A stretch of DNA of 64,000 nucleotides from Cohaesibacter sp. ES.047 (GTDB lineage: Bacteria; Pseudomonadota; Alphaproteobacteria; Rhizobiales; Cohaesibacteraceae): positions 3,302,001-3,366,000 of the forward strand of contig NZ_LT907844.1 of assembly GCF_900215505.1 (NCBI RefSeq), in the 5' to 3' direction. Below, one piece after another: positions 1 to 64,000 of the stretch (position 1 is its first letter; each line of letters starts with the position of its first letter). The notes under the pieces were generated by a model. The model was not told the DNA's origin. It did not search any database and saw only the letters and a program-made list of their open reading frames with translations. The position numbers and the translations under genes are program-made.

Positions 1-254
1 CGCGCATTCTGAAATGGGCCAACATGTCCGATCTGATGCGGATCAAGGGTGTGGGGGAGAAATTTTCCGAACTGCTGGAAGCCGCCGGGGTTGATACCGT
101 CAAGGAATTGCGCAATCGCAATGCGGAAAACCTCACCAAGGCAATGAAGGAAGCCAACGACCAGAAGAAACTCGTTCGTCAGGTCCCTGCCCAGAGCAAT
201 GTGGAAAAATGGGTGGCGCAGGCCAAAGATCTCACGCCTATGATGACCTACTAG
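1..254 (+). CDS. DUF4332-type helix-hairpin-helix protein, C-terminal part
   Basis: The frame is open from base 3, so this is the 3' end of a gene that begins before the window. The visible 83 residues contain a helix-hairpin-helix-like stretch (LMRIKGVGEKFSELLEAAGV) followed by a helix and a PMMTY end, a pattern I know from DUF4332 proteins. Such domains resemble DNA-binding helix-hairpin-helix folds, but the cellular role is not established. The ATG at 24 lies inside the conserved part and is unlikely to be the start. An intrinsic terminator follows at once. Confidence 0.7.
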   Translation, partial: RILKWANMSDLMRIKGVGEKFSELLEAAGVDTVKELRNRNAENLTKAMKEANDQKKLVRQVPAQSNVEKWVAQAKDLTPMMTY

Positions 255-293
255 CAGTGGTTGGCGTCTGCCAGTCGCGCCCAGAAAACACAA

Positions 294-317
294 AGCCAGC
301 GCAAGCGCTGGCTTTTT
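294..317 (+). terminator. Rho-independent terminator of the DUF4332 gene
   Basis: The arms GCCAGCG and CGCTGGC (295-312) with a CAAG loop are followed by a T run. It lies 40 bases after the stop codon, just before the left end of the IS200-type element. Confidence 0.8.
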
Positions 318-334
318 CTTCTATCTGAAATAAA

Positions 335-353
335 CCTCCACCTCCGGTGGAGG
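335..353 (+). repeat. Left-end IS200 hairpin
   Basis: Arms CCTCCACC and GGTGGAGG pair perfectly around a TCC loop. By analogy with IS200/IS605 elements this is the subterminal hairpin that TnpA recognises on single-stranded DNA. Confidence 0.65.
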
Positions 354-383
354 ACTGGACAGGTTCTACATTTTCAGTAAGAG

Positions 384-434
384 ACCTCCTCACTTGAACC
401 ATTGGCGTGGTTTTAAGAAAGCAAGCGAGGAGGT
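384..434 (+). promoter_or_regulatory. 5' leader hairpin masking the tnpA ribosome-binding site
   Basis: The 13-nt arm at 384-396 (ACCTCCTCACTTG) is the complement, with one mismatch, of 422-434 (CAAGCGAGGAGGT). The second arm contains the AGGAGG Shine-Dalgarno sequence of tnpA. A smaller AACCA/TGGTT hairpin (397-412) sits inside. Folding of the mRNA would hide the ribosome-binding site, matching the translational repression known for IS200. Confidence 0.65.
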
Positions 435-438
435 TTTT

Positions 439-873
439 ATGGACAAAAATCACCTATCACACAGCACTTGGGACTGCAAATATCACGTGGTCTTCGGGTC
501 CAAGTACCGCACCAAACGTCTCTACGGAGACTTGCGGCTTGAGTTGCGAGATCAATTTAGCAAAGTGGCATCCCAGAAAGGATGCCATATTGAGGAAGGG
601 CATCTGATGCCTGACCATGTTCATATGTTGATCTCGATCCCACCCAAATATTCTGTGGCCCATATAGTGGGGTTCTTGAAAGGAAAAACGGCGCTTTACG
701 TGGCAAACAAATATGCCCGGAAACGTCGTTACAAGGGATATCACTTTTGGGCACGTGGATACTTTGTCTCAACAACGGGCTATCAAGAGGAGGTCGTCAG
801 ACGCTATATCCGTAATCAGGAGAAGCAGGACAAGGCATCTGACTATGCCGATATGTTCAAGCCTAATTATTGA
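439..873 (+). CDS. tnpA: IS200/IS605-family Y1 transposase TnpA
   Basis: This 144-residue protein belongs to the HUH single-strand transposases that cut and join DNA at subterminal hairpins. The HUH motif is H60-V-H62 in PDHVHMLISIP. The likely catalytic tyrosine is Y123 in RRYIRNQ, with Q127 as the usual metal-coordinating partner. The full length matches the family (about 130-155), and both catalytic parts are intact, so the enzyme may be active. The ATG at 439 is chosen because GCGAGGAGGT lies 5 bases upstream. A frame open from 394 would include the leader hairpin. There is no accessory tnpB. Confidence 0.9.
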   Translation: MDKNHLSHSTWDCKYHVVFGSKYRTKRLYGDLRLELRDQFSKVASQKGCHIEEGHLMPDHVHMLISIPPKYSVAHIVGFLKGKTALYVANKYARKRRYKGYHFWARGYFVSTTGYQEEVVRRYIRNQEKQDKASDYADMFKPNY

Positions 874-883
874 AACCTAACAA

Positions 884-937
884 AACCACTTCTAGTGGTT
901 CAAGCGAAGCGTCTCAAACCTCCCCCTCTGGGGGAGG
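884..937 (+). repeat. Right-end IS200 hairpins
   Basis: Two hairpins follow the tnpA stop: AACCACT/AGTGGTT at 884-900 with a TCT loop, and CCTCCCCC/GGGGGAGG at 919-937 with a TCT loop. The second resembles the left-end hairpin in position and sequence and probably marks the right end. Confidence 0.6.
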
Positions 938-1001
938 TCATGACTTTGCAATATCAGCAGGCGAGGGGCCGCGAACAGGCTGTTCTCCCTCGGGTTTGAT
1001 G

Positions 1002-1739
1002 TCAGAGAAGTTCAATCTGGCCGTAGCGCAAGGCTTCGACAACCGTTTGGGTCTTGTTCGATGCCTGCATCTTTTCCGATGCATTCTGCAGGTGAGCATG
1101 GACGGTCCGCTGGGAGATGTCCAGCTGAGCCGCGATGTCGCTGGCGGTTCTTCCCTCTGCGGTCAGAGCCAGAATCGTGCGCTCGCGTGCGGACAGTTCA
1201 CCTGGGCGGTTCAGGATCGGTTTGATGGCATCTGCATCTTCAAGGGCGAAGCGGATTTCCGTCGCCATCGATAGCAACTCACGCCGTGTCGCTACGATAT
1301 CTGCACCAGCCAGACAAAGCGCGATCTGGAAATGGCCAAACACATGGATATGCAGACCTGCGATCGTGCGATACTCATCCGGATGCTGCGCACTGCGGCG
1401 GAGCAAAGAGATAAGACTGGAGTTAGCGAGCCATTGGTTGTTCGTATCCTGAAGACGCCAGATTGTTGGCTCCTTGAGAACCGCGATCTGACGCAGGAGC
1501 GGATCGCCGCCCTTGATCTGCGCCAACTGGCCGGTCGTGATTTCCTCTTCGCCCCATTTCTGGAACAAGGCGAGTTTGACGAGGTCGCGTCCGGGAAGAG
1601 GCACCCCCGCAGCCAGAACATGGTTCGCACCAATTGCTTGGAAACGCGGAAAATAGGTTTCAAACAATGATTGGGGGCTCGTGTCCAGACGGTTGATGTA
1701 GGAAACGTTATTGGGATGGTCCCATAGTGTATCGTTCAT
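1002..1739 (-). CDS. LuxR-type transcriptional regulator
   Basis: The 245-residue protein has the two-domain layout of quorum-sensing LuxR regulators. Residues about 15-165 form an N-terminal ligand-binding-like region with a GGDPLLRQIAVLKEPTIW stretch that resembles the autoinducer domain. Residues about 180-245 form a clear LuxR helix-turn-helix (LSARERTILALTAEGRTASD, then ISQRTVHAHLQNASEKM). The classical Trp/Tyr acyl-homoserine-lactone pocket motif is not obvious, so the ligand is open. No luxI-type synthase is in the window, which makes it a LuxR solo here. A 20-bp dyad 38 bp upstream suggests autoregulation. Confidence 0.8.
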   Translation of the reverse strand: MNDTLWDHPNNVSYINRLDTSPQSLFETYFPRFQAIGANHVLAAGVPLPGRDLVKLALFQKWGEEEITTGQLAQIKGGDPLLRQIAVLKEPTIWRLQDTNNQWLANSSLISLLRRSAQHPDEYRTIAGLHIHVFGHFQIALCLAGADIVATRRELLSMATEIRFALEDADAIKPILNRPGELSARERTILALTAEGRTASDIAAQLDISQRTVHAHLQNASEKMQASNKTQTVVEALRYGQIELL

Positions 1740-2605
1740 CTATCTGATCTGCGGTTGTTGGGTTACAATTAGGTCTGCCGCAAAAGGTTTTGCGGCGTGA
1801 TTTACTATATGCAACGGCAGATTCAGGACCGGTCTTACGATACCAATATCTTGTCGCACACCCCATTCTTGCCCCCGAAAGATTGCACTAATTGTGTAAC
1901 AAGGAGCAACCTCAAATAGTGGGCAAGCGCGACAAAATCGGATTTATGACTGTAAATACCTGAATTATTGGCTCAACTATATTGATAAAAATGCCGATAG
2001 CCTGTGCATGAAGTTGGACACTTGTCAAAATTCGCGCTGAAAAGATCTGACAATAGTCAATCTGCAACTTGATCTGCGCCGGGATGGCTTAATACGAATC
2101 GCGCGTTTTATAACTGTGCTCGCACAGTATTTGTGCAATCTATTGTATTGTATGAAATATATACTCGCATAAGTATTTGTCTGTTGACCCGAGCTTTTTC
2201 CGAATCGCAACCCGTCTTTATCGGGAAGAGCCATGGCAATGTGGAGAGATTACGCAAGGAGAGGTCATAAACAGCACCATTGGGAGAGCTTGCATGCAGT
2301 GGGGCTGGCTTTTAACATAATATGAGTATCCCGGCTCGGTGGAGTCTCCTCCCTTTTTGCCGAATTTTGCACAAGCTGAACACTCTTGGCGCAAATGACA
2401 TTTTTTCGACAATCGCTTGCGCTAGGACAAAGCACCTAGGACGAAAGTGGATAAGATCGCGGCCATCCGCAAGATATTTCAAGGAGAGCGAAGCCTCGAC
2501 CCGCAAGAGGGCAGGCAAGCGCTTGGGAAACTGGATTAAAGTCAGAAGGGAGGATTCGAGGGACCCCCGCGCCCCTTACCTCCTTAACAATTTGGAGCGA
2601 ACAAG
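1740..2605. other. Long intergenic region between luxR-type gene and mutA
   Basis: I see no convincing gene in these 866 bases. Short frames here lack ribosome-binding sites and recognisable sequence. The region is AT-rich around 1800-2200 and contains the dyad at 1777-1796, a small inverted repeat GCACA-N5-TGTGC at 2122-2136, and a direct repeat CTAGGACAAAG / CTAGGACGAAAG at 2422-2447. It probably holds the promoters of the divergent luxR-type and mutAB genes and a long mutAB leader. Confidence 0.5.
1777..1796. promoter_or_regulatory. 20-bp perfect dyad, lux-box-like operator candidate
   Basis: Arms GCCGCAAAA and TTTTGCGGC flank a central GG, a perfect 20-bp palindrome. It starts 38 bp upstream of the luxR-type start codon on the opposite strand. 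Its length and place fit a lux box, but the sequence is not the Vibrio consensus. Confidence 0.5.
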
Positions 2606-4462
2606 ATGAGCGAAGCTCTGAGGATTTCCGAGACCTTTCCCGACTACTCCCATGACGATTGGGTCGAAGTAGTCGAAAAAGCCCTCAAGGGACAGCCTCT
2701 CTCCCGTATTTCAACCAAGATGATTGATGGGACTGAGATCAATCCTATCTATGAACGCGCAACAGGCAAGGCGCCTCTGGCGATGCGGCCCGAAGATACC
2801 CCATGGGCGATTTGCCAGCGCGTTGATCATCCGGATGCTGAGAAAGCCAACGAACAGGCTTTGACTGATCTGGCCAATGGCGCGAACATGCTCTGCATTC
2901 CGTTCGCGGGTTGTGCGAGCGCCCGTGGGTTCGGCATCAAGGCCGATAAGGAAACGCTAGCCAAGGTTCTCGACGAAGTGCTGCTCGATCTGATCGCAGT
3001 ACGCCTTGAGGGTAGTGTGACCGGCCGGGCTGCCGCGACTGCCTTTGCCGACTATGTTGCCGACAAGGGCCTCGATGCTTCCACGCTCGACGTTGCATTC
3101 GGTCTTGATCCGATTGGAGCCTTTGCTTCGACCGGTACGATTGCCCCTGACTGGGCTGGCCGTGCGGCTACCATGGTTGAAACCATCAAGGATCTGAAAG
3201 CCAAAGGCTTCAAGGGACCGTTCGTCACCGCTGATGGCCGTCCCTATCACGATGCTGGCGCAACCGAAGCTCAGGAACTGGGTGCGGTTATCGCAACCAT
3301 CGTTGCCTACTGGCGCGTCCTTGAGGATGCCGGTTTCGAGGCGTCCGAGGCGCTCTCTGCAATTGACGTGACGCTTTCTGTTGAAGCCAACCAGTTCAGC
3401 TCTCTTTGTAAGTTGCGCGCAATGCGCATCCTGTGGGCCAACCTGCTGAGCGCTGCCGGAGTGGACTTCACGCCATTGAAAATTCACGCCGAAACCTCTT
3501 GGGCCATGATGACCAAGCTGGACCCAGCCGTGAACATGCTGCGCACCACCACGGCGACCTTTGCTGCTGGTGTTGGCGGGGCTGACAGCCTCTGCGTCCT
3601 GCCTTATACGCTGGCGCTTGGTCTGCCGACGCCTCTGACGCGCCGCATTTCCCGCAACCTGCAGACCATGTTGATCGAGGAATCGAACCTTTATCGCGTC
3701 ACCGACCCGGCAGCCGGTTCCGGCTTTGTCGAATCTCTGACCGATCAGGAAGGCGAGATCGCCTGGGGCTTCTTCCAGGAGATCGAAAAGGCTGGCGGTA
3801 TTGTCGAAGCGCTGAAAGGCAATCTGGTCCTTGATGCCATCGCGAAATCAAACGCCACCCGCTCTGCTTTGGTTGCCAAACGCAAAAACGCACTGACTGG
3901 CGCATCTGCGTTCCCGAACATCGACGAAGGCCAAGCCGAAGTGCTCGATGTTGCTCCGCTTCCCGCTCCCGAGCTTGGTGAGGGTGAAAGCTGCACGCCG
4001 CTGAAAGTCGTTCGCACGTCCGAGGCGTACGAAGCCCTGCGCTTTGCCGCCAAGGCTGCTGGCCAGCCGACTGTGTTCTTCGCGAACCTCGGTCGCATTG
4101 CCGACTTCACGGCACGGGCGACCTGGACGAAAAACTTCTTCGAGGCCGGTGGCATCAAATCCCTGTCTGATAAAGGGTATACAGAGGCTGAAGCCGCTGT
4201 TGCCGATTTCAAGGCGTCGGGTTCACAGATCGTGGCGATTGTCGGTCCCGATGGTCTTTACGAAGAGAATGGCGCCGCCTTTGCCAAGGCACTGAAAGAC
4301 GCAGGGGCGAAAATGGTATATATTGCCGGACGTCCCAAAGACCTCATGGACGCTCTGAGCGCTGCCGGTGTTGACGCTTTCGCATTTGAAGGCTGCGACG
4401 TTCTCGCTGAGCTTACCAAGATTCACGCCGAGCTGGGCATTGCCCCTCTGGCGCAAGGCTGA
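2606..4462 (+). CDS. mutA: Methylmalonyl-CoA mutase small (beta) subunit
   Basis: This 618-residue protein is the non-catalytic partner of the adenosylcobalamin-dependent mutase that interconverts (R)-methylmalonyl-CoA and succinyl-CoA in propionate and branched-chain breakdown. The N-terminal part (SETFPDYSHDDWVEVVEKAL) and TIM-barrel region follow the family. The C-terminal flavodoxin-like domain lacks the cobalamin-binding DxHxxG motif, as expected for the small subunit. A GGAG at 2592-2595 supports the start. mutB follows after 12 bases, so the two are co-transcribed and probably form an alpha-beta heterodimer. Confidence 0.95.
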   Translation: MSEALRISETFPDYSHDDWVEVVEKALKGQPLSRISTKMIDGTEINPIYERATGKAPLAMRPEDTPWAICQRVDHPDAEKANEQALTDLANGANMLCIPFAGCASARGFGIKADKETLAKVLDEVLLDLIAVRLEGSVTGRAAATAFADYVADKGLDASTLDVAFGLDPIGAFASTGTIAPDWAGRAATMVETIKDLKAKGFKGPFVTADGRPYHDAGATEAQELGAVIATIVAYWRVLEDAGFEASEALSAIDVTLSVEANQFSSLCKLRAMRILWANLLSAAGVDFTPLKIHAETSWAMMTKLDPAVNMLRTTTATFAAGVGGADSLCVLPYTLALGLPTPLTRRISRNLQTMLIEESNLYRVTDPAAGSGFVESLTDQEGEIAWGFFQEIEKAGGIVEALKGNLVLDAIAKSNATRSALVAKRKNALTGASAFPNIDEGQAEVLDVAPLPAPELGEGESCTPLKVVRTSEAYEALRFAAKAAGQPTVFFANLGRIADFTARATWTKNFFEAGGIKSLSDKGYTEAEAAVADFKASGSQIVAIVGPDGLYEENGAAFAKALKDAGAKMVYIAGRPKDLMDALSAAGVDAFAFEGCDVLAELTKIHAELGIAPLAQG

Positions 4463-4474
4463 GGAACAGGAAGA

Positions 4475-6634
4475 ATGAGTAAGATCCCAAACTTTGCCGA
4501 GATTGCATTCAAGGCCGCAGGGCCCGCTGCCAAAGGGTCTGATGCCATCTGGCACACGCCAGAAGGCATCGATGTGAAGGACGTGTACAAAGAGAGCGAC
4601 ATCGCTTCTCTTGACTTCCTGAACACCTGGCCGGGACTGGCACCCTACATGCGTGGTCCTTATCCGACCATGTACACCCAGCGTCCCTGGACGATCCGTC
4701 AGTATGCCGGCTTCTCGACCGCTGAAGATTCCAACGCCTTCTACCGCCGCAACCTTGCTGCCGGTCAGAAGGGCCTGTCGATCGCATTCGACCTTGCCAC
4801 CCACCGCGGGTATGATTCCGATCACCCTCGAGTGCCGGGCGACGTCGGCATGGCCGGTGTGGCGATCGATAGCATCTACGACATGCGCACCCTGTTCGAC
4901 GGTATCCCCCTCGACAAGATGTCCGTGTCCATGACCATGAACGGCGCTGTGCTGCCCATCATGGCGCTCTACATCACCGCTGCAGAAGAGCAGGGCGTCT
5001 CGCAGGATAAGCTGGCCGGTACCATTCAGAACGATATTCTGAAAGAGTTCATGGTCCGCAACACCTACATCTACCCGCCGCTTCCTTCCATGCGGATCAT
5101 TTCGGACATTTTTGCTTATACCTCGCAGAATATGCCGAAATTCAACTCGATCTCGATTTCCGGCTATCACATGCAGGAAGCCGGGGCGACCGCTGACCTC
5201 GAGCTGGCCTACACCATCGCCGACGGCCTTGAATATATCAAAGCCGGTGTCGATACGGGTCTGGACGTGGATGCCTTTGCTCCTCGCCTCAGCTTCTTCT
5301 GGTCAATCGGCATGAACTTCTTCATGGAAGTGGCCAAGATGCGCGCAGCCCGTCTGGTCTGGGCCAAACTGGTCAAGGAAAAGTTCAATCCGAAAAACCC
5401 CAAATCCTACTCGCTGCGTACCCACTCGCAGACGTCCGGTTGGTCCCTGACCGCACAGGATGTCTTCAACAACGTGGGCCGTACCGCAATCGAGGCCATG
5501 GGCGCAACGCAAGGGCACACCCAGTCGCTGCACACCAACGCACTCGACGAAGCGCTGGCTCTGCCGACCGACTTCTCGGCGCGTATTGCTCGTAACACCC
5601 AGCTGTTCCTGCAGCAGGAAAGCGGCACGACCAAAGTTGTCGATCCTTGGGGTGGTTCGCACTATGTTGAAAAGCTCACTGAAGAGTTGGCCAACAAGGT
5701 TCTGGCCCACATCAAGGAAGTCGAGGAACTGGGCGGCATGGCAAAAGCCATCGAAGCCGGTATTCCAAAACTGCGCATCGAGGAAGCAGCCGCCAAGACA
5801 CAGGCTCGCATCGATGGTGGATCCCAGACCGTGGTTGGCGTCAACAAATACAAGCCAACCCACGCCGAAGACATCGAAGTGCTTCAGGTGGACAACACCG
5901 CAGTGCGTCACCAGCAGCTCGACAAACTGAAACGCCTGCGCGAAGAGCGCAGTCAGGCTGATGTCGACGCCGCTCTGGAAGCTCTGACCAACGCTGCGAA
6001 AGCTGGTGATGGCAATCTGCTTGACCTGTCGGTGAAAGCTGCTCGCGTCAAGGCAACTGTTGGCGAAATCAGTGAAGCTCTGGAGAAAGTCTTCGGGCGT
6101 CACCGCGCCGAGATCAAGTCCATTTCCGGCGTTTATCGCAAGGAGGTTGGAGCCATGTCCGACGCAGTTCAGAAAGTGCAAAAGCTGGTTGAAGAGTTCG
6201 AGGCCAATGATGGCCGTCGTCCTCGTATCCTCATCGCCAAGATGGGCCAGGATGGTCACGACCGCGGTCAGAAAGTGATCGCATCGGGCTTTGCTGACCT
6301 TGGTTTCGATGTCGACATCGGACCGCTCTTCCAGACCCCTGAAGAATCAGCGCGTCAGGCCGTTGAAAACGACGTGCACGCCGTTGCTGCCTCTTCGCTG
6401 GCTGCGGGTCACTTGACCCTCGTTCCAGCGCTGAAGGCTGCTCTGGAACAGGAAGGCCGTGGCGACATCATGATCGTGGCCGGTGGTGTTATCCCGCCGC
6501 AGGATTATGATGCGCTCTACAAAGCCGGTGCTTCCGCGATCTATCCTCCGGGAACCGTGATTCCCGAGGCAGCTGTTGACCTGATCCATCAGCTCAACAA
6601 ACGCCTTGGCTACAGCCAGGAAGCCGCTGAATAA
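4475..6634 (+). CDS. mutB: Methylmalonyl-CoA mutase large (alpha, catalytic) subunit
   Basis: This 719-residue catalytic subunit has an N-terminal substrate-binding TIM barrel, including the [18 protein letters not shown] stretch that binds the CoA ester, and a C-terminal B12 domain from about residue 580. That domain carries the base-off/His-on motif DGHDRG with H595 as cobalt ligand, then the conserved SLAAGH and AGGVIPP loops. Length equals that of characterised large subunits. It needs the MeaB-type chaperone and an epimerase, neither of which is in the window. A strong intrinsic terminator follows. Confidence 0.97.
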
Positions 6635-6661
6635 GCAGCTGTCGCAATCTATACATTAAGA

Positions 6662-6687
6662 AAGCCGCCCAATTGGGCGGCTTTTTT
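6662..6687 (+). terminator. Rho-independent terminator of mutAB
   Basis: Arms AGCCGCCC and GGGCGGCT with an AATT loop are followed by a run of T residues. Confidence 0.9.
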
Positions 6688-6768
6688 GTTCCAATGGCAC
6701 CTTGATCCGGTTCGGCCAATGGCCATGTTTAAGAGGCTCTATACATTCACTAAACTGAGGAAAAGGCC

Positions 6769-7089
6769 ATGCTCATCACGACGACGGATTCACTTCAAGG
6801 CTACACCATTCGCGAATACAAGGGCATGGTGAATGGAGAGGCGATTCTGGGTGCCAATGTTTTCAAAGACTTCTTTGCCGGAATTCGCGATATCGTTGGT
6901 GGGCGTTCCGGGTCTTATGAATCCGAGCTACAGCGGGCCCGCGATATTGCTGTTCAGGAAATGACGGACTATGCCCAGCGCATTGGCGCAAATGCAATCA
7001 TCGGCGTCGATGTCGATTACGAAACCGTAGGCGAGCGTGGATCTATGCTTATGGTTGCAGCATCCGGTACGGCTGTCGTCATCGGGTAA
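6769..7089 (+). CDS. YbjQ/UPF0145-family protein
   Basis: The 106-residue protein matches the YbjQ family over its whole length: N-terminal beta strands ([20 protein letters not shown]), the conserved [20 protein letters not shown] segment, a helix, then the [17 protein letters not shown] strand. The family forms pentamers and is often called a heavy-metal-binding domain, but its role is not established. AGGAAAAGGCC just upstream is a good ribosome-binding site. It is probably transcribed alone, since mutAB ends in a terminator. Confidence 0.9.
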
Positions 7090-7197
7090 CGAATCGGCGA
7101 TAGTGACCCAGTTCATACCCCGTCAAACGGCAAGCTCGTTAAGCCTGTTGGCGAGCGAAAACGGCAGATCCAATTGACGACAGATGGAGAGATAACC

Positions 7198-7785
7198 ATG
7201 AAAAGCATCTGTGTTTTCTGCGGCTCCAGTTGGGGACGCAGCAAGGAATTTGAGGTTGCTGCAGTTGCCCTGTCCAGAGAGATAGCTCAAAGGGGCTACA
7301 AGCTCGTTTACGGCGGCTCTTCCGTTGGCCTGATGGGCATCTGCGCCGATGCCGCACTGAGTGCAGGCGGGGAGGTGATTGGCATTCTGCCAAATGCTCT
7401 CAAGCGCAAGGAAATCGATCATGCGGGTCTCTCCGAGTTGATCCTTGTTGACAGTATGCATGAGCGCAAGGCGCGCATGGTCGAGCTGTCCGACGGGTTC
7501 GTCTCTTTGCCCGGAGGCATAGGCACAATGGACGAGCTGTTCGAGGTTTGGACCTGGGCAATGCTCGGCTGGCACGACAAGCCGTCAGCGCTGCTCAATG
7601 TAAATGGCTATTACGATGATCTCGTGCGCTTTCTTGACAAGACCGCTGAGGAGCAGTTCGTCAAGCAGCCTCATCGCGATATGCTGATCATCGATCATGA
7701 TGCCAAAAGCGTGCTGGATCGCATGGAGGGTTACACACCGCCGGGTGATATTCCCAAATGGATCAAACGAGAGAGCCAGACCTGA
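7198..7785 (+). CDS. LOG-family nucleoside 5'-monophosphate phosphoribohydrolase
   Basis: The 195-residue protein belongs to the LOG (TIGR00730) family, which removes ribose 5-phosphate from cytokinin or purine nucleotides. It was once annotated as lysine decarboxylase. The phosphate-binding loop GGSSVGLMG (residues 40-47) and the signature PGGIGTMDE (105-113, catalytic E113) are intact. The ATG at 7198 is preferred over one at 7174 because GGAGAGATA lies just upstream and MKSICVFCGSS is the normal N-terminus. The stop overlaps the next start (TGATG), so the two genes are translationally coupled. Confidence 0.9.
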   Translation: MKSICVFCGSSWGRSKEFEVAAVALSREIAQRGYKLVYGGSSVGLMGICADAALSAGGEVIGILPNALKRKEIDHAGLSELILVDSMHERKARMVELSDGFVSLPGGIGTMDELFEVWTWAMLGWHDKPSALLNVNGYYDDLVRFLDKTAEEQFVKQPHRDMLIIDHDAKSVLDRMEGYTPPGDIPKWIKRESQT

Positions 7786-8291
7786 TGGCCAATTCTATCC
7801 CCGATATTGAGTTTGTTCGCCTCTCCGATGTGCCAGATCTGGTGCCTGACTGCGCCCACTTCCACGCCGCCCTGTCTATTGGTGACGGGGCAGGGGAAAG
7901 GGATGAGAAAGCCGCGATGGATATGCGCAAGGCGGCATTCCGGAAGCTGGCTCTTGATGGCGAAGAGGAAGATGCCGTGGTGGGGCTGATTTCGTCCGGG
8001 TTTCGTACCGGGCAGATCGTGGCGATTGCGGTCTTGGTCAAGTCGGAAATGGAAGCATTTGAAGATCTGGGACCATGGCTGGCAGCCCCTCTCGTGGATC
8101 CGGCCATCGATCACGGTTCGCTGATTGATGATCTTTGCGCCGAGGTCGAAGAACTGGCCGACGAGATGGGATATTCGCAGATCTTTGTGCAGTCGAGCGA
8201 TGCAAAGCACTACAAGGCGCTCGGATACAGCGAGATCGAGCCATTCACAAAAGACGATCGGGAACACTGGGTGCTGGGCAAGGCGCTTTAG
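7785..8291 (+). CDS. GNAT-like N-acetyltransferase
   Basis: This 168-residue protein overlaps the preceding stop by one base. An upstream ATG at 7758 is also in frame. The middle strands (TGQIVAIAVLVKSEM) and the end (EVEELADEMGYSQIFVQSSD, then YKALGYSEIEPF) look like a degenerate GNAT fold, with the family's final alpha-beta unit. The Q/RxxGxG/A acetyl-CoA loop is not clear, so activity and substrate are unknown. It overlaps the opposite-strand dehalogenase gene by 4 bases at the 3' end. Confidence 0.65.
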   Translation: MANSIPDIEFVRLSDVPDLVPDCAHFHAALSIGDGAGERDEKAAMDMRKAAFRKLALDGEEEDAVVGLISSGFRTGQIVAIAVLVKSEMEAFEDLGPWLAAPLVDPAIDHGSLIDDLCAEVEELADEMGYSQIFVQSSDAKHYKALGYSEIEPFTKDDREHWVLGKAL

Positions 8292-8965
8292 TAGGTCAGC
8301 AAGCCCTTGAGATCCTTGAATTGCGCCATTGGTGCCAGATCTCGATATTCATCTGGTACTCCGTCCCTGTTGATCCATGTTGCCCTGAAACCATAGGCTG
8401 CGGCACCCGCAATATCCCATCGGTTCGATGACTGAAACGAGACCGTGTCGGGAAAACAGCGAAAGGTCGTCGTGACCAGATCATAGGCTTCCTTGCTTGT
8501 CTTGTAGGTGCGGAGCGGATCGACAGACAGGATCTCGTCAAACAAACCCTCAAGACCATTTCCCGCGACCGCCGCATTCAGCATCGCTGGCGACCCGTTT
8601 GACAGAATTGCCAGTTGCATACCCCGTCCTTTCAGCCCTTCCAGAACCGGTCTGACCTCCTGATAAACGGACAAGGTGCGATAGGCATCAAGCAGATCAG
8701 GGCGTATCGCACGATCCACATGGGGCATCTTTTCGAACGCAAAGTCGAGAGCCTGTTCGGTGAGGGTCCAGAAATCCAGATACTGATGCATCAGGGACCG
8801 AGTCCAGCTGTATTCCAGCTGTTTGGCGCGCCATATCCCGGATAGCCGGGCAGCATCGGGGCCAAGGTGCCCGGCATGCAGACGCACAGCGGCATGAACA
8901 TCAAACAACGTGCCGTATGCATCAAAGACATACACCGTGCTTGGGGTCGTCATCGTCGGTGCCAT
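8288..8965 (-). CDS. Haloacid dehalogenase, type II
   Basis: The 225-residue HAD-superfamily enzyme probably hydrolyses (S)-2-haloacids to (R)-2-hydroxyacids. The nucleophile is D15 in FDAYGTLFD. The second motif is LSNGSP, the lysine lies in YKTSKEAYD, and the acidic/Asn motif is SSNRWD, the last two being characteristic of L-2-haloacid dehalogenases. GGGAGGAG upstream supports the start. The gene meets the GNAT gene tail to tail. A relative acting on another small 2-substituted acid cannot be excluded. Confidence 0.88.
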   Translation of the reverse strand: MAPTMTTPSTVYVFDAYGTLFDVHAAVRLHAGHLGPDAARLSGIWRAKQLEYSWTRSLMHQYLDFWTLTEQALDFAFEKMPHVDRAIRPDLLDAYRTLSVYQEVRPVLEGLKGRGMQLAILSNGSPAMLNAAVAGNGLEGLFDEILSVDPLRTYKTSKEAYDLVTTTFRCFPDTVSFQSSNRWDIAGAAAYGFRATWINRDGVPDEYRDLAPMAQFKDLKGLLTY

Positions 8966-9385
8966 GGGGGGCTCCTCCCATCCGATAGCTGCGGAGGCTG
9001 GTCTCTATCAAAAGTTGGCCTCTCCGTTACTCACCAATCGCACAATAGAGAGGTATTGAAAAGCCCCGGCGGATATAATCCGCTGCATCGCGAAGTTGGA
9101 AAATTGTATAGTGAGCGCATTTCTGAGTGAGAGCATTTCTGTGCCAACTAGGTTGAGGAAGAAATCATTCGAATGGATCAAAGTGAGCGGAATGGCTTGA
9201 CGTGGCGAGCAAGAAGCGCTTCCATTCAGATCTACGCATCTTCCAGCCCACCAGACCCCAATTCCCCGCCGATTGCCTTTAACGAGAACCAAGGTGCCAT
9301 GTCGCAGTTGGCAAGATCTGGTTTGAGCGGTAAGTAAACAGACAAGACATGGCGGATCGCCGCCGATTAGTAAGGATGAGAAGCA
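8966..9385. other. Intergenic region between dehalogenase and aminotransferase
   Basis: These 420 bases separate two divergent genes, and I find no supported gene in them. A small inverted repeat GCGGAT-ATA-ATCCGC lies at 9069-9083. Promoters for both flanking genes are expected here. Confidence 0.5.
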
Positions 9386-10240
9386 ATGGCTGAGTTTTCC
9401 AAAACCTGGACTTGGTACAAGGGTGAGTGGCACGAAGGCAACCCGCCGATTTTGGGGCCTCGGTCCCATGCCTTCTGGCAAGGGAGCACTGTGTTTGATG
9501 GAGCGCGCTATTTCGAGGGCGTGATGCCCGATCTGGATCTCCATTGCGAGCGCATCAATCGCTCCTGTCTGTCGCTCGACATGAAGCCGACGATGAAAGC
9601 TGGCGAGATCATGGAGTTGGCTGCAGAAGGGGCTCAGAAATTTGGCGGCAATGCTGTCTATATCCGCCCGACCTACTTCGGGATCGGTAGCCTTGATAGC
9701 GTGATCAATGTCGACCCCGATGATGTCGAATTCTGCCTCACCATGTTCGACGCACCAATGCCGGATGCCAACAAGGGGGTGCGGGTCACGACCACCCGTT
9801 TCCGTCGTCCGACACCGGAAACCATGCCGACCACTGCAAAAGCATCCGGTCTTTACATCAACAATGCGCGCTGCCTGAGGGAAGCCAAGAGCAAGGGCTT
9901 TGACAACGCAATTGTCTGCGATATGCAGGGCAACGTCGCCGAGCTTGCGACGGCCAACTTCTTCATCGTCAAGGATGGCGTGGTCAAGACATCCGTCGCT
10001 AACGGCTGCTTCCTGAATGGGATCACCCGTCAGCGAACCATTCAGCTGCTGCGTGAGGCAGGCGAAACCGTTGTGGAATGCACCCTCACTCTTGAGGACT
10101 GCAAGGAAGCGGATGAAATGTTCTCGACGGGCAACTATTCGAAGGTCGTGCCGATCTTCGAATTTGACGAGCGCCAATACGATCACGGCCCGTTTGCCAA
10201 AAAGGCTCGCGAGCTATACTGGGAATTTGCCCACAAGTGA
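9386..10240 (+). CDS. ilvE: Branched-chain amino acid aminotransferase (class IV PLP enzyme)
   Basis: The 284-residue protein is a fold-type IV aminotransferase that interconverts Leu/Ile/Val and their 2-oxoacids. Residues seen: the start of the small domain (GSTVFDGARYFEG), the PLP lysine K152 in TTAKASGLYINN, the GNVAELATANFFIV cofactor motif, and NGITRQRTI. It is slightly shorter than E. coli IlvE (309), as is common for this alphaproteobacterial subgroup. D-amino acid transaminase or aminodeoxychorismate lyase are less likely alternatives. AAGGATGAGAAGCA precedes the ATG, and an intrinsic terminator follows. Confidence 0.85.
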   Translation: MAEFSKTWTWYKGEWHEGNPPILGPRSHAFWQGSTVFDGARYFEGVMPDLDLHCERINRSCLSLDMKPTMKAGEIMELAAEGAQKFGGNAVYIRPTYFGIGSLDSVINVDPDDVEFCLTMFDAPMPDANKGVRVTTTRFRRPTPETMPTTAKASGLYINNARCLREAKSKGFDNAIVCDMQGNVAELATANFFIVKDGVVKTSVANGCFLNGITRQRTIQLLREAGETVVECTLTLEDCKEADEMFSTGNYSKVVPIFEFDERQYDHGPFAKKARELYWEFAHK

Positions 10241-10270
10241 GGCTGCATTCGTGCGCGCTTTTGAGCATCG

Positions 10271-10297
10271 AAAGGGGAGCAGGGGCTCCCCTTTTTT
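10271..10297 (+). terminator. Rho-independent terminator of ilvE
   Basis: Arms GGGGAGC and GCTCCCC with an AGGG loop are followed by a T run. Confidence 0.9.
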
Positions 10298-10496
10298 ATG
10301 TCCTGTTATATGTCTTGGTCTTTCACACCCGGAGAAAATCTCATCAAAGACAATGCAAGCCAGTGCCTGCCCAGCTTTTGACATTTTGCTGCTTTAGGAC
10401 TCTGAGCGAACAATGACAAGCCAATCAGATCAGACCCGCTCTGATCAGATCAATGCCCGATTTTCTCAATGGGCATGGACCGTCAGGAGTCCGATA

Positions 10497-10844
10497 ATGG
10501 CCCCAAGAAGCCTCTCTTCGATTCTGATATTAGCAACTTTTCTCACAACCGGACTGACGCCATTCTCAGCTTTTGCGCCTGTTGCTCTGGCCAATGACCG
10601 GCCAAATCCGGAGCCGGCACGCTGCCTGTCTCTGGCACAGACAATCGGAGCCTCCCGCGTCTGGTGGGGTCAGCATATTGGTTACCGTGAACGCAGCGAC
10701 ATTTTTGAATGGGGACCTCGCAAGGAAACCTTCAACGATATTGGTTGCTTCCGCTCTCGCAAGGATTGTGAGGACTGGCTGTATTGGAAACGCACTGAAT
10801 ATCCGGAGTTTCGCATTGCCAAGCCATGCCGCAAAGGGCTTTAG
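10497..10844 (+). CDS. Small secreted hypothetical protein
   Basis: I do not recognise this 115-residue protein. It begins with a signal peptide (hydrophobic SILILATFLTTGL, probable cleavage after VALA), so it should be periplasmic or secreted. The mature part has four cysteines (in ARCLSL, GCFRSR, DCEDW, KPCRKG) spaced as if in two disulfides, and many aromatic residues. The ATG at 10497 is chosen because CAGGAG lies 7 bases upstream; the frame extends up to an ATG at 10413 without a better site. It lies alone between two terminators. Confidence 0.7.
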   Translation: MAPRSLSSILILATFLTTGLTPFSAFAPVALANDRPNPEPARCLSLAQTIGASRVWWGQHIGYRERSDIFEWGPRKETFNDIGCFRSRKDCEDWLYWKRTEYPEFRIAKPCRKGL

Positions 10845-10888
10845 CCTTGTGGTGATCGAGAGGATCAGGATATGACCCATAAAAGCGA

Positions 10889-10920
10889 AAACCCCGCCTT
10901 CGATGAAGGCGGGGTTTCTT
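10889..10920. terminator. Bidirectional terminator
   Basis: The hairpin AAACCCCGCCTT-CGAT-GAAGGCGGGGTTT has T residues on the right and A residues on the left. It can end the secreted-protein gene on the plus strand and sodB on the minus strand. Confidence 0.9.
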
Positions 10921-10959
10921 ATTTTGATAAGTCGGGCAGCAAACGGCAGCCCGAAATTC

Positions 10960-11559
10960 TTAGGATGCTGCTTCGAGCAGCTCGGCCACATATTCCCAGT
11001 TGACCAGATTGTCGAACCAAGCTTCGAGATATTTCGGCCGCGCGTTGCGGTAGTCGATGTAGTAGGAATGCTCCCACACATCACAACCAAGCAGCGGTAC
11101 ACCGCCGTGAACCAGCGGGTTTTCGCCATTCGGTGTTTTGGTAACAGCAAGCTTGCCGTCAACCAGAGCAAGCCATGCCCAGCCCGAACCAAACTGCGTG
11201 ATACCAGCGTTGATGAAATCTGCACGGAACTTGTCCATGCCACCCAGATCCGACTCGATCTTGGAAGCCAAAGCACCCGGCACGCTGCCTTCCTCAGCCA
11301 CAGGCTTCATCCATTTCCAGAAGTGAACATGGTTGAAGTGCTGAGCAGCGTTGTTGAACAGACCAGAGTTCTTGCCGTAGCTTTCCTTGACAATCTCTTC
11401 AAGGCTCTTGTCTTCCAGACCAGAATCCTGAAGCAGGTTGTTGCCGTTGGTTACATAGGCAAGATGGTGCTTGTCATGGTGATACTCGAGAGTCTCGGCA
11501 GACATGAAATCGCCAAGTGCATCGTAGGAATAGGGGAGTTCGGGAAGTTCAAAAGCCAT
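10960..11559 (-). CDS. sodB: Superoxide dismutase, Fe/Mn family
   Basis: The 199-residue enzyme converts superoxide to oxygen and hydrogen peroxide in the cytoplasm. Metal ligands are visible: the first His of LEYHHDKHH (H27), the His of HFNHVHFW (H77), and the Asp and His of DVWEHSYY. GSGWAWL and YRNARP are family signatures. The sequence is closest in pattern to the iron-type or cambialistic enzymes, and metal choice cannot be settled by eye. AAAGGAGA precedes the ATG. There is no signal peptide. A palindrome lies about 145 bp upstream. Confidence 0.95.
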   Translation of the reverse strand: MAFELPELPYSYDALGDFMSAETLEYHHDKHHLAYVTNGNNLLQDSGLEDKSLEEIVKESYGKNSGLFNNAAQHFNHVHFWKWMKPVAEEGSVPGALASKIESDLGGMDKFRADFINAGITQFGSGWAWLALVDGKLAVTKTPNGENPLVHGGVPLLGCDVWEHSYYIDYRNARPKYLEAWFDNLVNWEYVAELLEAAS

Positions 11560-11704
11560 TGAAAAATCTCCTTTTTAAAAAGGCAGCAGAAAACATCCAA
11601 GACAGGATGTTTGGAAATTGATGCATATCAAAATAGGTAGTTTCTATTCTGACAACAAGTGGTGGAAGGGCGTTTCCCCTTCGCAATTGTGATGACTTCA
11701 CAAT

Positions 11705-11720
11705 CGTTGTCATGACAACG
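11705..11720. promoter_or_regulatory. 16-bp perfect palindrome upstream of sodB
   Basis: CGTTGTCATGACAACG reads identically on both strands. It lies between sodB and the glycosyltransferase gene, both on the minus strand, so it may be an operator in the sodB upstream region. The TTGT-N4-ACAA core recalls GntR-family operators. No regulator gene is adjacent. Confidence 0.4.
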
Positions 11721-11777
11721 TCTGGCACCCCAAATGGTTCCAAGCGGTTGTGAAGAATTTCTCGGTCTGATGGGGCG

Positions 11778-12845
11778 TTATCGCGCTTCGCTCAACAACG
11801 TGATGAGACGCTGGTTAAACTCGTCGGGATCAAAATCTTCTTCCCGGATGCGCTCGAAGCAGGATTTTTTGATGCGTTTGATCTGGGGGCGGTCATCCAG
11901 CAGTTCCTGAAGCTGTACCGCGAGGGAAAAGGCATCATCGATGGGCACGATAGGGGCCACCATACCACCCTTCAGAATATCCATCGCACCGTTGGTACAA
12001 GTGGCAACGCAGGCTACCCCGGCGTCCATCATCTCGCATAAAGGCACAGAATAGGATGCTTCCGGTGCCGTCAGGCAATAGAGATCAATGAGGTCTGCCA
12101 TCTCCGAAGCGTTGAGAGGGCCCGTGAAGTCGATGAAGGGAGCTATTTGATCGGAAAGCTCCTTGAGCTCATGTTCTGTCGGTCCCGAGCCGACGATCAC
12201 GAAGCGTGTGTCAGGATGGCTCTGATGCAGCAGTTGCGCCGCATGAATGAACGTTCCAAGACCGTCTCCATCCACAAACGGACCACTGGTTCCGACCACC
12301 AGTGGCTTGTCGTCCTCGGCTGGTGGAACGGGCACGTCAAACTGCTGCCTGTAGGGATAGGGCAACACTTCAACGGGAACCGCATCGTCCAGAATGTGGC
12401 GGCCCAGATCTGATGCCCCCGAGGTGAGGGCGATCACTCTTTCGACTGACTGGAAGCCGTTGAACTGGTCGTTGTGGCACACGCCAATCACGCGGCGCGC
12501 GATCTGTGACAAGCCCCGACAGCCATAGGAATCATGCGCCAGTGCGATATCAAAGCGATAGCGGCGCGTGGCTGTAAGGATCGGCCACAGCTGTGGCGTG
12601 CGTTGCAGAAGCTTGCGGGAAAAGTCGGATACGGGGTGCATCAGCGCGCCATTATGCCGAGCTTTTTCTGCAAAGGGCGAGCCATTGGGTGCCATGATGG
12701 TCACATCGAAGTGACCTGACCTGTTCAGGTGATCAAGATAGAGATCGTAAGCGTCAAGGATGCTCGTATTGAAGCATTCGGGTGCAAAAAACAATAGGGA
12801 CTGGCGCGGCATTTCCGCTGCGACATCGCCATTACCATTGTTCAT
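11778..12845 (-). CDS. Glycosyltransferase, GT-B fold (GT4-like)
   Basis: The 355-residue protein has two Rossmann-like halves. The N-terminal half starts LLFFAPECFNTSILDAYDLY. The C-terminal half has LVVGTSGPFVDGDGLGTFIH, then RFVIVGSGPTEHELKEL, then FTGPLNASEMADLIDLYCLT and the acidic EASYSVPLCEMMDAG segment. This last is the GT4 EX7E-type region (E-A-S-Y-S-V-P-L-C-E), which contacts the sugar nucleotide. Acceptor and product are unknown. It stands alone, with no polysaccharide genes around it. Confidence 0.8.
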   Translation of the reverse strand: MNNGNGDVAAEMPRQSLLFFAPECFNTSILDAYDLYLDHLNRSGHFDVTIMAPNGSPFAEKARHNGALMHPVSDFSRKLLQRTPQLWPILTATRRYRFDIALAHDSYGCRGLSQIARRVIGVCHNDQFNGFQSVERVIALTSGASDLGRHILDDAVPVEVLPYPYRQQFDVPVPPAEDDKPLVVGTSGPFVDGDGLGTFIHAAQLLHQSHPDTRFVIVGSGPTEHELKELSDQIAPFIDFTGPLNASEMADLIDLYCLTAPEASYSVPLCEMMDAGVACVATCTNGAMDILKGGMVAPIVPIDDAFSLAVQLQELLDDRPQIKRIKKSCFERIREEDFDPDEFNQRLITLLSEAR

Positions 12846-13056
12846 TTGCCCTTGCCTCCGGCAGTCCTAGCGGTCCGGGGTGCGTGCGAATCTCGTTGGC
12901 ACGACCCGGCTGATTCCCGTAGTGATTCTATGACAGGTTTCGAGGTGCCCCGCAACATCACTTGCTTGGCTCCTCCATTTTAGGAAATGCCTTGAAGGGG
13001 AGCCGCTTCCGAGCCGGGCGACGTCCCCTTGATTGGCATGAAACGTAGCCCTGTTG

Positions 13057-15177
13057 TCAGAGCTTGCCGCTAATCTTCAGTGCAAAGGCATATTCGAGGG
13101 CCGTTTCCTTCAGGCGATCAAAGCGCCCGGAGGCACCCGCATGCCCGCTTTCCATATTGATCTTGAGCAGCAGGAGGTTGTCGTCGGTGCGGCGTTCACG
13201 CAATTTGGCAACCCACTTTGCCGGCTCCCAATAGGTCACGCGCGGATCCGTCAGGCCACCGACTGCCAGAATGGCTGGATAGTCCTGTGCGCTCACCTGA
13301 TCATAGGGGCTATAGGAATGAATGATCTTGAAATCATCCTCGGACGCAATCGGGTTGCCCCATTCTGGCCATTCCGGCGGCGTCAGCGGCAATGTTTCAT
13401 CAAGCATGGTCGTGAGCACATCAACAAAGGGCACCAGAGCCAGAATGCCGGAGAATAGCGATGGTTCCATGTTGGCCACGGCTCCCATCAGCATGCCGCC
13501 TGCAGATCCACCCTCGGCGACGATCTTGCCGCGTGACGTGAACTTCTCCTTGGCAAGAAACTCACCTGCAGAGATGAAATCCTTGAAGGTGTTGGTCTTT
13601 GTCTCACGCTTGCCATTCTTGTACCAGGCAAAGCCCTTGTCCTTGCCGCCGCGAATGTGCGCAGTGGCATAGACAAAGCCGCGGTCCACCAGAGACAGCG
13701 CCGAGGTGGAGAACCCCGCTGGAATGGAAATGCCATAAGAGCCATAGCCATAAAGCAGGCAGGGGGCAGATCCGTCGAGCGGCGTATCCTTGTGATAGAG
13801 CAGTGTCACGGGCACCTGCTCACCATCATGAGCCGGGGCCATCAGGCGGCGGGTGACATAGTCTTCCGGATTGTGCCCTGAAGGAACTTCCTGCTCCTTG
13901 CGCAACGTCCGGCTGCGACTGTTCATATTATAGTCGTAAGTGCGCGACGGGGTCGTCATGGACGAATAGGAAAAGCGGATTGTGTCCGTATCGAACTCGA
14001 GCGAGCCTTGCAAACCGAGCGCATAGGCTTCTTCCTCGAAGGCAATGGCGTGTTGCGCTCCATTGGTGACGTTGCGAATCTGGATACGCGGCAACCCATT
14101 GGTGCGCTCGATCCAGGCCAGATGGTTTTTGTAGATCCCATGGCTGAGAATGAGGCGTCCGGACTCATGGGGGACCAGATCCTGCCAGTGCGCGCGTCCC
14201 GGCTGATTGGGAGCGGCGGTGACCAGCTTGTAGTCTTCGGCATCATCGGCATTGGTCAGGATGTAAAGAACCCCCAGACCTTCATCGATGGAATATTCGA
14301 TTCCCGGTTCGCGCGGAGCCACAAGCTTTGGCTTGGCAGCATTGTCCTTGGCGTCAAGAAGATAGCATTCGCTGGTTTCGTGGTCGTGGCAATCGATGAT
14401 GATATAGTCACCGGACTGGCTTTCGCCGATCCCGACGAAGAAACCGGCATCGGATTCCTCATAGATGAGAGCATCGTTGCTTTGTTCGGTGCCGATCTCG
14501 TGGCGGTAAACCTTGCAAGGACGATGATTGTCATCGAGCAATGTGTAGTAGATGTGTGTGCTGTCGGCGCTCCACACGGTGCCGCCGGTTGTTCCCTCTA
14601 TGTGATCAGAAAGGTCTTCACCGGTTGCCAGATCCCGCACGCGAATTGTGAAGAATTCTGATCCCTTGAGGTCCACGGCCCATGCGAGCTTTGTATGGTC
14701 CGGGCTGTGGTCTGCGCCTCCGAGGCGGAAGAAAGCTTGTCCTTCTGCTTTCTTGTTGCCATCGAGCATGATCTGCTCATCGCCACCTTCGCGTGGTGCG
14801 CGCACGACCAGCGGATATTGCCCGCCCTGAACGAAGCGGTGGCTATAGCAGTAGGGACCATCAGGTGAGGGGACCGAGCTGTCATCTTCCTTGATCCGGC
14901 CCTTCATTTCTTCAAAGAGGCTGGCCTGCAGATCTTCCGTGTCCGACATTTCCTTGGTGGTATAGGCATTCTCGGCCTCAAGATAGGCTTCGATGTCCTT
15001 GTCCAGAACCTCGCGGCCCTTGTGCATGACCTCCTGCCAGTTGTCCGCACGGAGCCAGGCATAGTCATCATGCACTGTGATGCCGTGATGGCTGACGGAA
15101 GATGGGCGCTTGTCAGCGCGGGGCGCGTCTGAGGGGAAAGCAGCCCTTGTCTGGGCAGATGGATTGCTTGTGGACAT
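13057..15177 (-). CDS. ptrB: Oligopeptidase B (S9A serine peptidase)
   Basis: The 706-residue cytoplasmic prolyl-oligopeptidase-family enzyme cleaves after Arg/Lys in short peptides. The N-terminal half is the beta-propeller lid (from HGITVHDDYAWLRADNWQEV). The C-terminal alpha/beta hydrolase carries the nucleophile in AEGGSAGGMLMG and the catalytic His in ESGHAGASGRF. Length matches family members of about 690-710. The ATG at 15177 is preferred over a GTG two codons upstream. No signal peptide is seen. Confidence 0.93.
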   Translation of the reverse strand: MSTSNPSAQTRAAFPSDAPRADKRPSSVSHHGITVHDDYAWLRADNWQEVMHKGREVLDKDIEAYLEAENAYTTKEMSDTEDLQASLFEEMKGRIKEDDSSVPSPDGPYCYSHRFVQGGQYPLVVRAPREGGDEQIMLDGNKKAEGQAFFRLGGADHSPDHTKLAWAVDLKGSEFFTIRVRDLATGEDLSDHIEGTTGGTVWSADSTHIYYTLLDDNHRPCKVYRHEIGTEQSNDALIYEESDAGFFVGIGESQSGDYIIIDCHDHETSECYLLDAKDNAAKPKLVAPREPGIEYSIDEGLGVLYILTNADDAEDYKLVTAAPNQPGRAHWQDLVPHESGRLILSHGIYKNHLAWIERTNGLPRIQIRNVTNGAQHAIAFEEEAYALGLQGSLEFDTDTIRFSYSSMTTPSRTYDYNMNSRSRTLRKEQEVPSGHNPEDYVTRRLMAPAHDGEQVPVTLLYHKDTPLDGSAPCLLYGYGSYGISIPAGFSTSALSLVDRGFVYATAHIRGGKDKGFAWYKNGKRETKTNTFKDFISAGEFLAKEKFTSRGKIVAEGGSAGGMLMGAVANMEPSLFSGILALVPFVDVLTTMLDETLPLTPPEWPEWGNPIASEDDFKIIHSYSPYDQVSAQDYPAILAVGGLTDPRVTYWEPAKWVAKLRERRTDDNLLLLKINMESGHAGASGRFDRLKETALEYAFALKISGKL

Positions 15178-15271
15178 AATCACTCACTCTGAAAAACTGT
15201 CAGTATTGGCGCTACAGGTAAGGCAGTTGACGCACTTCTGCAAGGCCGGAAGCAAGAGACTGTCTGAAGCA

Positions 15272-15790
15272 TCAAACGGTAGCGCAGCTTGGATTGGGGT
15301 GTCGGTAAACAACATCTGCCGGATCGTGACGGGGCGCGTCGAAGTCCTGCACGGCCCCCAGACGCTCGGCCAGACGACGCGATCGCATGTTGTCTGCGCT
15401 GAGGTAGGTCACCAGTGTTGGGATGCCCAACTCGCAAAAGGCCCAATCGCGGATCGCACAAGCCGCCTCAAAGGCATAACTCTTGCCTTCCGCATGAGGG
15501 TAGACAAACCAGCCAAGCTCATGCTCGGGGAACAGAGGCCCCTGATTGAGACCGACTTGTCCCAGACACTGCCCGGTGCTTTTCTCATCGAACATCAGGG
15601 CACCATGACCCATGAGGACCCAAAGGGCGGTGTCATGGCAGAACATTCCCCACGCTTCACGCAAGTTGAACGGACCGCCCATGCCAACCGATCGATCACT
15701 TTGCATCATCTCGAAATAGGCAGGCCAGTCAGCCATTTCCATTGGACGAAGCACAAGTCGTTCGGTTTCAATCCGCGGTATGGGGGTCAT
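15272..15790 (-). CDS. GNAT acetyltransferase, RimJ/RimL type
   Basis: The 172-residue protein starts with the strand ETERLVLRPMEMADWPAYFEM typical of RimJ/RimL-like acetyltransferases. It has the paired strands GQVGLNQGPLFPEHELGWFV, and an acetyl-CoA region in which YPHAEGKSYAFEA replaces the standard Q/RGKGYA form. LSADNMRSRRLAERLGA is the terminal helix-strand unit. The start at 15790 has GAAGGCGAA upstream; an in-frame ATG at 15835 is possible. Substrate unknown: ribosomal protein N-termini, small amines or antibiotics have all been found in the family. Confidence 0.8.
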   Translation of the reverse strand: MTPIPRIETERLVLRPMEMADWPAYFEMMQSDRSVGMGGPFNLREAWGMFCHDTALWVLMGHGALMFDEKSTGQCLGQVGLNQGPLFPEHELGWFVYPHAEGKSYAFEAACAIRDWAFCELGIPTLVTYLSADNMRSRRLAERLGAVQDFDAPRHDPADVVYRHPNPSCATV

Positions 15791-15892
15791 GACACGTTCG
15801 CCTTCATTCTTGAGATTGCATTCTTCCCTGCACATGATAGCTATAGGTCAACTTTAAGGCATACGAAAGCGCAAACCCGAGGAGTTCCCCAA

Positions 15893-16228
15893 ATGCCCCA
15901 TATGGTGATCAATTATGCCCGTTCGATCGAAGCTGACATCGATCTGAATCACTTGATGCAGAAGGTTTTGGAAACTGCTGAAAAGACTGGCCTTTTCAGC
16001 CCGGAAGCCATTCGTGTGCGAGCGATTCCTGTGGATTACTATCATGCCTTGGGGGGCGGCAAGCCTTTCATCTATCTTGAAGCGAAATTGTTCTCCGGGC
16101 GTACCGAAGAGCAAAAGAAGATGATGGCAGATATGTTGCTCGATTGCATTGCTGGCATTGTCGATCCGTCCGTCGCCATCAGCGTCGAGCCCCACGACAT
16201 GGAAAAGGCCACTTACGTCAAGCGGTAG
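15893..16228 (+). CDS. 5-carboxymethyl-2-hydroxymuconate isomerase-like tautomerase
   Basis: The 111-residue protein belongs to the CHMI branch of the tautomerase superfamily, which uses the N-terminal proline as catalytic base. The second residue is Pro (MPHMVINYARS), so removal of Met exposes it. RVRAIPVDYYHALGGG and FIYLEAKLFSGRTEEQK follow the family. Length is near the usual 115-125. GAGGAGTTCCCCA upstream fixes the start at 15893. The homoprotocatechuate pathway genes are not nearby, so the physiological substrate is uncertain. The 3' end overlaps the convergent DUF3592 gene by 11 bases. Confidence 0.85.
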   Translation: MPHMVINYARSIEADIDLNHLMQKVLETAEKTGLFSPEAIRVRAIPVDYYHALGGGKPFIYLEAKLFSGRTEEQKKMMADMLLDCIAGIVDPSVAISVEPHDMEKATYVKR

Positions 16229-16736
16229 CTGACTTTGCCGTCTGTCGCTTGCGCAGGGAAACGATGAAAATCGCGAAACAGGTAATCCCGATGCAAAGCC
16301 CTGCAGATATGGCCTGCATCGGACCGATGGTATCAGATTTCATGATCACCGCCTCGGACGGATCCGCCGGATTGTAGTGAACGGTGACATTGGTGCCCTG
16401 TTTGAGATCCTCGATTTCGGTCTCTGCTACGCCTTTCAGCGTTCGCTCCTGTTGATGGCGCTTGATCTGGTTCCCGAACAGGAATGAGCCGTCCACTTCA
16501 TAGCGGTAGCGGATGGTGGGGCGATAGGTTTCGCCATCACTATTCGTGCCTTTGATGATCTCGACACCGCTTTCCATCACTTGACCTGGCGTACTCTTCC
16601 AGCCATCCGGGATTTGCGCCTCGGAAAGGCCGATGAAACCAAGGCCAGCATAGACAAAACCGCCAATGGCTATGGCGAGAAACAGAAAAGCCGCAAGACT
16701 GGGCGTGCGGCTGTTTGAAGTATTGGCGTCGGTCAT
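16218..16736 (-). CDS. DUF3592 membrane protein
   Basis: The 172-residue protein has two membrane segments, one near the N-terminus (SLAAFLFLAIAIGGFVYAGL) and one near the C-terminus (GLCIGITCFAIFIVSL). Between them is a roughly 80-residue external beta-rich domain with TPGQVMESGVEI, PTIRYRYEVDGSFLFGNQI and VTVHYNPADPSEAV, the signature of DUF3592. Function unknown. The ATG at 16736 is favoured because upstream residues look like leader; an earlier in-frame ATG exists at 16796. Confidence 0.85.
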   Translation of the reverse strand: MTDANTSNSRTPSLAAFLFLAIAIGGFVYAGLGFIGLSEAQIPDGWKSTPGQVMESGVEIIKGTNSDGETYRPTIRYRYEVDGSFLFGNQIKRHQQERTLKGVAETEIEDLKQGTNVTVHYNPADPSEAVIMKSDTIGPMQAISAGLCIGITCFAIFIVSLRKRQTAKSATA

Positions 16737-16864
16737 GGCGTCATCCAACTTATGGAAAAGATGGAGAGACCATACGCCTCTAGCAGTCAATTGCAAGAGG
16801 TGAGGCGGAGCGTTTTAGGCACCATCCAGAGCCTATTCCCCGGAGTCTATCCCTCTCAAAGACA

Positions 16865-16883
16865 AGCGGGCTTTTGGCCCGCT
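16865..16883 (-). terminator. Weak terminator hairpin after msrB
   Basis: Arms AGCGGGC and GCCCGCT with a 5-nt loop lie just after the msrB stop on the minus strand. The following tract is only moderately T-rich. Confidence 0.45.
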
Positions 16884-16889
16884 AAGCCT

Positions 16890-17291
16890 TCATGCGTTTT
16901 CGTCTGGCTCGAACTCCAGTGCAACCCCGTTCATACAGTAGCGAAGTCCGGTGGGCGCCGGCCCGTCATCGAAGACATGACCAAGATGCGAATCGCAATC
17001 AGAGCAGCGAACCTCGGTGCGCTTCATGAAAAGCTTGCGATCTTCATGTTCTGAGACAGCTTCATCATCCACAGGCGCATAAAAACTTGGCCACCCACTT
17101 CCGGATTCATACTTGGTTTCTGAACGGAACAGCTCCTTGCCGCAGCCAACACAATGATAGGTCCCGGTGCGTTTTTCAAAGTTGAGCGGAGATGTGCCTG
17201 CCCGTTCGGTGCCGTGCTGCCGGGTGACGTGAAATTGCTCGTCGGTCAGCGCTTGCTGCCATTCTTCGTTACTTTTTTCGATTTTGGTCAT
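16890..17291 (-). CDS. msrB: Peptide methionine-(R)-S-oxide reductase
   Basis: The 133-residue cytoplasmic enzyme repairs methionine-R-sulfoxide in proteins. Two CxxC zinc motifs (CVGC and CSDC) and the catalytic region [15 protein letters not shown], with the reactive Cys, are present, as is [10 protein letters not shown]. The start at 17291 is chosen because AGGAGG lies 6 bases upstream and [16 protein letters not shown] is a normal MsrB N-terminus. A TTG-initiated extension to 17369 is unlikely. It fits a stress-repair role alongside sodB. Confidence 0.95.
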
Positions 17292-17757
17292 ATCTGCCTC
17301 CTGAAAAGCGTGCTGCGAGCACCCATATCGATTGCACTGAATAGACGATTGCTCAATCGACACGGTCAAATGGGGTGATATCAGTATAGGCGGAATGTGG
17401 CAGCAAAAGGCTCGTCACAATCCGATTGGTAGTCAGGTGAGTGGTCTATATCTTATTAACCTCTCTATGGGGAAATTGGTATAGGTTTTGAGTCAAAATT
17501 CGATTAGAAGAGGGCCTTCGACTTATGCGAAAGTAGTACTTTTTGAGCGAATTTCATGCAGCGTTAGGTGGGGTTTCCACTACAGTTACATGAAGAAAAA
17601 AAAGGAATCGCATGTTTCATAATTGGCCTGAAATTGGAATTTCAGCGGGAATTTGGGAAAGCCTGCTGGAACCCAATGCGATTGAAAATCGCCTCGTAAT
17701 GCTGGCATAGACCGGCAATGCTTGGCCCAAACGATGAGCTGGATGGGGTTTTAACGC
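17292..17757. other. Intergenic region and leader of the antiporter operon
   Basis: These 466 bases separate msrB from the divergent mnh operon and hold no gene I can support. Two perfect inverted repeats lie near the operon: TGAAATT-GG-AATTTCA at 17629-17644 and GCGATT-GAA-AATCGC at 17678-17692. They could be operators or leader hairpins. Confidence 0.5.
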
Positions 17758-20175
17758 ATGGCGTTTGAATTCAGTGATGGATTAAACTGGGCAATGGCCG
17801 CTCCTTTTGCCGCGGCATTGCTTGCTCCTTTTGCCAAGCGGGTTATGGGCCACAACGCAGCTTGGCTGCTGGCTTTGGTTCCCGCTGCGATTTTCATCTA
17901 CCTTTGCGGTTTTATCGGACCTGTCTCCCATGGGGGCGAGGGTGTGCGTTCCACACCGATACCCTGGCTTCCCCAATATGACATCAACTACTCGTTGTTT
18001 GTTGACGGTCTGGGTCTGGTCTTTGCCTTGCTGATTTCCGGGATTGGTGCCTGCATCATTCTCTATTCGGGCGGCTACATGAAAGGGCATTCGGAGCAGG
18101 GACGGTTCTTCAGCTTCATGTTTCTGTTCATGGGCTCCATGCTCGGCGTGGTTCTGGCGGACAACCTGATTACCCTGTTCATTTACTGGGAACTGACCTC
18201 CATCACGTCCTTCCTGCTCATCGGGTTCAACCATCGCGAAGAGCGCTCCCGTCGTGCGGCCATTCAAGCCTTGGTGGTGACGGGCGGCGGTGGTCTGGCG
18301 CTTCTTGCCGGTCTGGTGCTGATGTATCATGTCGGCGGCTCGATGGAGATGAGCGAGTTGCTGAATGGCGGTGACACGCTGCGCGACAGCCCCCTTTACA
18401 CAGCCATCCTCCTTTTGGTGCTGGGCGGGGCCTTTACCAAATCGGCGCAGTTCCCGTTTCACTACTGGCTGCGCAACGCCATGGAAGCCCCCACGCCCGT
18501 ATCGGCCTATCTACATTCCGCAACCATGGTCAAGGCAGGCGTTTATCTCCTGATGCGCGTCCATCCCGTTCTGGGCGACACCACTCTGTGGATGACCATC
18601 CTGCCGGTCTTTGGTGGCTTTACGCTTCTGATGGGAACATGGATGAGCCTGAGACAGACGGATCTCAAGTTGACGCTCGCCTACACCACGGTTGCCTCAT
18701 TGGGATTGCTGGTCTTGCTGGTGGGGACCTCTTCAGAAGTGGCGATCACCGGAGCCGTCCTCTATCTGTTCGCGCATGCGCTGTTCAAGGGTGGCCTGTT
18801 CATGATTGTCGGCACCATTGACCACGAAGCCGGGACGCGCGATGTCACCCGACTTGGTGGCTTGCGCAAGTTGATGCCGATCTCCTTTGTCGCGGCGCTG
18901 CTGTGTGCCTGGTCGATGGGTGGCCTTTATCCGATGATCGGGTTTCTCGCCAAAGAGGAAATCTACGCCGGCATTGTCGGGGGAGATATCGGCGCCATTC
19001 TTCTGACACTCACTGCCGTTGTCGGCAATGGCATGATGTTCGCCGCAGGCTTTATGGTTGCCTTCAAGCCGTTTCTGGGGTCGGAAAAAGTCACGCCGAA
19101 AAAAGCGCATGAAGGACCGGCACTGCTCATCGCCGGGCCGATCATCTTGTCGAGCCTTGGTCTGATTTCCATGCTGGCTGGTGGTTTTACGGGCCACAGC
19201 CTCCTCGGCCCGATGGCAAATGCTATTCATGGCCAGGAAGGGCATCTGACGGTCGGGCTCGGCATTCACTTCAATCTCGCCTTCGTCCTGTCGCTTGTTA
19301 CCATTGCACTTGGGATCGGCTTCTATTTGAAGGTCGAGACAGTCCGCAATGCCAAAGGCCGGTTTATCCTCTTGGTCGGGGAGGGGCCAGACAAATTCTT
19401 CGACACCTTCATCGCCGGACTGATCCGTTTCTCAACCCGGGTCACGAATGTGGTTCAGAGCGGCAACATGGAATATTATCTTGCCGCGACCTTTATCCTC
19501 TTGGCGCTGATCCTCTGGGTTCCGATGATAGCCTTCGGGGAATTGCCCAGCTGGCCGGCCATTCCGGATCTCTATTTCTATGAATGGGCCATTTTCGAAT
19601 TGGCCATCCTTGGTCTGGCTGCCATCCTCATCGCACATACAAGGCTCCATGCGATCATTTCGCTTGGCATTCAGGGCTTTGCCGTGGCGTTCATCTTCCT
19701 GTTGTTTGGCGCGCCCGATCTGAGTTTCACGCAGTTCATGGTCGAAACCCTTTCGGTCGTTTTCATTGCTCTTGTCATGACGCGCCTCTCTCTGATCGAA
19801 AGGGACAAACGGCCTCCAGCTCAAGCGATCGGAGATGCGGTCGTTGCGATCGCGGTCGGCTCAGGCATTGGCCTGCTGTTGATGTCTGTGACGCAGGGCG
19901 CGTTCAATTCCAAATTGTCGGACTTCTTCACCGAATACGCCCGCGTCATCGCCCATGGACGCAACATCGTCAATGTGATTATCGTCGACTTCCGCGGGCT
20001 TGATACCCTTGGTGAAATCGCGGTTGTGATGATCACTGCGCTGGCCGTCGTCACCCTGACAAGGGGCACCGCAATCAAATATCGCTCAGGCAACGAGCGC
20101 ATTCGCCGGGCCTTGAAGAAGGTCGTAAAAGACCCCGCCGATCAGACAGCCGTACAGAAAGGAACGGATCGATGA
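17758..20175 (+). CDS. mnhA: Na+(K+)/H+ antiporter subunit A (MrpA/PhaA)
   Basis: The 805-residue polytopic membrane protein is the largest subunit of the Mrp antiporter, related to NuoL of complex I. The proton-conducting domain spans roughly residues 100-420, including [40 protein letters not shown] with the conserved Lys, and [17 protein letters not shown]. The C-terminal 250 residues carry the MbhE/MbhD-like helices ([15 protein letters not shown] and following). It is the first of seven genes with 4-bp overlaps or short gaps. Length equals B. subtilis MrpA, so subunit B is separate, not fused. Confidence 0.95.
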
Positions 20176-20579
20176 GAACCCTTATATTCCGAACCATCGC
20201 CCCTTTCTTGGCGGCCCTGATGATCCTCTTTTCCGTTTTTATCACCCTGCGCGGTCACAATGAACCAGGTGGCGGTTTCATCGGCGGTTTGATTGGTGCC
20301 TCGGCCTTTGCAATGTATGGGATTGCCGCCGGAGTAAGCTATGTCAGGCGGGCGCTGCATTATCAGCCCCTCAGCATTGCTGGCTTTGGCCTTTTCCTGG
20401 CTGCAACGTCCGGTCTGTTATCCATCTTTCAGAACCAGGCATATCTCACCAGTCAATGGGCTTTCCCTGAGATCATGGGAGTGGAAATTGCCCTGTCGAC
20501 GCCAATGCTGTTCGACATTGGTGTGTATCTGGTTGTCCTGGGGGCTCTGGCCTCTATCGCCCTGAAGCTGGAGGAGTAG
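20172..20579 (+). CDS. mnhB: Na+/H+ antiporter subunit B
   Basis: This 135-residue inner-membrane protein has four predicted membrane segments and the MnhB signature [20 protein letters not shown]. Its start overlaps the mnhA stop by 4 bases (ATGA), indicating coupled translation. It is a structural subunit of the hetero-oligomeric antiporter. Confidence 0.93.
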
Positions 20580-20585
20580 GCCATC

Positions 20586-20963
20586 ATGGAAAACATGCTT
20601 GCCATTCTTGTTGGCATTTTCTTCTCTGTCAGCGTCTATCTGATGATGTCACGCTATATCATCCGCATCATTCTCGGGGTTTCTGTCCTCGCCAACGCGG
20701 TAAACCTGACGATCTTCACGGCTGGCCGCTTGACGCGTGAGGTTCCCCCGATCATTCCACCCGACGCGATGGTTCCTCCCGGAGCGACAGCGAATCCTTT
20801 GCCGCAGGCGCTGATCCTGACGGCAATCGTGATCTCCTTCTCCTTCCTCGCTTTCCTGCTCGTGCTCGCCTATCGCGCCTATCAGGAACTGGGAACGGAC
20901 AACACGGTCAACATGCGCGCAGCGGAGCCGGCCAATGAGCCGCTCCCGCCGGTAAGCTACTAG
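20586..20963 (+). CDS. mnhC: Na+/H+ antiporter subunit C (NuoK-like)
   Basis: The 125-residue subunit has three membrane helices like NuoK, with the conserved GVSVLANAVNLTIFTAGRL and PLPQALILTAIVISFSFLA segments. It has the usual proline-rich loop between helices two and three. GGAGTAGGCC precedes the ATG. Confidence 0.93.
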   Translation: MENMLAILVGIFFSVSVYLMMSRYIIRIILGVSVLANAVNLTIFTAGRLTREVPPIIPPDAMVPPGATANPLPQALILTAIVISFSFLAFLLVLAYRAYQELGTDNTVNMRAAEPANEPLPPVSY

Positions 20964-20976
20964 GAGGAGGCGGAGT

Positions 20977-22632
20977 ATGGCTGCTAACACCGATCATCCC
21001 GTCGATTTCGGCGCTGGCATGTTGATGGCACCCGTCCCCTTGGGGGACTGGCTGGTTATCCTGCCTATTATCATCACCCTGGTTGGCGGTGCTGTCATCC
21101 TGATGATGCGGCTCCGTCCCAAGTATCACGGTGTGATGGCCTGCGGGTTTCTCTCGCTTCTGCTGCTAGCGGATCTGTTATTGCTCCTGAGAGTGATGAA
21201 GAACGGGCCAATAAGCATGACCATGGGCGGATGGCTGCCACCGTTCGGCATTTCGTTCACCGTGGATGCTTTTGGGGCACTCATGGCGACGATCTCCGCG
21301 ATTGTGGCGCTTGCGGTTTGTGTCTATTCGCTGATCGACATTCCCCCCACGGGGCGTCGCTTCGGGTTCTATCCCTTTCTTCTTGTGATGATGACGGGTG
21401 TGAGCGGATCGTTCCTGACCGGTGATCTGTTCAACCTCTATGTTTGGTTCGAGGTCTTGCTTATCTCGTCTTTTGGCCTGATCGTGCTGGGTGGCGAGAG
21501 AGACCAGATTGATGGTGCTCTCAAATATGCGGTGCTCAACCTCACGGCAACAACCCTGTTTCTGATCGCGGTGGGATTATTATATGGTGCGGTCGGAACG
21601 CTCAACATGGCCGATATCGCCACGATCGTTCGTGCCATGCCCAAAGGTGAGGCACCGCTTGCCTCCATCGGAGCGCTTTTCTTCTTTGCCTTCTGCATGA
21701 AAGCCGCAGCTTTCCCGGTGAATTTCTGGCTGCCTGCGTCCTATCACACACCGCGGATTGTCGTCTCGGCCGTGTTTGCTGGCCTGCTGACCAAGGTCGG
21801 TGTCTATGCGTTGATCCGGACAATGCTGCTGCTTTTGCCCGACACGTTGGGTGAATTGGGCGGTGTGCCTTTGCTGATAGCCGTGCTGACGATGCTGCTT
21901 GGTGCTCTTGGCGCATTGGCTCAAAATGATGTGCGGCGTCTGTTTGGCTATCTCGTCATTTCCGGTATCGGATCCATGCTGGCCGGTCTCGCGATTGGCA
22001 CCGAGAGCAGCCTGACGGGTGCCATCCTTTATGCTGTGCATTCGATCATCGTGATGACGGCGCTTTACCTCGTCTTTGGTATCTTGATGCGCATGAGTGG
22101 AGGCCGCAGCACCTTGTCCGAGCTTGGCGGCGGTTACACAGCATCGGGATGGCTGTCGATCCTGTTTCTGGTTCTGGCCTTTGCGGTCTCCGGTCTGCCG
22201 CCATTTTCGGGCTTCTGGCCGAAGCTGGTGCTGGTTGAAGCCAGCTTGAACGAGGCGCAGGGCTGGGTGACCTTTGCGATCCTTTTGACCGGTTTCCTGA
22301 CCACGATAGCCATGGGACGGGTTTGGGCGCATGCCTTCTGGCGCGGTGGACCCATTGGCACCGAAGACGGGCGGGATGCCGCACCCTTGAACCAACTTGC
22401 AGAATCTGTCGTCAAAAAGGCTTTCTTGCCTGTGACAGCGCTGGTGGTTCTGGTCTGTATCATTGGCCTTTTCCCCTCGCCTCTATACTCGATCGCCCGT
22501 ACCGGAGCCGCTTCGCTTTTGAAGCCCGACCGATATGTCGAATCCGTTTTTGGTGCAGCACGGCAACAAATGCTCGAACGGGCGCTGCGGCCCGCAACAG
22601 AGCATGAAGATCAACAGGAAGGAGCGCATTGA
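20977..22632 (+). CDS. mnhD: Na+/H+ antiporter subunit D (NuoN/M-like)
   Basis: The 551-residue polytopic protein is the second complex-I-like channel subunit. It has LFNLYVWFEVLLISSFGLIV with the conserved acidic residue, MKAAAFPVNFWLPASYHTPR with the conserved Lys, and AQNDVRRLFGYLVISGIGSM. About 14 membrane helices are expected. AGGAGGAGG lies upstream of the start, and the stop overlaps mnhE. Confidence 0.95.
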   Translation: MAANTDHPVDFGAGMLMAPVPLGDWLVILPIIITLVGGAVILMMRLRPKYHGVMACGFLSLLLLADLLLLLRVMKNGPISMTMGGWLPPFGISFTVDAFGALMATISAIVALAVCVYSLIDIPPTGRRFGFYPFLLVMMTGVSGSFLTGDLFNLYVWFEVLLISSFGLIVLGGERDQIDGALKYAVLNLTATTLFLIAVGLLYGAVGTLNMADIATIVRAMPKGEAPLASIGALFFFAFCMKAAAFPVNFWLPASYHTPRIVVSAVFAGLLTKVGVYALIRTMLLLLPDTLGELGGVPLLIAVLTMLLGALGALAQNDVRRLFGYLVISGIGSMLAGLAIGTESSLTGAILYAVHSIIVMTALYLVFGILMRMSGGRSTLSELGGGYTASGWLSILFLVLAFAVSGLPPFSGFWPKLVLVEASLNEAQGWVTFAILLTGFLTTIAMGRVWAHAFWRGGPIGTEDGRDAAPLNQLAESVVKKAFLPVTALVVLVCIIGLFPSPLYSIARTGAASLLKPDRYVESVFGAARQQMLERALRPATEHEDQQEGAH

Positions 22633-23111
22633 TGAACCGGATGTTTCTCGCCAATATCCTGTTGGCTATTGCCTGGGCGGCCATGAGTGGCGCATTCTCG
22701 TTGCCAAACCTGATTTTCGGGTTTCTGATCGGGATGGTGTCCATGTTCATCATCCGCGAACAGATGGGCACGCTCAGCCACCTGCAGCGCGCCAGGCGCG
22801 TGTTGTCACTTTTCCTTTTGTTTCTGGTCGAGTTGGTCAAATCGGCGACGCGCGTTGCGCTTCTTGCGCTCAAGCCCAATCTCGACGATCTCAAACCCGG
22901 ATTTTTCGCCTACGAGCTGAATACGGACAACGACGGTGAAATCAGTCTGCTGGCTGGCCTCATTACGTTGACCCCGGGCACCTTGTCTGTCGATGTGTCA
23001 GATGACAAGAAATACCTTTACATTCACGCGGTCACGATCGATGACCTCGACGCAATGCGCGCCGACATCGCAAACGGCTTTGAGAAAAAGATCATGGAGG
23101 CTTTCAGATAA
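22632..23111 (+). CDS. mnhE: Na+/H+ antiporter subunit E
   Basis: The 159-residue subunit has two N-terminal membrane helices and a cytoplasmic C-terminal part with [20 protein letters not shown], the MnhE family signature. The ATG at 22632 shares its A with the mnhD stop (TGATG). Confidence 0.92.
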
Positions 23112-23461
23112 TGGAGCATTCTTCGTTTCTTGATATAGCCATCCTGATCACCTTGGGAATTCTGGCCATTTCATTTCTTCTGACGTCCGTGCGTATCATC
23201 AAGGGACCGACCGTGGCAGACCGCATTGTAGGGCTAGACATGCTGGTCTCGGTTGGCATTGCTTTTATTGCCGTGATCGGGGCCAAGACCAACTATTATC
23301 TCTATATCGACATCGCCATCGCGCTGGCGCTGGTGGGCTTCCTGTCCACCGTGGCCTTCACACGTTTCATGCTGCACCATGGTGACAGCTCAGAATTCAT
23401 CGACGAGCGCGATGCGGAAAAGGCGAATGCCGATGCTGCCAAGGCTCGGAAAGGGGAGTGA
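23111..23461 (+). CDS. mnhF: Na+/H+ antiporter subunit F
   Basis: The 116-residue subunit has three membrane helices and the family motif [17 protein letters not shown]. The start overlaps the mnhE stop by one base (TAATG). A hydrophilic tail of about 25 residues follows the last helix. Confidence 0.92.
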
Positions 23462-23463
23462 TC

Positions 23464-23808
23464 ATGCTGACTGAGATTTCAGATTTCGTTGTCGGGGTAC
23501 TGCTGCTGATTAGCGCCTTGTTCGTGCTGGCCGCTTCAATCGGTCTCAACCGGTTTCCCGATGTTTACAACCGAATGCATTCCGCTTCCAAGGCCGGGAC
23601 GCTCGGATCTGGCCTTGCGATGCTGGCCCTCGTCATCCACTCGGCTGATTTCAGTGTGGCAATACAAGCCTTTGCCGGTATTTTATTCCTCTTCCTGACG
23701 GTAACGATATCAGGGCATCTAATTGCCCGCGCTGCCTACTTAAGTGGAACGAAGCCCTGTAAAACTACGGTAATCGATGAATATGGTAGCAGCATTGAGA
23801 AAGATTGA
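23464..23808 (+). CDS. mnhG: Na+/H+ antiporter subunit G
   Basis: The 114-residue last subunit has three membrane helices, LNRFPDVYNRMHSASKAGTL and TISGHLIARAAYLSG. The ATG at 23464 has AAGGGGA upstream at good spacing; a GTG at 23458 is also in frame. A strong terminator closes the operon. Confidence 0.92.
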   Translation: MLTEISDFVVGVLLLISALFVLAASIGLNRFPDVYNRMHSASKAGTLGSGLAMLALVIHSADFSVAIQAFAGILFLFLTVTISGHLIARAAYLSGTKPCKTTVIDEYGSSIEKD

Positions 23809-24131
23809 TTTTTTCAGCCTTTTTGTCTGAATGAGTTGAGTTGAGAAAATGAATCAATTGGCGCGGGAGCGAAAGAACCCGCGCTCTTTTCTTTTACCCT
23901 AATCAATTTATGCATTTCACTTACTTTGTGCTTGGAGATTCAGGAAGGGTTTTTCATTTTCCCACAACAAATCGGCTCATGCAGCTTTATTTCTTGAAGT
24001 AAAACCTCACTTCATTTACCAATGGAGCAAATCCTTTCAATCGCAAATGGTGTGCGAGGAATTATTCATTGAGCTAAAATGCTCGTTATTCCTCCCCATA
24101 AGCTTCAGACACAACTGGAAAGACACGCAAT
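23809..24131. other. Intergenic region upstream of mucR
   Basis: These 323 bases contain the mnh terminator and then about 235 AT-rich bases with no gene. AT-rich DNA with TATT/AATT-type clusters is what MucR/Ros proteins bind, so autorepression in this segment is plausible. Confidence 0.5.
23861..23895 (+). terminator. Rho-independent terminator of the mnh operon
   Basis: Arms GCGCGGG and CCCGCGC with a 10-nt loop are followed by TCTTTTCTTTT. Confidence 0.85.
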
Positions 24132-24545
24132 ATGTCGGAAAACTCAGGTAATCATATTCTAATTGAACTGACAGCAGACATCGTTTCGGCCTATGTTAGT
24201 AATAATGCTGTGCCGGTCAACGATCTGTCCGGTCTGATCGGCGACATCTACAAAGCTTTGGAAGAAACCAAGAAGCCTGTAGCTGAGGAAATTGCCGAGG
24301 CACCGAAACCTGCAGTTTCAGTCAAGAAATCGATCACGCCTGACTATATCGTTTGCCTTGAAGATGGTAAAAAGTTCAAATCCCTAAAGCGACATCTCCG
24401 GACTCATTACAATCTGTCTCCTGAAGAGTATCGGGAAAAGTGGAGCCTGCCTGCCGACTATCCGATGGTTGCTCCAAGCTATGCAGAAGCGCGTTCGAAC
24501 CTCGCCAAGAAAATGGGCCTTGGTCAACAGCGCCGCAAGAAATGA
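24132..24545 (+). CDS. mucR: MucR/Ros-family zinc-finger transcriptional regulator
   Basis: The 137-residue protein is a Ros/MucR regulator, a group acting as H-NS-like global silencers of exopolysaccharide, motility and virulence genes in Rhizobiales. The N-terminal part ([17 protein letters not shown]) is the oligomerisation region. The zinc finger is C75-x2-D78-x9-H88-x3-H92, with Asp in place of the second Cys as in many MucR proteins. It is followed by [20 protein letters not shown] and [12 protein letters not shown]. Length is typical. A terminator follows, so it is a single-gene unit. Confidence 0.95.
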
Positions 24546-24573
24546 TGGTTTGATCATTGTTTCAGAAGAACAG

Positions 24574-24599
24574 AAGGCAGCCTTTTGGCTGCCTTTTTC
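24574..24599 (+). terminator. Rho-independent terminator of mucR
   Basis: Arms AAGGCAGCC and GGCTGCCTT around a T-rich loop are followed by TTT. Confidence 0.85.
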
Positions 24600-24613
24600 T
24601 TTATCCCTAACGC

Positions 24614-24997
24614 TCAAACCGGGATGTTGCGCCTGTTTGTCGCCTCGGTTTTGGGCGACTTTCGGCTTTCACTGCGGAAAGCCTGCCAGAGAGCGATATG
24701 GCGCGATAGGGAATACCTCCAGTGGCTGGCCCGGCCTCGCCGCCTTTCGGCTCTGAGCGCCAACAACAAGCGGCTCAGCAAATCCCGATGCTCCATTGCC
24801 TTGATTTCGTCGGGAAACAGATGCAGCAATCCGGGCAGGTCACGATACCGCCTGTATTCGCTTTCTCCATGTCTTAACTGTGCTTCAACAAGGCCCCGGG
24901 GAGAGGGCGGCGCGATCGGTGAAGGTCGCCCATCTTCGCACGGCGCAAAAGAACGGCGACCTGAGCTCGTAGCGAGCATTGCTTCAAATTTGGTCAT
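24614..24997 (-). CDS. Conserved hypothetical protein, DUF6477-like
   Basis: The 127-residue protein has a C-terminal half (LRHGESEYRRYRDLPGLLHL, then DLLSRLLLALRAERRRG and YSLSRHIALWQAFRSE) that resembles small Rhizobiales proteins I associate with DUF6477. It is helical and rich in Arg. Function is unknown. The start is uncertain: the frame is open to 25105, but residues upstream of the ATG at 24997 look non-coding, and a GTG before EAQLRHG is also possible. It converges with mucR and lies beside the DUF6456 pair. Confidence 0.5.
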   Translation of the reverse strand: MTKFEAMLATSSGRRSFAPCEDGRPSPIAPPSPRGLVEAQLRHGESEYRRYRDLPGLLHLFPDEIKAMEHRDLLSRLLLALRAERRRGRASHWRYSLSRHIALWQAFRSESRKSPKTEATNRRNIPV

Positions 24998-25173
24998 GCC
25001 GCGAGGATACGAGTGTGCGGCGCGTTGGTGGATAAAGGGTACAAGTAGTATGGGCTTTGGCACCCAAAAGGCCACCTGTCCTTGCCTGAAATCGAACAAC
25101 TTCAATGCCTTTGCGGCTCATACCTAAAAATATTCTTCCTTTTTTGAGAGTAATTAATCCTAGAAGCACGTAT

Positions 25174-25213
25174 AGGTTGTATTTATTGGGGTATAAATTC
25201 CTATTTACAACCT
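25174..25213. promoter_or_regulatory. Inverted repeat around the -10 region of the DnaA-like gene
   Basis: Perfect 8-bp arms AGGTTGTA (25174-25181) and TACAACCT (25206-25213) enclose 24 bases with a TATAAAT sequence at 25192-25198. The second arm ends 13 bases before the ATG. A repressor bound across the arms would cover the -10 element. Confidence 0.45.
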
Positions 25214-25226
25214 AAGAGGGTTTCTC

Positions 25227-25643
25227 ATGGCAATGAATACGACTTCGGAGATGTTGCAAGACTGCTTTATTCGCGAGGATGTCGCGCCGTTTTCCGGGCA
25301 ATTTGCAGAAAGGCAAACGCAATACCAAGCACTGGATCTGGTTGACCAGCTGGTAGCTCGGACCTTTCGGATGCCTCGTTCCGCCTTGCACGCCGGCACT
25401 CGTTGCCGAAAGTCTGTCGCCTTTGCGCGTCAGGTTGCCATGTATCTCGGTCATGTCTGCCTTAGCTATCCGCTCAAGGACATTGCCAGCCACTATGGCC
25501 GTGACCGGACCACGGTTGCCTATGCCTGTCGTGTGGTCGAAGACCGGCGCGAGGAAGAGGGCGTCGAGCTTCTCATCAACAGCATGGAAAGCGCTCTGGA
25601 GACGATCATGTTGCTCACGCCACTCACCTGCACAAGGCCGTAA
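25227..25643 (+). CDS. DnaA domain IV-like helix-turn-helix protein
   Basis: The 138-residue protein lacks the ATPase domain of DnaA but has its C-terminal DNA-binding region at about residues 65-115: AFARQVAMYLGHVCLSYPLK, then DIASHYGRDRTTVAYACRVV. The latter matches the DnaA signature in which the Arg-Asp-x-Thr-Thr-Val segment reads the DnaA box. Known relatives are annotated only as helix-turn-helix proteins. It could compete for DnaA boxes or act as a regulator. The DUF6456 gene follows after 11 bases, so they form a two-gene unit. A dyad overlaps the promoter. Confidence 0.8.
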   Translation: MAMNTTSEMLQDCFIREDVAPFSGQFAERQTQYQALDLVDQLVARTFRMPRSALHAGTRCRKSVAFARQVAMYLGHVCLSYPLKDIASHYGRDRTTVAYACRVVEDRREEEGVELLINSMESALETIMLLTPLTCTRP

Positions 25644-25654
25644 CGGGGGAAACC

Positions 25655-26512
25655 ATGCAAAGCCAGCACCATGACAACAACAACGCGAACCAGCCCCTTT
25701 CCAAGGACGATATCCGTTTGCTCAAGGCAATCGCCCGTGGTCTGAAGGCATTTCGCGAAACCGATGCCGACAAGGTCGACAAGAGTGTCAATCGATTGCT
25801 TCGATGTGGCGCGTTTGAATCAAGAGACGGATCATACGTCCTGACATCAGATGGCAAGCAGGCCCTGAGGCGCATAAAACTGGCGACCGAAGAGGAGAAC
25901 ATCTTTGCAGCTCAGCATCAGGAACGGGTCGATGTGGTGCAAGGCAATGGCGGCGATGTTAAGAATTGCAACGGTGCTGGGGACGCGTCGCATCGGATCA
26001 GGATCAATCGATCAGAAAGTCCGCTCGCCACCCTGGCCAATCGAAAACGCGCGAATGGTTCTCCCTGGTTGACCATAAGCCAATATACCGCCGGGGAACG
26101 CCTGCGCGCCGACTTTGAGCGGTCCCAGATGATGTCGTCGGTCGGAATGAACTGGGGCCGGCTCGGTGAAGCAGGGGGACAGAGTTCCAAAAAGGCCAGA
26201 GGCAAGGGGAAAACAGCCGAGATCACGGACAGTGCAATGGCAGCGCGCGCACGTTTCTATTCGGCACTTGATGACCTCGGAGAAGAAGCGGCGCACGCGG
26301 TTGTCGATTTTTGCTGCTACCAATGCGGCCTAGAAGAGGTCGAGCGCAAGCATCAATGGCCTGCACGGTCGGCCAAGCAGATCATGCGGCTGGCATTGGC
26401 GCAACTGGCACGTCACTACGGTCTGTCGGACGAAGCCAAAGGACGGGCCAGAAACCGAATGCTTCATTGGGGTGACGAAAGCTATCGCCCAAGTCTTGGG
26501 CGAGAGAAATAG
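25655..26512 (+). CDS. DUF6456 domain protein
   Basis: The 285-residue protein has a winged-helix-like N-terminus (DIRLLKAIARGLKAFRETDA, then RLLRCGAFESRDGSYVLTSD) and a low-complexity middle. The C-terminal region SPLATLANRKRANGSPWLTI followed by YTAGERLRADFERSQMM, and VVDFCCYQCGLEEVERKHQW with WPARSAKQIMRLALAQLARH, is DUF6456. The second half looks like a helix-turn-helix of the kind that controls other genes. It is probably co-transcribed and may act with the DnaA-like protein. Function unknown. Confidence 0.8.
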   Translation: MQSQHHDNNNANQPLSKDDIRLLKAIARGLKAFRETDADKVDKSVNRLLRCGAFESRDGSYVLTSDGKQALRRIKLATEEENIFAAQHQERVDVVQGNGGDVKNCNGAGDASHRIRINRSESPLATLANRKRANGSPWLTISQYTAGERLRADFERSQMMSSVGMNWGRLGEAGGQSSKKARGKGKTAEITDSAMAARARFYSALDDLGEEAAHAVVDFCCYQCGLEEVERKHQWPARSAKQIMRLALAQLARHYGLSDEAKGRARNRMLHWGDESYRPSLGREK

Positions 26513-26551
26513 AGCGCGGTTGTCGATCAGAGTAAAGCTCTGAAACGCTGG

Positions 26552-26977
26552 TCAGCTCACCAATGCTTTCTCTGCATCTGACTTGATGCGTCCGATCATG
26601 GCAGAAAGCCCGTTGGATCTCTGCGGTGTGAGATGCTCACGCAGGCCTATCTGGTTGAAGACTGCCTCGGCATCAATGGTCATGATGTCCTTGGCACTCT
26701 TGCCTGAAAAAGTGGCCAGAGCAATGGCAACCAATCCCTTGACGATATGAGCGTCGCTGTCACCGTTGAAGGTTAGAATTGGGTTGGTTGCTTCGCCGGA
26801 AGTCTGTGACGTGAGCCAGACCTGCGACACGCACCCTTGAACCTTGTTGGCATCATTCATTTCTTCGTCTGACAAGCCTGGCAGTTCTCGGCCCAGTTCG
26901 ATGACGTAGCGATAGCGCTCCTCCCAATCGTCAATGAAGGAGAAGTTCTCAATGATTTCGTCAATGCTTAGGGACAT
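26552..26977 (-). CDS. sufE: SufE-family sulfur acceptor protein
   Basis: The 141-residue protein accepts persulfide sulfur from the cysteine desulfurase SufS for Fe-S cluster assembly. The reactive Cys is C49 in NKVQGCVSQVWL. IDDWEERYRYVIELGRELP and LTPQRSNGLSAMI are family features. The start at 26977 gives the standard length. The frame runs open to 27196, but those residues are not SufE-like. It lies away from the suf operon, as is common in alphaproteobacteria. Confidence 0.93.
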   Translation of the reverse strand: MSLSIDEIIENFSFIDDWEERYRYVIELGRELPGLSDEEMNDANKVQGCVSQVWLTSQTSGEATNPILTFNGDSDAHIVKGLVAIALATFSGKSAKDIMTIDAEAVFNQIGLREHLTPQRSNGLSAMIGRIKSDAEKALVS

Positions 26978-27311
26978 GGTGTGCTCGGTTGGATGAATGG
27001 GACTATGAACAACAATCGATGTGCTGATTTGAACATTATCCAAGCGACGGAATGGGAGCAAGGGCTCACTGGGGAAAGGCACGTACAAAAAGAAAAACGC
27101 CGAAATGAAGGGCAAATTCATTTCGGCGTGGCCTGAGGCCAAAGGGACGAGTATGGCAGGCGCCTGGTGAGGGCAGGGTGATGAGGTGGTTGCCATTGGT
27201 TTGACAAGTCGTCCCTCACCAGGAGTACCGGCCTTGGGGAAACGGATCGAGGGGTTGAGGTCTCCGATCCGAACTGTTGTGCGACACTAGGGTCGAGTGT
27301 GTCGCGAAATC
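26978..27311. other. Intergenic region between DUF5330 and sufE
   Basis: These 334 bases hold the minus-strand terminator at 27086-27129 and a GCGACAC/GTGTCGC hairpin at 27281-27305 directly after the DUF5330 stop. No gene is supported. The sufE promoter should lie between 26978 and 27085. Confidence 0.5.
27086..27129 (-). terminator. Rho-independent terminator of the DUF5330 gene
   Basis: A perfect 12-bp stem (27097-27108 with 27118-27129, 9-nt loop) is followed on the minus strand by TTTTCTTTTT. It lies about 180 bases past the DUF5330 stop. Confidence 0.85.
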
Positions 27312-27701
27312 CTATTGCAGGTCATTGACCAACTGCGAAAGCTCCTGACGCTCCAGCCCCTGGTCATCCGAAAAACCGGGAGCCTGAATAAGGCCTGTCG
27401 CCTCCGTCGCATCAGCAACATCAGTGGTCTCCGGGGTGGCTTCCTCGCCATCAAGATACACATAAAGCTGCTTGGCGCCGTAACGGGCTTTTGCGGTGAA
27501 ATTTTCCAGCGCGACCTCTCCGGCGGCGCACACATCGGGCTGCCGCGAACAGAAGGAGGTAAAGTCGCTCAAGGTTGCCTGAGCTGCCGTAATGGCCTGA
27601 GTAGCTGACAAACGCATGCTTGTCTCCTCTGAGCCTTTCTCAGTCGGCAGTATCAAGATGACCAGTGAAAGCCAGAATGCTGCTCTGATCAAAAATGACA
27701 T
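27312..27701 (-). CDS. DUF5330 domain protein
   Basis: This 129-residue protein begins MSFLIRAAFWLSLVILILPT, a membrane anchor or uncleaved signal that is the hallmark of DUF5330 in Rhizobiales. DFTSFCSRQPDVCAAGEVAL with two cysteines and AKARYGAKQLYVYLD follow, also typical. It should be periplasmic and anchored in the inner membrane. Role unknown. The start at 27701 is set by the family N-terminus; the frame is open upstream to 27818. Confidence 0.85.
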   Translation of the reverse strand: MSFLIRAAFWLSLVILILPTEKGSEETSMRLSATQAITAAQATLSDFTSFCSRQPDVCAAGEVALENFTAKARYGAKQLYVYLDGEEATPETTDVADATEATGLIQAPGFSDDQGLERQELSQLVNDLQ

Positions 27702-28340
27702 GTCTGATGCCCTTTCATTCCCACTATGCAGCTCAAGGCCCTTTGCCATGAAGAGAGCTGCCTCACGTCCTGCTAACCCAAAGGACCGATCTCTTCCCGG
27801 ATCGCTGAATGGTGCCAAACCATTTCGTTTTGGACACCCTTCGTTTGGGTCGCTTCATAACATAGGGCAAGGATGTCAAACTCCACTTGAAAGAGAACTT
27901 CAAATTAGAAGCAAATTCGAGACAAATCATAACCTCTTGCTAACCATTCAAAAGAGGCTAGGAATTCCGCCATTTCTGCAACGGGCTTGAACCGCATTAA
28001 CTGCAAGCCACGACAGTGAAAGAACGGTGCGAAGGAGCCGTCAACACTTAATCACAGGAGTTAAGTAATTGAAAAATATATATAAATTGATCTATTGCAA
28101 CAATTTGTCAGGGCTTTCTTAACCATAATGCCGCTTTCAGGGCCTATTTGGACAGAATTTGGTTGTTACGTTCTGTTCATCACGTTTGGCATCTTCTTTT
28201 TTAGCGTTCCTTAAAAGTCTTGATGGCACTGTAATCTGCAAACGATACCGTCCGGCGACTCGCCGGAAACCTGTTTGGTGTTGCGTAATGTTATGGTCGC
28301 GCCTGTTCCTATAGCGACCATCGTCAGGTGAGGTAAGCAA
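27702..28340. other. Divergent intergenic region before the DivJ-like kinase gene
   Basis: These 639 bases show no supported gene. They contain a CCTCTT-N13-AAGAGG inverted repeat enclosing CTAACCAT (27933-27957) and an isolated TTAACCAT at 28119-28126, which equals one half of the CtrA recognition sequence. Promoters for the two divergent genes are expected here. Confidence 0.5.
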
Positions 28341-30260
28341 GTGCAAGACGCATTTTGGTCCAAAATCCCTTTTCAGTCCGTGATTGAGGGCCTGCTCCAT
28401 AACTCCGGTCAGATCTCAGAAGAGGACCGCATGCGCCATACAGCGTTTGTCGGTGCTCATCTTTTGGTCGGCCTGTTGGCGCTCGCCACCCTGCCGCTTT
28501 TCCTTCTGTTGTCTCGCTCCGATTCTTCCGAAGCGGTATCTTCCTTCTTTCTGTTGCCGCTATGGATGCTGACCCCATTGCTTTCGGTTGCCTATCTGTC
28601 AAAGACCGGGCGTCTGTCCGGAGCTTTTCTGATCACCGCCACCCTGACTGCGGCATTTCTCGTCTGGATCTCAGGTTTTACCGGTGGGGTTCAGTCTCCA
28701 CATCTGATCTGGTTGGGGGTCATTCCGCTTGAAGTGGCCTTGTCGGGCAACGGACGTATTGCCAAGCAGGCCCTGATGATCTGCGCCACAGCAATTGCTG
28801 CGGTCTGGGTGTTGCAATTGACAGTCTGGGGTGAGGCCTCCCCGGTCAATCCCTCTTTGACGGCCGTGATCGGTAGTCTCTCGGTCATGGCAGCAATCCT
28901 CTATGCTGGGCTGCTGTCCGTTCGTCTGCGAAAGTTGACGGATATGCCCCTCGGGCGTGTGGAAACGCAGGAAATGGTCTACCGCAGCAATGCCTATAGC
29001 TTGTCTGATGTTATCACCCATCATGACCGGTCGGGCGATGTCTCCTTTGTCTCCGAGGCATCCAAGGCTTTATTGAATACGAACCCGGAAGACCTGTTGG
29101 ACAACAAGCTGTTCCAGCACATTCATATTCCCGATCGTCCGGCCTATTTGCGTACTTTGTCAGATTGCATGAACCAGACGGCGGGAGAGGAAAAGATCCT
29201 GACCGCAGAGCTGCGCATCATGATCGCATCCCCTGCGAAACAGCATCTGGACGACGTTCAAGAGGCAGCAGAGGTGCGTTGGGTGGAGTTCAAATGCATG
29301 CCGGAGCGCGATGAGCAGGGTGTCGTTGTCGGTGCGATCGCGACAACGCGTGACATTTCTACCAGAAAAGCCCACCAGGCTGCGCTGGAGGAGGCGCGCT
29401 GTGAGGCGGAGAAAGCCAACGAAGGCAAGATCCGGTTCCTTGCCAACGTCACGCATGAACTCCGCACACCGCTCAACACGATTATCGGCTTTTCGGAAAT
29501 CCTGTCGCATCCCGAGTTGTCAAAGGACAATGACGAGCGAAACCGCGAATATGCTTCGCTCATTCACAACGGCGGGCATCATCTGTTGCAATTGGTCAAT
29601 GCTCTGTTGGATATGTCGCGCCTTGAATCGGGGAACTTCGAGATTACCCCGCAACAGTTCAACTTGTGCGACCTCACACAAAGCTGTTGCAAGATGATGC
29701 AGGCTGAGGCTGATCAGCACCATGTCACATTGTTTAGCGAGTGTGACAAATCCATGCCCGAGTTCAACGCGGACCCGCGAGCCTGCCGCCAGATCCTGCT
29801 CAACCTGATATCCAATGCGGTTAAGTTCAGTGACAGTGGCGATCAGGTTAAAGTTGCGCTGAAATGGGCTCGTAAGGATCACAAGACCTCAACCGGTCAA
29901 TGGGTGGAGTTGTCTGTAAGAGACAATGGCATCGGCATCAACAAAGAGGATATCCCGAAACTGGGCACACCCTTTGTACAAGCGGAAAACAGTCTTGATC
30001 GTCGGTACGAAGGTGCCGGGATCGGCTTGTCGATCGTTCGTGGCCTTGCGGAATTGCACAAGGGATCGATGCGCATCGAAAGCGAACGTGGTCAAGGAAC
30101 CTGTGTAACCGTCACGCTGCCGGTTGACATGGAGACCGTGAGCGACGAGGAAGACAAACTCACGCCAAATTCGCTGGTTAGCATTCCCCTTTCCAGTGAA
30201 CCGACCGAGCTTAGGACCGAGCAGAAAGAAAACCCAACGTCGGGCACGAAGGTAGCCTGA
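28341..30260 (+). CDS. PAS-domain sensor histidine kinase, DivJ-like
   Basis: This 639-residue inner-membrane kinase has five or six membrane helices in residues about 38-195, a PAS-like domain (about 220-345), and a HisKA domain with phospho-acceptor H372 in FLANVTHELRTPLN. The ATPase domain shows NLISNAVKF, DNGIGI and GAGIGLSIVRG. The layout matches DivJ, which phosphorylates DivK and so controls CtrA and cell-cycle polarity. The downstream pair (peptidoglycan-binding protein and DUF1491) supports this, but PdhS- or PleC-type kinases share the core. The GTG start has AGGTGAGG upstream. A polar tail of about 40 residues follows the kinase. Confidence 0.8.
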   Translation: MQDAFWSKIPFQSVIEGLLHNSGQISEEDRMRHTAFVGAHLLVGLLALATLPLFLLLSRSDSSEAVSSFFLLPLWMLTPLLSVAYLSKTGRLSGAFLITATLTAAFLVWISGFTGGVQSPHLIWLGVIPLEVALSGNGRIAKQALMICATAIAAVWVLQLTVWGEASPVNPSLTAVIGSLSVMAAILYAGLLSVRLRKLTDMPLGRVETQEMVYRSNAYSLSDVITHHDRSGDVSFVSEASKALLNTNPEDLLDNKLFQHIHIPDRPAYLRTLSDCMNQTAGEEKILTAELRIMIASPAKQHLDDVQEAAEVRWVEFKCMPERDEQGVVVGAIATTRDISTRKAHQAALEEARCEAEKANEGKIRFLANVTHELRTPLNTIIGFSEILSHPELSKDNDERNREYASLIHNGGHHLLQLVNALLDMSRLESGNFEITPQQFNLCDLTQSCCKMMQAEADQHHVTLFSECDKSMPEFNADPRACRQILLNLISNAVKFSDSGDQVKVALKWARKDHKTSTGQWVELSVRDNGIGINKEDIPKLGTPFVQAENSLDRRYEGAGIGLSIVRGLAELHKGSMRIESERGQGTCVTVTLPVDMETVSDEEDKLTPNSLVSIPLSSEPTELRTEQKENPTSGTKVA

Positions 30261-30343
30261 CGCAATAAGAACAATGATAGTGGGCCGCTTCCCAATGGAC
30301 CAAAGGGACCAAGGGAGAGTGGGGATAAAACGAGGCTGAACGC

Positions 30344-31171
30344 ATGTCAGAGACATTTGACAATTATGACAATTGGGAAGACGAGGGCCAGGACAGCCCC
30401 GTAGCCCTGGTTGGCATTCTGGTCATGCTGCTCACAACGGCGGCCATCATGGTCAATGCCTTGTTCATGCAGCCCAAGTCTGCCGAAATCGACATGATCA
30501 ACCGGGCTTCGCAGGAACAACAGGTCAGTCAGGAAGCAACCGGGACAATTGCCAAGAAGAATGCTTCGGGCTACGCGCTCAAGAACGATCACGCAGCGAT
30601 GGTTCTTGCCATTCAGCGCCAGCTCACCATGGCCGGTTACTATATGGGACCGCTCGACGGCATGGAGGGTGCCCAGACCAGGGAAGCCATCCTTGCTTTT
30701 CAGGATGCAATCGGAATGCCCGCCAATGGTCGAGCCAGCCTTCAACTGCACAACATTCTGATTGGCCGCAAGCAATACACCCCCTCGGTGCAAGCCGTTG
30801 CGGCTCCTAAGCCCGAGCCCACACAGAGTGATCTGGATGCCCTGCCTCGCTCCAAGCCGATGCAACAGGCCGATTCTGGCGCCGATGTCGTTGTGCCAAC
30901 GGTTCGGCTTGCAAGCGTCCGTGTCAACACTGGCCCGACGCCACCAGCCGAGATACCTGCTTCACCCGAAGCTGATCCGATGCTGGCCAAGGTTCAGTCG
31001 GCCTTGCAGAAATTCGGCTATGCAGATCTCACGGTCGATGGCCTGATGGGTAGCCGTACCCAGTCTGCCATTGCTGGTTTCCAGCGCAGTCGCGGCCTTG
31101 CCGTCACCGGTAAGGTCAATGATCGCCTGTTGCAGGATATGATGATCCTTGGCTATCTCGAACTTGGATAG
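30344..31171 (+). CDS. Membrane-anchored protein with two peptidoglycan-binding domains
   Basis: The 275-residue protein has one membrane helix at about residues 22-42 (VALVGILVMLLTTAAIMVNA) after an acidic cytoplasmic tail. Two PG_binding_1 domains follow. The first is near residues 88-142 (VLAIQRQLTMAGYYMGPLDG). The second is at the C-terminus (LAKVQSALQKFGYADLTVDG, then QSAIAGFQRSRGL), separated by a proline-rich linker. It probably ties the inner membrane to the cell wall. It lies 83 bases after the kinase gene and 30 before DUF1491. Confidence 0.88.
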   Translation: MSETFDNYDNWEDEGQDSPVALVGILVMLLTTAAIMVNALFMQPKSAEIDMINRASQEQQVSQEATGTIAKKNASGYALKNDHAAMVLAIQRQLTMAGYYMGPLDGMEGAQTREAILAFQDAIGMPANGRASLQLHNILIGRKQYTPSVQAVAAPKPEPTQSDLDALPRSKPMQQADSGADVVVPTVRLASVRVNTGPTPPAEIPASPEADPMLAKVQSALQKFGYADLTVDGLMGSRTQSAIAGFQRSRGLAVTGKVNDRLLQDMMILGYLELG

Positions 31172-31201
31172 ACACCCCCTAAAACAAGTCTGGTAGGGTA
31201 C

Positions 31202-31558
31202 ATGCGCGTTACCTCCGAATTCTGGGTCTCCGCCTATTTGCGTACCCGAAATGCAAAAAACAAACCCTCTGTACTCATGCATCGAGGCGCCGTGGAAGCT
31301 GGTGCCATCTATGTTCGCATTGATCGGCTTGATGGGACCTACGATCTTTATCAACCGGCAAGTCAGTTTGCCTATGATGATGAGAGCATCAAAAAGGGCG
31401 ATCGCCTTTTCACCAAAACGCTCGACGGCGTGACGGTGTTCGATGTCATGGACAGGATGGAATCGGAACTGAAATTCGATTCTGATTGTTGGATCGTCGA
31501 GACCGAATGCGCCGAGGGCAGTCATGATCTGCCGCTTGCAAACGAAGACATGTTTTGA
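31202..31558 (+). CDS. DUF1491 family protein
   Basis: The 118-residue cytoplasmic protein shows the DUF1491 pattern: LRVTSEFWVSAY-like N-terminus (here MRVTSEFWVSAYLRT), LMHRGAVEAGAIYVRIDRLD, and ERxL-type acidic segments ending in DCWIVETE. The family is confined to alphaproteobacteria and has no known function. It follows the peptidoglycan-binding gene closely and is likely in the same operon. Confidence 0.9.
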   Translation: MRVTSEFWVSAYLRTRNAKNKPSVLMHRGAVEAGAIYVRIDRLDGTYDLYQPASQFAYDDESIKKGDRLFTKTLDGVTVFDVMDRMESELKFDSDCWIVETECAEGSHDLPLANEDMF

Positions 31559-31572
31559 CCCACTTTACGGCC

Positions 31573-31620
31573 AGAGCGGAGTGAACCGAGATCGGATGGT
31601 CTCGGCCTGCAATCCGCTCT
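31573..31620. terminator. Nested hairpin between convergent genes
   Basis: Outer arms AGAGCGGA and TCCGCTCT (8 bp) enclose a second hairpin CCGAGA/TCTCGG. It lies exactly between the convergent DUF1491 and DUF2336 genes. There is no strong T run, so termination is likely but not certain. Confidence 0.5.
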
Positions 31621-31633
31621 GTCTAAAGTCACA

Positions 31634-34600
31634 TCAATCGGAAAAGTTGACGCGCCGTCCAAATGAGGGCGCCTGTTGAATGTCGTGATGACCGTTGTGC
31701 AGCGTCTGTGTGGCCTGGCCATCCCTGCGCATCCTTGGCGATGCATCCCCGGCACCATCATCATAGACTGTTTCATGCGCAGGCGAAGCGACCGCCCGGC
31801 CGGTGCCAAACAACTGGGTCACAATCTTGCTGGCCGCGGCCGGATAGAGCTGATGATAAAGCGTCATCAATTGGGCGATTTTGTTATAATGGTGCGAGAC
31901 GGCATCCGGCCCGTGCAGCAGCATGGAGAGGCTGCCACTCTCATCAAGACCGATATGGTAGAGATAGACCACCATCGCTTCGCCACCCTTGTCTTGCAGC
32001 AAACGCGTCATATCGAGCCTACGGTGGCCCGACAGGTCGTGCAGCATGTCAGCCAGAGCGATACGATCATTGCTGAAACGAGCCATCACCAATTTGCGTG
32101 CTTCTTCATCGTCCAGCATCTTGCGGGCGGACCGATCATGCTCAAGGCGGGCTGCATCGACGAGCGTTTCGGAAATGATGTTCTGCAGCAGCGTCAGTCG
32201 GCTTTCATCATCATAGGCATAGAATGCATCGGCCATGCCTTCGGCATTGAGATTGGAGCCTGTGATTTCTCTCAGGCTGACACTTCGGGTCTCGTGGATC
32301 GTGACCGAGCCACTTTCATCCGATGCGGCGGGTTCGGCCTCGTGAGACGCTTCCATGGAGCGAAGAACAGAGAACTCGTCTGCATCGACGAGATGGTGCT
32401 CGGCCATCGCGGGCAAGTCGATCATTTCCGATGTCTGGGATTCATATGCTTCAGGAGCCTCGGACATGGGAATCCCGGCCTGTTGATTCAGAGTGCTTTC
32501 TGCCTCAATATTTACCGCAAGGGTCTCGCTGACAGGTTTGCTTTCATGGGCAACGCGTTCAGCCGCGAGTTGTTCGACAATGACCTGCATCGGGGCAACC
32601 GCCATGTCGTCTATCGCTGTGACCTTGCCATTTTCGATGAAAGCAAGATCCACCGGCTCAACAAGCTCGACGACCGGAGCTGCTCGTTGCTTATGCTGCT
32701 CCATCAATACATCGGTGACAGATGGAAGATCGGGTTCGGCTTCCATGAGTTCGAGGCCGTCGAAAGACACCATATCTGGCATGAATCCCATCGGCGCATG
32801 TTCATGAACCAGCGGTCCTTGCGTCTCTGGCCTTTGTGTGGGAACCACGATTTCGTAAGGCGGCTCTTCTTGGAATTGAGCGCTTTGGCCCAGTGTGTCC
32901 GGTTCTGCAAGTGCATTGCCAAACATCAGACCGTCTTGCCTTGCGTCATCTTGCACGGCAGCAGATATGTCATTGGGCTTATCATCGGAGAGCGCTCTGC
33001 TTGGCATCACGATGGTCGGCTCCGGTGCCATCTGTATTGTATCTACGTCGGGCGTGGCACTCACAATTGGTGCAGCACCCGCACTGCGGAGCACGGCCTC
33101 TTGAGCTGTCTTCACCGGATCAGCGCTTCTATCGGGTGATGCATGAGAAACGGTTGCAGTTTTCGAATTTGGCTTCGAGTAGGGGACGACCTCACGCTTC
33201 AACCACGAAAGGGCCTGTTGCCAATCATCTTCTGTGGCTGATTCCAGTTCAACCCGGGCTGCAGCGGTCGCAGAAGGAAGCTCTTCGGTTTGTTTGGTCT
33301 CTCCGGAGCGTTTGCGAATGGTAAGTGTGATCTGAGCCTTGCGGTCCGACTGCGTTTCATTGTGCGGTGCAGGGTCTTGCTGGACGATATCAGCAGCATA
33401 AAGTGACAGATTGGAAGAGGCGTGTTCCTCAATCATCTGTTGCGCATTCAACAGCTCAGGCGAGAACTCGGGCAAACCGATGTCTGGCTGAGGCTGCGAG
33501 GCGGTTGCTGGCGCAGGAATGGACAGGGGTGCCTCTGATGGATTTGCTTCATCCAGCGGGTCAACTTGTGATCCAAGAAATGAAATGGCTGCCGCGCGTG
33601 TTCGCGGGTCCAACCGTTCCAGCGGCGGGAAGGGGGCATTCTCCGGGTCGTTCACGCCGATGCGGAAAGACATCCTGCGTGGACCTTCCCAGTCCTCCAG
33701 ATCATCGTCACCCGCGTCATAATGCGTCGGCTCATAGATCTCGGTTTGAGACGAATGCAGCGGCTCCGTTTCACCAAGCTGCAGTTCCAGCACATCTTCC
33801 TCGGCCAGCGACAGCGCAAGAGCTTCAAGGTCTTGATCCGCAAGACCGAAGAAAGCGCCGGCAACCGCCTCTTCTGTCAGTGGAGCTGGTTGATTGACTT
33901 GGTCTGCGAATTCAGCAGACGGCTCTACAATGACCTCTGACTGAGCTGGCTGAACATCGTGCACATCGGATTCGGCCAAAGATCGCGCAAGGGCTTCAAT
34001 GGCGTCGTCATCGAGTTGATCCCAGTCTTCTCCAGCGAGCTGCTCAAGCATGGCCATGTCATTGGCATCGAGAAAGGAATCGTCGCCCGGCAGGGCTGCT
34101 TCATGATCGGTTACACTTGCGGATGCGCCGGGGTCGGGGACATCGTCAGTGCTGGTCGCGATTGACGCATCTTTCGGCAATTCGGGTTCTGCTGCAGGTT
34201 GATAATGCTCAGCCCAATCCTGTTCCATCGAAGAAACCAGCGCGTCGAGTCTATCCTTGTTCGTCGTCATTGCTTGTTGCCCCGTCTGCCCATTTGTGTC
34301 CCCTGCAAGGCGAGTCATTTTTTTGCGCTGCGTTTCCGAAACCCGTGCCGCAATAGCATGGTTGTCAAGGAGACTGCGCGCGACCGGTCGCTCGCTGTAA
34401 GACAACAGGTGAGAGATCAAAACCGAATTGAGATCTGCGCGCTGTGCAATGGCGCGACGTTCTTCGGTTGTCCCTTGCAATATCTGAGTTGTCAGATCCG
34501 CCTCACTCAGCCTTTTTGAGTTTGAAAGGATCGGAAAAGCGACTTTTGAATTATCACAGCACAGCAGCGTCAGGACATCAAGCGGCACGCCATCACAGCG

Positions 34601-34762
34601 GCAAAGCAACTCGGCAATTCGGATACGCTCGCCAACGGGCGTTCTCGAATACTGGCGATGAAATGCCATAGAGAATGCACGGCAGGCATGGCTGTCAAAG
34701 CGACCAGCAGCCAGAAAACGCTCGGTAATAGCGATAAGCCGAGTCTCTTCCTTGCTTTTCAT
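31634..34762 (-). CDS. Giant DUF2336 protein with long disordered middle
   Basis: The protein is 1042 residues from the ATG at 34762, or 1076 from an upstream start at 34864. Its N-terminal 150 residues (RIAELLCRCDGVPLDVLTLL, then VAFPILSNSKRLSEADLTTQ) match the helical repeats of DUF2336. Residues about 170-860 are acidic, rich in Ala, Pro, Glu and Gln, and probably unstructured. The C-terminal 170 residues are helical again (ESRLTLLQNIISETLVDAAR, RFSNDRIALADMLHDLSGHR). Typical DUF2336 proteins are about 350-400 residues, so this is unusually large. Two copies of a DxxEALAxSLAExDV motif lie in the disordered part. Function unknown. Confidence 0.75.
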   Translation of the reverse strand: MKSKEETRLIAITERFLAAGRFDSHACRAFSMAFHRQYSRTPVGERIRIAELLCRCDGVPLDVLTLLCCDNSKVAFPILSNSKRLSEADLTTQILQGTTEERRAIAQRADLNSVLISHLLSYSERPVARSLLDNHAIAARVSETQRKKMTRLAGDTNGQTGQQAMTTNKDRLDALVSSMEQDWAEHYQPAAEPELPKDASIATSTDDVPDPGASASVTDHEAALPGDDSFLDANDMAMLEQLAGEDWDQLDDDAIEALARSLAESDVHDVQPAQSEVIVEPSAEFADQVNQPAPLTEEAVAGAFFGLADQDLEALALSLAEEDVLELQLGETEPLHSSQTEIYEPTHYDAGDDDLEDWEGPRRMSFRIGVNDPENAPFPPLERLDPRTRAAAISFLGSQVDPLDEANPSEAPLSIPAPATASQPQPDIGLPEFSPELLNAQQMIEEHASSNLSLYAADIVQQDPAPHNETQSDRKAQITLTIRKRSGETKQTEELPSATAAARVELESATEDDWQQALSWLKREVVPYSKPNSKTATVSHASPDRSADPVKTAQEAVLRSAGAAPIVSATPDVDTIQMAPEPTIVMPSRALSDDKPNDISAAVQDDARQDGLMFGNALAEPDTLGQSAQFQEEPPYEIVVPTQRPETQGPLVHEHAPMGFMPDMVSFDGLELMEAEPDLPSVTDVLMEQHKQRAAPVVELVEPVDLAFIENGKVTAIDDMAVAPMQVIVEQLAAERVAHESKPVSETLAVNIEAESTLNQQAGIPMSEAPEAYESQTSEMIDLPAMAEHHLVDADEFSVLRSMEASHEAEPAASDESGSVTIHETRSVSLREITGSNLNAEGMADAFYAYDDESRLTLLQNIISETLVDAARLEHDRSARKMLDDEEARKLVMARFSNDRIALADMLHDLSGHRRLDMTRLLQDKGGEAMVVYLYHIGLDESGSLSMLLHGPDAVSHHYNKIAQLMTLYHQLYPAAASKIVTQLFGTGRAVASPAHETVYDDGAGDASPRMRRDGQATQTLHNGHHDIQQAPSFGRRVNFSD

Positions 34763-34879
34763 TCGTCCAAAGCCTTCATCAACCACGCAAAACCAGTGCT
34801 GCGAAATGGAGCCAGCATCCCAAAATATCCGCAAAGAGGTGACGCTGAAAATCAATGATCCCATATTCAGGAGTAAACT

Positions 34880-34895
34880 TTAATTTGTTGTTAAC
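34880..34895 (+). promoter_or_regulatory. CtrA-type binding site TTAA-N7-TTAA
   Basis: TTAATTTGTTGTTAAC matches the full CtrA consensus, and the second half extends to TTAACCAT. It lies 16-118 bp upstream of the DUF2336 gene, depending on its start, and upstream of the divergent lipoprotein gene. Confidence 0.6.
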
Positions 34896-35049
34896 CATGA
34901 TGGCATCGAAGTAATTATCCACCAATGGAAAACATGGATCAAAAGAAGCTTACACATGCGGATTTGCGTCTTGGCATGGAGACGCAACTGCGAAACAATA
35001 TTTTCCGAAACGATTCGGCCCTGAAAAGGGAGGGGATAGGTGCGCGCAG

Positions 35050-35994
35050 ATGTTGGGCGCACCATCATCCCGATGTGGCAACAGGATCACGAGTGCCTTG
35101 GAAAAGAGCCAGATTTCATTATCTCGCAACAGATTGAAATACGCCGCATCGACGGTGAAAGTGGCCATGGTCATCACGACTTTGGGGAGCCTGGCCGCCT
35201 GCATAACGTCGACCGAGGGTGATTTTGGTCGTGCGGATCGCAATGTGGCCAATGAGTCCATCATGAAATTTGGTGGCAAATGGCGTTCCAAGATACAGGG
35301 TGAGCTCTATTCCGATTTCCAGATGACCGATGAGGAAATCTTGATGCGTGATAAGGCGTGGGCACTTATCCGGCCGCCCCATGCGCAGGATTGGATTTCG
35401 TCCGATCTTTGGGATTTCATTCCTTCGATCCGATATGCGACGCTGCACGTGCTGACAGACGCCCAGCGCACGCGCTTGACCCCCGTCATCGACACCGCCT
35501 TTAATGCCAAACACTATTACCGCGCGCTTAGGTCAGAGGATTATGCCTCTCATCATGTGCGCTATGATCGCATCACTACAGATATCAATCAGGATCGGGA
35601 TGTGTTTGCTGCGTTTGTTCCGGTGGCTGAGCGGGTGGTGGAGATGGATAGCGAGCGCATGTCTGCACTGAACCGGGCCGCCGATATGGAACCTGGAGAG
35701 CTCAAGAATGCTTATGCCCGGGTGGATGAGAACCGGCGCTTCATCGGCTGGGTCTGGCGTGCGATGAAATTCCGCATGCGCGCCTATGCCTATGCCATCA
35801 AACGGCTGGAAATCGCAACGCCCTCGCCCAAGGTGGCAGAAGCCAATGCTGCCTTGAGGCGGCTACATGCCGAGTTTCTCGCGCAAAGCGGCGATTTTGG
35901 TCAGGAAAAATTCACAATCGCGAACGACACGCCGCGGCCATCGAGATACACCCGACGCCAATGGGCCAAGGAAGACCCAAATCTCGTAAAATAG
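35050..35994 (+). CDS. Lipoprotein, function unknown
   Basis: I do not recognise this protein beyond its export signal. A hydrophobic run ends in the lipobox LAAC (TTLGSLAACITSTEGDFGRA), so the mature protein is lipid-anchored and about 260 residues long. It is helical, with many Arg, Tyr and Trp residues (DWISSDLWDFIPSIRYATLH, then RRFIGWVWRAMKFRMRAYAY). The start is uncertain. The ATG at 35050 makes a signal region of about 49 residues, which is long; a TTG near 35134 or a GTG at 35155 would give a normal signal peptide. The gene is divergent from DUF2336 and shares its CtrA-site region. Confidence 0.7.
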   Translation: MLGAPSSRCGNRITSALEKSQISLSRNRLKYAASTVKVAMVITTLGSLAACITSTEGDFGRADRNVANESIMKFGGKWRSKIQGELYSDFQMTDEEILMRDKAWALIRPPHAQDWISSDLWDFIPSIRYATLHVLTDAQRTRLTPVIDTAFNAKHYYRALRSEDYASHHVRYDRITTDINQDRDVFAAFVPVAERVVEMDSERMSALNRAADMEPGELKNAYARVDENRRFIGWVWRAMKFRMRAYAYAIKRLEIATPSPKVAEANAALRRLHAEFLAQSGDFGQEKFTIANDTPRPSRYTRRQWAKEDPNLVK

Positions 35995-36021
35995 TCAGCC
36001 GACAACGGTACTTCTGCCAGC

Positions 36022-36068
36022 CTATTCAAAGGACTGTCTATTCAAAGGACTGTCTATTCAAAGGACTG
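36022..36068 (+). repeat. Three tandem 16-bp repeats
   Basis: The unit CTATTCAAAGGACTGT occurs at 36022-36037, 36038-36053 and, lacking its last base, 36054-36068. The third copy contains the last codons and stop of the minus-strand DUF1254-like gene, so the array lies in its 3' end. Confidence 0.85.
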
Positions 36069-36614
36069 GGGATCCCAAAGGGGAGAACAGGTCAAAGCGC
36101 TGATTGCATCCGCGATCATGTCTCGCTTCTGCTCAGAGGCGACAAAGGCCCGAAGGACAAGCAACCCGCGATCCTCCGTCGAGCTGATGATGATCGATGT
36201 ATCATCAATCAGATCCGGTCGCTCTGCGAGAAGGCGCTGTTGTCCTGGGGACGCAAGCACGATGTTGACCCGCGATCCTGATGTCTGGTTTGTCAGACTG
36301 AATTGGCTCCGTCCCAGACTGTCGACATAATTCAGGCTCCAGAAGTCCGACGGAACCTGACCTTTGAGCGCAATCGGCGCAGAGGTTACATCGGCCCGAC
36401 AAATGCCGTAGGCAAACAACGGATCGAGATCACGCGATAGATTGGTTGCTGCCTTTGGATCGCTGATCGTGAAGACCTTGTGAACGGGCCCCAACTGCAA
36501 GGCTTTGTGCCACACGTCGTTGACCGAGTTGTAGGGAATGGAAAAAATAGTCGCGATGTGAATAACGACAGCAGCGATGAGCGCTGCAAGGATGACAAAA
36601 CCGAAGCGGATCAT
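36054..36614 (-). CDS. DUF1254-like membrane protein
   Basis: The 186-residue protein has one N-terminal membrane helix (FGFVILAALIAAVVIHIATI), then a periplasmic region with DPLFAYGICRADVTSAPIAL and FWSLNYVDSLGRSQFSLTNQ. This resembles the DUF1254 half of DUF1254/DUF1214 proteins. The ATG at 36614 overlaps the stop of the DUF1214 gene (ATGA), so the pair is coupled. An ATG at 36629 is possible. The last codons lie in a tandem repeat. Function unknown. Confidence 0.7.
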   Translation of the reverse strand: MIRFGFVILAALIAAVVIHIATIFSIPYNSVNDVWHKALQLGPVHKVFTISDPKAATNLSRDLDPLFAYGICRADVTSAPIALKGQVPSDFWSLNYVDSLGRSQFSLTNQTSGSRVNIVLASPGQQRLLAERPDLIDDTSIIISSTEDRGLLVLRAFVASEQKRDMIADAISALTCSPLWDPQSFE

Positions 36615-37237
36615 TGGCAACTGTCCCATGCAATGTTCGGCAGCTTGATGTCGCCGAGGCCACCGCTGCTCTTCAGGGACGTATCATAAAGCCGCAAAAT
36701 CAATCGGAACGAGGAGGCTGCCTCGCTTTTCAGCCAGTTGCCGCCCATTACCTCCGGTGCCGTGACAATTTCGTATCGCTCGGTGTCAGATGCCTTCAGG
36801 CGAGCGATGTTCTGACTATGAAAGCCATATCGATTGGATGGGTTGTTGACGAGTTTGTCGTCTGATGTGATCAGCGACAGCGTCCATAGGCGCGCGGGGA
36901 GCTGGGTGCCATAAATCCGGTATTGGCAGGCACCATCGAGCGGTGTGCCATCATTGTCTGTCTCGGCGACAAAGGACAGCCCCTCACCAGAACCAAGAGG
37001 AAGAGACCCTTTGCGGGCCTGATCTGCCTTGGCGTAAGGGTTGGCGTCCGGGCCAGATGCATCAAGCCAGCTATGCCAGGGACCAATTTCAATCCGCTCG
37101 AGACGGTCGGCATGGTTGACGGCAAAATAAGCGCTGCCAACGCCTAGGCCCACGGCTATAATCATGAAAAGAACGATATCTCTTAACAAAAGCACGTGTT
37201 TAAGCCTTCGAATTGGGTCAGCAAGCTTCGCTAGCAT
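36611..37237 (-). CDS. DUF1214 domain membrane protein
   Basis: The 208-residue protein has one membrane helix at about residues 21-38 (IVLFMIIAVGLGVGSAYFAV) and a periplasmic domain. GPWHSWLDASGPDANPYAKA, TPLDGACQYRIYGTQLPARL and the C-terminal SFRLILRLYDTSLKSS with LPNIAWDSC are the DUF1214 signature. It precedes and overlaps the DUF1254-like gene. The two probably work together at the membrane, but no activity is established. Confidence 0.85.
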   Translation of the reverse strand: MLAKLADPIRRLKHVLLLRDIVLFMIIAVGLGVGSAYFAVNHADRLERIEIGPWHSWLDASGPDANPYAKADQARKGSLPLGSGEGLSFVAETDNDGTPLDGACQYRIYGTQLPARLWTLSLITSDDKLVNNPSNRYGFHSQNIARLKASDTERYEIVTAPEVMGGNWLKSEAASSFRLILRLYDTSLKSSGGLGDIKLPNIAWDSCQ

Positions 37238-37439
37238 GCCTCGCCCAGCAAGATTTCACAATGTGTTAGCGATCATAGCACCGTGAATGCCACACAGGAT
37301 TCTTTAAAAATCCTTTGAAATAATCCGTACAGGTATTCTTTCAAAGGTCAATTGCTCGGACCAAACTTTGGGCCGCTTCGCCGCCTGATTGCACATTCGT
37401 TGAAAAATGGACCGTTCGAATGCGGCCTGTCAGGCAAGA

Positions 37440-39683
37440 TCAGTTTGTGCGCCAGCTCTGGCCAACTTCCATCAGACCACCACGTTCCGGACGCTCCATG
37501 GGCATCAGACCCGAGAGTTGTTGTGGTTCGGGATTTCCCTGAGCCGCGTCCCGCTTCGATGGTCGTGTGGGCTGAACGATCGGGTCGGATGTATCCACGT
37601 CGAATAGGTTGGACAATTCATCAAGCTGTCGAACCACCGCGGGAGATAGGCGCTGGTCACCGCGTCTCGCCTTGATATCCTTGATGCGCCCGCCACTGGC
37701 AAGCTGAATGCCATCCGCATTGGGCATAAAATCGACCGGATTGTCGACGAAAGGCAATGGTTTCAGGGCCACCTGTTGGTGGGCGGCTGACATGATGGCT
37801 TGCCATGTCATGGCAGGAAGACGACCGCCAGTCAAACGGTTGGTCGGACGGTTGTTGTCGTTGCCATACCAGACAGCGGCGGCATAGTTGCCGGTATAGC
37901 CACAGAACCATGCGTCCTTGTAGGCTGATGTGGTGCCGGTTTTGCCTGCAGCAGTGATGCCCGGCAATTGGGCCCGGGTTCCCGTGCCTGCCTGAATAAC
38001 CGTGACCAGCATCTTGTTCATGTCCGCGATGGCTTCTTCAGGTATGATCTGTTCTGGCTGCGAATCCCGCTGGTGGTCAAAAATGATCCGACCCTGAGAA
38101 TCAATAATCTGCAACACCGCGTGTGGGGTGGCCTTTTTCCCGCCTGACGCAAAGACTGCATAACCGGCTGCCATGTCCATGACGGTCACCTCGGACGCGC
38201 CAAGAGGCATGGAACGGGTTATGTAAAGCTTAGAATTGATGCCCATCTTGTGCGCAACATCTGCAATCTTGTCTCGCCCGATTGCTTCTGCAAGGCGAAC
38301 CGGAACGGTGTTGATCGAGCGTCGCAACGCATTCGTTAGCGTAACAGGGCCAGAGTATCGGCGGCCATAGTTTCGAACCGACCAGTTGCCGATCGTCAGA
38401 GGGGCATCCTGTACCACCGAGTTCGGCGTGAAGCCGTTCATCATCGCAGTTGTGTAAACGAAAGGCTTGAAGGATGAACCCGGCTGGCGCTTGGCATCGG
38501 TTGCCCGGTTGAACTGACTGCGTCCATAGTCCTGCCCGCCATACATGGCAACGACGGCTCCATCAGGCTCCATCAGAACAGCCGCGGCCTGACCGACACC
38601 ATATTGCTTGCCGTAATCACGCAGATTGCGGCTTACTGCAAGTTCGGTCTGCTTTTGCACCGTCATGTCGATGGTCGTTTTCACTGTGAGAACACGGTGT
38701 TTGCCACCCGACATGCGTTTGACTTCTTCAAACGCCCAATCGAGAAAATAGTTGGGAGTTGACGCGTCATTCTTGTCAATCGGTGCCGCCGGATTGCGCA
38801 ACGCACCAACGATCTGACCCTCTGTCAGATACTTCGCCTGAACCATGTTGACCAACACTTGCTTGGCCCGGGCACGAGCTCTGGGGAGATTGACATGCGG
38901 GGCGTATTTCGTCGGAGCCTTGAAGAGGCCTGCCAGCATGGCAGCTTCGGCCAGCGACAGATCTTTTGCTGATTTTCCGAAGTAGTACTCGGCCGCCGCC
39001 GCGATACCGTAAGCACCACCGCCCATGTAGGCGCGGTCGAGATAGAGCTTCAGAATTTCGCGTTTCGTCAGACGCGCTTCCAGCCAGAGGGAAAGAAACG
39101 CTTCGTCAATCTTGCGTTTCAATGTCCGTTCGTTGCTCAGGAAAAGGTTCTTGGCGAGCTGCTGGGTGAGGGTGGAGCCGCCTTGTACCACGCCGCCGGC
39201 TCGCGCATTTTCAAGCATCGCACGGGCAAGGCCCACAAAATCGATGCCAAAATGCTCGAAGAAGCGGCGGTCTTCAGTTGCCAGAACTGCCTTGATGAAA
39301 TTATCCGGCAATTCCTCAAGCTCGAAGGAATCATCCTGAAGAATGCCGCGTTTGCCGATTTCGTTGCCATACCGATCAAGGAACGTGACCGCGTAATCTT
39401 CCTGTGGTGGAAGACCATCAACCGTCAAATCGAAATTGCTCAGAGCAAGCGTCAGGGCGAGGATAGAACCAAACACAGCCATAGTGAGGCCGCCAGAGAG
39501 AGATTGCACCAGCCAAAACCGCCAACCAGTCACCGTGAATCGACGCATAAACGTGTTGGCGTTATCAAGCGCACGTGCGAGCATGCCCCAAAAGTGGTAC
39601 ATCCCGGTGTCAATCGAAGCATCGAAAGCCAACAGTCGCTTCTTGAATTTGGCTTTTGTCTTATTTTGATACGGATCGCGCAC
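37440..39683 (-). CDS. Class A penicillin-binding protein (PBP1 family)
   Basis: The 747-residue bifunctional murein synthase has a cytoplasmic basic N-terminus, a membrane helix at about 58-83, a GT51 glycosyltransferase domain and a transpeptidase domain. The GT51 motifs are EDRRFFEHFGID with catalytic Glu137, and QGGSTLTQQLAKNLF. The transpeptidase motifs are SSFK in RQPGSSFKPF, SIN in RRSINTVP, and KTG in AGKTGTTSAYKD. All are intact, so both activities are expected. The gene starts with GTG at 39683. The proline- and Arg-rich tail after residue 690 is probably disordered. Confidence 0.93.
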   Translation of the reverse strand: MRDPYQNKTKAKFKKRLLAFDASIDTGMYHFWGMLARALDNANTFMRRFTVTGWRFWLVQSLSGGLTMAVFGSILALTLALSNFDLTVDGLPPQEDYAVTFLDRYGNEIGKRGILQDDSFELEELPDNFIKAVLATEDRRFFEHFGIDFVGLARAMLENARAGGVVQGGSTLTQQLAKNLFLSNERTLKRKIDEAFLSLWLEARLTKREILKLYLDRAYMGGGAYGIAAAAEYYFGKSAKDLSLAEAAMLAGLFKAPTKYAPHVNLPRARARAKQVLVNMVQAKYLTEGQIVGALRNPAAPIDKNDASTPNYFLDWAFEEVKRMSGGKHRVLTVKTTIDMTVQKQTELAVSRNLRDYGKQYGVGQAAAVLMEPDGAVVAMYGGQDYGRSQFNRATDAKRQPGSSFKPFVYTTAMMNGFTPNSVVQDAPLTIGNWSVRNYGRRYSGPVTLTNALRRSINTVPVRLAEAIGRDKIADVAHKMGINSKLYITRSMPLGASEVTVMDMAAGYAVFASGGKKATPHAVLQIIDSQGRIIFDHQRDSQPEQIIPEEAIADMNKMLVTVIQAGTGTRAQLPGITAAGKTGTTSAYKDAWFCGYTGNYAAAVWYGNDNNRPTNRLTGGRLPAMTWQAIMSAAHQQVALKPLPFVDNPVDFMPNADGIQLASGGRIKDIKARRGDQRLSPAVVRQLDELSNLFDVDTSDPIVQPTRPSKRDAAQGNPEPQQLSGLMPMERPERGGLMEVGQSWRTN

Positions 39684-39834
39684 GATAAAACAGATCTCTG
39701 TCCGATAGTGGAAAGTCTGATATAACTCTGTTAATCATTGCTTGGCAAGAAGCAAGCGCAGTGCCAAACTTTGACGTAACTTTTGTGTAACACAATGCTG
39801 ACTCTTTCGGGGCATCTTTGTTGCACTTCCACCG

Positions 39835-40419
39835 ATGACCTCCCAAGCCTCAGCGAGCAATAATCAAATGAAAAAGCAGTCGGATTTTTCCATTGCATCC
39901 ACGCCCGGCGATGGAGAGCCCGAAAAACCCTTTTGGCAAGTCAAACGCCTCGATGAGATGACCCGTCCAGAGTGGGAGTCGCTGTGTGATGGTTGCGCGC
40001 GCTGCTGCCTGAACAAGCTCGAAGACTGGGATACCGGGGATATCGCCTGGACAAATGTCGCCTGCACTCTTTTGGATGATCAGACATGCCGGTGCCGTGA
40101 CTATGACAATCGATTGGCGACGATTCCTGATTGCGTGCCGCTTGATGTTGAAAAGGTGCAATCGATCATCTGGTTGCCGCCGACCTGCGCCTATCGTTTG
40201 CTGGATGAAGGCTATGATCTCTATTGGTGGCACCCGCTCGTCTCTGGCGATCCCGATACGATCCATCAAGCCGGAATATCTGTACGCGGTCGCACGGTGC
40301 CAGAAGACGGGATGGAACCGGAGGACTATGAAAACCATCTGGCGATGTGGCCCGGCGAAGACTATGAAGAAGCGCCTCAGCCTCTTCCCGTCCACCAAAA
40401 CGATGAACAAGGCACTTGA
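39835..40419 (+). CDS. YcgN/UPF0260-family cysteine cluster protein
   Basis: The 194-residue protein is a YkgJ/YcgN-type putative zinc- or iron-chelating protein. It has [18 protein letters not shown], then [17 protein letters not shown], and [20 protein letters not shown], with the eight cysteines in the family spacing. An alternative start is the Met at residue 12, since the first 11 residues are polar and poorly conserved. Role unknown. It lies directly upstream of the promoter and RNA candidate that precede the GTA cluster. Confidence 0.88.
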
Positions 40420-40476
40420 TAAAACACAAGAAATTCAATCATTGATAGAAAAATACAACTTTAAAGAGAAAATGAC

Positions 40477-40505
40477 TTGACCACCGAACGGTCTTGCGCT
40501 ATACA
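40477..40505 (+). promoter_or_regulatory. Strong sigma-70 promoter upstream of the GTA cluster
   Basis: The -35 element TTGACC (40477-40482, within CTTGACC) and the -10 element TATACA (40500-40505, within CTATACAT) are separated by 17 bases. This matches the alphaproteobacterial CTTGAC-N17-CTATAT housekeeping promoter. Confidence 0.7.
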
Positions 40506-40511
40506 TTAGCT

Positions 40512-40622
40512 ACAGTCGGAATGGTGCGGATAAATTCTTCGCAGTCGGCTTTTACTATTTCTGGGTCTTGTGTTCACGCATGGCCCCCAAACCGCACGCC
40601 AATCGGCGCTGCGGTTTTTTTG
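40512..40622 (+). ncRNA. Candidate small RNA or attenuated leader
   Basis: Transcription from the promoter at 40477-40505 would start near 40512 and end at the terminator hairpin 40589-40622, giving an RNA of about 110 nt. No reading frame with a ribosome-binding site fits inside. It ends 85 bases before the first GTA gene. It could be a trans-acting small RNA, or a leader that must be read through to express the cluster. I cannot assign it to a known family. Confidence 0.5.
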
Positions 40623-40623
40623 T
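40589..40623 (+). terminator. Terminator before the GTA cluster
   Basis: Outer arms AAACCGC and GCGGTTT with an inner CGCC-AATC-GGCG hairpin are followed by seven T residues. Confidence 0.8.
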
Positions 40624-40707
40624 GCCTGCCGTCCAGTCCTCAAGGGGCGATGCCCTTGGGTGGTTTGGATTGGAGCCTAATGATGCGGCAAATATTCAGG
40701 AAACTCC

Positions 40708-41256
40708 ATGAAAAAAGACAAGCCTTTAGGCACCGATTGGGAAGCCATTCGGTGCCAATGCAATCAGGCTGACCGACCAAGCTTTGCAGCGATTGCTCGA
40801 CAGCACGGCATATCGATCACCAAGCTGCGCCATATGCGGAAGCGTTGGACCGAGGCGGACGAAACGACAACCAACGGGGACAAACCGAAAACTGATGAAG
40901 ATCCGGCGCAAACATCCGGTTCTTCAGAGCATCAGTCTCTGGTCCAGCGCCTCTATCAGGCAACCGATCGTCAGATCCGACACCTCGAAGGGCAGTTTGT
41001 GAGCGGTGAAGCAGCGTTCGATGAGAAGGAAGCCCGTATGCTCGGGACGATCGCACGGACGCTTGAGAAAATTCTCGCGCTGCAGCCCAGAGAAGACAAA
41101 GGGACCAACGGCAAATCCAAAACAACCGCAAAGACGGAGCCTGCAGATGGAGCAGCCAGTGACGCAACCGATCTTGACGCCCTCCGCCAGGATCTTGCGC
41201 AGCGCATTGACCGCTTGCAACAGGCAACAAAAAACACAATTGCTGTCGAGTCTTAG
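40708..41256 (+). CDS. GTA small terminase (g1-like)
   Basis: The 182-residue protein sits where RcGTA g1, the small terminase, is found. The N-terminal part (SFAAIARQHGISITKLRHMR) is a helix-turn-helix like those of small terminases. A polar linker, a central helical segment (LYQATDRQIRHLEGQFVSGE, EKEARMLGTIARTLEKILAL) and a C-terminal coiled-coil-like end follow. Such proteins start DNA packaging with the large terminase. The RBS is modest. Its 3' end overlaps the large terminase frame by about 110 bases. Confidence 0.75.
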   Translation: MKKDKPLGTDWEAIRCQCNQADRPSFAAIARQHGISITKLRHMRKRWTEADETTTNGDKPKTDEDPAQTSGSSEHQSLVQRLYQATDRQIRHLEGQFVSGEAAFDEKEARMLGTIARTLEKILALQPREDKGTNGKSKTTAKTEPADGAASDATDLDALRQDLAQRIDRLQQATKNTIAVES

Positions 41257-42511
41257 CGGAACAGAATTGGCGGCACTCTTCAGCGATTGGGAGATCTGGG
41301 CTCGTCCCGACCAATTGCCGCCGCCCGGAGACTGGATCACTTGGCTCGTTATGGGGGGCAGGGGCGCGGGCAAAACCCGCACCGGTGCTGAATGGATCAA
41401 GGCGCTGGTTCAAGGGCGGGCTCCATTCACGGATCATGCCTACGGGCGGATCGCTCTGATCGGTGAGACCCTCAATGATGCTAGGGAAGTAATGGTAGAA
41501 GGCGTCTCGGGTCTTCTATCAATCCACGCGCGGCATGAACGACCGACTTGGCTGCCAACCCGCAGACGGCTTGAATGGCCCAATGGCGCGATTGCTCAGA
41601 TCTTCTCCGCCGAAGACCCCGAAAGCCTTCGGGGACCACAGTTCGATGCGGCATGGGGTGATGAGGTGGCGAAATGGAAACGCGCCGATGCGACGTGGGA
41701 CATGCTGCAATTCGGGCTGAGGCTCGGTTCCCGGCCGCGCCAGATCGCAACCACGACACCAAGGCCAACCCCACTCATCAAGCGGCTGCTCAAGGACCCG
41801 AAAACGGTGACAACCCATGCGGAAACCCGCGCCAATGTAGCCAATCTGGCACCGGGATTTCTCGAAACCATCGTGCGCCGCTACGAAGGCTCTCGGTTGG
41901 GTCGTCAGGAGCTGAACGGGGAATTGATCGAGGATCGCGCTGATGCCTTGTGGCAACGGGATCAACTCGACCGACTGCGGGTGGACGAAGCTCCCGAAGG
42001 GCTTGCCCGCATTGTTGTCGCCATCGATCCGCCTGCGACATCCACCAAGGGAGCGGACGCCTGCGGCATCATCGCGGCTGGCATCACCTCTGAGGGCACC
42101 TGCTACATCCTTAGGGACAGCAGTCTCTCGGAGGTCAGCCCAACCGGGTGGGCCACAAAGGCCATTGGGCTTTATCACCGTCTTGCGGCCAACAGCGTCA
42201 TTGCTGAGGTCAATCAGGGTGGTGAAATGGTCACGACGATCCTTGCGGGAATCGATGCGTCCGTCGCCGTTCATCCGGTGCGTGCCAATCGCGGCAAATA
42301 CCTGCGAGCTGAACCGGTTTCGGCACTCTACGAGCAGGGCAGAGTGCACCATGTCGGCAATCTTGCCGAGCTGGAAGATGAAATGTGTGACTTCGGCCTC
42401 AGCGGCCTCACATCGGGAAAAAGCCCGGATCGGCTCGATGCAATGGTCTGGGCGGTAACCCATCTGTGTCTGGGCGAACAGTCAGAACCCAAGGTTCGCT
42501 CGCTCTCATAA
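41147..42511 (+). CDS. GTA large terminase (packaging ATPase/nuclease, g2)
   Basis: The 454-residue motor protein has an N-terminal ATPase domain with Walker A GGRGAGKT (residues 70-77) and Walker B acidic pair D172-E173 in FDAAWGDEVAKW. The C-terminal RNase-H-like nuclease has its first Asp in VVAIDPPATSTKGADA. It belongs to the GTA/HK97-like terminase group. The ATG at 41147 has GGAG 7 bases upstream, giving a long overlap with g1. In-frame TTG codons at 41207 and about 41240 are alternative starts, and the frame is open to 41006. Confidence 0.92.
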   Translation: MEQPVTQPILTPSARILRSALTACNRQQKTQLLSSLSGTELAALFSDWEIWARPDQLPPPGDWITWLVMGGRGAGKTRTGAEWIKALVQGRAPFTDHAYGRIALIGETLNDAREVMVEGVSGLLSIHARHERPTWLPTRRRLEWPNGAIAQIFSAEDPESLRGPQFDAAWGDEVAKWKRADATWDMLQFGLRLGSRPRQIATTTPRPTPLIKRLLKDPKTVTTHAETRANVANLAPGFLETIVRRYEGSRLGRQELNGELIEDRADALWQRDQLDRLRVDEAPEGLARIVVAIDPPATSTKGADACGIIAAGITSEGTCYILRDSSLSEVSPTGWATKAIGLYHRLAANSVIAEVNQGGEMVTTILAGIDASVAVHPVRANRGKYLRAEPVSALYEQGRVHHVGNLAELEDEMCDFGLSGLTSGKSPDRLDAMVWAVTHLCLGEQSEPKVRSLS

Positions 42512-42532
42512 GCTCTCTTGAAAAGAAGGAAA

Positions 42533-43789
42533 ATGCGCATGCTTGGCTGGACCTTGAAGGGACCGCTATGGCCCCGCAGATCCAATGATCCAACGGCTAT
42601 AAATCAGCCGGAAACAAAGCTGGAAGCGAAGAGCTCCAGAACAGGGGCTTTGCTGGCGTTTCATCGCACAGGCCGCCCGATGTGGACGCCGCGCGATTAT
42701 GGCACTCTCGCAAGAGAAGGTTACGCGCGCAATCCGATTGTCTATCGTTCCATCCGCATGATTTCTGAAGCGACCGCCTCTGTGCCGATTCTTTGCCAGA
42801 TTGGTGAGGAACGCTTTACTGATCATCCTGCTTTGCACCTGATGGCGCGACCCAATCCCAAACAGGGCGGAGCGGATTGGCTGGAGGAGATCGTCGGCCA
42901 CCTGCTTGTGTCCGGCAACGCCTATGCCGAAGCGGTGTTTGGCAGTCAGGACCTCTTGGAGCTTCACAGCCTCAGGCCAGACCGCATGAAGGTCGTGCCT
43001 GGCCCGGATGGCTGGCCGGACGCCTATGACTATTCGGTTGGAGGCAGATCCATCCGGTTCCGCCAGACCGAACCCGACAGCACGATCCCACCCATCCTGC
43101 ATCTTACCCTTTTCAATCCGCAGGATGACCATTATGGCCTCAGCCCACTGGAAGCCGCCCAGACGAGCCTTGATGTTCACAATGCTGCGGCGAGCTGGAA
43201 CAAGGCCCTGTTGGATAATTCGGCCCGTCCATCAGGCGCTTTGGTCTATGCCGCAGCCGAAGCGGGAAACCTGACCGATGAACAGTTCGAGCGCCTCAGG
43301 AAAGAACTCGAAGAAGGCTATCAAGGTGCGATGAATGCCGGTCGTCCTCTCCTTCTTGAAGGCGGACTTGATTGGAAAAGCATGAGCATGTCGCCGCGAG
43401 ATATGGATTTCATCGATGCCAAGAACAGTGCCGCCCGAGAGATTGCGCTGGCTTTTGGCGTGCCTCCCATGCTGCTGGGGATTCCCGGTGACAACACCTA
43501 TGCCAACTATGCCGAAGCCAACCGCGCCTTTTGGCGGCAAACCGTTCTGCCCCTTGCATCTCGATGCCTGCAGAGTTTGTCTCGATGGTTATCTCCTGCC
43601 TATGACACACCTTTTGAACTCAGGATCGATCTGGACCAGATCTCGGCTCTGGCCGGAGAACGGGAAGCTCTTTGGCGACGGGTAGGGGATGCGGCTTTCC
43701 TCAGTGAAGACGAAAAGCGCATGGCCGTGGGCTATGCGCCGCGCACCGGGGATGAGCTCGATCTCACTGCTGAGGAGGGGGGGAACTGA
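42533..43789 (+). CDS. GTA portal protein (g3)
   Basis: The 418-residue HK97-family portal forms the ring through which DNA enters the capsid. Residues LAREGYARNPIVYRSIRMIS, DHPALHLMARPNPKQGGADW, HLTLFNPQDDHYGLSPLEAA and AFGVPPMLLGIPGDNTYANY are the family's conserved blocks. The ATG at 42533 follows AGAAGGAAA; a TTG at 42518 is in frame. The stop is one base before the GTG of g3.5. Confidence 0.93.
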   Translation: MRMLGWTLKGPLWPRRSNDPTAINQPETKLEAKSSRTGALLAFHRTGRPMWTPRDYGTLAREGYARNPIVYRSIRMISEATASVPILCQIGEERFTDHPALHLMARPNPKQGGADWLEEIVGHLLVSGNAYAEAVFGSQDLLELHSLRPDRMKVVPGPDGWPDAYDYSVGGRSIRFRQTEPDSTIPPILHLTLFNPQDDHYGLSPLEAAQTSLDVHNAAASWNKALLDNSARPSGALVYAAAEAGNLTDEQFERLRKELEEGYQGAMNAGRPLLLEGGLDWKSMSMSPRDMDFIDAKNSAAREIALAFGVPPMLLGIPGDNTYANYAEANRAFWRQTVLPLASRCLQSLSRWLSPAYDTPFELRIDLDQISALAGEREALWRRVGDAAFLSEDEKRMAVGYAPRTGDELDLTAEEGGN

Positions 43790-43790
43790 T

Positions 43791-43973
43791 GTGGCAGAAG
43801 CTTTGCAAATCTTTGCCACCAAAGGGGATCTGGCGCATGTTGCCCTTTTTCTCTGGGCAAGTACAACCAGTGCGCTCCTCGTCTGGTGTCTGCGCGAACT
43901 GGCTGCGTCCAACCAGCGTTTCCAGGACTTTGTCGAACAGATCGCCCTTCTCACTGGAATGCTCGAAGAGTGA
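43791..43973 (+). CDS. GTA g3.5-like small membrane protein
   Basis: The 60-residue protein starts with GTG at 43791, preceded by GAGGAGGGGGG. It has one membrane-like helix (LAHVALFLWASTTSALLVWC) and a helical tail (ASNQRFQDFVEQIALLTGML). In position, length and pattern it equals g3.5 of the R. capsulatus GTA, whose function is poorly known. The start lies one base after the portal stop. ATG-only gene calling would miss it. Confidence 0.75.
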   Translation: MAEALQIFATKGDLAHVALFLWASTTSALLVWCLRELAASNQRFQDFVEQIALLTGMLEE

Positions 43974-44153
43974 CGGCGCATCGGCCCGGTCAAAGCGGAA
44001 ATCCATGCGTCACAATGAATATGGTCCGCAGTGTCACAAGGAGGTTTTCGCCCGCTTTGCCTGCTGTCTGGAAGCGCAGATCAAATGAGTGCCGCTGCCG
44101 GCTGATCAACTGAACGAATTCATCCCCAAGCTTCGAATGAAAAGGAATGTTTC

Positions 44154-44864
44154 ATGACCCGCACCATGTCTGTGCTGCGAGAGAAGAAGGCTGTGCCTGC
44201 AGAACTCAGCTCGATTGGCGAGGATGGCCTGTTCGAGGGATACGCATGTCTCTTTGGCAAGGAGGATCTTGGCCGCGACATCATCCGAAAGGGGGCTTTT
44301 GCCAAAAGCCTTGAACGTCGCGGTGCCAAGGGCGTGAAGCTGCTCTATCAGCATGATCCTGCACAGCCGGTTGGACAGTGGTTGGCCATTCGAGAGGATG
44401 CTACCGGGCTTTTTGTCCGCGGGCAGTTGGCGCTTGATGTCGCCAAGGCGCGCGAGGTCCACAGCATGATGAAGGCTGGGATCCTGGATGGTCTGTCCAT
44501 CGGGTTCCGCACCATTCGAGGGCGCACCGACAAGAAGGCTGGCGTGCGCCATTTGAGCGAGCTTGATCTTTGGGAAATCTCCATCGTGACATTTCCCATG
44601 CAGCCCGATGCCCGCATCTCCTCAATTAAAACTGATGATCGAGCAGCGCATCACGCCGCTTTTACCTTCAGCAAACGCGAATTGGAACGCAAGCTCATGC
44701 AGGACGCTGGGCTGACGCGATCCCAAGCCCGAGGCCTGTTGGCCGAAGGGTACGCCGGCCTTAATGGCAAGCAGGACGCTGCCCGTTTTACGCCGCAATC
44801 CACTCTGGCCAATCTGCACCGCATGACGCTGATGGTGCGTCATGCGACCCGCAAGCTGGCCTGA
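44154..44864 (+). CDS. GTA prohead protease (HK97 family, g4)
   Basis: The 236-residue protein is an HK97-type U35 maturation protease. FEGYACLFGKEDLGRDIIRK and LLYQHDPAQPVGQW supply the catalytic His. GILDGLSIGFRTI supplies the Ser, and LDLWEISIVTFPM the conserved Glu/Asp region. The C-terminal extension (LTRSQARGLLAEGYAGLNGK) is seen in GTA proteases. It processes the capsid protein encoded next. About 180 non-coding or weakly coding bases lie upstream. Confidence 0.92.
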   Translation: MTRTMSVLREKKAVPAELSSIGEDGLFEGYACLFGKEDLGRDIIRKGAFAKSLERRGAKGVKLLYQHDPAQPVGQWLAIREDATGLFVRGQLALDVAKAREVHSMMKAGILDGLSIGFRTIRGRTDKKAGVRHLSELDLWEISIVTFPMQPDARISSIKTDDRAAHHAAFTFSKRELERKLMQDAGLTRSQARGLLAEGYAGLNGKQDAARFTPQSTLANLHRMTLMVRHATRKLA

Positions 44865-44908
44865 CACCCATCACAATTCTGACCATTTCAGAGAATGAGG
44901 CAACACTC

Positions 44909-46165
44909 ATGACCAATCATTTCCCGTCGTCTCCCGAGACGAAATCAATCAGCGACCCTGATATCAGCGGGGCGTTCGAAGACTTCCTGCACTCGTTCGA
45001 GGCCTTTAAGGATGCCAATGACGAACGGCTGAACCAGATCGAGAAACGGTCTGCAGATGTTCTGACCGACCACAAGGTTGACCGCATTTCGAAAGCACTC
45101 GACGATCAGCAGGCGGCTCTCGACAATCTTATCCTGAAGGCTCGCCGCCCGAACCTTGCCGCAACCTTCGGTGGGGCAGGGCTTTCGGTCAATGCCGTCG
45201 AACATAAGGCTGCGTTTGATCGCTACATCCGCAACGGCTCGGACGCGGATCTTCGGCAGCTCGAAGCCAAGGCCATGTCGATCAGTTCCGATCCAGATGG
45301 CGGCTATCTCGTCCCCGAACAGGTTGAAGCCGAGGTCGGCAAACGCCTCGCCGCTGTCTCGCCCATCCGAGCCATCGCGGATGTTCGCGAAGTATCCGGT
45401 TCGGTTCTCAAGAAACCCTTCTCCATCGCGGGGCCTGCTGTCGGTTGGGTCGGTGAGACGGCGTCTCGGCCGCAGACCGATGCCTCGACCCTCGCAGAGC
45501 TGAGCTTCCCGACGATGGAACTCTATGCGATGCCAGCAGCAACGCCGAGCCTTCTCGATGATGCCGCTGTCAATATTGATGAATGGATCGCGGCAGAAGT
45601 CGAAACCGCCTTTGCCCAGCAGGAAGGCACTGCATTCGTCACCGGTGACGGGATCAACAAGCCCACCGGTTTCATGTCGGCCACCAAGGTTGTCGAAGAC
45701 AGCTGGACCTGGGGCAAGCTGGGCTCCATCTCCACTGGTGTGGCCGGTGCGTTTGCTGCAAGTGATCCGGGTGATCACCTTGTCGATCTTATCTATACCC
45801 TCAAGGCGGGCTATCGCCAGAATGCCCAGTTCGTCATGAACCGCAGCACGCAAGCGGCCGTCCGTAAGCTCAAGGACAGTGACGGCAACTATCTGTGGCT
45901 GCCTCCAGCGTCTGTTGGTGCCAAGGCTTCCCTGATGAACTTTGCCATCACCGAAGCCGAGGATATGCCGGATATGGAAGCTGATGCCTACGCCATCGCG
46001 TTCGGCGATTTCAAACGTGGCTATCTGATCGTCGACCGCCTCGGGCTGCGCATCCTGCGTGATCCTTACTCTGCCAAGCCTTATGTCCTCTTCTACACCA
46101 CCAAACGTGTCGGTGGCGGCATCCAGGACTTTGACGCGATCAAGCTGTTGCAGTTCGCAGCCTGA
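44909..46165 (+). CDS. GTA major capsid protein (HK97 fold, g5)
   Basis: The 418-residue protein has an N-terminal scaffold-like delta region of about 100 residues (coiled coil around LHSFEAFKDANDERLNQIEK), removed by the protease. The mature shell protein follows. SDPDGGYLVPEQVEAEVGKR, PTMELYAMPAATPSLLDDAA, GTAFVTGDGINKPTGF and FVMNRSTQAAVRKLKDSDGN are the conserved HK97 capsid blocks. Confidence 0.95.
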   Translation: MTNHFPSSPETKSISDPDISGAFEDFLHSFEAFKDANDERLNQIEKRSADVLTDHKVDRISKALDDQQAALDNLILKARRPNLAATFGGAGLSVNAVEHKAAFDRYIRNGSDADLRQLEAKAMSISSDPDGGYLVPEQVEAEVGKRLAAVSPIRAIADVREVSGSVLKKPFSIAGPAVGWVGETASRPQTDASTLAELSFPTMELYAMPAATPSLLDDAAVNIDEWIAAEVETAFAQQEGTAFVTGDGINKPTGFMSATKVVEDSWTWGKLGSISTGVAGAFAASDPGDHLVDLIYTLKAGYRQNAQFVMNRSTQAAVRKLKDSDGNYLWLPPASVGAKASLMNFAITEAEDMPDMEADAYAIAFGDFKRGYLIVDRLGLRILRDPYSAKPYVLFYTTKRVGGGIQDFDAIKLLQFAA

Positions 46166-46286
46166 TCCTGACCTCCCCAGAGGGCGGGCCATCGGGCCCA
46201 CCCTACCTTGACGCCCTTTCCGGAGTGCCTCCCGCCGGTGAGGGCGTCATTCTTTTCGTCTCCAGCTTTGTTGAAGGGCACGATCC

Positions 46287-46847
46287 ATGAGCCTCAGTCT
46301 CCTCTCTCCACCATTGGTGGAGCCGGTCAGCCTCGCCGAAACGAAGGCCTTCATGAAAATCGAACAGGATCACGATGACGATCTTCTTCGGGCATTTGTG
46401 AGTGCTGCCCGTGTACATCTCGAGCATCTGACGGGCCAGCGCTTCATCACCCAGAGCTGGCGCCTGCTGCTGGAAGGGCCGCTTCCGGACCGCATAATCC
46501 TGCCTGTTCAGCCGGTCTCATCAATCCTTGAAGCAGCAATTCTCAATGACACTGGTGATCTCATCGGACTGGGCAGCCAAAGCTTCGCGATCTACCAACG
46601 CGATTGTCCGGCAACACTGTCCAACCTCAATGGTCTTCTGCTCACAACCGGGCAGCGCCTGCAACTGGATCTTGAGGTTGGCTTCGGACCGACGGCAGAA
46701 GATGTGCCATCTCCTCTGCGCCATGCGATGAAACTGGTCGTGGCCGAATGGTATGAACGCCGATTGATTGCCGATCCGAGCCGGTTGCCGTCTCTTGCGG
46801 CGGCGCTGCAGCCACTCATAGGCCCCTACAAGTCGGTGCGTTTATAG
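46287..46847 (+). CDS. GTA head-tail connector (gp6-like, g6)
   Basis: The 186-residue protein matches the phage gp6-like adaptor family: EPVSLAETKAFMKIEQDHDD, LLRAFVSAARVHLEHLTGQR and LRHAMKLVVAEWYERRLIAD. It forms a ring between the portal and the tail. AAGGG upstream and close spacing to g7 support the start. Confidence 0.9.
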   Translation: MSLSLLSPPLVEPVSLAETKAFMKIEQDHDDDLLRAFVSAARVHLEHLTGQRFITQSWRLLLEGPLPDRIILPVQPVSSILEAAILNDTGDLIGLGSQSFAIYQRDCPATLSNLNGLLLTTGQRLQLDLEVGFGPTAEDVPSPLRHAMKLVVAEWYERRLIADPSRLPSLAAALQPLIGPYKSVRL

Positions 46848-46856
46848 GAGATGATG

Positions 46857-47213
46857 ATGGCTAGCATTCCCATTGAGCGCCTCATTTTCGATCCGGCCGG
46901 ACTAAAACACCGGATCGCTTTTTCAAAACCGGTTTTTCCAAGCGATGCACCTTGGGACCGGGAGAGCGGATATCAAGATATTGCAGAAGTCTGGGCTGGA
47001 CTGATCGAAGTCGCCGCAAGCGAAAGAGCCGAGGCCGATCAGCGTTCAACAAGCCGCGAGATCAGCTTTGTTGTGCGCTATGGCGACGATCTCGGCGACG
47101 CAACGAGGCTGATGTTTGAGGGGCAGATGTTCGACCTGCTTACGCTTCATGACCCGGACGGATGCAAGCATTGGCTCGTTGTAAAGGCTCGGAGTGCTTT
47201 GGGCCATGAATAG
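46857..47213 (+). CDS. GTA head closure/stopper protein (g7)
   Basis: The 118-residue protein is of the SPP1 gp16/HK97 gp10-like head closure group (GLKHRIAFSKPVFPSDAPWD, DIAEVWAGLIEVAASERAEA, FVVRYGDDLGDATRLMFEGQ). Of three consecutive ATGs the last (46857) has the best spacing from AGGAG. It overlaps the next small gene by 8 bases. Confidence 0.88.
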   Translation: MASIPIERLIFDPAGLKHRIAFSKPVFPSDAPWDRESGYQDIAEVWAGLIEVAASERAEADQRSTSREISFVVRYGDDLGDATRLMFEGQMFDLLTLHDPDGCKHWLVVKARSALGHE

Positions 47214-47469
47214 CAAGCGACTGGTTGATCGCATTGTTGCGCAAAAGGCTTCCTCCCTTGCCGCCGCTCTCGAGAATGAAGCGCGAGAGCAAGGTGAAGC
47301 TCTCTCCGTTCTCGTTGATCCCGAACGTGGCGACGGTCGTGGCCAGAGGTTGCTTCTGTCAGCCAAGCGCCTCCTCGAACGCCATTTTGGCAGCCGAAAC
47401 GAAGCGCCCGATCTTCTGGTGAGCCGTCTCATCCAGTCGCTGGCTCAAAAACAAAGGCAAGAAAGATGA
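47206..47469 (+). CDS. Extra small GTA-cluster gene, unrecognised
   Basis: The 87-residue protein is not one I recognise, and the standard R. capsulatus GTA list has no gene in this place. It is charged and helical (RLVDRIVAQKASSLAAALEN, LLLSAKRLLERHFGSRNEAP) with no membrane segment. It overlaps g7 by 8 bases and g8 by 4 (ATGA), which argues that it is real and translated. A role at the head-tail joint is inference from position. Confidence 0.65.
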   Translation: MNSKRLVDRIVAQKASSLAAALENEAREQGEALSVLVDPERGDGRGQRLLLSAKRLLERHFGSRNEAPDLLVSRLIQSLAQKQRQER

Positions 47470-47879
47470 TTTTGGCAGCTCGAAGTCTAGAACAGGCGCT
47501 CTTTGCGATTTTGAAAGCGGACAGCACGCTCTCGTCCTTGCTGGGCGGTCTCAGGCTCTATGACGAACCACGTCGCGATAGTGCCTATCCCTACCTGACA
47601 CTTGCAACCAGCTACTCGCGGGACCGAAGTACAGGCACAGAGCGTGGAGAAGAGCATCGCATCCTCATAACCGTATGGGCCGGGTCCAGAGATCGCAAGC
47701 TGCTGCAGGACATACTCGCCCGCTTGCGCGTGATTCTTGATGACCCGGCCCTGTCGCTGGCGGATCATCATCTGGTTCTCCTGATGATTGAGCGCTTTGA
47801 CATTCGTGCTGATCGCAAAAATCGGTTGTCGCAGGGCATTCTCCAGTTGCGTGCGGTAACCGAAGACCTTCCATCCTGA
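47466..47879 (+). CDS. GTA tail terminator-type protein, DUF3168 (g8)
   Basis: The 137-residue protein is DUF3168, the family of tail-completion proteins: ALFAILKADSTLSSLLGGLR, YPYLTLATSYSRDRSTGT, EEHRILITVWAGSRDRKLLQ. It caps the tail tube for joining to the head. The start overlaps the previous stop by 4 bases. Confidence 0.9.
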   Translation: MILAARSLEQALFAILKADSTLSSLLGGLRLYDEPRRDSAYPYLTLATSYSRDRSTGTERGEEHRILITVWAGSRDRKLLQDILARLRVILDDPALSLADHHLVLLMIERFDIRADRKNRLSQGILQLRAVTEDLPS

Positions 47880-47922
47880 CTTCAACATCGAGACATTCGT
47901 CTCACTTCAAGGAGATGCATTC

Positions 47923-48342
47923 ATGACAGCTCAGAAGGGCAAGGACCTTTTGCTCAAGGTTCGCAATCAAAGTGATGATGCCTACGTCACCGTTGCGGGA
48001 TTGCGGGCCCGCTCCATTTCATTCAATGCCGAAAGCGTCGATATCAGCCACGCCGAGTCTGCAGGACGTTGGCGGGAGTTGCTGGAAGGGGCAGGCATGC
48101 GCCGTGCCAGCCTGTCAGGTAGCGGGCTGTTCAAGGATGAAGAAAGCGATGAGCGTATCCGTTCGCTGTTCTTCGACGGCAAAATTGTCAGTTGGCAGAT
48201 TATCGTTCCGGATTTCGGTGAGCTCATCGGCCCTTTCCAGATCACGGCTCTGGAATATTCGGGCAATCACGACGCCGAGGTCACGTTCGAGTTGGCCATG
48301 GAATCTGCAGGTGCGCTGGCCTTTGTTCCAGCCTCGAGCTGA
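47923..48342 (+). CDS. GTA major tail tube protein (g9)
   Basis: The 139-residue protein is of the TP901-1-type major tail family: AQKGKDLLLKVRNQSDDAYV, SIDFNA-like core (RSISFNAESVDISHAESAGR) and RRASLSGSGLFKDEESDERI. Copies stack to form the tail tube. CAAGGAGATGC precedes the ATG. Confidence 0.93.
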   Translation: MTAQKGKDLLLKVRNQSDDAYVTVAGLRARSISFNAESVDISHAESAGRWRELLEGAGMRRASLSGSGLFKDEESDERIRSLFFDGKIVSWQIIVPDFGELIGPFQITALEYSGNHDAEVTFELAMESAGALAFVPASS

Positions 48343-48369
48343 TCTCAACCAATCCGAAAGGCAATGAAC

Positions 48370-48759
48370 ATGGCGAACCGACGTCGGGGCGAAGTAACGC
48401 TCATCCTTGATGGTAGCCCCCTTATCCTCTGCCTCACTCTTGGTGCTCTGGCCGAGCTGGAAGACAGCATGGGCCTTGCCAATATTGGCGAACTGGCCGA
48501 CCGTTTCTCTGCCGGCAAAGTCCGCAGCGCCGATCTGGTCAAGATTCTGGGAGCCGCCTTAAGAGCTGGCGGCACAAACATCACGGACCAACAGGCTGCA
48601 CGCATGCGCTGCGAAGGAGGGGCTGCGGCCCTGACAAAGGCGCTGGTCGATGTCTTGCGTCTGGCCTTTGATCCCGCGTCAGGCAACGAGCACCCACCGC
48701 ATTCCATTGATACAGCTCTCGGATCAAACGGGGAGGCGAGCAACGCAAACCCCGCCTAG
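48370..48759 (+). CDS. GTA tail assembly protein g10 (lambda G-like)
   Basis: The 129-residue protein belongs to the gene-transfer-agent g10 family, placed like lambda gpG between the tail tube and tape measure genes. Key parts are RRGEVTLILDGSPLILCLTL, GALAELEDSMGLANIGELAD and MRCEGGAAALTKALVDVLRL. It probably chaperones the tape measure. The ATG at 48370 has better spacing from AAAGG than the one at 48364. Near its end a slippery heptamer may direct part of translation into the next frame. Confidence 0.85.
   Translation: MANRRRGEVTLILDGSPLILCLTLGALAELEDSMGLANIGELADRFSAGKVRSADLVKILGAALRAGGTNITDQQAARMRCEGGAAALTKALVDVLRLAFDPASGNEHPPHSIDTALGSNGEASNANPA
48747..48753 (+). promoter_or_regulatory. 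Candidate programmed -1 frameshift site
   Basis: A AAC CCC in the g10 frame fits the X XXY YYZ slippery pattern, so both tRNAs can re-pair as AAA CCC. It lies one codon before the g10 TAG stop (48757-48759). Five bases downstream, GGCCG (48759-48763) can pair with CGGCC (48781-48785). Confidence 0.6.
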
Positions 48760-48995
48760 GCCGGTCTGACACAGCCGGATCGGCCATCAAAGCCAGCAAT
48801 TTTCCTTGGGAACTCGTCCTTACCGTCGCCATGCGCCAGTTTGGCTGGCCGCCATACCATGTCTGGCAAATGACACCAAGGGAAGTGCTTATGGCAACAG
48901 CAACATCCCTCAGCGCATCGAAGACACCAAGTCGAAACGAGCTGGATGCCCTGGCGGCCCGCTTTCCTGATATGAGGAGCACACATGACAGATGA
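48747..48995 (+). CDS. GTA tail chaperone g10.1 (rcc01693-like), reached by -1 frameshift
   Basis: The -1 frame is open from 48711 to the TGA at 48993 and encodes FPWELVLTVAMRQFGWPPYH, then VWQMTPREVLMA, matching the short rcc01693/DUF2376 tail assembly chaperones (lambda T-like). No ATG, GTG or TTG occurs in this frame before the conserved FPWE part; the first ATG lies within it. Translation by frameshift from g10 would give a g10-g10.1 fusion, as in lambda G/GT. The end overlaps the tape measure start by 11 bases. Confidence 0.7.
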   Translation, partial: KPRLGRSDTAGSAIKASNFPWELVLTVAMRQFGWPPYHVWQMTPREVLMATATSLSASKTPSRNELDALAARFPDMRSTHDR

Positions 48996-49584
48996 AGTCG
49001 TCGAAACTGCCGTTGTGCAGATTGAAGCCGATATCACAGCCTTCGCGAAAGATATGTCAGCCGCTCAAAAAGAAGCCGATATGCTTGGCGATAAGGTTTC
49101 CCGCGCCATGCAAAAGGCCTTGATGGGGAGTGCTGATCTGGAGACGGTATTCAAAAATCTCGCGCTTGATATATCAAGAAGTGCTTTTTCAGCCGGCATC
49201 TCTCCGCTAAAGGATCTGGTTTCCGGTTCCGTTTCCAACGTTGTATCAGGTCTCTTCTCCGCACTGGGGTTGTCGGCTTCGGGCTCATCCTCTCTTTTTG
49301 GGAGTATTTTTCCCTTCGCCAATGGAGGTGTAGTCGCAGGAACGACGTTGTTTCCCATGCAGTCCGGACTGGGCATGATGGGAGAGGCCGGGCCCGAGGC
49401 GATCATGCCGTTGCAGCGAGGATCGGACGGCCGGCTTGGTGTAGCCACGAGTGGCAATGGCGCAAGGCCCGTTTCGATTGTGATGAACGTCACAACACCG
49501 GACGCGGCCTCCTTCGCAAAATCGGAAAATCAAATCGCAACCAAACTCGCCCGCGCCGTCGGACGGGGACGACGCGGGCTATAA
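48985..49584 (+). CDS. GTA short tail tape measure protein (g11)
   Basis: At 199 residues this is a very short tape measure, as in R. capsulatus GTA, and fits a short tail. An N-terminal helix (VVQIEADITAFAKDMSAAQK) leads to a hydrophobic glycine/serine middle. The conserved FANGGVVAGTTLFPMQSGLG, MMGEAGPEAIMPLQRGSDG and a C-terminal VATSGNGARPVSIVMNVTTP end follow, typical of tape measures. Confidence 0.88.
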   Translation: MTDEVVETAVVQIEADITAFAKDMSAAQKEADMLGDKVSRAMQKALMGSADLETVFKNLALDISRSAFSAGISPLKDLVSGSVSNVVSGLFSALGLSASGSSSLFGSIFPFANGGVVAGTTLFPMQSGLGMMGEAGPEAIMPLQRGSDGRLGVATSGNGARPVSIVMNVTTPDAASFAKSENQIATKLARAVGRGRRGL

Positions 49585-49785
49585 GGTTGGCAGTTGACGA
49601 GGAGGTTCCCGGTCACCAACAAGCTGGCAGGGAGAAAACTCGACAGGTCATGCCCGGTCAGCTCCCGGTAGCCTCATAGACACGACACTCTGCACAGCGC
49701 GGACACTATCCCATGCACCGTGTGCCCTCTCTTTGATCAACGTCAAACCGTACGCTCCCCTTAAACTCATTCCAGAGCTATGCCC
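49585..49785. other. 200-bp gap inside the GTA cluster
   Basis: All other tail genes nearly touch, but these 201 bases between the tape measure and g12 show no supported gene. They may hold an internal promoter or a lost small gene. Confidence 0.4.
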
Positions 49786-50412
49786 ATGAACGGATTTCAC
49801 GAAACACTTTTTCCGCTTGATGTCGGTTTCGGTGCATCAGGTGGGCCTGAACGCCGCACCGACATAGCGACGTTGTCATCAGGCTATGAGGAACGCAACG
49901 CCCGCTGGCAAAACCCAAGGCGGAGCTATGATGCTGGAACCGGGGTAAGGTCCTTCACTGATTTGCAATCGGTGCTGTCCTTCTTCGAAGAGCGACGGGG
50001 TCGATTAAATGGCTTTCGCTTCCGCGATCCCTTCGACCATTCTTCCTGTGCGACCGGATCTATCATTTCGCCCCTTGATCAGGTCATTGCGGTTGGTGAC
50101 GGCGAGACGCAAACCTTTCAGCTGAAAAAGACTTACGGCGGACTTTTTGCTCCTTATGCGCGGTTGATTGCCAAGCCGGTTCAAGGAACCGTTCGTTTGG
50201 CGCTTGCGGGCATCGAAACGCATGACTTTTCCATCGATACCACGCAGGGCGTCATCAGTTTGATGATGGCTCCCGAAACCGGTGTTTCCATCACCGCTGG
50301 CTTCATGTTCGACGTGCCTGTCCGGTTTGACACTGACAAGCTGGAATTCTCGATCAGCGGTTTTGATGCTGGCGACATTCCCTCAATACCCTTGGTGGAG
50401 ATACGCTTGTGA
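49786..50412 (+). CDS. GTA distal tail protein, DUF2460 (g12)
   Basis: The 208-residue protein is DUF2460: FHETLFPLDVGFGASGGPER, RTDIATLSSGYEERNARWQN, GVRSFTDLQSVLSFFEERRG and LNGFRFRDPFDHSS. It forms the ring at the tail tip. The ATG at 49786 has AGAG 8 bases upstream; 49780 is too close. The stop overlaps the GTG of g13 by 4 bases. Confidence 0.92.
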   Translation: MNGFHETLFPLDVGFGASGGPERRTDIATLSSGYEERNARWQNPRRSYDAGTGVRSFTDLQSVLSFFEERRGRLNGFRFRDPFDHSSCATGSIISPLDQVIAVGDGETQTFQLKKTYGGLFAPYARLIAKPVQGTVRLALAGIETHDFSIDTTQGVISLMMAPETGVSITAGFMFDVPVRFDTDKLEFSISGFDAGDIPSIPLVEIRL

Positions 50413-51299
50413 AAGACCTTAACCCTTCCCTTCAAAATCATCTGGCAAGCGGTGTTGCAACCCTTGCTTTCTGCTGGATTCTGCGTCGCGGTGATGGCGT
50501 GGCTTTGGGCTTTACGGATCATGACATGCCGATCGAGCTGAATGGCGTGACGTGTGAACCTGCATCTGGCTTCAATGGCACTGAAATCCGCCAAAGTGCG
50601 AGTTTTGCAAGCGATGATCAGGAGGTGACCGGGGTCCTGTCGTCTGATCGCATCACGGAAACAGATCTGATCAGTGGGCGCTATGACGGTGCCAGGATCG
50701 AAACCTGGCGGGTCAACTGGACCGATGCCACGCAAACGGTATTGCTGCGCGAAGGCTATCTTGGCGAGATCAAGCGGGACAGACAATCCTTTCAGGTTGA
50801 AATTCGATCATTGTCTGTCGCACTCGAACAGGAGAGGGGCCGGGTTTATCAATACACATGTGACGCGACACTCGGGGATGCGCGGTGCGGGGTCGATCTT
50901 TCCGCTGCAAGCCATGGGTTTACGGGGACGATTGCTGCCATGTCTTCGCCAACGCTTGTTTCGGTTGATGTGTCGGGTATGCCAAACATGAGTTTTGCCA
51001 GAGGATCGCTGCACATCAAATCCGGCGATGCTGAAGGCATGTCATTCGATGTCCTTGGTCATTCGGCGGAGGGTAATGCTGACAATCTCGAGCTTTGGCT
51101 GCCCATCCATTCGGGTGCCAAAGTCGGAGATATGGTTCGCGTCACTGTGGGGTGTGACAAGACCTTCCGGACCTGTCGCGAGTGTTTTGCCAATCAAAAC
51201 AATTTTCGCGGCTTTCCGCACATGCCGGGCAACGATTTCATCATCAGCTACCCCGAGCAGCGGAGTTCTAGCAATGGTGAGAGCCTTGGTTTGCTATAA
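50409..51299 (+). CDS. GTA tail hub protein, DUF2163 (g13)
   Basis: The 296-residue protein is DUF2163 with a C-terminal BR0599-like region. Seen are CWILRRGDGVALGFTDHDMP, GREYLGEI-like core (LREGYLGEIKRDRQSFQVEI) and QYTCDATLGDARCGVDLSAA. The end, CDKTFRTCRECFANQNNFRG, shares the cysteine pattern found in lambda gpL, which binds an Fe-S cluster, so metal binding is likely. It starts with GTG, coupled to g12. Confidence 0.9.
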   Translation: MKDLNPSLQNHLASGVATLAFCWILRRGDGVALGFTDHDMPIELNGVTCEPASGFNGTEIRQSASFASDDQEVTGVLSSDRITETDLISGRYDGARIETWRVNWTDATQTVLLREGYLGEIKRDRQSFQVEIRSLSVALEQERGRVYQYTCDATLGDARCGVDLSAASHGFTGTIAAMSSPTLVSVDVSGMPNMSFARGSLHIKSGDAEGMSFDVLGHSAEGNADNLELWLPIHSGAKVGDMVRVTVGCDKTFRTCRECFANQNNFRGFPHMPGNDFIISYPEQRSSSNGESLGLL

Positions 51300-51756
51300 T
51301 AAACAGGGGCTAGGGCGAGCCGATACGGTCTTGCGCCAGCGCGTCATCGATGAAGCCTTGAGTTGGACGGGAACGCCTTACACGCATCAGGCCAGTTGCA
51401 AAGGCGCCGGGTGCGATTGTCTCGGTTTGATCCGGGGTGTCTACCGCGCCTTCTGGCTCGAGCCCGAGACACCACCACCCTACAGCCCTGATTGGGCCGA
51501 AGCGGGCGGCAGGGAAACATTAGCCGAAGCGGCGCACCGCTATCTCATTCCGGTGCCGATTGCAGCAAGAACGCCCGGTGATGTTCTGCTGTTCCGATAC
51601 AAGCGCGGCTTTCCAGCCAAACACGCGGGCATATTGATCAACCCGACGCAGTTCCTTCATGCCCAGCATGGCGGTTCCGTTGTGCTCGCTTCGCTCAATT
51701 CGTGGTGGCTGCGCCATATTGCCTTTGTCTTTTCATTCCCCTCCGATGGTCTTTGA
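51274..51756 (+). CDS. GTA NlpC/P60 cell-wall peptidase (g14)
   Basis: The 160-residue NlpC/P60-type cysteine peptidase has its nucleophile in GAGCDCLGLIRGVYR, the catalytic His in KHAGILIN and a third polar residue in FLHAQHGGSVV. In R. capsulatus GTA the homologue is a tail-tip hydrolase that opens the recipient cell wall. The ATG at 51274 has CGGAG 8 bases upstream and overlaps g13 by 26 bases; the frame is open from 50995 without a better start. Confidence 0.9.
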   Translation: MVRALVCYNKQGLGRADTVLRQRVIDEALSWTGTPYTHQASCKGAGCDCLGLIRGVYRAFWLEPETPPPYSPDWAEAGGRETLAEAAHRYLIPVPIAARTPGDVLLFRYKRGFPAKHAGILINPTQFLHAQHGGSVVLASLNSWWLRHIAFVFSFPSDGL

Positions 51757-51783
51757 TCATCCGGTGACTTCAGGATCTCTATC

Positions 51784-54700
51784 ATGACCACACTTGTCCT
51801 CAAATCTGCGGGCAGCCTAATCGGTGGCGCACTCTTTGGTCCCTTTGGCGCACTGATCGGTGGGGCTTTGGGAGCCGGAGTAGGCTACTCCATCGATCAA
51901 TCGCTGTTCGGTGAAAGTCGCTCGGTCAAGGGTCCCCGTCTGTCGGACTTGAAGGTTCAGACGTCCACCGAGGGTAGCCCGATTGCGCGTATTTATGGCC
52001 GCACAAGGCTGACAGGTGAACTTATCTGGGCCACTGACTATGTCGAAAGGGTGACTGTACGCGAGCAGAAGACGGGTGCCTCGAAAGGGAGTAGCAGCAG
52101 CAAGGCGACAACCACCACATACAGTTACTATGCCAATTTTGCGGTCGGCCTGTGTGAAGGCCGGATCGCGCATGTGGGGCGCATTTGGGCGAACGGCAAA
52201 GAGTTGGATCTCAGGGATGTGGCCTACCGCGTCTATCTCGGCACCGAAGAGCAACTGCCTGACAGTCTGATCGAGGCGAAGGAAGGCTCGGAAAACAGCC
52301 CGGCTTATCGCGGTCTTGCCTATGTTGTGTTTGAAGAGCTTCCCCTTGACGCTTTTGGCAATCGCATTCCTCAGCTCAGTTTTGAGGTCATCCGAAGTGT
52401 CGGAGAGACCGAGGCAAACATCAAGTCTATGGTCATGATCCCCGGCGCCACAGAATTTGGCTATGATACTGAGGAAGTGTCGCGTGAAGGTTCCGAAGGA
52501 CAATGGTTGACCGAGAACCGACATACTTTCGAGGGCGACACGGATTTTATTGCCTCTCTTGATCATCTCACGGCGCTGTGCCCCAACCTCGAACGCGTTG
52601 CATTGGTGGTTAGTTGGTTTGGTAGCGATCTCAGGGCAGGTGAGTGCGGCATCCGTCCCTGTGTGGACGCTTCTTCAAAGCCCACGAAAGGCGGAAGCTG
52701 GTCGGTGGCCGGACTTGATCGATCTCAAGCCAAGCTGCTCAGCCTCATAGATGGTCGGCCAGCGTATGGTGGCACGCCTTCGGACAATTCTGTCAAGAAT
52801 GCCATTGCAGCCATCAAGGCCAAGGGGCTTGAGGTTGTCCTTTATCCGTTTGTGATGATGGATATTCCTGACAACAATGGTCTGCCGGATCCCTACGGAA
52901 ATTTGGAACAGTCACCCTATCCCTGGCGTGGGCATATCACGTGCGATCCGGCAACAGGGCAGCCGGAGACAGCTGATCTGACCGCCAGTGCTGCAGCTCA
53001 GATATCAGATTTCTACTCGGGCACTGCGTGGAACTACCGTGATTTCATTCGTCACTACGCAAACCTTGCGAAATCCGCCGGAGGTGTCGATGCTTTCCTG
53101 ATCGGTTCCGAACTCGTAGGACTGACAACTGTGCGCGATGAGACGGGCGCTTATCCGTTTGTTGGCCATTTGAAGACCCTCGCAAGCGACGTGCGCGCAA
53201 TAGTCGGGCCAGATTGCAAGCTAACCTATGGAGCGGATTGGACAGAATACTTTGGTCACCAGCCAAGCAATGAGAGCGGATTTGTCCGTTATCATCTGGA
53301 CCCTTTGTGGGCAGACGAAAACATTGATGCTGTTGGTATCGACAATTACATGCCCCTGTCGGACTGGCGAGCGACGGGCAGCCAGCTCGATCAGGAGCTG
53401 AGTGACACAGGGCTTGAGCTGGACTATCTGAAAGGCAATATCGCTGGCGGGGAAGGATATGATTGGTATTATGCCAACCAAGAGGACCGGGCGCAGCAAA
53501 ACCGCACAGAGATCACGGACGGCTCAGCGGGCAAGCCATGGGTCTTCCGTTACAAGGATATCCGAAATTGGTGGTCCAACGAGCATTATGATCGGGACGG
53601 CGGTTTCGAGCAGGACGTGCCTACCGAATGGATACCGCAATCCAAACCCATCTGGTTTACAGAATTGGGTTGCCCCGCCGTCCATCTTGGCCCAAATCAG
53701 CCCAATCGATTTCCCGATCCCAAATCCGCCGAAAGCGGATTGCCCTATTATTCTTCGGGGGCTCGGGACGATAGTGCACAAAGAGCTCTGATTGACGCCA
53801 TTCTTGGTTATTGGGCGGATGAGGTCGGCACCTCCAATCCGGTTTCGTCAGAATATGGCGGGCCCATGGTGGATCCGGATCGAATGTTTCTTTGGGCTTG
53901 GGATGCGCGCCCCTTTCCGACATTTCCTGTCGATTTGGATACCTGGTCCGATGGCGAGAGTTGGCATCGGGGCCATTGGCTCACCGGGCGTCTGGGTAAC
54001 GCGCCGATTGAAGGTGTCATCCGCAACGTTCTGTCAGACTACGGTCTTGATGCTCCTGATATCCGATCCGCGCTACCGGTGATTGACGGCTTCGTTCTTG
54101 ATCGGCGTATGTCTGCCCGTGCTGCTCTTGAAAGCCTTTGTGAAGGCTTCGGGATTGCCTTCACTGTACGCGGAGGAACCTTGTCCTTCTCTTCCAAGGT
54201 GAGGCGATCTGTCCTGAGCATTGACGAAGACGATCTTGCCGAAGAAGCCGAAAAGGCACTTATCGAAAAGCAGGCCCGCGCCTGGGAGGATATGTCTGCC
54301 AGCGTCACCATGTCGTTCAACGACATCTTTCTGGACTACAGACAATCGGTGGCTCGCTATGAACAACCTGCCGCGCGGACACGGCAGGACAGCTCACTAT
54401 CTCTTGCAGCAATCTCCTCTCAGCCCATTATGGAAAATGTCGCAAAAGACTGGCTGCGCACGCAGACTTTTGCTCGCCATTCCGTGCAGTTTTCGCTGCC
54501 ACCGTCCTTCATGGCTATTGAGCCCGGAGACGTGATATCGCTCTCTGAAGGACAGATAGGCCACACCTATCGCATTGATGAGATTGAAGAGGGTGGCTTG
54601 CGTCATGTAACAGCAACGCTGTGCGCACCCCGGAACGCTCCGCAGATCACGCCCCGTGTTCGAACCGGCAAAGTGGTTGTTCCAGATATCATTATTCCTG

Positions 54701-55665
54701 TCCTCGAAAGTCTGGATCTGCCGATCCTGCCGGGAATGACAGATTATCCACATGCGCCCTATCTGGCGGTCTACTCCAAGCCTTGGAAATCCGGTTTCGC
54801 GCTCTATTCAGGCAATGGCGACCGTGGTTTTGCCTATCGCCAGTCTATTGATGTCCCTGCTGTCATGGGAGAACTGCTCACCGAGCTTCCTGGCCACAAC
54901 AGCTATGTTGTTGACCGCACGACAACCTTGGATATTGAGCTTCTGGGCGGGGATCTGTCGAGTGTCGAAATGGAGGCTCTCTTCGCGGGCGCCAACGCTG
55001 CAGCCGTTCAGGCCAGCAATGGTAACTGGGAGGTTTTCCAATTCCAGACCGTTGAATTGTTTGGTGCCAACAAATGGCGTCTCGAAGGTTTGCTGCGGGG
55101 AGCTCTGGGGACGGAAGCCTCTGCGATATCAGGCGCCAAGGTCGGTGCACGCTTCATCTTGTTGGACTCCGCAATCGCATCCCTGCATGTGGAGGTGAGC
55201 CAACTGCGGAAGGACCTGCCCCACAGGGCTGTCCGATCTGGCGCTGGTCTTTCTGACCCGTCGAACCTCGATGTCGCCATCGCAGTTCCGGGGCGCGGTT
55301 TGCGACCCCTATCTCCTGTGCATTTGCGCATCAGGCGACAGAACAGCGGCGCAGTCAGCTTTAGCTGGATCCGGAGAGATCGGATTGATGCTGATAGTTG
55401 GGTTGGAAGTGCAACTCCCATGAGCGAAGCATCCGAGCGCTACGAAGTCACGATCCTGACTGCCGACGGGGTAACACTCATAAGGCAGATCGAAGTGGCG
55501 GAGCCACAGTGGACATATTCATCCGTAGATCAGGTCAGTGACAATCTCGTTTCACTGGAAGCCTTCACCGTGACTATCGCCCAGATCAGTCAGAAGCTCG
55601 GACCTGGCGACCCGCTTTCGCGTCGAATCGACCGTGCTAGCGGCATGATCAGCGACGCTGCCTGA
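51784..55665 (+). CDS. GTA host-specificity/baseplate megatron protein (g15)
   Basis: The 1293-residue multidomain protein forms the tail-tip baseplate. A glycine-rich hydrophobic N-terminus (ALIGGALGAGVGYSID) resembles a membrane-interacting segment. A hub domain follows (SDLKVQTSTEGSPIARIYGR). A TIM-barrel glycosidase-like domain lies at about 290-700 (VDAFLIGSELVGLTTVRDET, IDAVGIDNYMPLSDWRATGS, IWFTELGCPAV). A phage-tail domain with FGIAFTVRGGTLSFSS comes next, then FnIII-like C-terminal parts. Whether the glycosidase site is active is not clear. It is full length. Confidence 0.93.
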   Translation: MTTLVLKSAGSLIGGALFGPFGALIGGALGAGVGYSIDQSLFGESRSVKGPRLSDLKVQTSTEGSPIARIYGRTRLTGELIWATDYVERVTVREQKTGASKGSSSSKATTTTYSYYANFAVGLCEGRIAHVGRIWANGKELDLRDVAYRVYLGTEEQLPDSLIEAKEGSENSPAYRGLAYVVFEELPLDAFGNRIPQLSFEVIRSVGETEANIKSMVMIPGATEFGYDTEEVSREGSEGQWLTENRHTFEGDTDFIASLDHLTALCPNLERVALVVSWFGSDLRAGECGIRPCVDASSKPTKGGSWSVAGLDRSQAKLLSLIDGRPAYGGTPSDNSVKNAIAAIKAKGLEVVLYPFVMMDIPDNNGLPDPYGNLEQSPYPWRGHITCDPATGQPETADLTASAAAQISDFYSGTAWNYRDFIRHYANLAKSAGGVDAFLIGSELVGLTTVRDETGAYPFVGHLKTLASDVRAIVGPDCKLTYGADWTEYFGHQPSNESGFVRYHLDPLWADENIDAVGIDNYMPLSDWRATGSQLDQELSDTGLELDYLKGNIAGGEGYDWYYANQEDRAQQNRTEITDGSAGKPWVFRYKDIRNWWSNEHYDRDGGFEQDVPTEWIPQSKPIWFTELGCPAVHLGPNQPNRFPDPKSAESGLPYYSSGARDDSAQRALIDAILGYWADEVGTSNPVSSEYGGPMVDPDRMFLWAWDARPFPTFPVDLDTWSDGESWHRGHWLTGRLGNAPIEGVIRNVLSDYGLDAPDIRSALPVIDGFVLDRRMSARAALESLCEGFGIAFTVRGGTLSFSSKVRRSVLSIDEDDLAEEAEKALIEKQARAWEDMSASVTMSFNDIFLDYRQSVARYEQPAARTRQDSSLSLAAISSQPIMENVAKDWLRTQTFARHSVQFSLPPSFMAIEPGDVISLSEGQIGHTYRIDEIEEGGLRHVTATLCAPRNAPQITPRVRTGKVVVPDIIIPVLESLDLPILPGMTDYPHAPYLAVYSKPWKSGFALYSGNGDRGFAYRQSIDVPAVMGELLTELPGHNSYVVDRTTTLDIELLGGDLSSVEMEALFAGANAAAVQASNGNWEVFQFQTVELFGANKWRLEGLLRGALGTEASAISGAKVGARFILLDSAIASLHVEVSQLRKDLPHRAVRSGAGLSDPSNLDVAIAVPGRGLRPLSPVHLRIRRQNSGAVSFSWIRRDRIDADSWVGSATPMSEASERYEVTILTADGVTLIRQIEVAEPQWTYSSVDQVSDNLVSLEAFTVTIAQISQKLGPGDPLSRRIDRASGMISDAA

Positions 55666-55721
55666 TCAGCAGAATAAACCCAATATTTCAAAATAAGGCC
55701 AACCACGAAAGGAACACAAAC

Positions 55722-55931
55722 ATGACGTTTGCAACTTCCGAAAGCAAACCCGCTTGGGAGTCCAAGGTCAATTGGACGCAGATCATCTCCGTGATCGCAA
55801 TGGGACTGACCATGTTCGGGGTTGATCTCGATCCGGACCTTCAGGCAAGGCTCGCTGTGGCAATTTCGAGTCTCGCGGGGGCCGCCACCATCATCTGGCG
55901 GACCTGGTTTACAACCAAAAAGCTGAAGTAG
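55722..55931 (+). CDS. Small holin-like membrane protein
   Basis: The 69-residue protein has two hydrophobic stretches (QIISVIAMGLTMFGVDL, and LAVAISSLAGAATIIWRTWF) and a basic tail (TTKKLK), a size and pattern common among phage holins. AAAGGAACACAAAC precedes the ATG. It lies 56 bases after g15. Holin activity is inferred from size, topology and position only. Confidence 0.65.
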   Translation: MTFATSESKPAWESKVNWTQIISVIAMGLTMFGVDLDPDLQARLAVAISSLAGAATIIWRTWFTTKKLK

Positions 55932-55936
55932 GTCGG

Positions 55937-56212
55937 ATGAGAGTGCTTCTCCTGCTTCTCGGTATCATGGCGAAGCTGGCTCCGTTGCTGGCTTCGCTGT
56001 TTGGACCGAAACATAAAAGATACTCAGCTCAGGCGGATAAGCCGTTCGAGACCGTGGCTAGATCGACAGAGAGTGACCTTGAACGTGCCGCGAGGGTGAA
56101 ATGGCACGTGCGTGAGGAAGACAATGAAAACCTGGGTGAAGAGCGTTGCGACGATGATTCTGCTCCTGACGCTGAATGCCTGCGCATTTCTGACGGATAC
56201 CGCAGAGACTGA
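55937..56212 (+). CDS. Small anchored protein, i-spanin-like candidate
   Basis: The 91-residue protein has an N-terminal hydrophobic anchor (VLLLLLGIMAKLAPLLASLF), a basic patch and a charged, probably helical remainder (ARSTESDLERAARVKWHVRE). It begins 5 bases after the holin-like gene. The following lipoprotein gene starts inside it in another frame, as Rz1 does in Rz. I call it an inner-membrane spanin candidate only on this layout. Confidence 0.5.
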   Translation: MRVLLLLLGIMAKLAPLLASLFGPKHKRYSAQADKPFETVARSTESDLERAARVKWHVREEDNENLGEERCDDDSAPDAECLRISDGYRRD

Positions 56213-56384
56213 AACATCGATCAGGCCTACACGGCATCAGGCCAAGCAATTCTCAAGCGAAGGTCGTCTTGCTGCGTGCCTTCTTTTTGACCCAATTAGC
56301 TGGTCAAGCCATGATACAGATCAGACGATTATCAAGGTGAAACAATACAATAAAGCCCTTGAACTGTACTGTAAGTCTTTGTAA
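56124..56384 (+). CDS. Small lipoprotein, o-spanin/lysis-module-like
   Basis: The 86-residue protein has a lipoprotein signal (VKSVATMILLLTLNAC, lipobox LNAC). Its C-terminal ISWSSHDTDQTIIKVKQYNK resembles the end of small proteins I know from phage lysis modules. It overlaps the previous gene by 89 bases in a different frame. AGGAAG precedes the ATG at 56124. An outer-membrane spanin role is inference. Confidence 0.6.
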   Translation: MKTWVKSVATMILLLTLNACAFLTDTAETETSIRPTRHQAKQFSSEGRLAACLLFDPISWSSHDTDQTIIKVKQYNKALELYCKSL

Positions 56385-56392
56385 TTAAGAGA

Positions 56393-56426
56393 CTATCGGA
56401 CTTCTTGACAGTCCGTAGGGCCTTTT
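56393..56426 (+). terminator. Probable terminator after the GTA/lysis genes
   Basis: CTA-T-CGGACT and AGTCCG-T-TAG pair around a 7-nt loop, followed after GGGCC by four T residues. It is weaker than other terminators in the window. Confidence 0.5.
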
Positions 56427-56485
56427 GTAACCCGGGCAGATTGATGTTCATCTTCAGTTCAGTGACTGCCCTCTAAATTATCAGT

Positions 56486-56812
56486 ATGACGAACCAGACC
56501 AACATGACAACAAGATTTGCCTTGGTCTCGATAGTTGTTTTCTTTTCCATCTTCATAAATGGAGCGGCGGCGGCACAATGCCTGTCGTCTGCTGAAACCA
56601 GATCGGCGATCGAGCAAGGTCACGCACAGCATCTGGCTGCGATCAAGGTCGCGGCGAGCAAAGCCGTGCGCGGTGATGTGGTCAAGGCCAACCTCTGCAG
56701 GAGTGGGGCTGGGCTGGTCTATGAGTTGGTCACACTCTCGCGCGAGGGAGCTGTCGCCCGCATCACGCTTGATGCAAAATCGGGTAGAGTATTGTCGAAA
56801 GGAGGCGGATGA
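56486..56812 (+). CDS. Small periplasmic PepSY-like protein, FeuN-like
   Basis: The 108-residue protein has a signal peptide (FALVSIVVFFSIFINGAAAA). Its short mature part ends in GLVYELVTLSREGAVARITL and DAKSGRVLS, a PepSY-like hairpin. It lies directly upstream of a FeuP/FeuQ-like pair. In Sinorhizobium meliloti the small periplasmic protein FeuN inhibits the FeuQ kinase and is encoded beside feuPQ, so this is the likely counterpart by position and type. An ATG at 56504 is an alternative start. Confidence 0.7.
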   Translation: MTNQTNMTTRFALVSIVVFFSIFINGAAAAQCLSSAETRSAIEQGHAQHLAAIKVAASKAVRGDVVKANLCRSGAGLVYELVTLSREGAVARITLDAKSGRVLSKGGG

Positions 56813-56880
56813 TGACATCGCCCTCTCGCCGGCAATGGGCACGGTTGTTCGAAAATAAAAACTAATCTGGGAATCTTGGA

Positions 56881-57546
56881 ATGCGAATACTGATCGTGGA
56901 AGACGAAGTGGATTTGAACCGCCAATTGAAGGAAGAGATGGAAGAAAACGGCTATGTTGTCGATTGTTCGTTCGATGGCGAAGAAGGCCACTTCCTGGGC
57001 GATACCGAACCATACGATGCGGTTATCCTCGATATAGGTCTACCCAAGATGGATGGCATCAGTGTCCTCGAGGCATGGCGTCGTGAGGGCAAAACAATGC
57101 CCGTGTTGATTCTGACAGCCCGTGATCGATGGAGCGACAAGGTGCAGGGAATTGACGCTGGCGCAGATGATTATGTCGCCAAGCCCTTCCATATGGAAGA
57201 AGTGGTGGCGCGTATGCGCGCTCTGATGCGTCGGTCGGCCGGCTTGGCCTCCAATGAGATCACATGTGGGCCTATTCGCCTTGATGCGCGCTCTGGCCGC
57301 GTCAGCGTCGATGGTCAGGCGCTCAAGCTCACCTCCCACGAATACCGTCTTCTGTCCTATCTCATGCACCATCAAGGCAAGACCATCTCTAGAACCGAGC
57401 TTGTCGAGCATCTGTATGATCAGGATTTTGACCGAGATTCCAATACTATAGAAGTGTTTATTGGTCGATTGCGCAAAAAGCTTGGGGTGGATGTCATCCA
57501 AACGGTGCGCGGACTTGGCTACAACATGGTCGCCCCAGAAAAGTAG
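56881..57546 (+). CDS. feuP: OmpR-family response regulator, FeuP-like
   Basis: The 221-residue regulator has a receiver domain with the acidic pocket (VEDE) and phospho-acceptor D51 in AVILDIGLPKMDG, then T and K in LILTARDR and DDYVAKPFH. The C-terminal winged helix has LTSHEYRLLSYLMHHQGKTI and SNTIEVFIGRLRKKLG. In rhizobia FeuP controls envelope functions such as cyclic glucan export under low osmolarity. The name rests on its place beside FeuQ-like and ccm genes; PhoP-type regulators are close relatives. Confidence 0.85.
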   Translation: MRILIVEDEVDLNRQLKEEMEENGYVVDCSFDGEEGHFLGDTEPYDAVILDIGLPKMDGISVLEAWRREGKTMPVLILTARDRWSDKVQGIDAGADDYVAKPFHMEEVVARMRALMRRSAGLASNEITCGPIRLDARSGRVSVDGQALKLTSHEYRLLSYLMHHQGKTISRTELVEHLYDQDFDRDSNTIEVFIGRLRKKLGVDVIQTVRGLGYNMVAPEK

Positions 57547-57557
57547 AACAATCCGCG

Positions 57558-58967
57558 ATGAAGTCGATAACTCGCTATCTGCTGGTCAATGTGTCTATCT
57601 GGGCGATCGTCATCGCCTTTGGGTCGGGGCTTGTGCTGACACACTTTTTCCGCACCTATGCCGAACAGAGCTTCGATGAGCAGCTTGATATCGTGTTGAA
57701 GATCCTAGTTGGTGAATTGGCTGCGGAACTCGCAACGGGAGAAGAGCTTCAGCCCCCGGGCAATGTTGGTGAGCCTCGTTATGAGTTGCCCCTTTCTGGT
57801 TGGTACTGGACGGTTCAGAGGGAAGGCAGTGATGAAATTCTTCTGGCCTCTCCTTCACTCGTCGGCGGCGTCTTCACGGCTGATGGTTTGGCAGATCGGG
57901 ATGCAAATGGTGTCGGGTTAAACGGTTACGGGACTGGTCCGGAAGGTGAGCGATTGCGTGTTCTGGAGCGCAGGATTTCATTTGCAGACGCAGATCCAAT
58001 TATCTTGCGCATTACGGGTAATGCCGAAGCTCTCGAAGCACAGGTGAGCGCATTTCAGACCAAGGCGTGGCTGATCATGGCTGCTTTTGGGGTCATTCTC
58101 GTTTCCGTCATGCTTGTTCTGATCAGAACGGGTTTGCGCCCTTTGCATATCCTGAGACAACAGGTTCGTGATGTCTCCGAAGGTCAATCTGATCTGATAA
58201 AGGGAGACTACCCAAACGAGGTTTCAGGTCTCGTACATGAAGCCAATCTTCTTATCGAATCCAACAAGGACACATTGGAGCGCGCAAGGACACAGGTCGG
58301 CAATCTCGCTCACGCGCTGAAAACACCTTTGTCGGTGATCATGAATGAAACCAGAGACCTTGATGACCAAAAGGCCAAGCTGGTCAATCAACAATCGGAC
58401 ATCATGCGTGATCAGATCCAGCTCTACCTCGAAAGAGCGAGGATGGCGGCGCGGCGCAACGTCATCGGAACGGTTACCGATCCCGGACCTGTGATCGAGA
58501 AGCTTGTTTCCGTCATGCAGAAGATCCATCCTGCCTTGAACGTAAATCTTCGCGCAGAATCCGAAAAAAACATGCTCTTCAGGGGGGAGGAACAGGATCT
58601 GGAAGAGATGCTTGGCAATCTCGTTGACAATGCATGCAAGTGGGCACAAACGAGCGTCTGCGTGAGTGTTGTTGATGGCTTACCAGATGGTATCGAGAAG
58701 ACGCAAACGGCTTCAGAGGCGCAAGTAACTTGGTTGTCGATCTTGGTGGATGATGATGGTCAGGGGATGAGCGAGACGCAGACGAAGATCGCGTTGGTGC
58801 GTGGACAAAGGCTGGACGAGAGTAAACCCGGAACCGGTTTAGGCCTCTCGATCGTTGATGAATTGGTCGAATTATATGGGGGGCGATTTCAGCTCTCACG
58901 CGCGCCGCTTGGGGGTGTCAGAGCCGTTCTTAGCTTGCCTGCAATTGAAAAACATGACACCCGCTAG
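57558..58967 (+). CDS. feuQ: Sensor histidine kinase, FeuQ-like
   Basis: The 469-residue inner-membrane kinase has membrane helices at about 7-28 and 170-195 flanking a periplasmic sensor of roughly 140 residues. A HAMP-like linker follows (LRPLHILRQQVRDVSEGQSD). Phospho-acceptor H252 lies in NLAHALKTPLSVIMNE, the PhoQ/FeuQ-type H-box with AHALKTPL. The ATPase domain has NLVDNACKWA and GTGLGLSIVDEL. The gene begins 11 bases after feuP. The periplasmic region is the likely partner of the FeuN-like protein. Confidence 0.85.
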   Translation: MKSITRYLLVNVSIWAIVIAFGSGLVLTHFFRTYAEQSFDEQLDIVLKILVGELAAELATGEELQPPGNVGEPRYELPLSGWYWTVQREGSDEILLASPSLVGGVFTADGLADRDANGVGLNGYGTGPEGERLRVLERRISFADADPIILRITGNAEALEAQVSAFQTKAWLIMAAFGVILVSVMLVLIRTGLRPLHILRQQVRDVSEGQSDLIKGDYPNEVSGLVHEANLLIESNKDTLERARTQVGNLAHALKTPLSVIMNETRDLDDQKAKLVNQQSDIMRDQIQLYLERARMAARRNVIGTVTDPGPVIEKLVSVMQKIHPALNVNLRAESEKNMLFRGEEQDLEEMLGNLVDNACKWAQTSVCVSVVDGLPDGIEKTQTASEAQVTWLSILVDDDGQGMSETQTKIALVRGQRLDESKPGTGLGLSIVDELVELYGGRFQLSRAPLGGVRAVLSLPAIEKHDTR

Positions 58968-59270
58968 GCGCTGGCATATAAAACCGGAAGCGAGGCGAGC
59001 GATGAAAGCGAAAGCGTTTGGGAAACAGAGGTAGCTGCATGTGTGAAAAGACCAAGATACGTCAAACTTTCGACATGATCGAACCATATCGCCTATAGTG
59101 GACCAAGCATGTTTTTCATGCACATAGAATTTTTGGGAACCCTTTCAGCTATTCACGCATTAGTTACCTAAAGCGAGAATTCTATCCGGTAAGAAATCCG
59201 AAAAGAACGGGTTCAGGGAATATCAAGTAGCGGTGCCTTGAGGGCTGCTCAAAATAAATAGGGGCTAGTA
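58968..59270. other. Intergenic region after feuQ
   Basis: These 303 bases hold no supported gene. A GGAAC at about 59134 recalls the -35 element of general-stress sigma factor EcfG, but a good CGTT -10 is not at the right distance. Confidence 0.4.
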
Positions 59271-59744
59271 ATGAAAAAGAGCTTGATTGCAGTTGTTGCA
59301 GTAATGGGCGTCGGCTTGGCTGGCTGTCAGGGGACCGGACCGGGGCCGAAGCAGACCATCGGTGGTTTGACCGGCGCTGTTGCTGGCGGTTTGCTGGGAA
59401 ACCAGATCGGAGATGGTGATGGACGCGTAGTGGCGACAGCTGCTGGCGCTGTGATTGGTGCGTTCGTTGGATCTTCCATTGGTAAAATGATGGACGACAA
59501 TGACCGTCGCCTTGCCTATCAGGCGCAGAGCCGCGCCCTCGAATACGGTCGTTCCGGCGCTCCTGTGACCTGGAACAATCCAGACAATGGTCACTATGGT
59601 CAGGTGGTTCCGACGCAGGCATACACCACAAACAATCTGCAATGCCGCGACTATACGCATACGATCTACATTGATGGGCAGCCGCAGACCGCTCGCGGAC
59701 AGGCATGCCGCCAGTCTGATGGTACATGGCGTCCGGTTGGCTAA
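59271..59744 (+). CDS. 17-kDa surface antigen-type lipoprotein
   Basis: The 157-residue outer-membrane lipoprotein has a lipobox LAGC (MKKSLIAVVAVMGVGLAGCQ). Its glycine-zipper region TIGGLTGAVAGGLLGNQIGD, then GAVIGAFVGSSIGKMMDD, is characteristic of the Rickettsia 17-kDa antigen family. The C-terminal domain (CRDYTHTIYIDGQPQTARGQ, then ACRQSDGTW) is the RT0821/Lpp0805-type surface domain. It stands alone, followed by a terminator. Probably structural; exact role unknown. Confidence 0.9.
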   Translation: MKKSLIAVVAVMGVGLAGCQGTGPGPKQTIGGLTGAVAGGLLGNQIGDGDGRVVATAAGAVIGAFVGSSIGKMMDDNDRRLAYQAQSRALEYGRSGAPVTWNNPDNGHYGQVVPTQAYTTNNLQCRDYTHTIYIDGQPQTARGQACRQSDGTWRPVG

Positions 59745-59773
59745 TTTGCCCGACTGAGTACAGTTTTTGCGAC

Positions 59774-59807
59774 AAGGGGATAGCTAGCAACAGCTGTCCC
59801 CTTTTTC
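59774..59807 (+). terminator. Rho-independent terminator of the lipoprotein gene
   Basis: GGGGA and TCCCC with an inner AGCT/AGCT stem are followed by a T run. Confidence 0.8.
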
Positions 59808-59926
59808 TTTTCCTATTTGGTTGTGAGCGTGAATAAGCCAGCCTGAAGATAGAAAATATTAATGGTTTACGAGAGATAAATAAGGGATCGAAAAACTCGA
59901 AAAACAACCTGGTTCAGAGGTGAAGG

Positions 59927-61324
59927 ATGGCAGATGCTGAAAAGCTGAAGGAGAAGCTTTCTCTTTATCTTTCAACTTTGTCAGAAAGTGCTCAACGGCT
60001 TTTGCTGCGCAGCCTGGAAAACGGCGAGCGCGAAGGCAAGAGTGATGCTGCCTCTATGCTCATTCTTGCAGCCTTGCGCGAAGTCTTGTGCGACGACGAG
60101 CCGATCGTCGCGTTCCGGCGCTATGCAAAAGAGGAGTTTTTCAAATCATGTCAGCCTTTCATTACCGCCATCGACCTTGTTGAAAAAGAAAAGGCGAGAA
60201 TAAGCCCTTCGTCCATCGACAAAATTTGGGCCTGGATTGAGCGAGACATCGCGACAGAAGCGCAGCAGGAGCGCCTCAACATGCCGTGTAATGGCATGGA
60301 CCAAAAGGATATCGCCGGACGCTGTATCAAATTCAGAGAAGAGATGTTTGGTACAACCAACAGGTATGTCAAATCCAAGCTGCAGGATCTTGGGGGCGAA
60401 CAGAAGCTGTGCAATCATCTTGGCGGTCAGACGGTGTATGAAGATCTTCTGGAAGTGCTGTCTTCATCCGATCAAGTGAAGCCTTTGGCGCCTTTCTTGT
60501 CCAAAGTACCAGCTGAGATACTCAGTTGGAGTTCTCCCGAAGGTGAAGAAGCCTACGCGACGATTTGCAAGTATGTTCAGCAATTTCCTATGAAAACAGC
60601 CTGGTTGTTCTCCGCAATCACCGAAAGGTTGGCATCACCCAGATTGCGTGTCCAATTGGCGTCCAAACTGGCTGGCTCGGACGATGCGGTTCAGATCTCG
60701 GCGACTGTGTATTCTCCTGCGATCCATCAGGTGTTTGCGGATATGGAAGCCTGCCTAGTGGCTTTCGAAACTTCATTCAATGATCATGACGATTTCGATA
60801 CCCTCATCAAAAACCTGTCAACTTGGCGAGGGTTGGCAAAGGCCGTTGAAACTGAGATGGAAGTCCACCCTCAATGTCCTTGGGGTAAAGCTCTTGCGGA
60901 TATGAAATTCAGACTTTCTGATATTTTGAAAGCGGAAATTGAAGCTGCACCAGGATTGATGCGAAAAGCCCTAAAGGCACCAAAGAGTGGTGCTGATGAG
61001 CATTTCGATCAAATTGCGGTCTCAGACGCAACCAGAGCGATTTTGCTTTTCCATCACACTGAGCGCATGAAAGAAACACTTGCCCTGAACGGTCCTGTCG
61101 TGCGCGCTCGAAAGGATCTGGATCAGTCCTTCGAAGTTCTCTCCACGTCAATCGTTGAACGGACCAGGCAGGCCTCTGGACCCAATGTCGACGTCTGCAA
61201 GGCCTTGGGTGATGCGGCAATTCTCTTTGCCAAGGAACTGTTCGACGAGCAATATGCCGCTGCCCTGCAGCGCCAGCTCAATGCCGCAGCTTCCACGCCT
61301 GAAAAGAAGGCTGTTGAAGCGTAA
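59927..61324 (+). CDS. Unrecognised 465-residue cytoplasmic protein
   Basis: I do not recognise this family. The protein has no signal peptide or membrane segment and looks almost entirely helical (LYLSTLSESAQRLLLRSLEN, KSDAASMLILAALREVLCDD, VCKALGDAAILFAKELFDEQ). It contains scattered cysteines, with no clear metal site. GAGGTGAAGG precedes the ATG, and codon use looks like that of its neighbours, so it is a real gene. It lies between a surface lipoprotein and ccmI and is likely transcribed alone. Confidence 0.8.
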   Translation: MADAEKLKEKLSLYLSTLSESAQRLLLRSLENGEREGKSDAASMLILAALREVLCDDEPIVAFRRYAKEEFFKSCQPFITAIDLVEKEKARISPSSIDKIWAWIERDIATEAQQERLNMPCNGMDQKDIAGRCIKFREEMFGTTNRYVKSKLQDLGGEQKLCNHLGGQTVYEDLLEVLSSSDQVKPLAPFLSKVPAEILSWSSPEGEEAYATICKYVQQFPMKTAWLFSAITERLASPRLRVQLASKLAGSDDAVQISATVYSPAIHQVFADMEACLVAFETSFNDHDDFDTLIKNLSTWRGLAKAVETEMEVHPQCPWGKALADMKFRLSDILKAEIEAAPGLMRKALKAPKSGADEHFDQIAVSDATRAILLFHHTERMKETLALNGPVVRARKDLDQSFEVLSTSIVERTRQASGPNVDVCKALGDAAILFAKELFDEQYAAALQRQLNAAASTPEKKAVEA

Positions 61325-61530
61325 CCCTCCTAAGATCTCCTTCTTGATTTGTTGATGCTCACGGTTTCCTCTCCAGCTTTGTGACTGGGGAGATGCGTGC
61401 ACATTAAAACTTCGTAACAATGGAGCTTTTTTGATTCATTCCATACTAGGGCCTGATGAACATGAGTTAATTTGACTTCCATGGCAAAAGCGGATTGCTT
61501 TGGCCAAACCGAAGTGAGAGCAGGGCCTTT

Positions 61531-62751
61531 ATGTTTTGGATTGTTGCGGGGGTTATTACCGCTATTACAGTTGCTGTTGTTGTCTATCCATTGACGCGCA
61601 AGGCGCGCAAAATGGCGAGCGCTGATTCGTATGATCTGACCGTATATGCCTCACAGCTCAAAGAGGTTGAAGGTGATGTCGAGCGTGGCCTCATTGAACA
61701 GAATGAGGCAGACGCTGCTAGGGCAGAAGTTGGGCGCCGTCTGCTCAGTGCTGAAGATGCTCTGGAAAAGCAGCGTCAAAACACGCACGGGGCATCGATC
61801 AATCCAGATGTTGCTCCGACGGCTGGTATGACAAACGGCCTGATTGCTGCGGTTGTTGCGTTGTTCGTTATACCGCTTTGTTCTCTTGGCCTTTACATAG
61901 CGCTTGGTTCGCCCGGATCCTCTGGGCAGCCTCTGGCAGAGCGCTTGAGCAAACCCCCTCAAGAGCAAAGCATGACGGAGCTTGTTGCCTCCGCAGAACG
62001 CAGACTGAAAGCCAATCCAGACGATCTGCAGGGGTGGCAGCGCTTGGCTCCGATCTATCTCTCCATGCGCCGGACGGAAGAAGCGACAAAAGCTTATCGC
62101 AATGTCCTGCGGTTGGAAGGAGAAAGCATGCTGGGCTTGGCCAACCTAGGTGAGGCCTTGGTTGTCAAAGATGCCGGGATTGTATCCAAGGAAGCGCTCG
62201 ATTTGTTTCAGCGCGCAAACAAGCTTGATCCCGATCATCCCAAGCCTCGTTTCTTCCTCGCGATAGCACTTGGGCAGCAAGGCAAGGATCAAGAGGCCAT
62301 AAATGCCTGGCAGGAAATGATCAATGGCTCGCCAGCTGACGCACCGTGGGTGTCTTTTGCGAAGAACCAGATATCCGCGATCCGCAATCGGATTGAGAAT
62401 GCCAAAGCATTACCCCAAAACGATTCTACCACCTCCGATCAGAGTAACGAACTAGCCGCTCAAGCTCCCGGTCCGACGGAGGATGACGTGGAAGCTGCCG
62501 CAGAAATGGATGCCGGTGATCGTAAGGCAATGATCGAGGGCATGGTTTCCCGCTTGGCGGAACGTCTGGACGAGCAGGGTGGCACCGCGGAGGAATGGGT
62601 TCGACTGATCAGGGCAGAACTGGTTCTTAATCGTCCTGACATGGCTGCCAAGACTGTCAGCAAGGCCTTGGTTGCCTTGCAGTCGGATCTTGAGGGCCTT
62701 GAAAAAGTAAAAGCGGCAGCCCGTTCGTTGGGAATTTCGGTAACACAATAA
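61531..62751 (+). CDS. ccmI: Cytochrome c maturation protein CcmI
   Basis: The 406-residue protein (CycH in rhizobia) delivers apocytochrome c to the heme ligation complex. It has an N-terminal membrane helix (WIVAGVITAITVAVVVYPLT), a cytoplasmic helical loop (YASQLKEVEGDVERGLIEQN, DAARAEVGRRLLSAED), and a second helix (GLIAAVVALFVIPLCSLGLY). A periplasmic TPR domain follows (LKANPDDLQGWQRLAPIYLS, then AYRNVLRLEGESMLGLANLG). The start at 61531 is chosen because the residues before it are not CcmI-like. It is first in the ccmI-ccmE-ccmF order. Confidence 0.93.
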   Translation: MFWIVAGVITAITVAVVVYPLTRKARKMASADSYDLTVYASQLKEVEGDVERGLIEQNEADAARAEVGRRLLSAEDALEKQRQNTHGASINPDVAPTAGMTNGLIAAVVALFVIPLCSLGLYIALGSPGSSGQPLAERLSKPPQEQSMTELVASAERRLKANPDDLQGWQRLAPIYLSMRRTEEATKAYRNVLRLEGESMLGLANLGEALVVKDAGIVSKEALDLFQRANKLDPDHPKPRFFLAIALGQQGKDQEAINAWQEMINGSPADAPWVSFAKNQISAIRNRIENAKALPQNDSTTSDQSNELAAQAPGPTEDDVEAAAEMDAGDRKAMIEGMVSRLAERLDEQGGTAEEWVRLIRAELVLNRPDMAAKTVSKALVALQSDLEGLEKVKAAARSLGISVTQ

Positions 62752-62822
62752 AACATTGGCGAAGAACTGATGAACGACAATCGGTGTCGGTCAGTTGAAA
62801 GCAGTCAGCAAAGGGTCGAGAT

Positions 62823-63278
62823 ATGACGAGAAAACAACGTCGGATGACGATGATTGGTGGGGCGGGAGCTGTTCTCTTCGCCGCTGTCGGACTCATTCTT
62901 TTTGCGTTGCAGGATCAGATTGTCTTTTTCAATAGTCCCAGCGACGTTGTTGAAAAAGGGGTTCAGCCCGGTCAACGAATTCGCCTCGGCGGTCTGGTTA
63001 AACAAGACACTGTAATGCGAGGGCAAGGCACCGAAATTTCATTCGTCGTGACAGATGGTGGATCCGATGTAAAAGTCGCCTACAACGGCATCTTGCCGGA
63101 CTTGTTTCGTGAAGGGCAGGGCGTCGTGACCGAGGGAAGTCTCACGCCAGAAGGTGTCTTCGCCGCGGATACTGTGCTCGCCAAGCACGACGAAACCTAT
63201 ATGCCAAAAGAGGTTGCTGCGGCCCTTAAAGAACAGGGGCACTGGCAAGGTGAAGAGCAAGAAATCCAATCCAATTGA
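62823..63278 (+). CDS. ccmE: Heme chaperone CcmE
   Basis: The 151-residue protein has a membrane anchor ([20 protein letters not shown]) and a periplasmic beta-barrel domain. The covalent heme ligand is H122 in [11 protein letters not shown], with Y126 in the conserved HxxxY motif. [15 protein letters not shown] and [20 protein letters not shown] are family blocks. It takes heme from CcmCD and passes it to CcmF/CcmH. Confidence 0.95.
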
Positions 63279-63340
63279 ACCAACTCGGGACGGCAAGACA
63301 GCATGCGGAATGACACAATTGACAGAACCGGAGAGACCTC

Positions 63341-64000
63341 ATGATTGTTGAGCTTGGCCACTTCATGCTCATTCTTGCCTTTGTTTTGGCTCTCATTCAG
63401 TCTGTTGTGCCGATCTGGGGCGCACAAATTGAGGACAGTCGATTGATGGCTGTAGCGACACCGATCGCAGTTACTCAGTTTCTTTTTGTCGGCTTGTCTT
63501 TCGCCGCGCTTACACATGCCTATGTAACGTCAGATTTTTCGGTTCAGAATGTCTGGGAAAACAGCCATTCGGATATGCCTCTTCTGTTCAAATTCACCTC
63601 GGTTTGGGGCAATCACGAAGGCTCGATGCTGCTCTGGGTCTTCATCCTGGTGATTTTCGGCGCTTTGGTTGGCGTGTTTGGTCGCAACCTGCCACCCAAG
63701 CTCAAGGCGAATACCCTTGCTGTCCAAGGCTGGATCACTGCAGCGTTCCTGTCGTTCGTGCTGTTGACCTCTAACCCGTTTCGTCGGATTTCGACGGCCA
63801 ACCTGCCGATTGAGGGACGCGACCTCAATCCGATTCTGCAGGACATCGGTCTCGCTATTCACCCGCCACTTCTCTATCTCGGCTATGTAGGGTTCTCAAT
63901 CGCGTTTGCTTTCTCTATCGCTGCTTTGCTTGAGGGGCGGATCGATGCGGCATGGGCACGCTTTGTCCGGCCATGGGTTCTGGTCGCGTGGGCGCTTTTG
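63341..64000 (+). CDS. ccmF: Heme lyase subunit CcmF, N-terminal part
   Basis: The first 220 residues of CcmF are visible; the frame stays open at the window end (the full protein is about 650). MIVELGHFMLILAFVLALIQ is the first helix. FKFTSVWGNHEGSMLLWVFI is the conserved loop before the WWD domain, and LQDIGLAIHPPLLYLGYVGF carries a heme-ligand His. GGAGAGACCTC precedes the ATG at 63341. Confidence 0.95.
   Translation, partial: MIVELGHFMLILAFVLALIQSVVPIWGAQIEDSRLMAVATPIAVTQFLFVGLSFAALTHAYVTSDFSVQNVWENSHSDMPLLFKFTSVWGNHEGSMLLWVFILVIFGALVGVFGRNLPPKLKANTLAVQGWITAAFLSFVLLTSNPFRRISTANLPIEGRDLNPILQDIGLAIHPPLLYLGYVGFSIAFAFSIAALLEGRIDAAWARFVRPWVLVAWALL

Follow-up and report, generated by a model that had tools for sequence, protein, structure and literature searches.

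How a tail gene that lacks a start codon comes to be translated is the question raised by the locus between the tail tube and tape measure genes in the 64,000-nucleotide stretch of Cohaesibacter DNA analysed here (the window). The gene order of its head-tail cluster, together with tail-end domains specific to GTAs, assigns the cluster to the RcGTA type of gene transfer agent (GTA), a kind of domesticated phage particle by which bacterial DNA passes from cell to cell. The cluster comprises terminase, portal, protease, capsid, connector and tail completion genes, g9, g10, g10.1, the tape measure gene and the DUF2460, phiJL001 Gp84/BR0599, NlpC/P60, GTA_TIM and Rcc01698_C domains. The features of the window described below lie on the forward strand. 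The tail tube gene g9 (47923..48342) matches PF06199 with an E value of 2.3e-47, and g11 (48985..49584), whose ATG overlaps the end of g10.1, matches the RcGTA-type tape measure model NF058675 with an E value of 7.3e-53, its score of 179.5 bits lying under the model's cut-off of 220.

Between these two genes lie two overlapping reading frames, the second of which is start-less and in the -1 frame. The first, g10 (48364..48759, with a second possible start at 48370), encodes a 0-frame product of 131 aa and ends in a TAG codon at 48757..48759. Membership of PF11836 (tail assembly chaperone 1) and Foldseek comparison both place gp10 among the tail assembly chaperones: its predicted fold (mean pLDDT 80) resembles those predicted for viral tail assembly chaperones (probability 1.00, E 1.2e-3 to 5e-2), the single match at E below 0.001 among predicted viral proteins is to an unnamed protein, and no match was obtained among solved structures. 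The second frame, g10.1 (tail assembly chaperone 2, PF09550), is open at 48711..48995, with a stop codon just before it at 48708-48710 and a TGA end at 48993-48995. It also matches TIGR02216 (rcc01693 family), named after rcc01693, with a score under that model's cut-off. The first-pass annotation of this DNA had claimed that no ATG, GTG or TTG precedes the FPWE segment of g10.1, and the list of such starts for this junction is indeed empty.

Three elements are arranged around the end of g10. The slippery heptamer A_AAC_CCC (48747..48753) is in the -1 register and is separated from the TAG by one g10 codon, GCC, exactly where it had first been noticed, and a -1 slip on it runs directly into the g10.1 frame as the frames are read in the window. 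Ten nucleotides upstream of the heptamer stands a Shine-Dalgarno-like GGGGAGG (48730..48736), a proposed 5' stimulator which adds a third part to the signal as originally described. Downstream, a 5 nt spacer (GCCTA, 48754..48758) is followed by a 10-bp hairpin (48759..48785, arms 48759-48768 with 48776-48785), the proposed 3' stimulator, which begins on the final base of the g10 stop and is a fuller structure than the GGCCG/CGGCC stem originally suspected five bases after the heptamer. The stability of this hairpin is -18.2 kcal/mol (z -2.81; 3 of 200 shuffles equally stable), and it is retained when the longer stretch 48720-48830 is folded, the overall stability of that stretch being ordinary (z -0.49). 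The bare heptamer is not unusual (8 in the window versus 6.7 expected); it is the position of the heptamer, its conservation and the accompanying elements that are above chance at the junction, and not the heptamer alone; the composite AAACCCC-N5-GGCCGRTC has a single occurrence in the 5.1 Mb genome that contains the window, at this junction.

These are the three elements of a standard bacterial -1 frameshift, and programmed -1 ribosomal frameshifting, which would yield gp10 together with a gp10-gp10.1 fusion and would put the G/GT device of lambda to use in a domesticated element, is, judged from sequence, very probably the explanation of this locus. In the course of events that we infer, which extends to the slippage itself, the slip rate and the roles of both products, most ribosomes on g10 would end at the TAG at 48757 and release gp10 of 131 aa. 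Behind the decoding site, the GGGGAGG motif would pair with 16S rRNA, while the hairpin at 48759-48785 stood ahead of the ribosome, and some ribosomes would slip back one base on A_AAC_CCC, AAC/CCC re-pairing as AAA/CCC. Slipped ribosomes would go on in the g10.1 frame, reading 48753-48995 as a predicted 80 aa, and would thus produce a 210-residue gp10-gp10.1 fusion (130 + 80). If lambda is a guide, its gp10 moiety may coat the g11 product, the tape measure protein, and its gp10.1 moiety may recruit the tail tube protein (g9); the fusion would then link tape measure and tube proteins, and the frameshift would set the ratio of the two products. Two other ways of changing frame were rejected: transcriptional slippage, against which the AAACCCC run would argue in having at most four identical bases, and a +1 frameshift, as g10.1 is in the -1 frame.

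The E. coli dnaX signal, whose frameshift makes a shorter protein, differs from that of the window in its heptamer, gene and outcome. The layout is nevertheless that of dnaX, in which a Shine-Dalgarno-like motif precedes the heptamer and a 3' stem-loop follows it, according to the relevant passages of PMC5009743; in the window the motif lies 10 nt upstream and the stem-loop 5 nt downstream. The same passages give 9-14 nt as the distance from a stimulatory Shine-Dalgarno to a -1 shift site, a range that includes the 10 nt of the window, and describe the gpG/gpGT tail assembly chaperones of lambda as products of programmed -1 frameshifting (PMC5009743). As in lambda G/GT, two ORFs stand between tail tube and tape measure, the second is start-less and in the -1 frame, and a heptamer lies near the end of the first; unlike in lambda, the proteins are PF11836 and PF09550 members in a domesticated element, and the signal at loci of this kind combines an A_AAC_CCC/U heptamer and, upstream of it, a Shine-Dalgarno-like motif, accompanied in Cohaesibacter by the hairpin.

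Comparison of the junction within Cohaesibacter bears directly on two other explanations. A one-base difference would join the g10 and g10.1 frames, as expected if an assembly or sequencing error had split a single reading frame, but the relatives refute this reading: g10 is matched in 15 of the 18 genus genomes, the -1 layout without an overlapping start recurs in 12 further ones (15 with a g10 match, window included), and junctions with a heptamer come from 19 families among the matches listed, which leaves an error with a negligible probability. It might also be supposed from the lack of a start codon that g10.1 has decayed and is no longer made; this we consider very improbable, given that its PF09550 domain is intact (E 8.3e-14), that its frame and protein are conserved in the genus and beyond, and that the hairpin carries compensatory changes.

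A pattern search located the exact AAACCCC-N5-GGCCGRTC core in 11 of the 18 genus genomes (12 matches in all), whereas the reversed control pattern gave 0 matches in the same 18 genomes. A second AAACCCC-N5-GGCCGATC match in one genus genome (G577:C1:4892064-4892083) is far from its g10. An X_XXY_YYZ heptamer in the -1 register is conserved in relatives, with three exceptions in the genus: locus L067, where it is degraded to AACCCCC with the hairpin kept and no start, and loci L062 and L065, which have an ATGA stop-start overlap, no AAACCC and no hairpin of the window type. Locus L076 has AAACCCG with a different downstream sequence, and in L063, L072 and L075 an ATG, TTG or GTG occurs 6-12 nt before FPW. 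The g10 of C. celericrescens and C. marisflavi is 67% and 61% identical, respectively, and the junctions of these two species are identical to those of genus genomes L075 and L070. One further Cohaesibacter genome contains a second, weaker g10 homologue (L077, G529:C1:1195571-1195861), with no g10.1 match in that locus.

The hairpin was assessed in a genus alignment of 12 of the 15 junctions, L062, L065 and L076 being left out as they are without this hairpin form. It is kept in the aligned 12 even though the g10 stop precedes it in some and sits in its loop in others, and 97.2% of the cells of a 12-pair consensus helix pair. Two-sided changes were found in 8 cells of this helix versus a shuffled mean of 3.2 (1 of 500 shuffles as high) and its covariation score was reached by 0 of 500 shuffles, figures to be read with the helix having been defined from the consensus of the same rows used to score it; neither the count of pairs showing a two-sided change (2; 319 of 500 shuffles as high) nor that of pair types (202 of 500 as high) is above shuffles. 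The window's own 10 pairs show no two-sided change among the aligned members, their variation being one-sided only. Across the 12 heptamer-class junctions of the genus, the downstream fold has a mean z of -3.90, and the upstream motif is present in all 12 (3.7 expected). Genus conservation, hairpin covariation, the upstream Shine-Dalgarno-like motif and the lack of a start thus support the lambda-G/GT-like -1 frameshift that had been suggested on first inspection.

For the wider comparison, 385 genomes of the class, 397 of the order and 18 of the genus were searched, and the loci retained were the best 30 matches per genome search plus 80 hand-picked among the matches listed, distinct genera being favoured. 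The resulting 188 loci gave 163 junction rows, of which 146 are in the -1 frame, identical junctions being counted once; L077, L129, L174 and L186 (no g10.1 match) and L030 (no g10 match) gave no row. Either AAACCC or GGGAAAG, the latter being the lambda heptamer and used by several relatives of the window locus, occurs in 41 of the 146 -1-frame junctions, representing 19 families and 25 genera among the matches listed; 14 others have another heptamer, 53 have none and 38 have the FPW motif inside g10. A heptamer in the -1 register is found in 39 of 47 start-less linker junctions (8.8 expected from codon shuffling), the other 8 having none, and in 16 of 61 start-bearing ones (5.2 expected); as heptamers are above expectation in the latter too, the classes are not cleanly exclusive. 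Loci L004, L056, L126 and L147 are start-less -1-frame junctions with no -1-register heptamer in the part of g10 tested.

The elements that accompany the heptamer in the window are not equally distributed among these junctions. The upstream motif is present in 34 of the 41 AAACCC/GGGAAAG junctions (12.0 expected) and in 8 of 48 NTGA junctions without these heptamers (9.6 expected), a control placed relative to stop-10 and repeated relative to the start in the count of 44 given below. The 43 nt after the heptamer have a mean fold z of -1.91 in the 41 junctions versus -0.23 in the 48 NTGA junctions. Outside the genus (discovery set, n = 29) the hairpin signal is modest, with a mean z of -0.94 and 38% below -1.5, and the upstream motif is present in 22 of the 29 heptamer junctions (8.2 expected). 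The heptamer and upstream motif are therefore widespread, while a strong hairpin is a feature of Cohaesibacter and some others.

A Shine-Dalgarno-like motif could also serve reinitiation, and ribosomes might begin g10.1 separately, whether by termination-reinitiation or at a non-canonical start codon close to the g10 stop. Such coupling has a parallel in the NTGA overlap found in 52 of the 146 -1-frame relatives, including L062 and L065 of the same genus, a count that is partly trivial because any TGA stop that follows A, G or T creates such an overlap. The fairer contrasts used for this reason were an ATG at the overlap and the position of the motif. An ATG overlaps the stop in 1 of the 41 heptamer junctions versus 26 of the 53 without a heptamer. 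The former end in TAG (22), TAA (7) or TGA (12), with an overlapping NTGA start also present in 4 of them, and of the 53 without a heptamer 47 end in TGA, including 26 with ATGA. At the spacing that would serve a start at the stop, the motif is almost absent from the heptamer junctions (1 of 41; 8.5 expected), as opposed to 16 of 44 no-heptamer NTGA junctions with the motif at the start-serving position (7.6 expected); the upstream motif is placed by the heptamer, at the position for a -1 shift, and not by the stop. In the window itself g10 ends in TAG, with no NTGA overlap and no ATG, GTG or TTG, and a non-canonical start was rejected for want of a conserved candidate in the genus, where no near-cognate codon position between -18 and +57 of the heptamer is shared by more than 2 of 11 members. 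Independent translation would, moreover, leave the heptamer and hairpin unexplained, and we regard it as unlikely. The frameshift device is nevertheless not universal in GTAs, an overlapping NTGA start being present in many relatives, including two Cohaesibacter genomes.

In the group with FPW inside g10 (e.g. L006, L032, L039 and L060), 37 of the 38 junctions have no start in the last 45 nt. The FPW motif was located by script in 30, of which 18 have CCCTTT there and 18 have the upstream motif (9.6 expected); structure downstream is not enriched among these 30. The heptamer C_CCT_TTC is common in this group; the use of TTT versus TTC in FPW was rejected as a sign of slippage on it, as TTT is favoured in start-bearing relatives too. 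Of the 163 junction rows, 14 were scored with g10.1 in the +1 frame and 3 with it in frame with g10. An ATG, GTG or TTG lies within the tested span in 12 of 15 such rows, a count which leaves out the second rows of L036 and L146, and none is present in L027, L094 and L156.

An independent set was assembled from the best 80 viral-collection loci and five phage records; these 85 loci gave 80 new junctions, 79 of them in the -1 frame, after four duplicates and one locus without g10.1 were dropped. Among its contigs of about 14 kb, many probably represent GTA clusters that were classified as viral, and the set is thus independent by sequence and not by kind; among L192-L271, many IMG/VR contigs of about this length that match g10 have the appearance of GTA clusters. 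In the 22 junctions with AAACCC or GGGAAAG, the upstream motif is again frequent (16 of 22; 5.2 expected) and the sequence downstream forms less stable folds than its shuffles (mean z +0.45, p 0.013). A TTG (15) or GTG (4) overlaps the stop in 19 of these 22, which makes frameshifting less certain in this set. In 15 of the 22, AAACCCT stands directly before TGA, where the stop itself may act as the pause or the overlap may act as a start. The AAACCCT-TGA of L189, L196, L203 and others is often followed by GCCGCAG.

Three annotated phage records related by g10 carry a heptamer at the junction: MW462191 and MW091529, environmental contigs that might be GTA clusters, have AAACCCT-TGA, and OP947159 (Desulfofustis phage, recorded complete) has G_GGA_AAC with GGAGG upstream. 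These heptamers are consistent with, and do not prove, inheritance of the signal from a phage. In three public phage records the annotated start of the second chaperone is an ATG immediately downstream of FPW (TPW), in L189:1884-2063, L190:1905-2063 and L191:1878-2063, and the annotation would therefore leave out the slip-reached part of this protein.

RcGTA has a homologous g10 and second tail chaperone in the same gene order, the latter being named g10.5 in passages of PMC11409702 and g10.1 in passages of PMC9765227, and the word frameshift is absent from PMC11409702 (main text). The literature searched, most subscription journals lying outside it, gave no mention of frameshifting between g10 and g10.1 in any GTA: the passages concerned of PMC10299305, PMC8601537, PMC9765227, PMC11409702, PMC10783043, PMC3610622, PMC10721106, PMC3711429, PMC5009743 and PMC9022992 hold none, and the terms looked for do not occur in PMC7296036. 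The R. capsulatus phage RcZahn is described in PMC8601537, within its relevant passages, as without clear evidence of the usual tail-chaperone frameshift, unlike most phages therein, and frameshifting in the tail chaperone cluster of an HK97-like phage is put at 7% in PMC3711429. Within the same partial coverage of the literature, no description was found of how the tail assembly proteins of a GTA are dosed. Retention of a frameshift by a domesticated element would point to continuing selection on the ratio of the chaperones, and this would speak for a particle that works.

The presence of ATGA in place of the signal in two genomes of the same genus indicates that the coupling of the two chaperones has switched. 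We lean towards the view that it is interchangeable in GTAs, and perhaps in their ancestral phages, a -1 frameshift fusion and an NTGA-coupled free second chaperone having replaced one another many times, even within Cohaesibacter. If this is true, such tails do not depend on the fusion itself, only on the second chaperone being supplied in a coupled way and at a lower level; the contrast between frameshift and ATGA within one genus makes it testable whether tails need the fusion or the second domain only. A tree of g9, g10 and g10.1 that was restricted to 73 clear cases, of which 37 are frameshift and 36 ATGA/GTGA junctions, requires a minimum of 13 changes, with 12-14 in bootstraps and 6 forced by starred branches, versus a shuffled mean of 24.6; the bootstrap of this strict tree, from which 73 of the 146 rows were left out, was not yet stable. 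When all 146 rows were placed on a quick tree, there were 24 changes between the 67 junctions of frameshift-like type and the 52 with a start, the other 27 being uncounted, and the changes on both trees, which are unrooted and built from short proteins, carry no direction.
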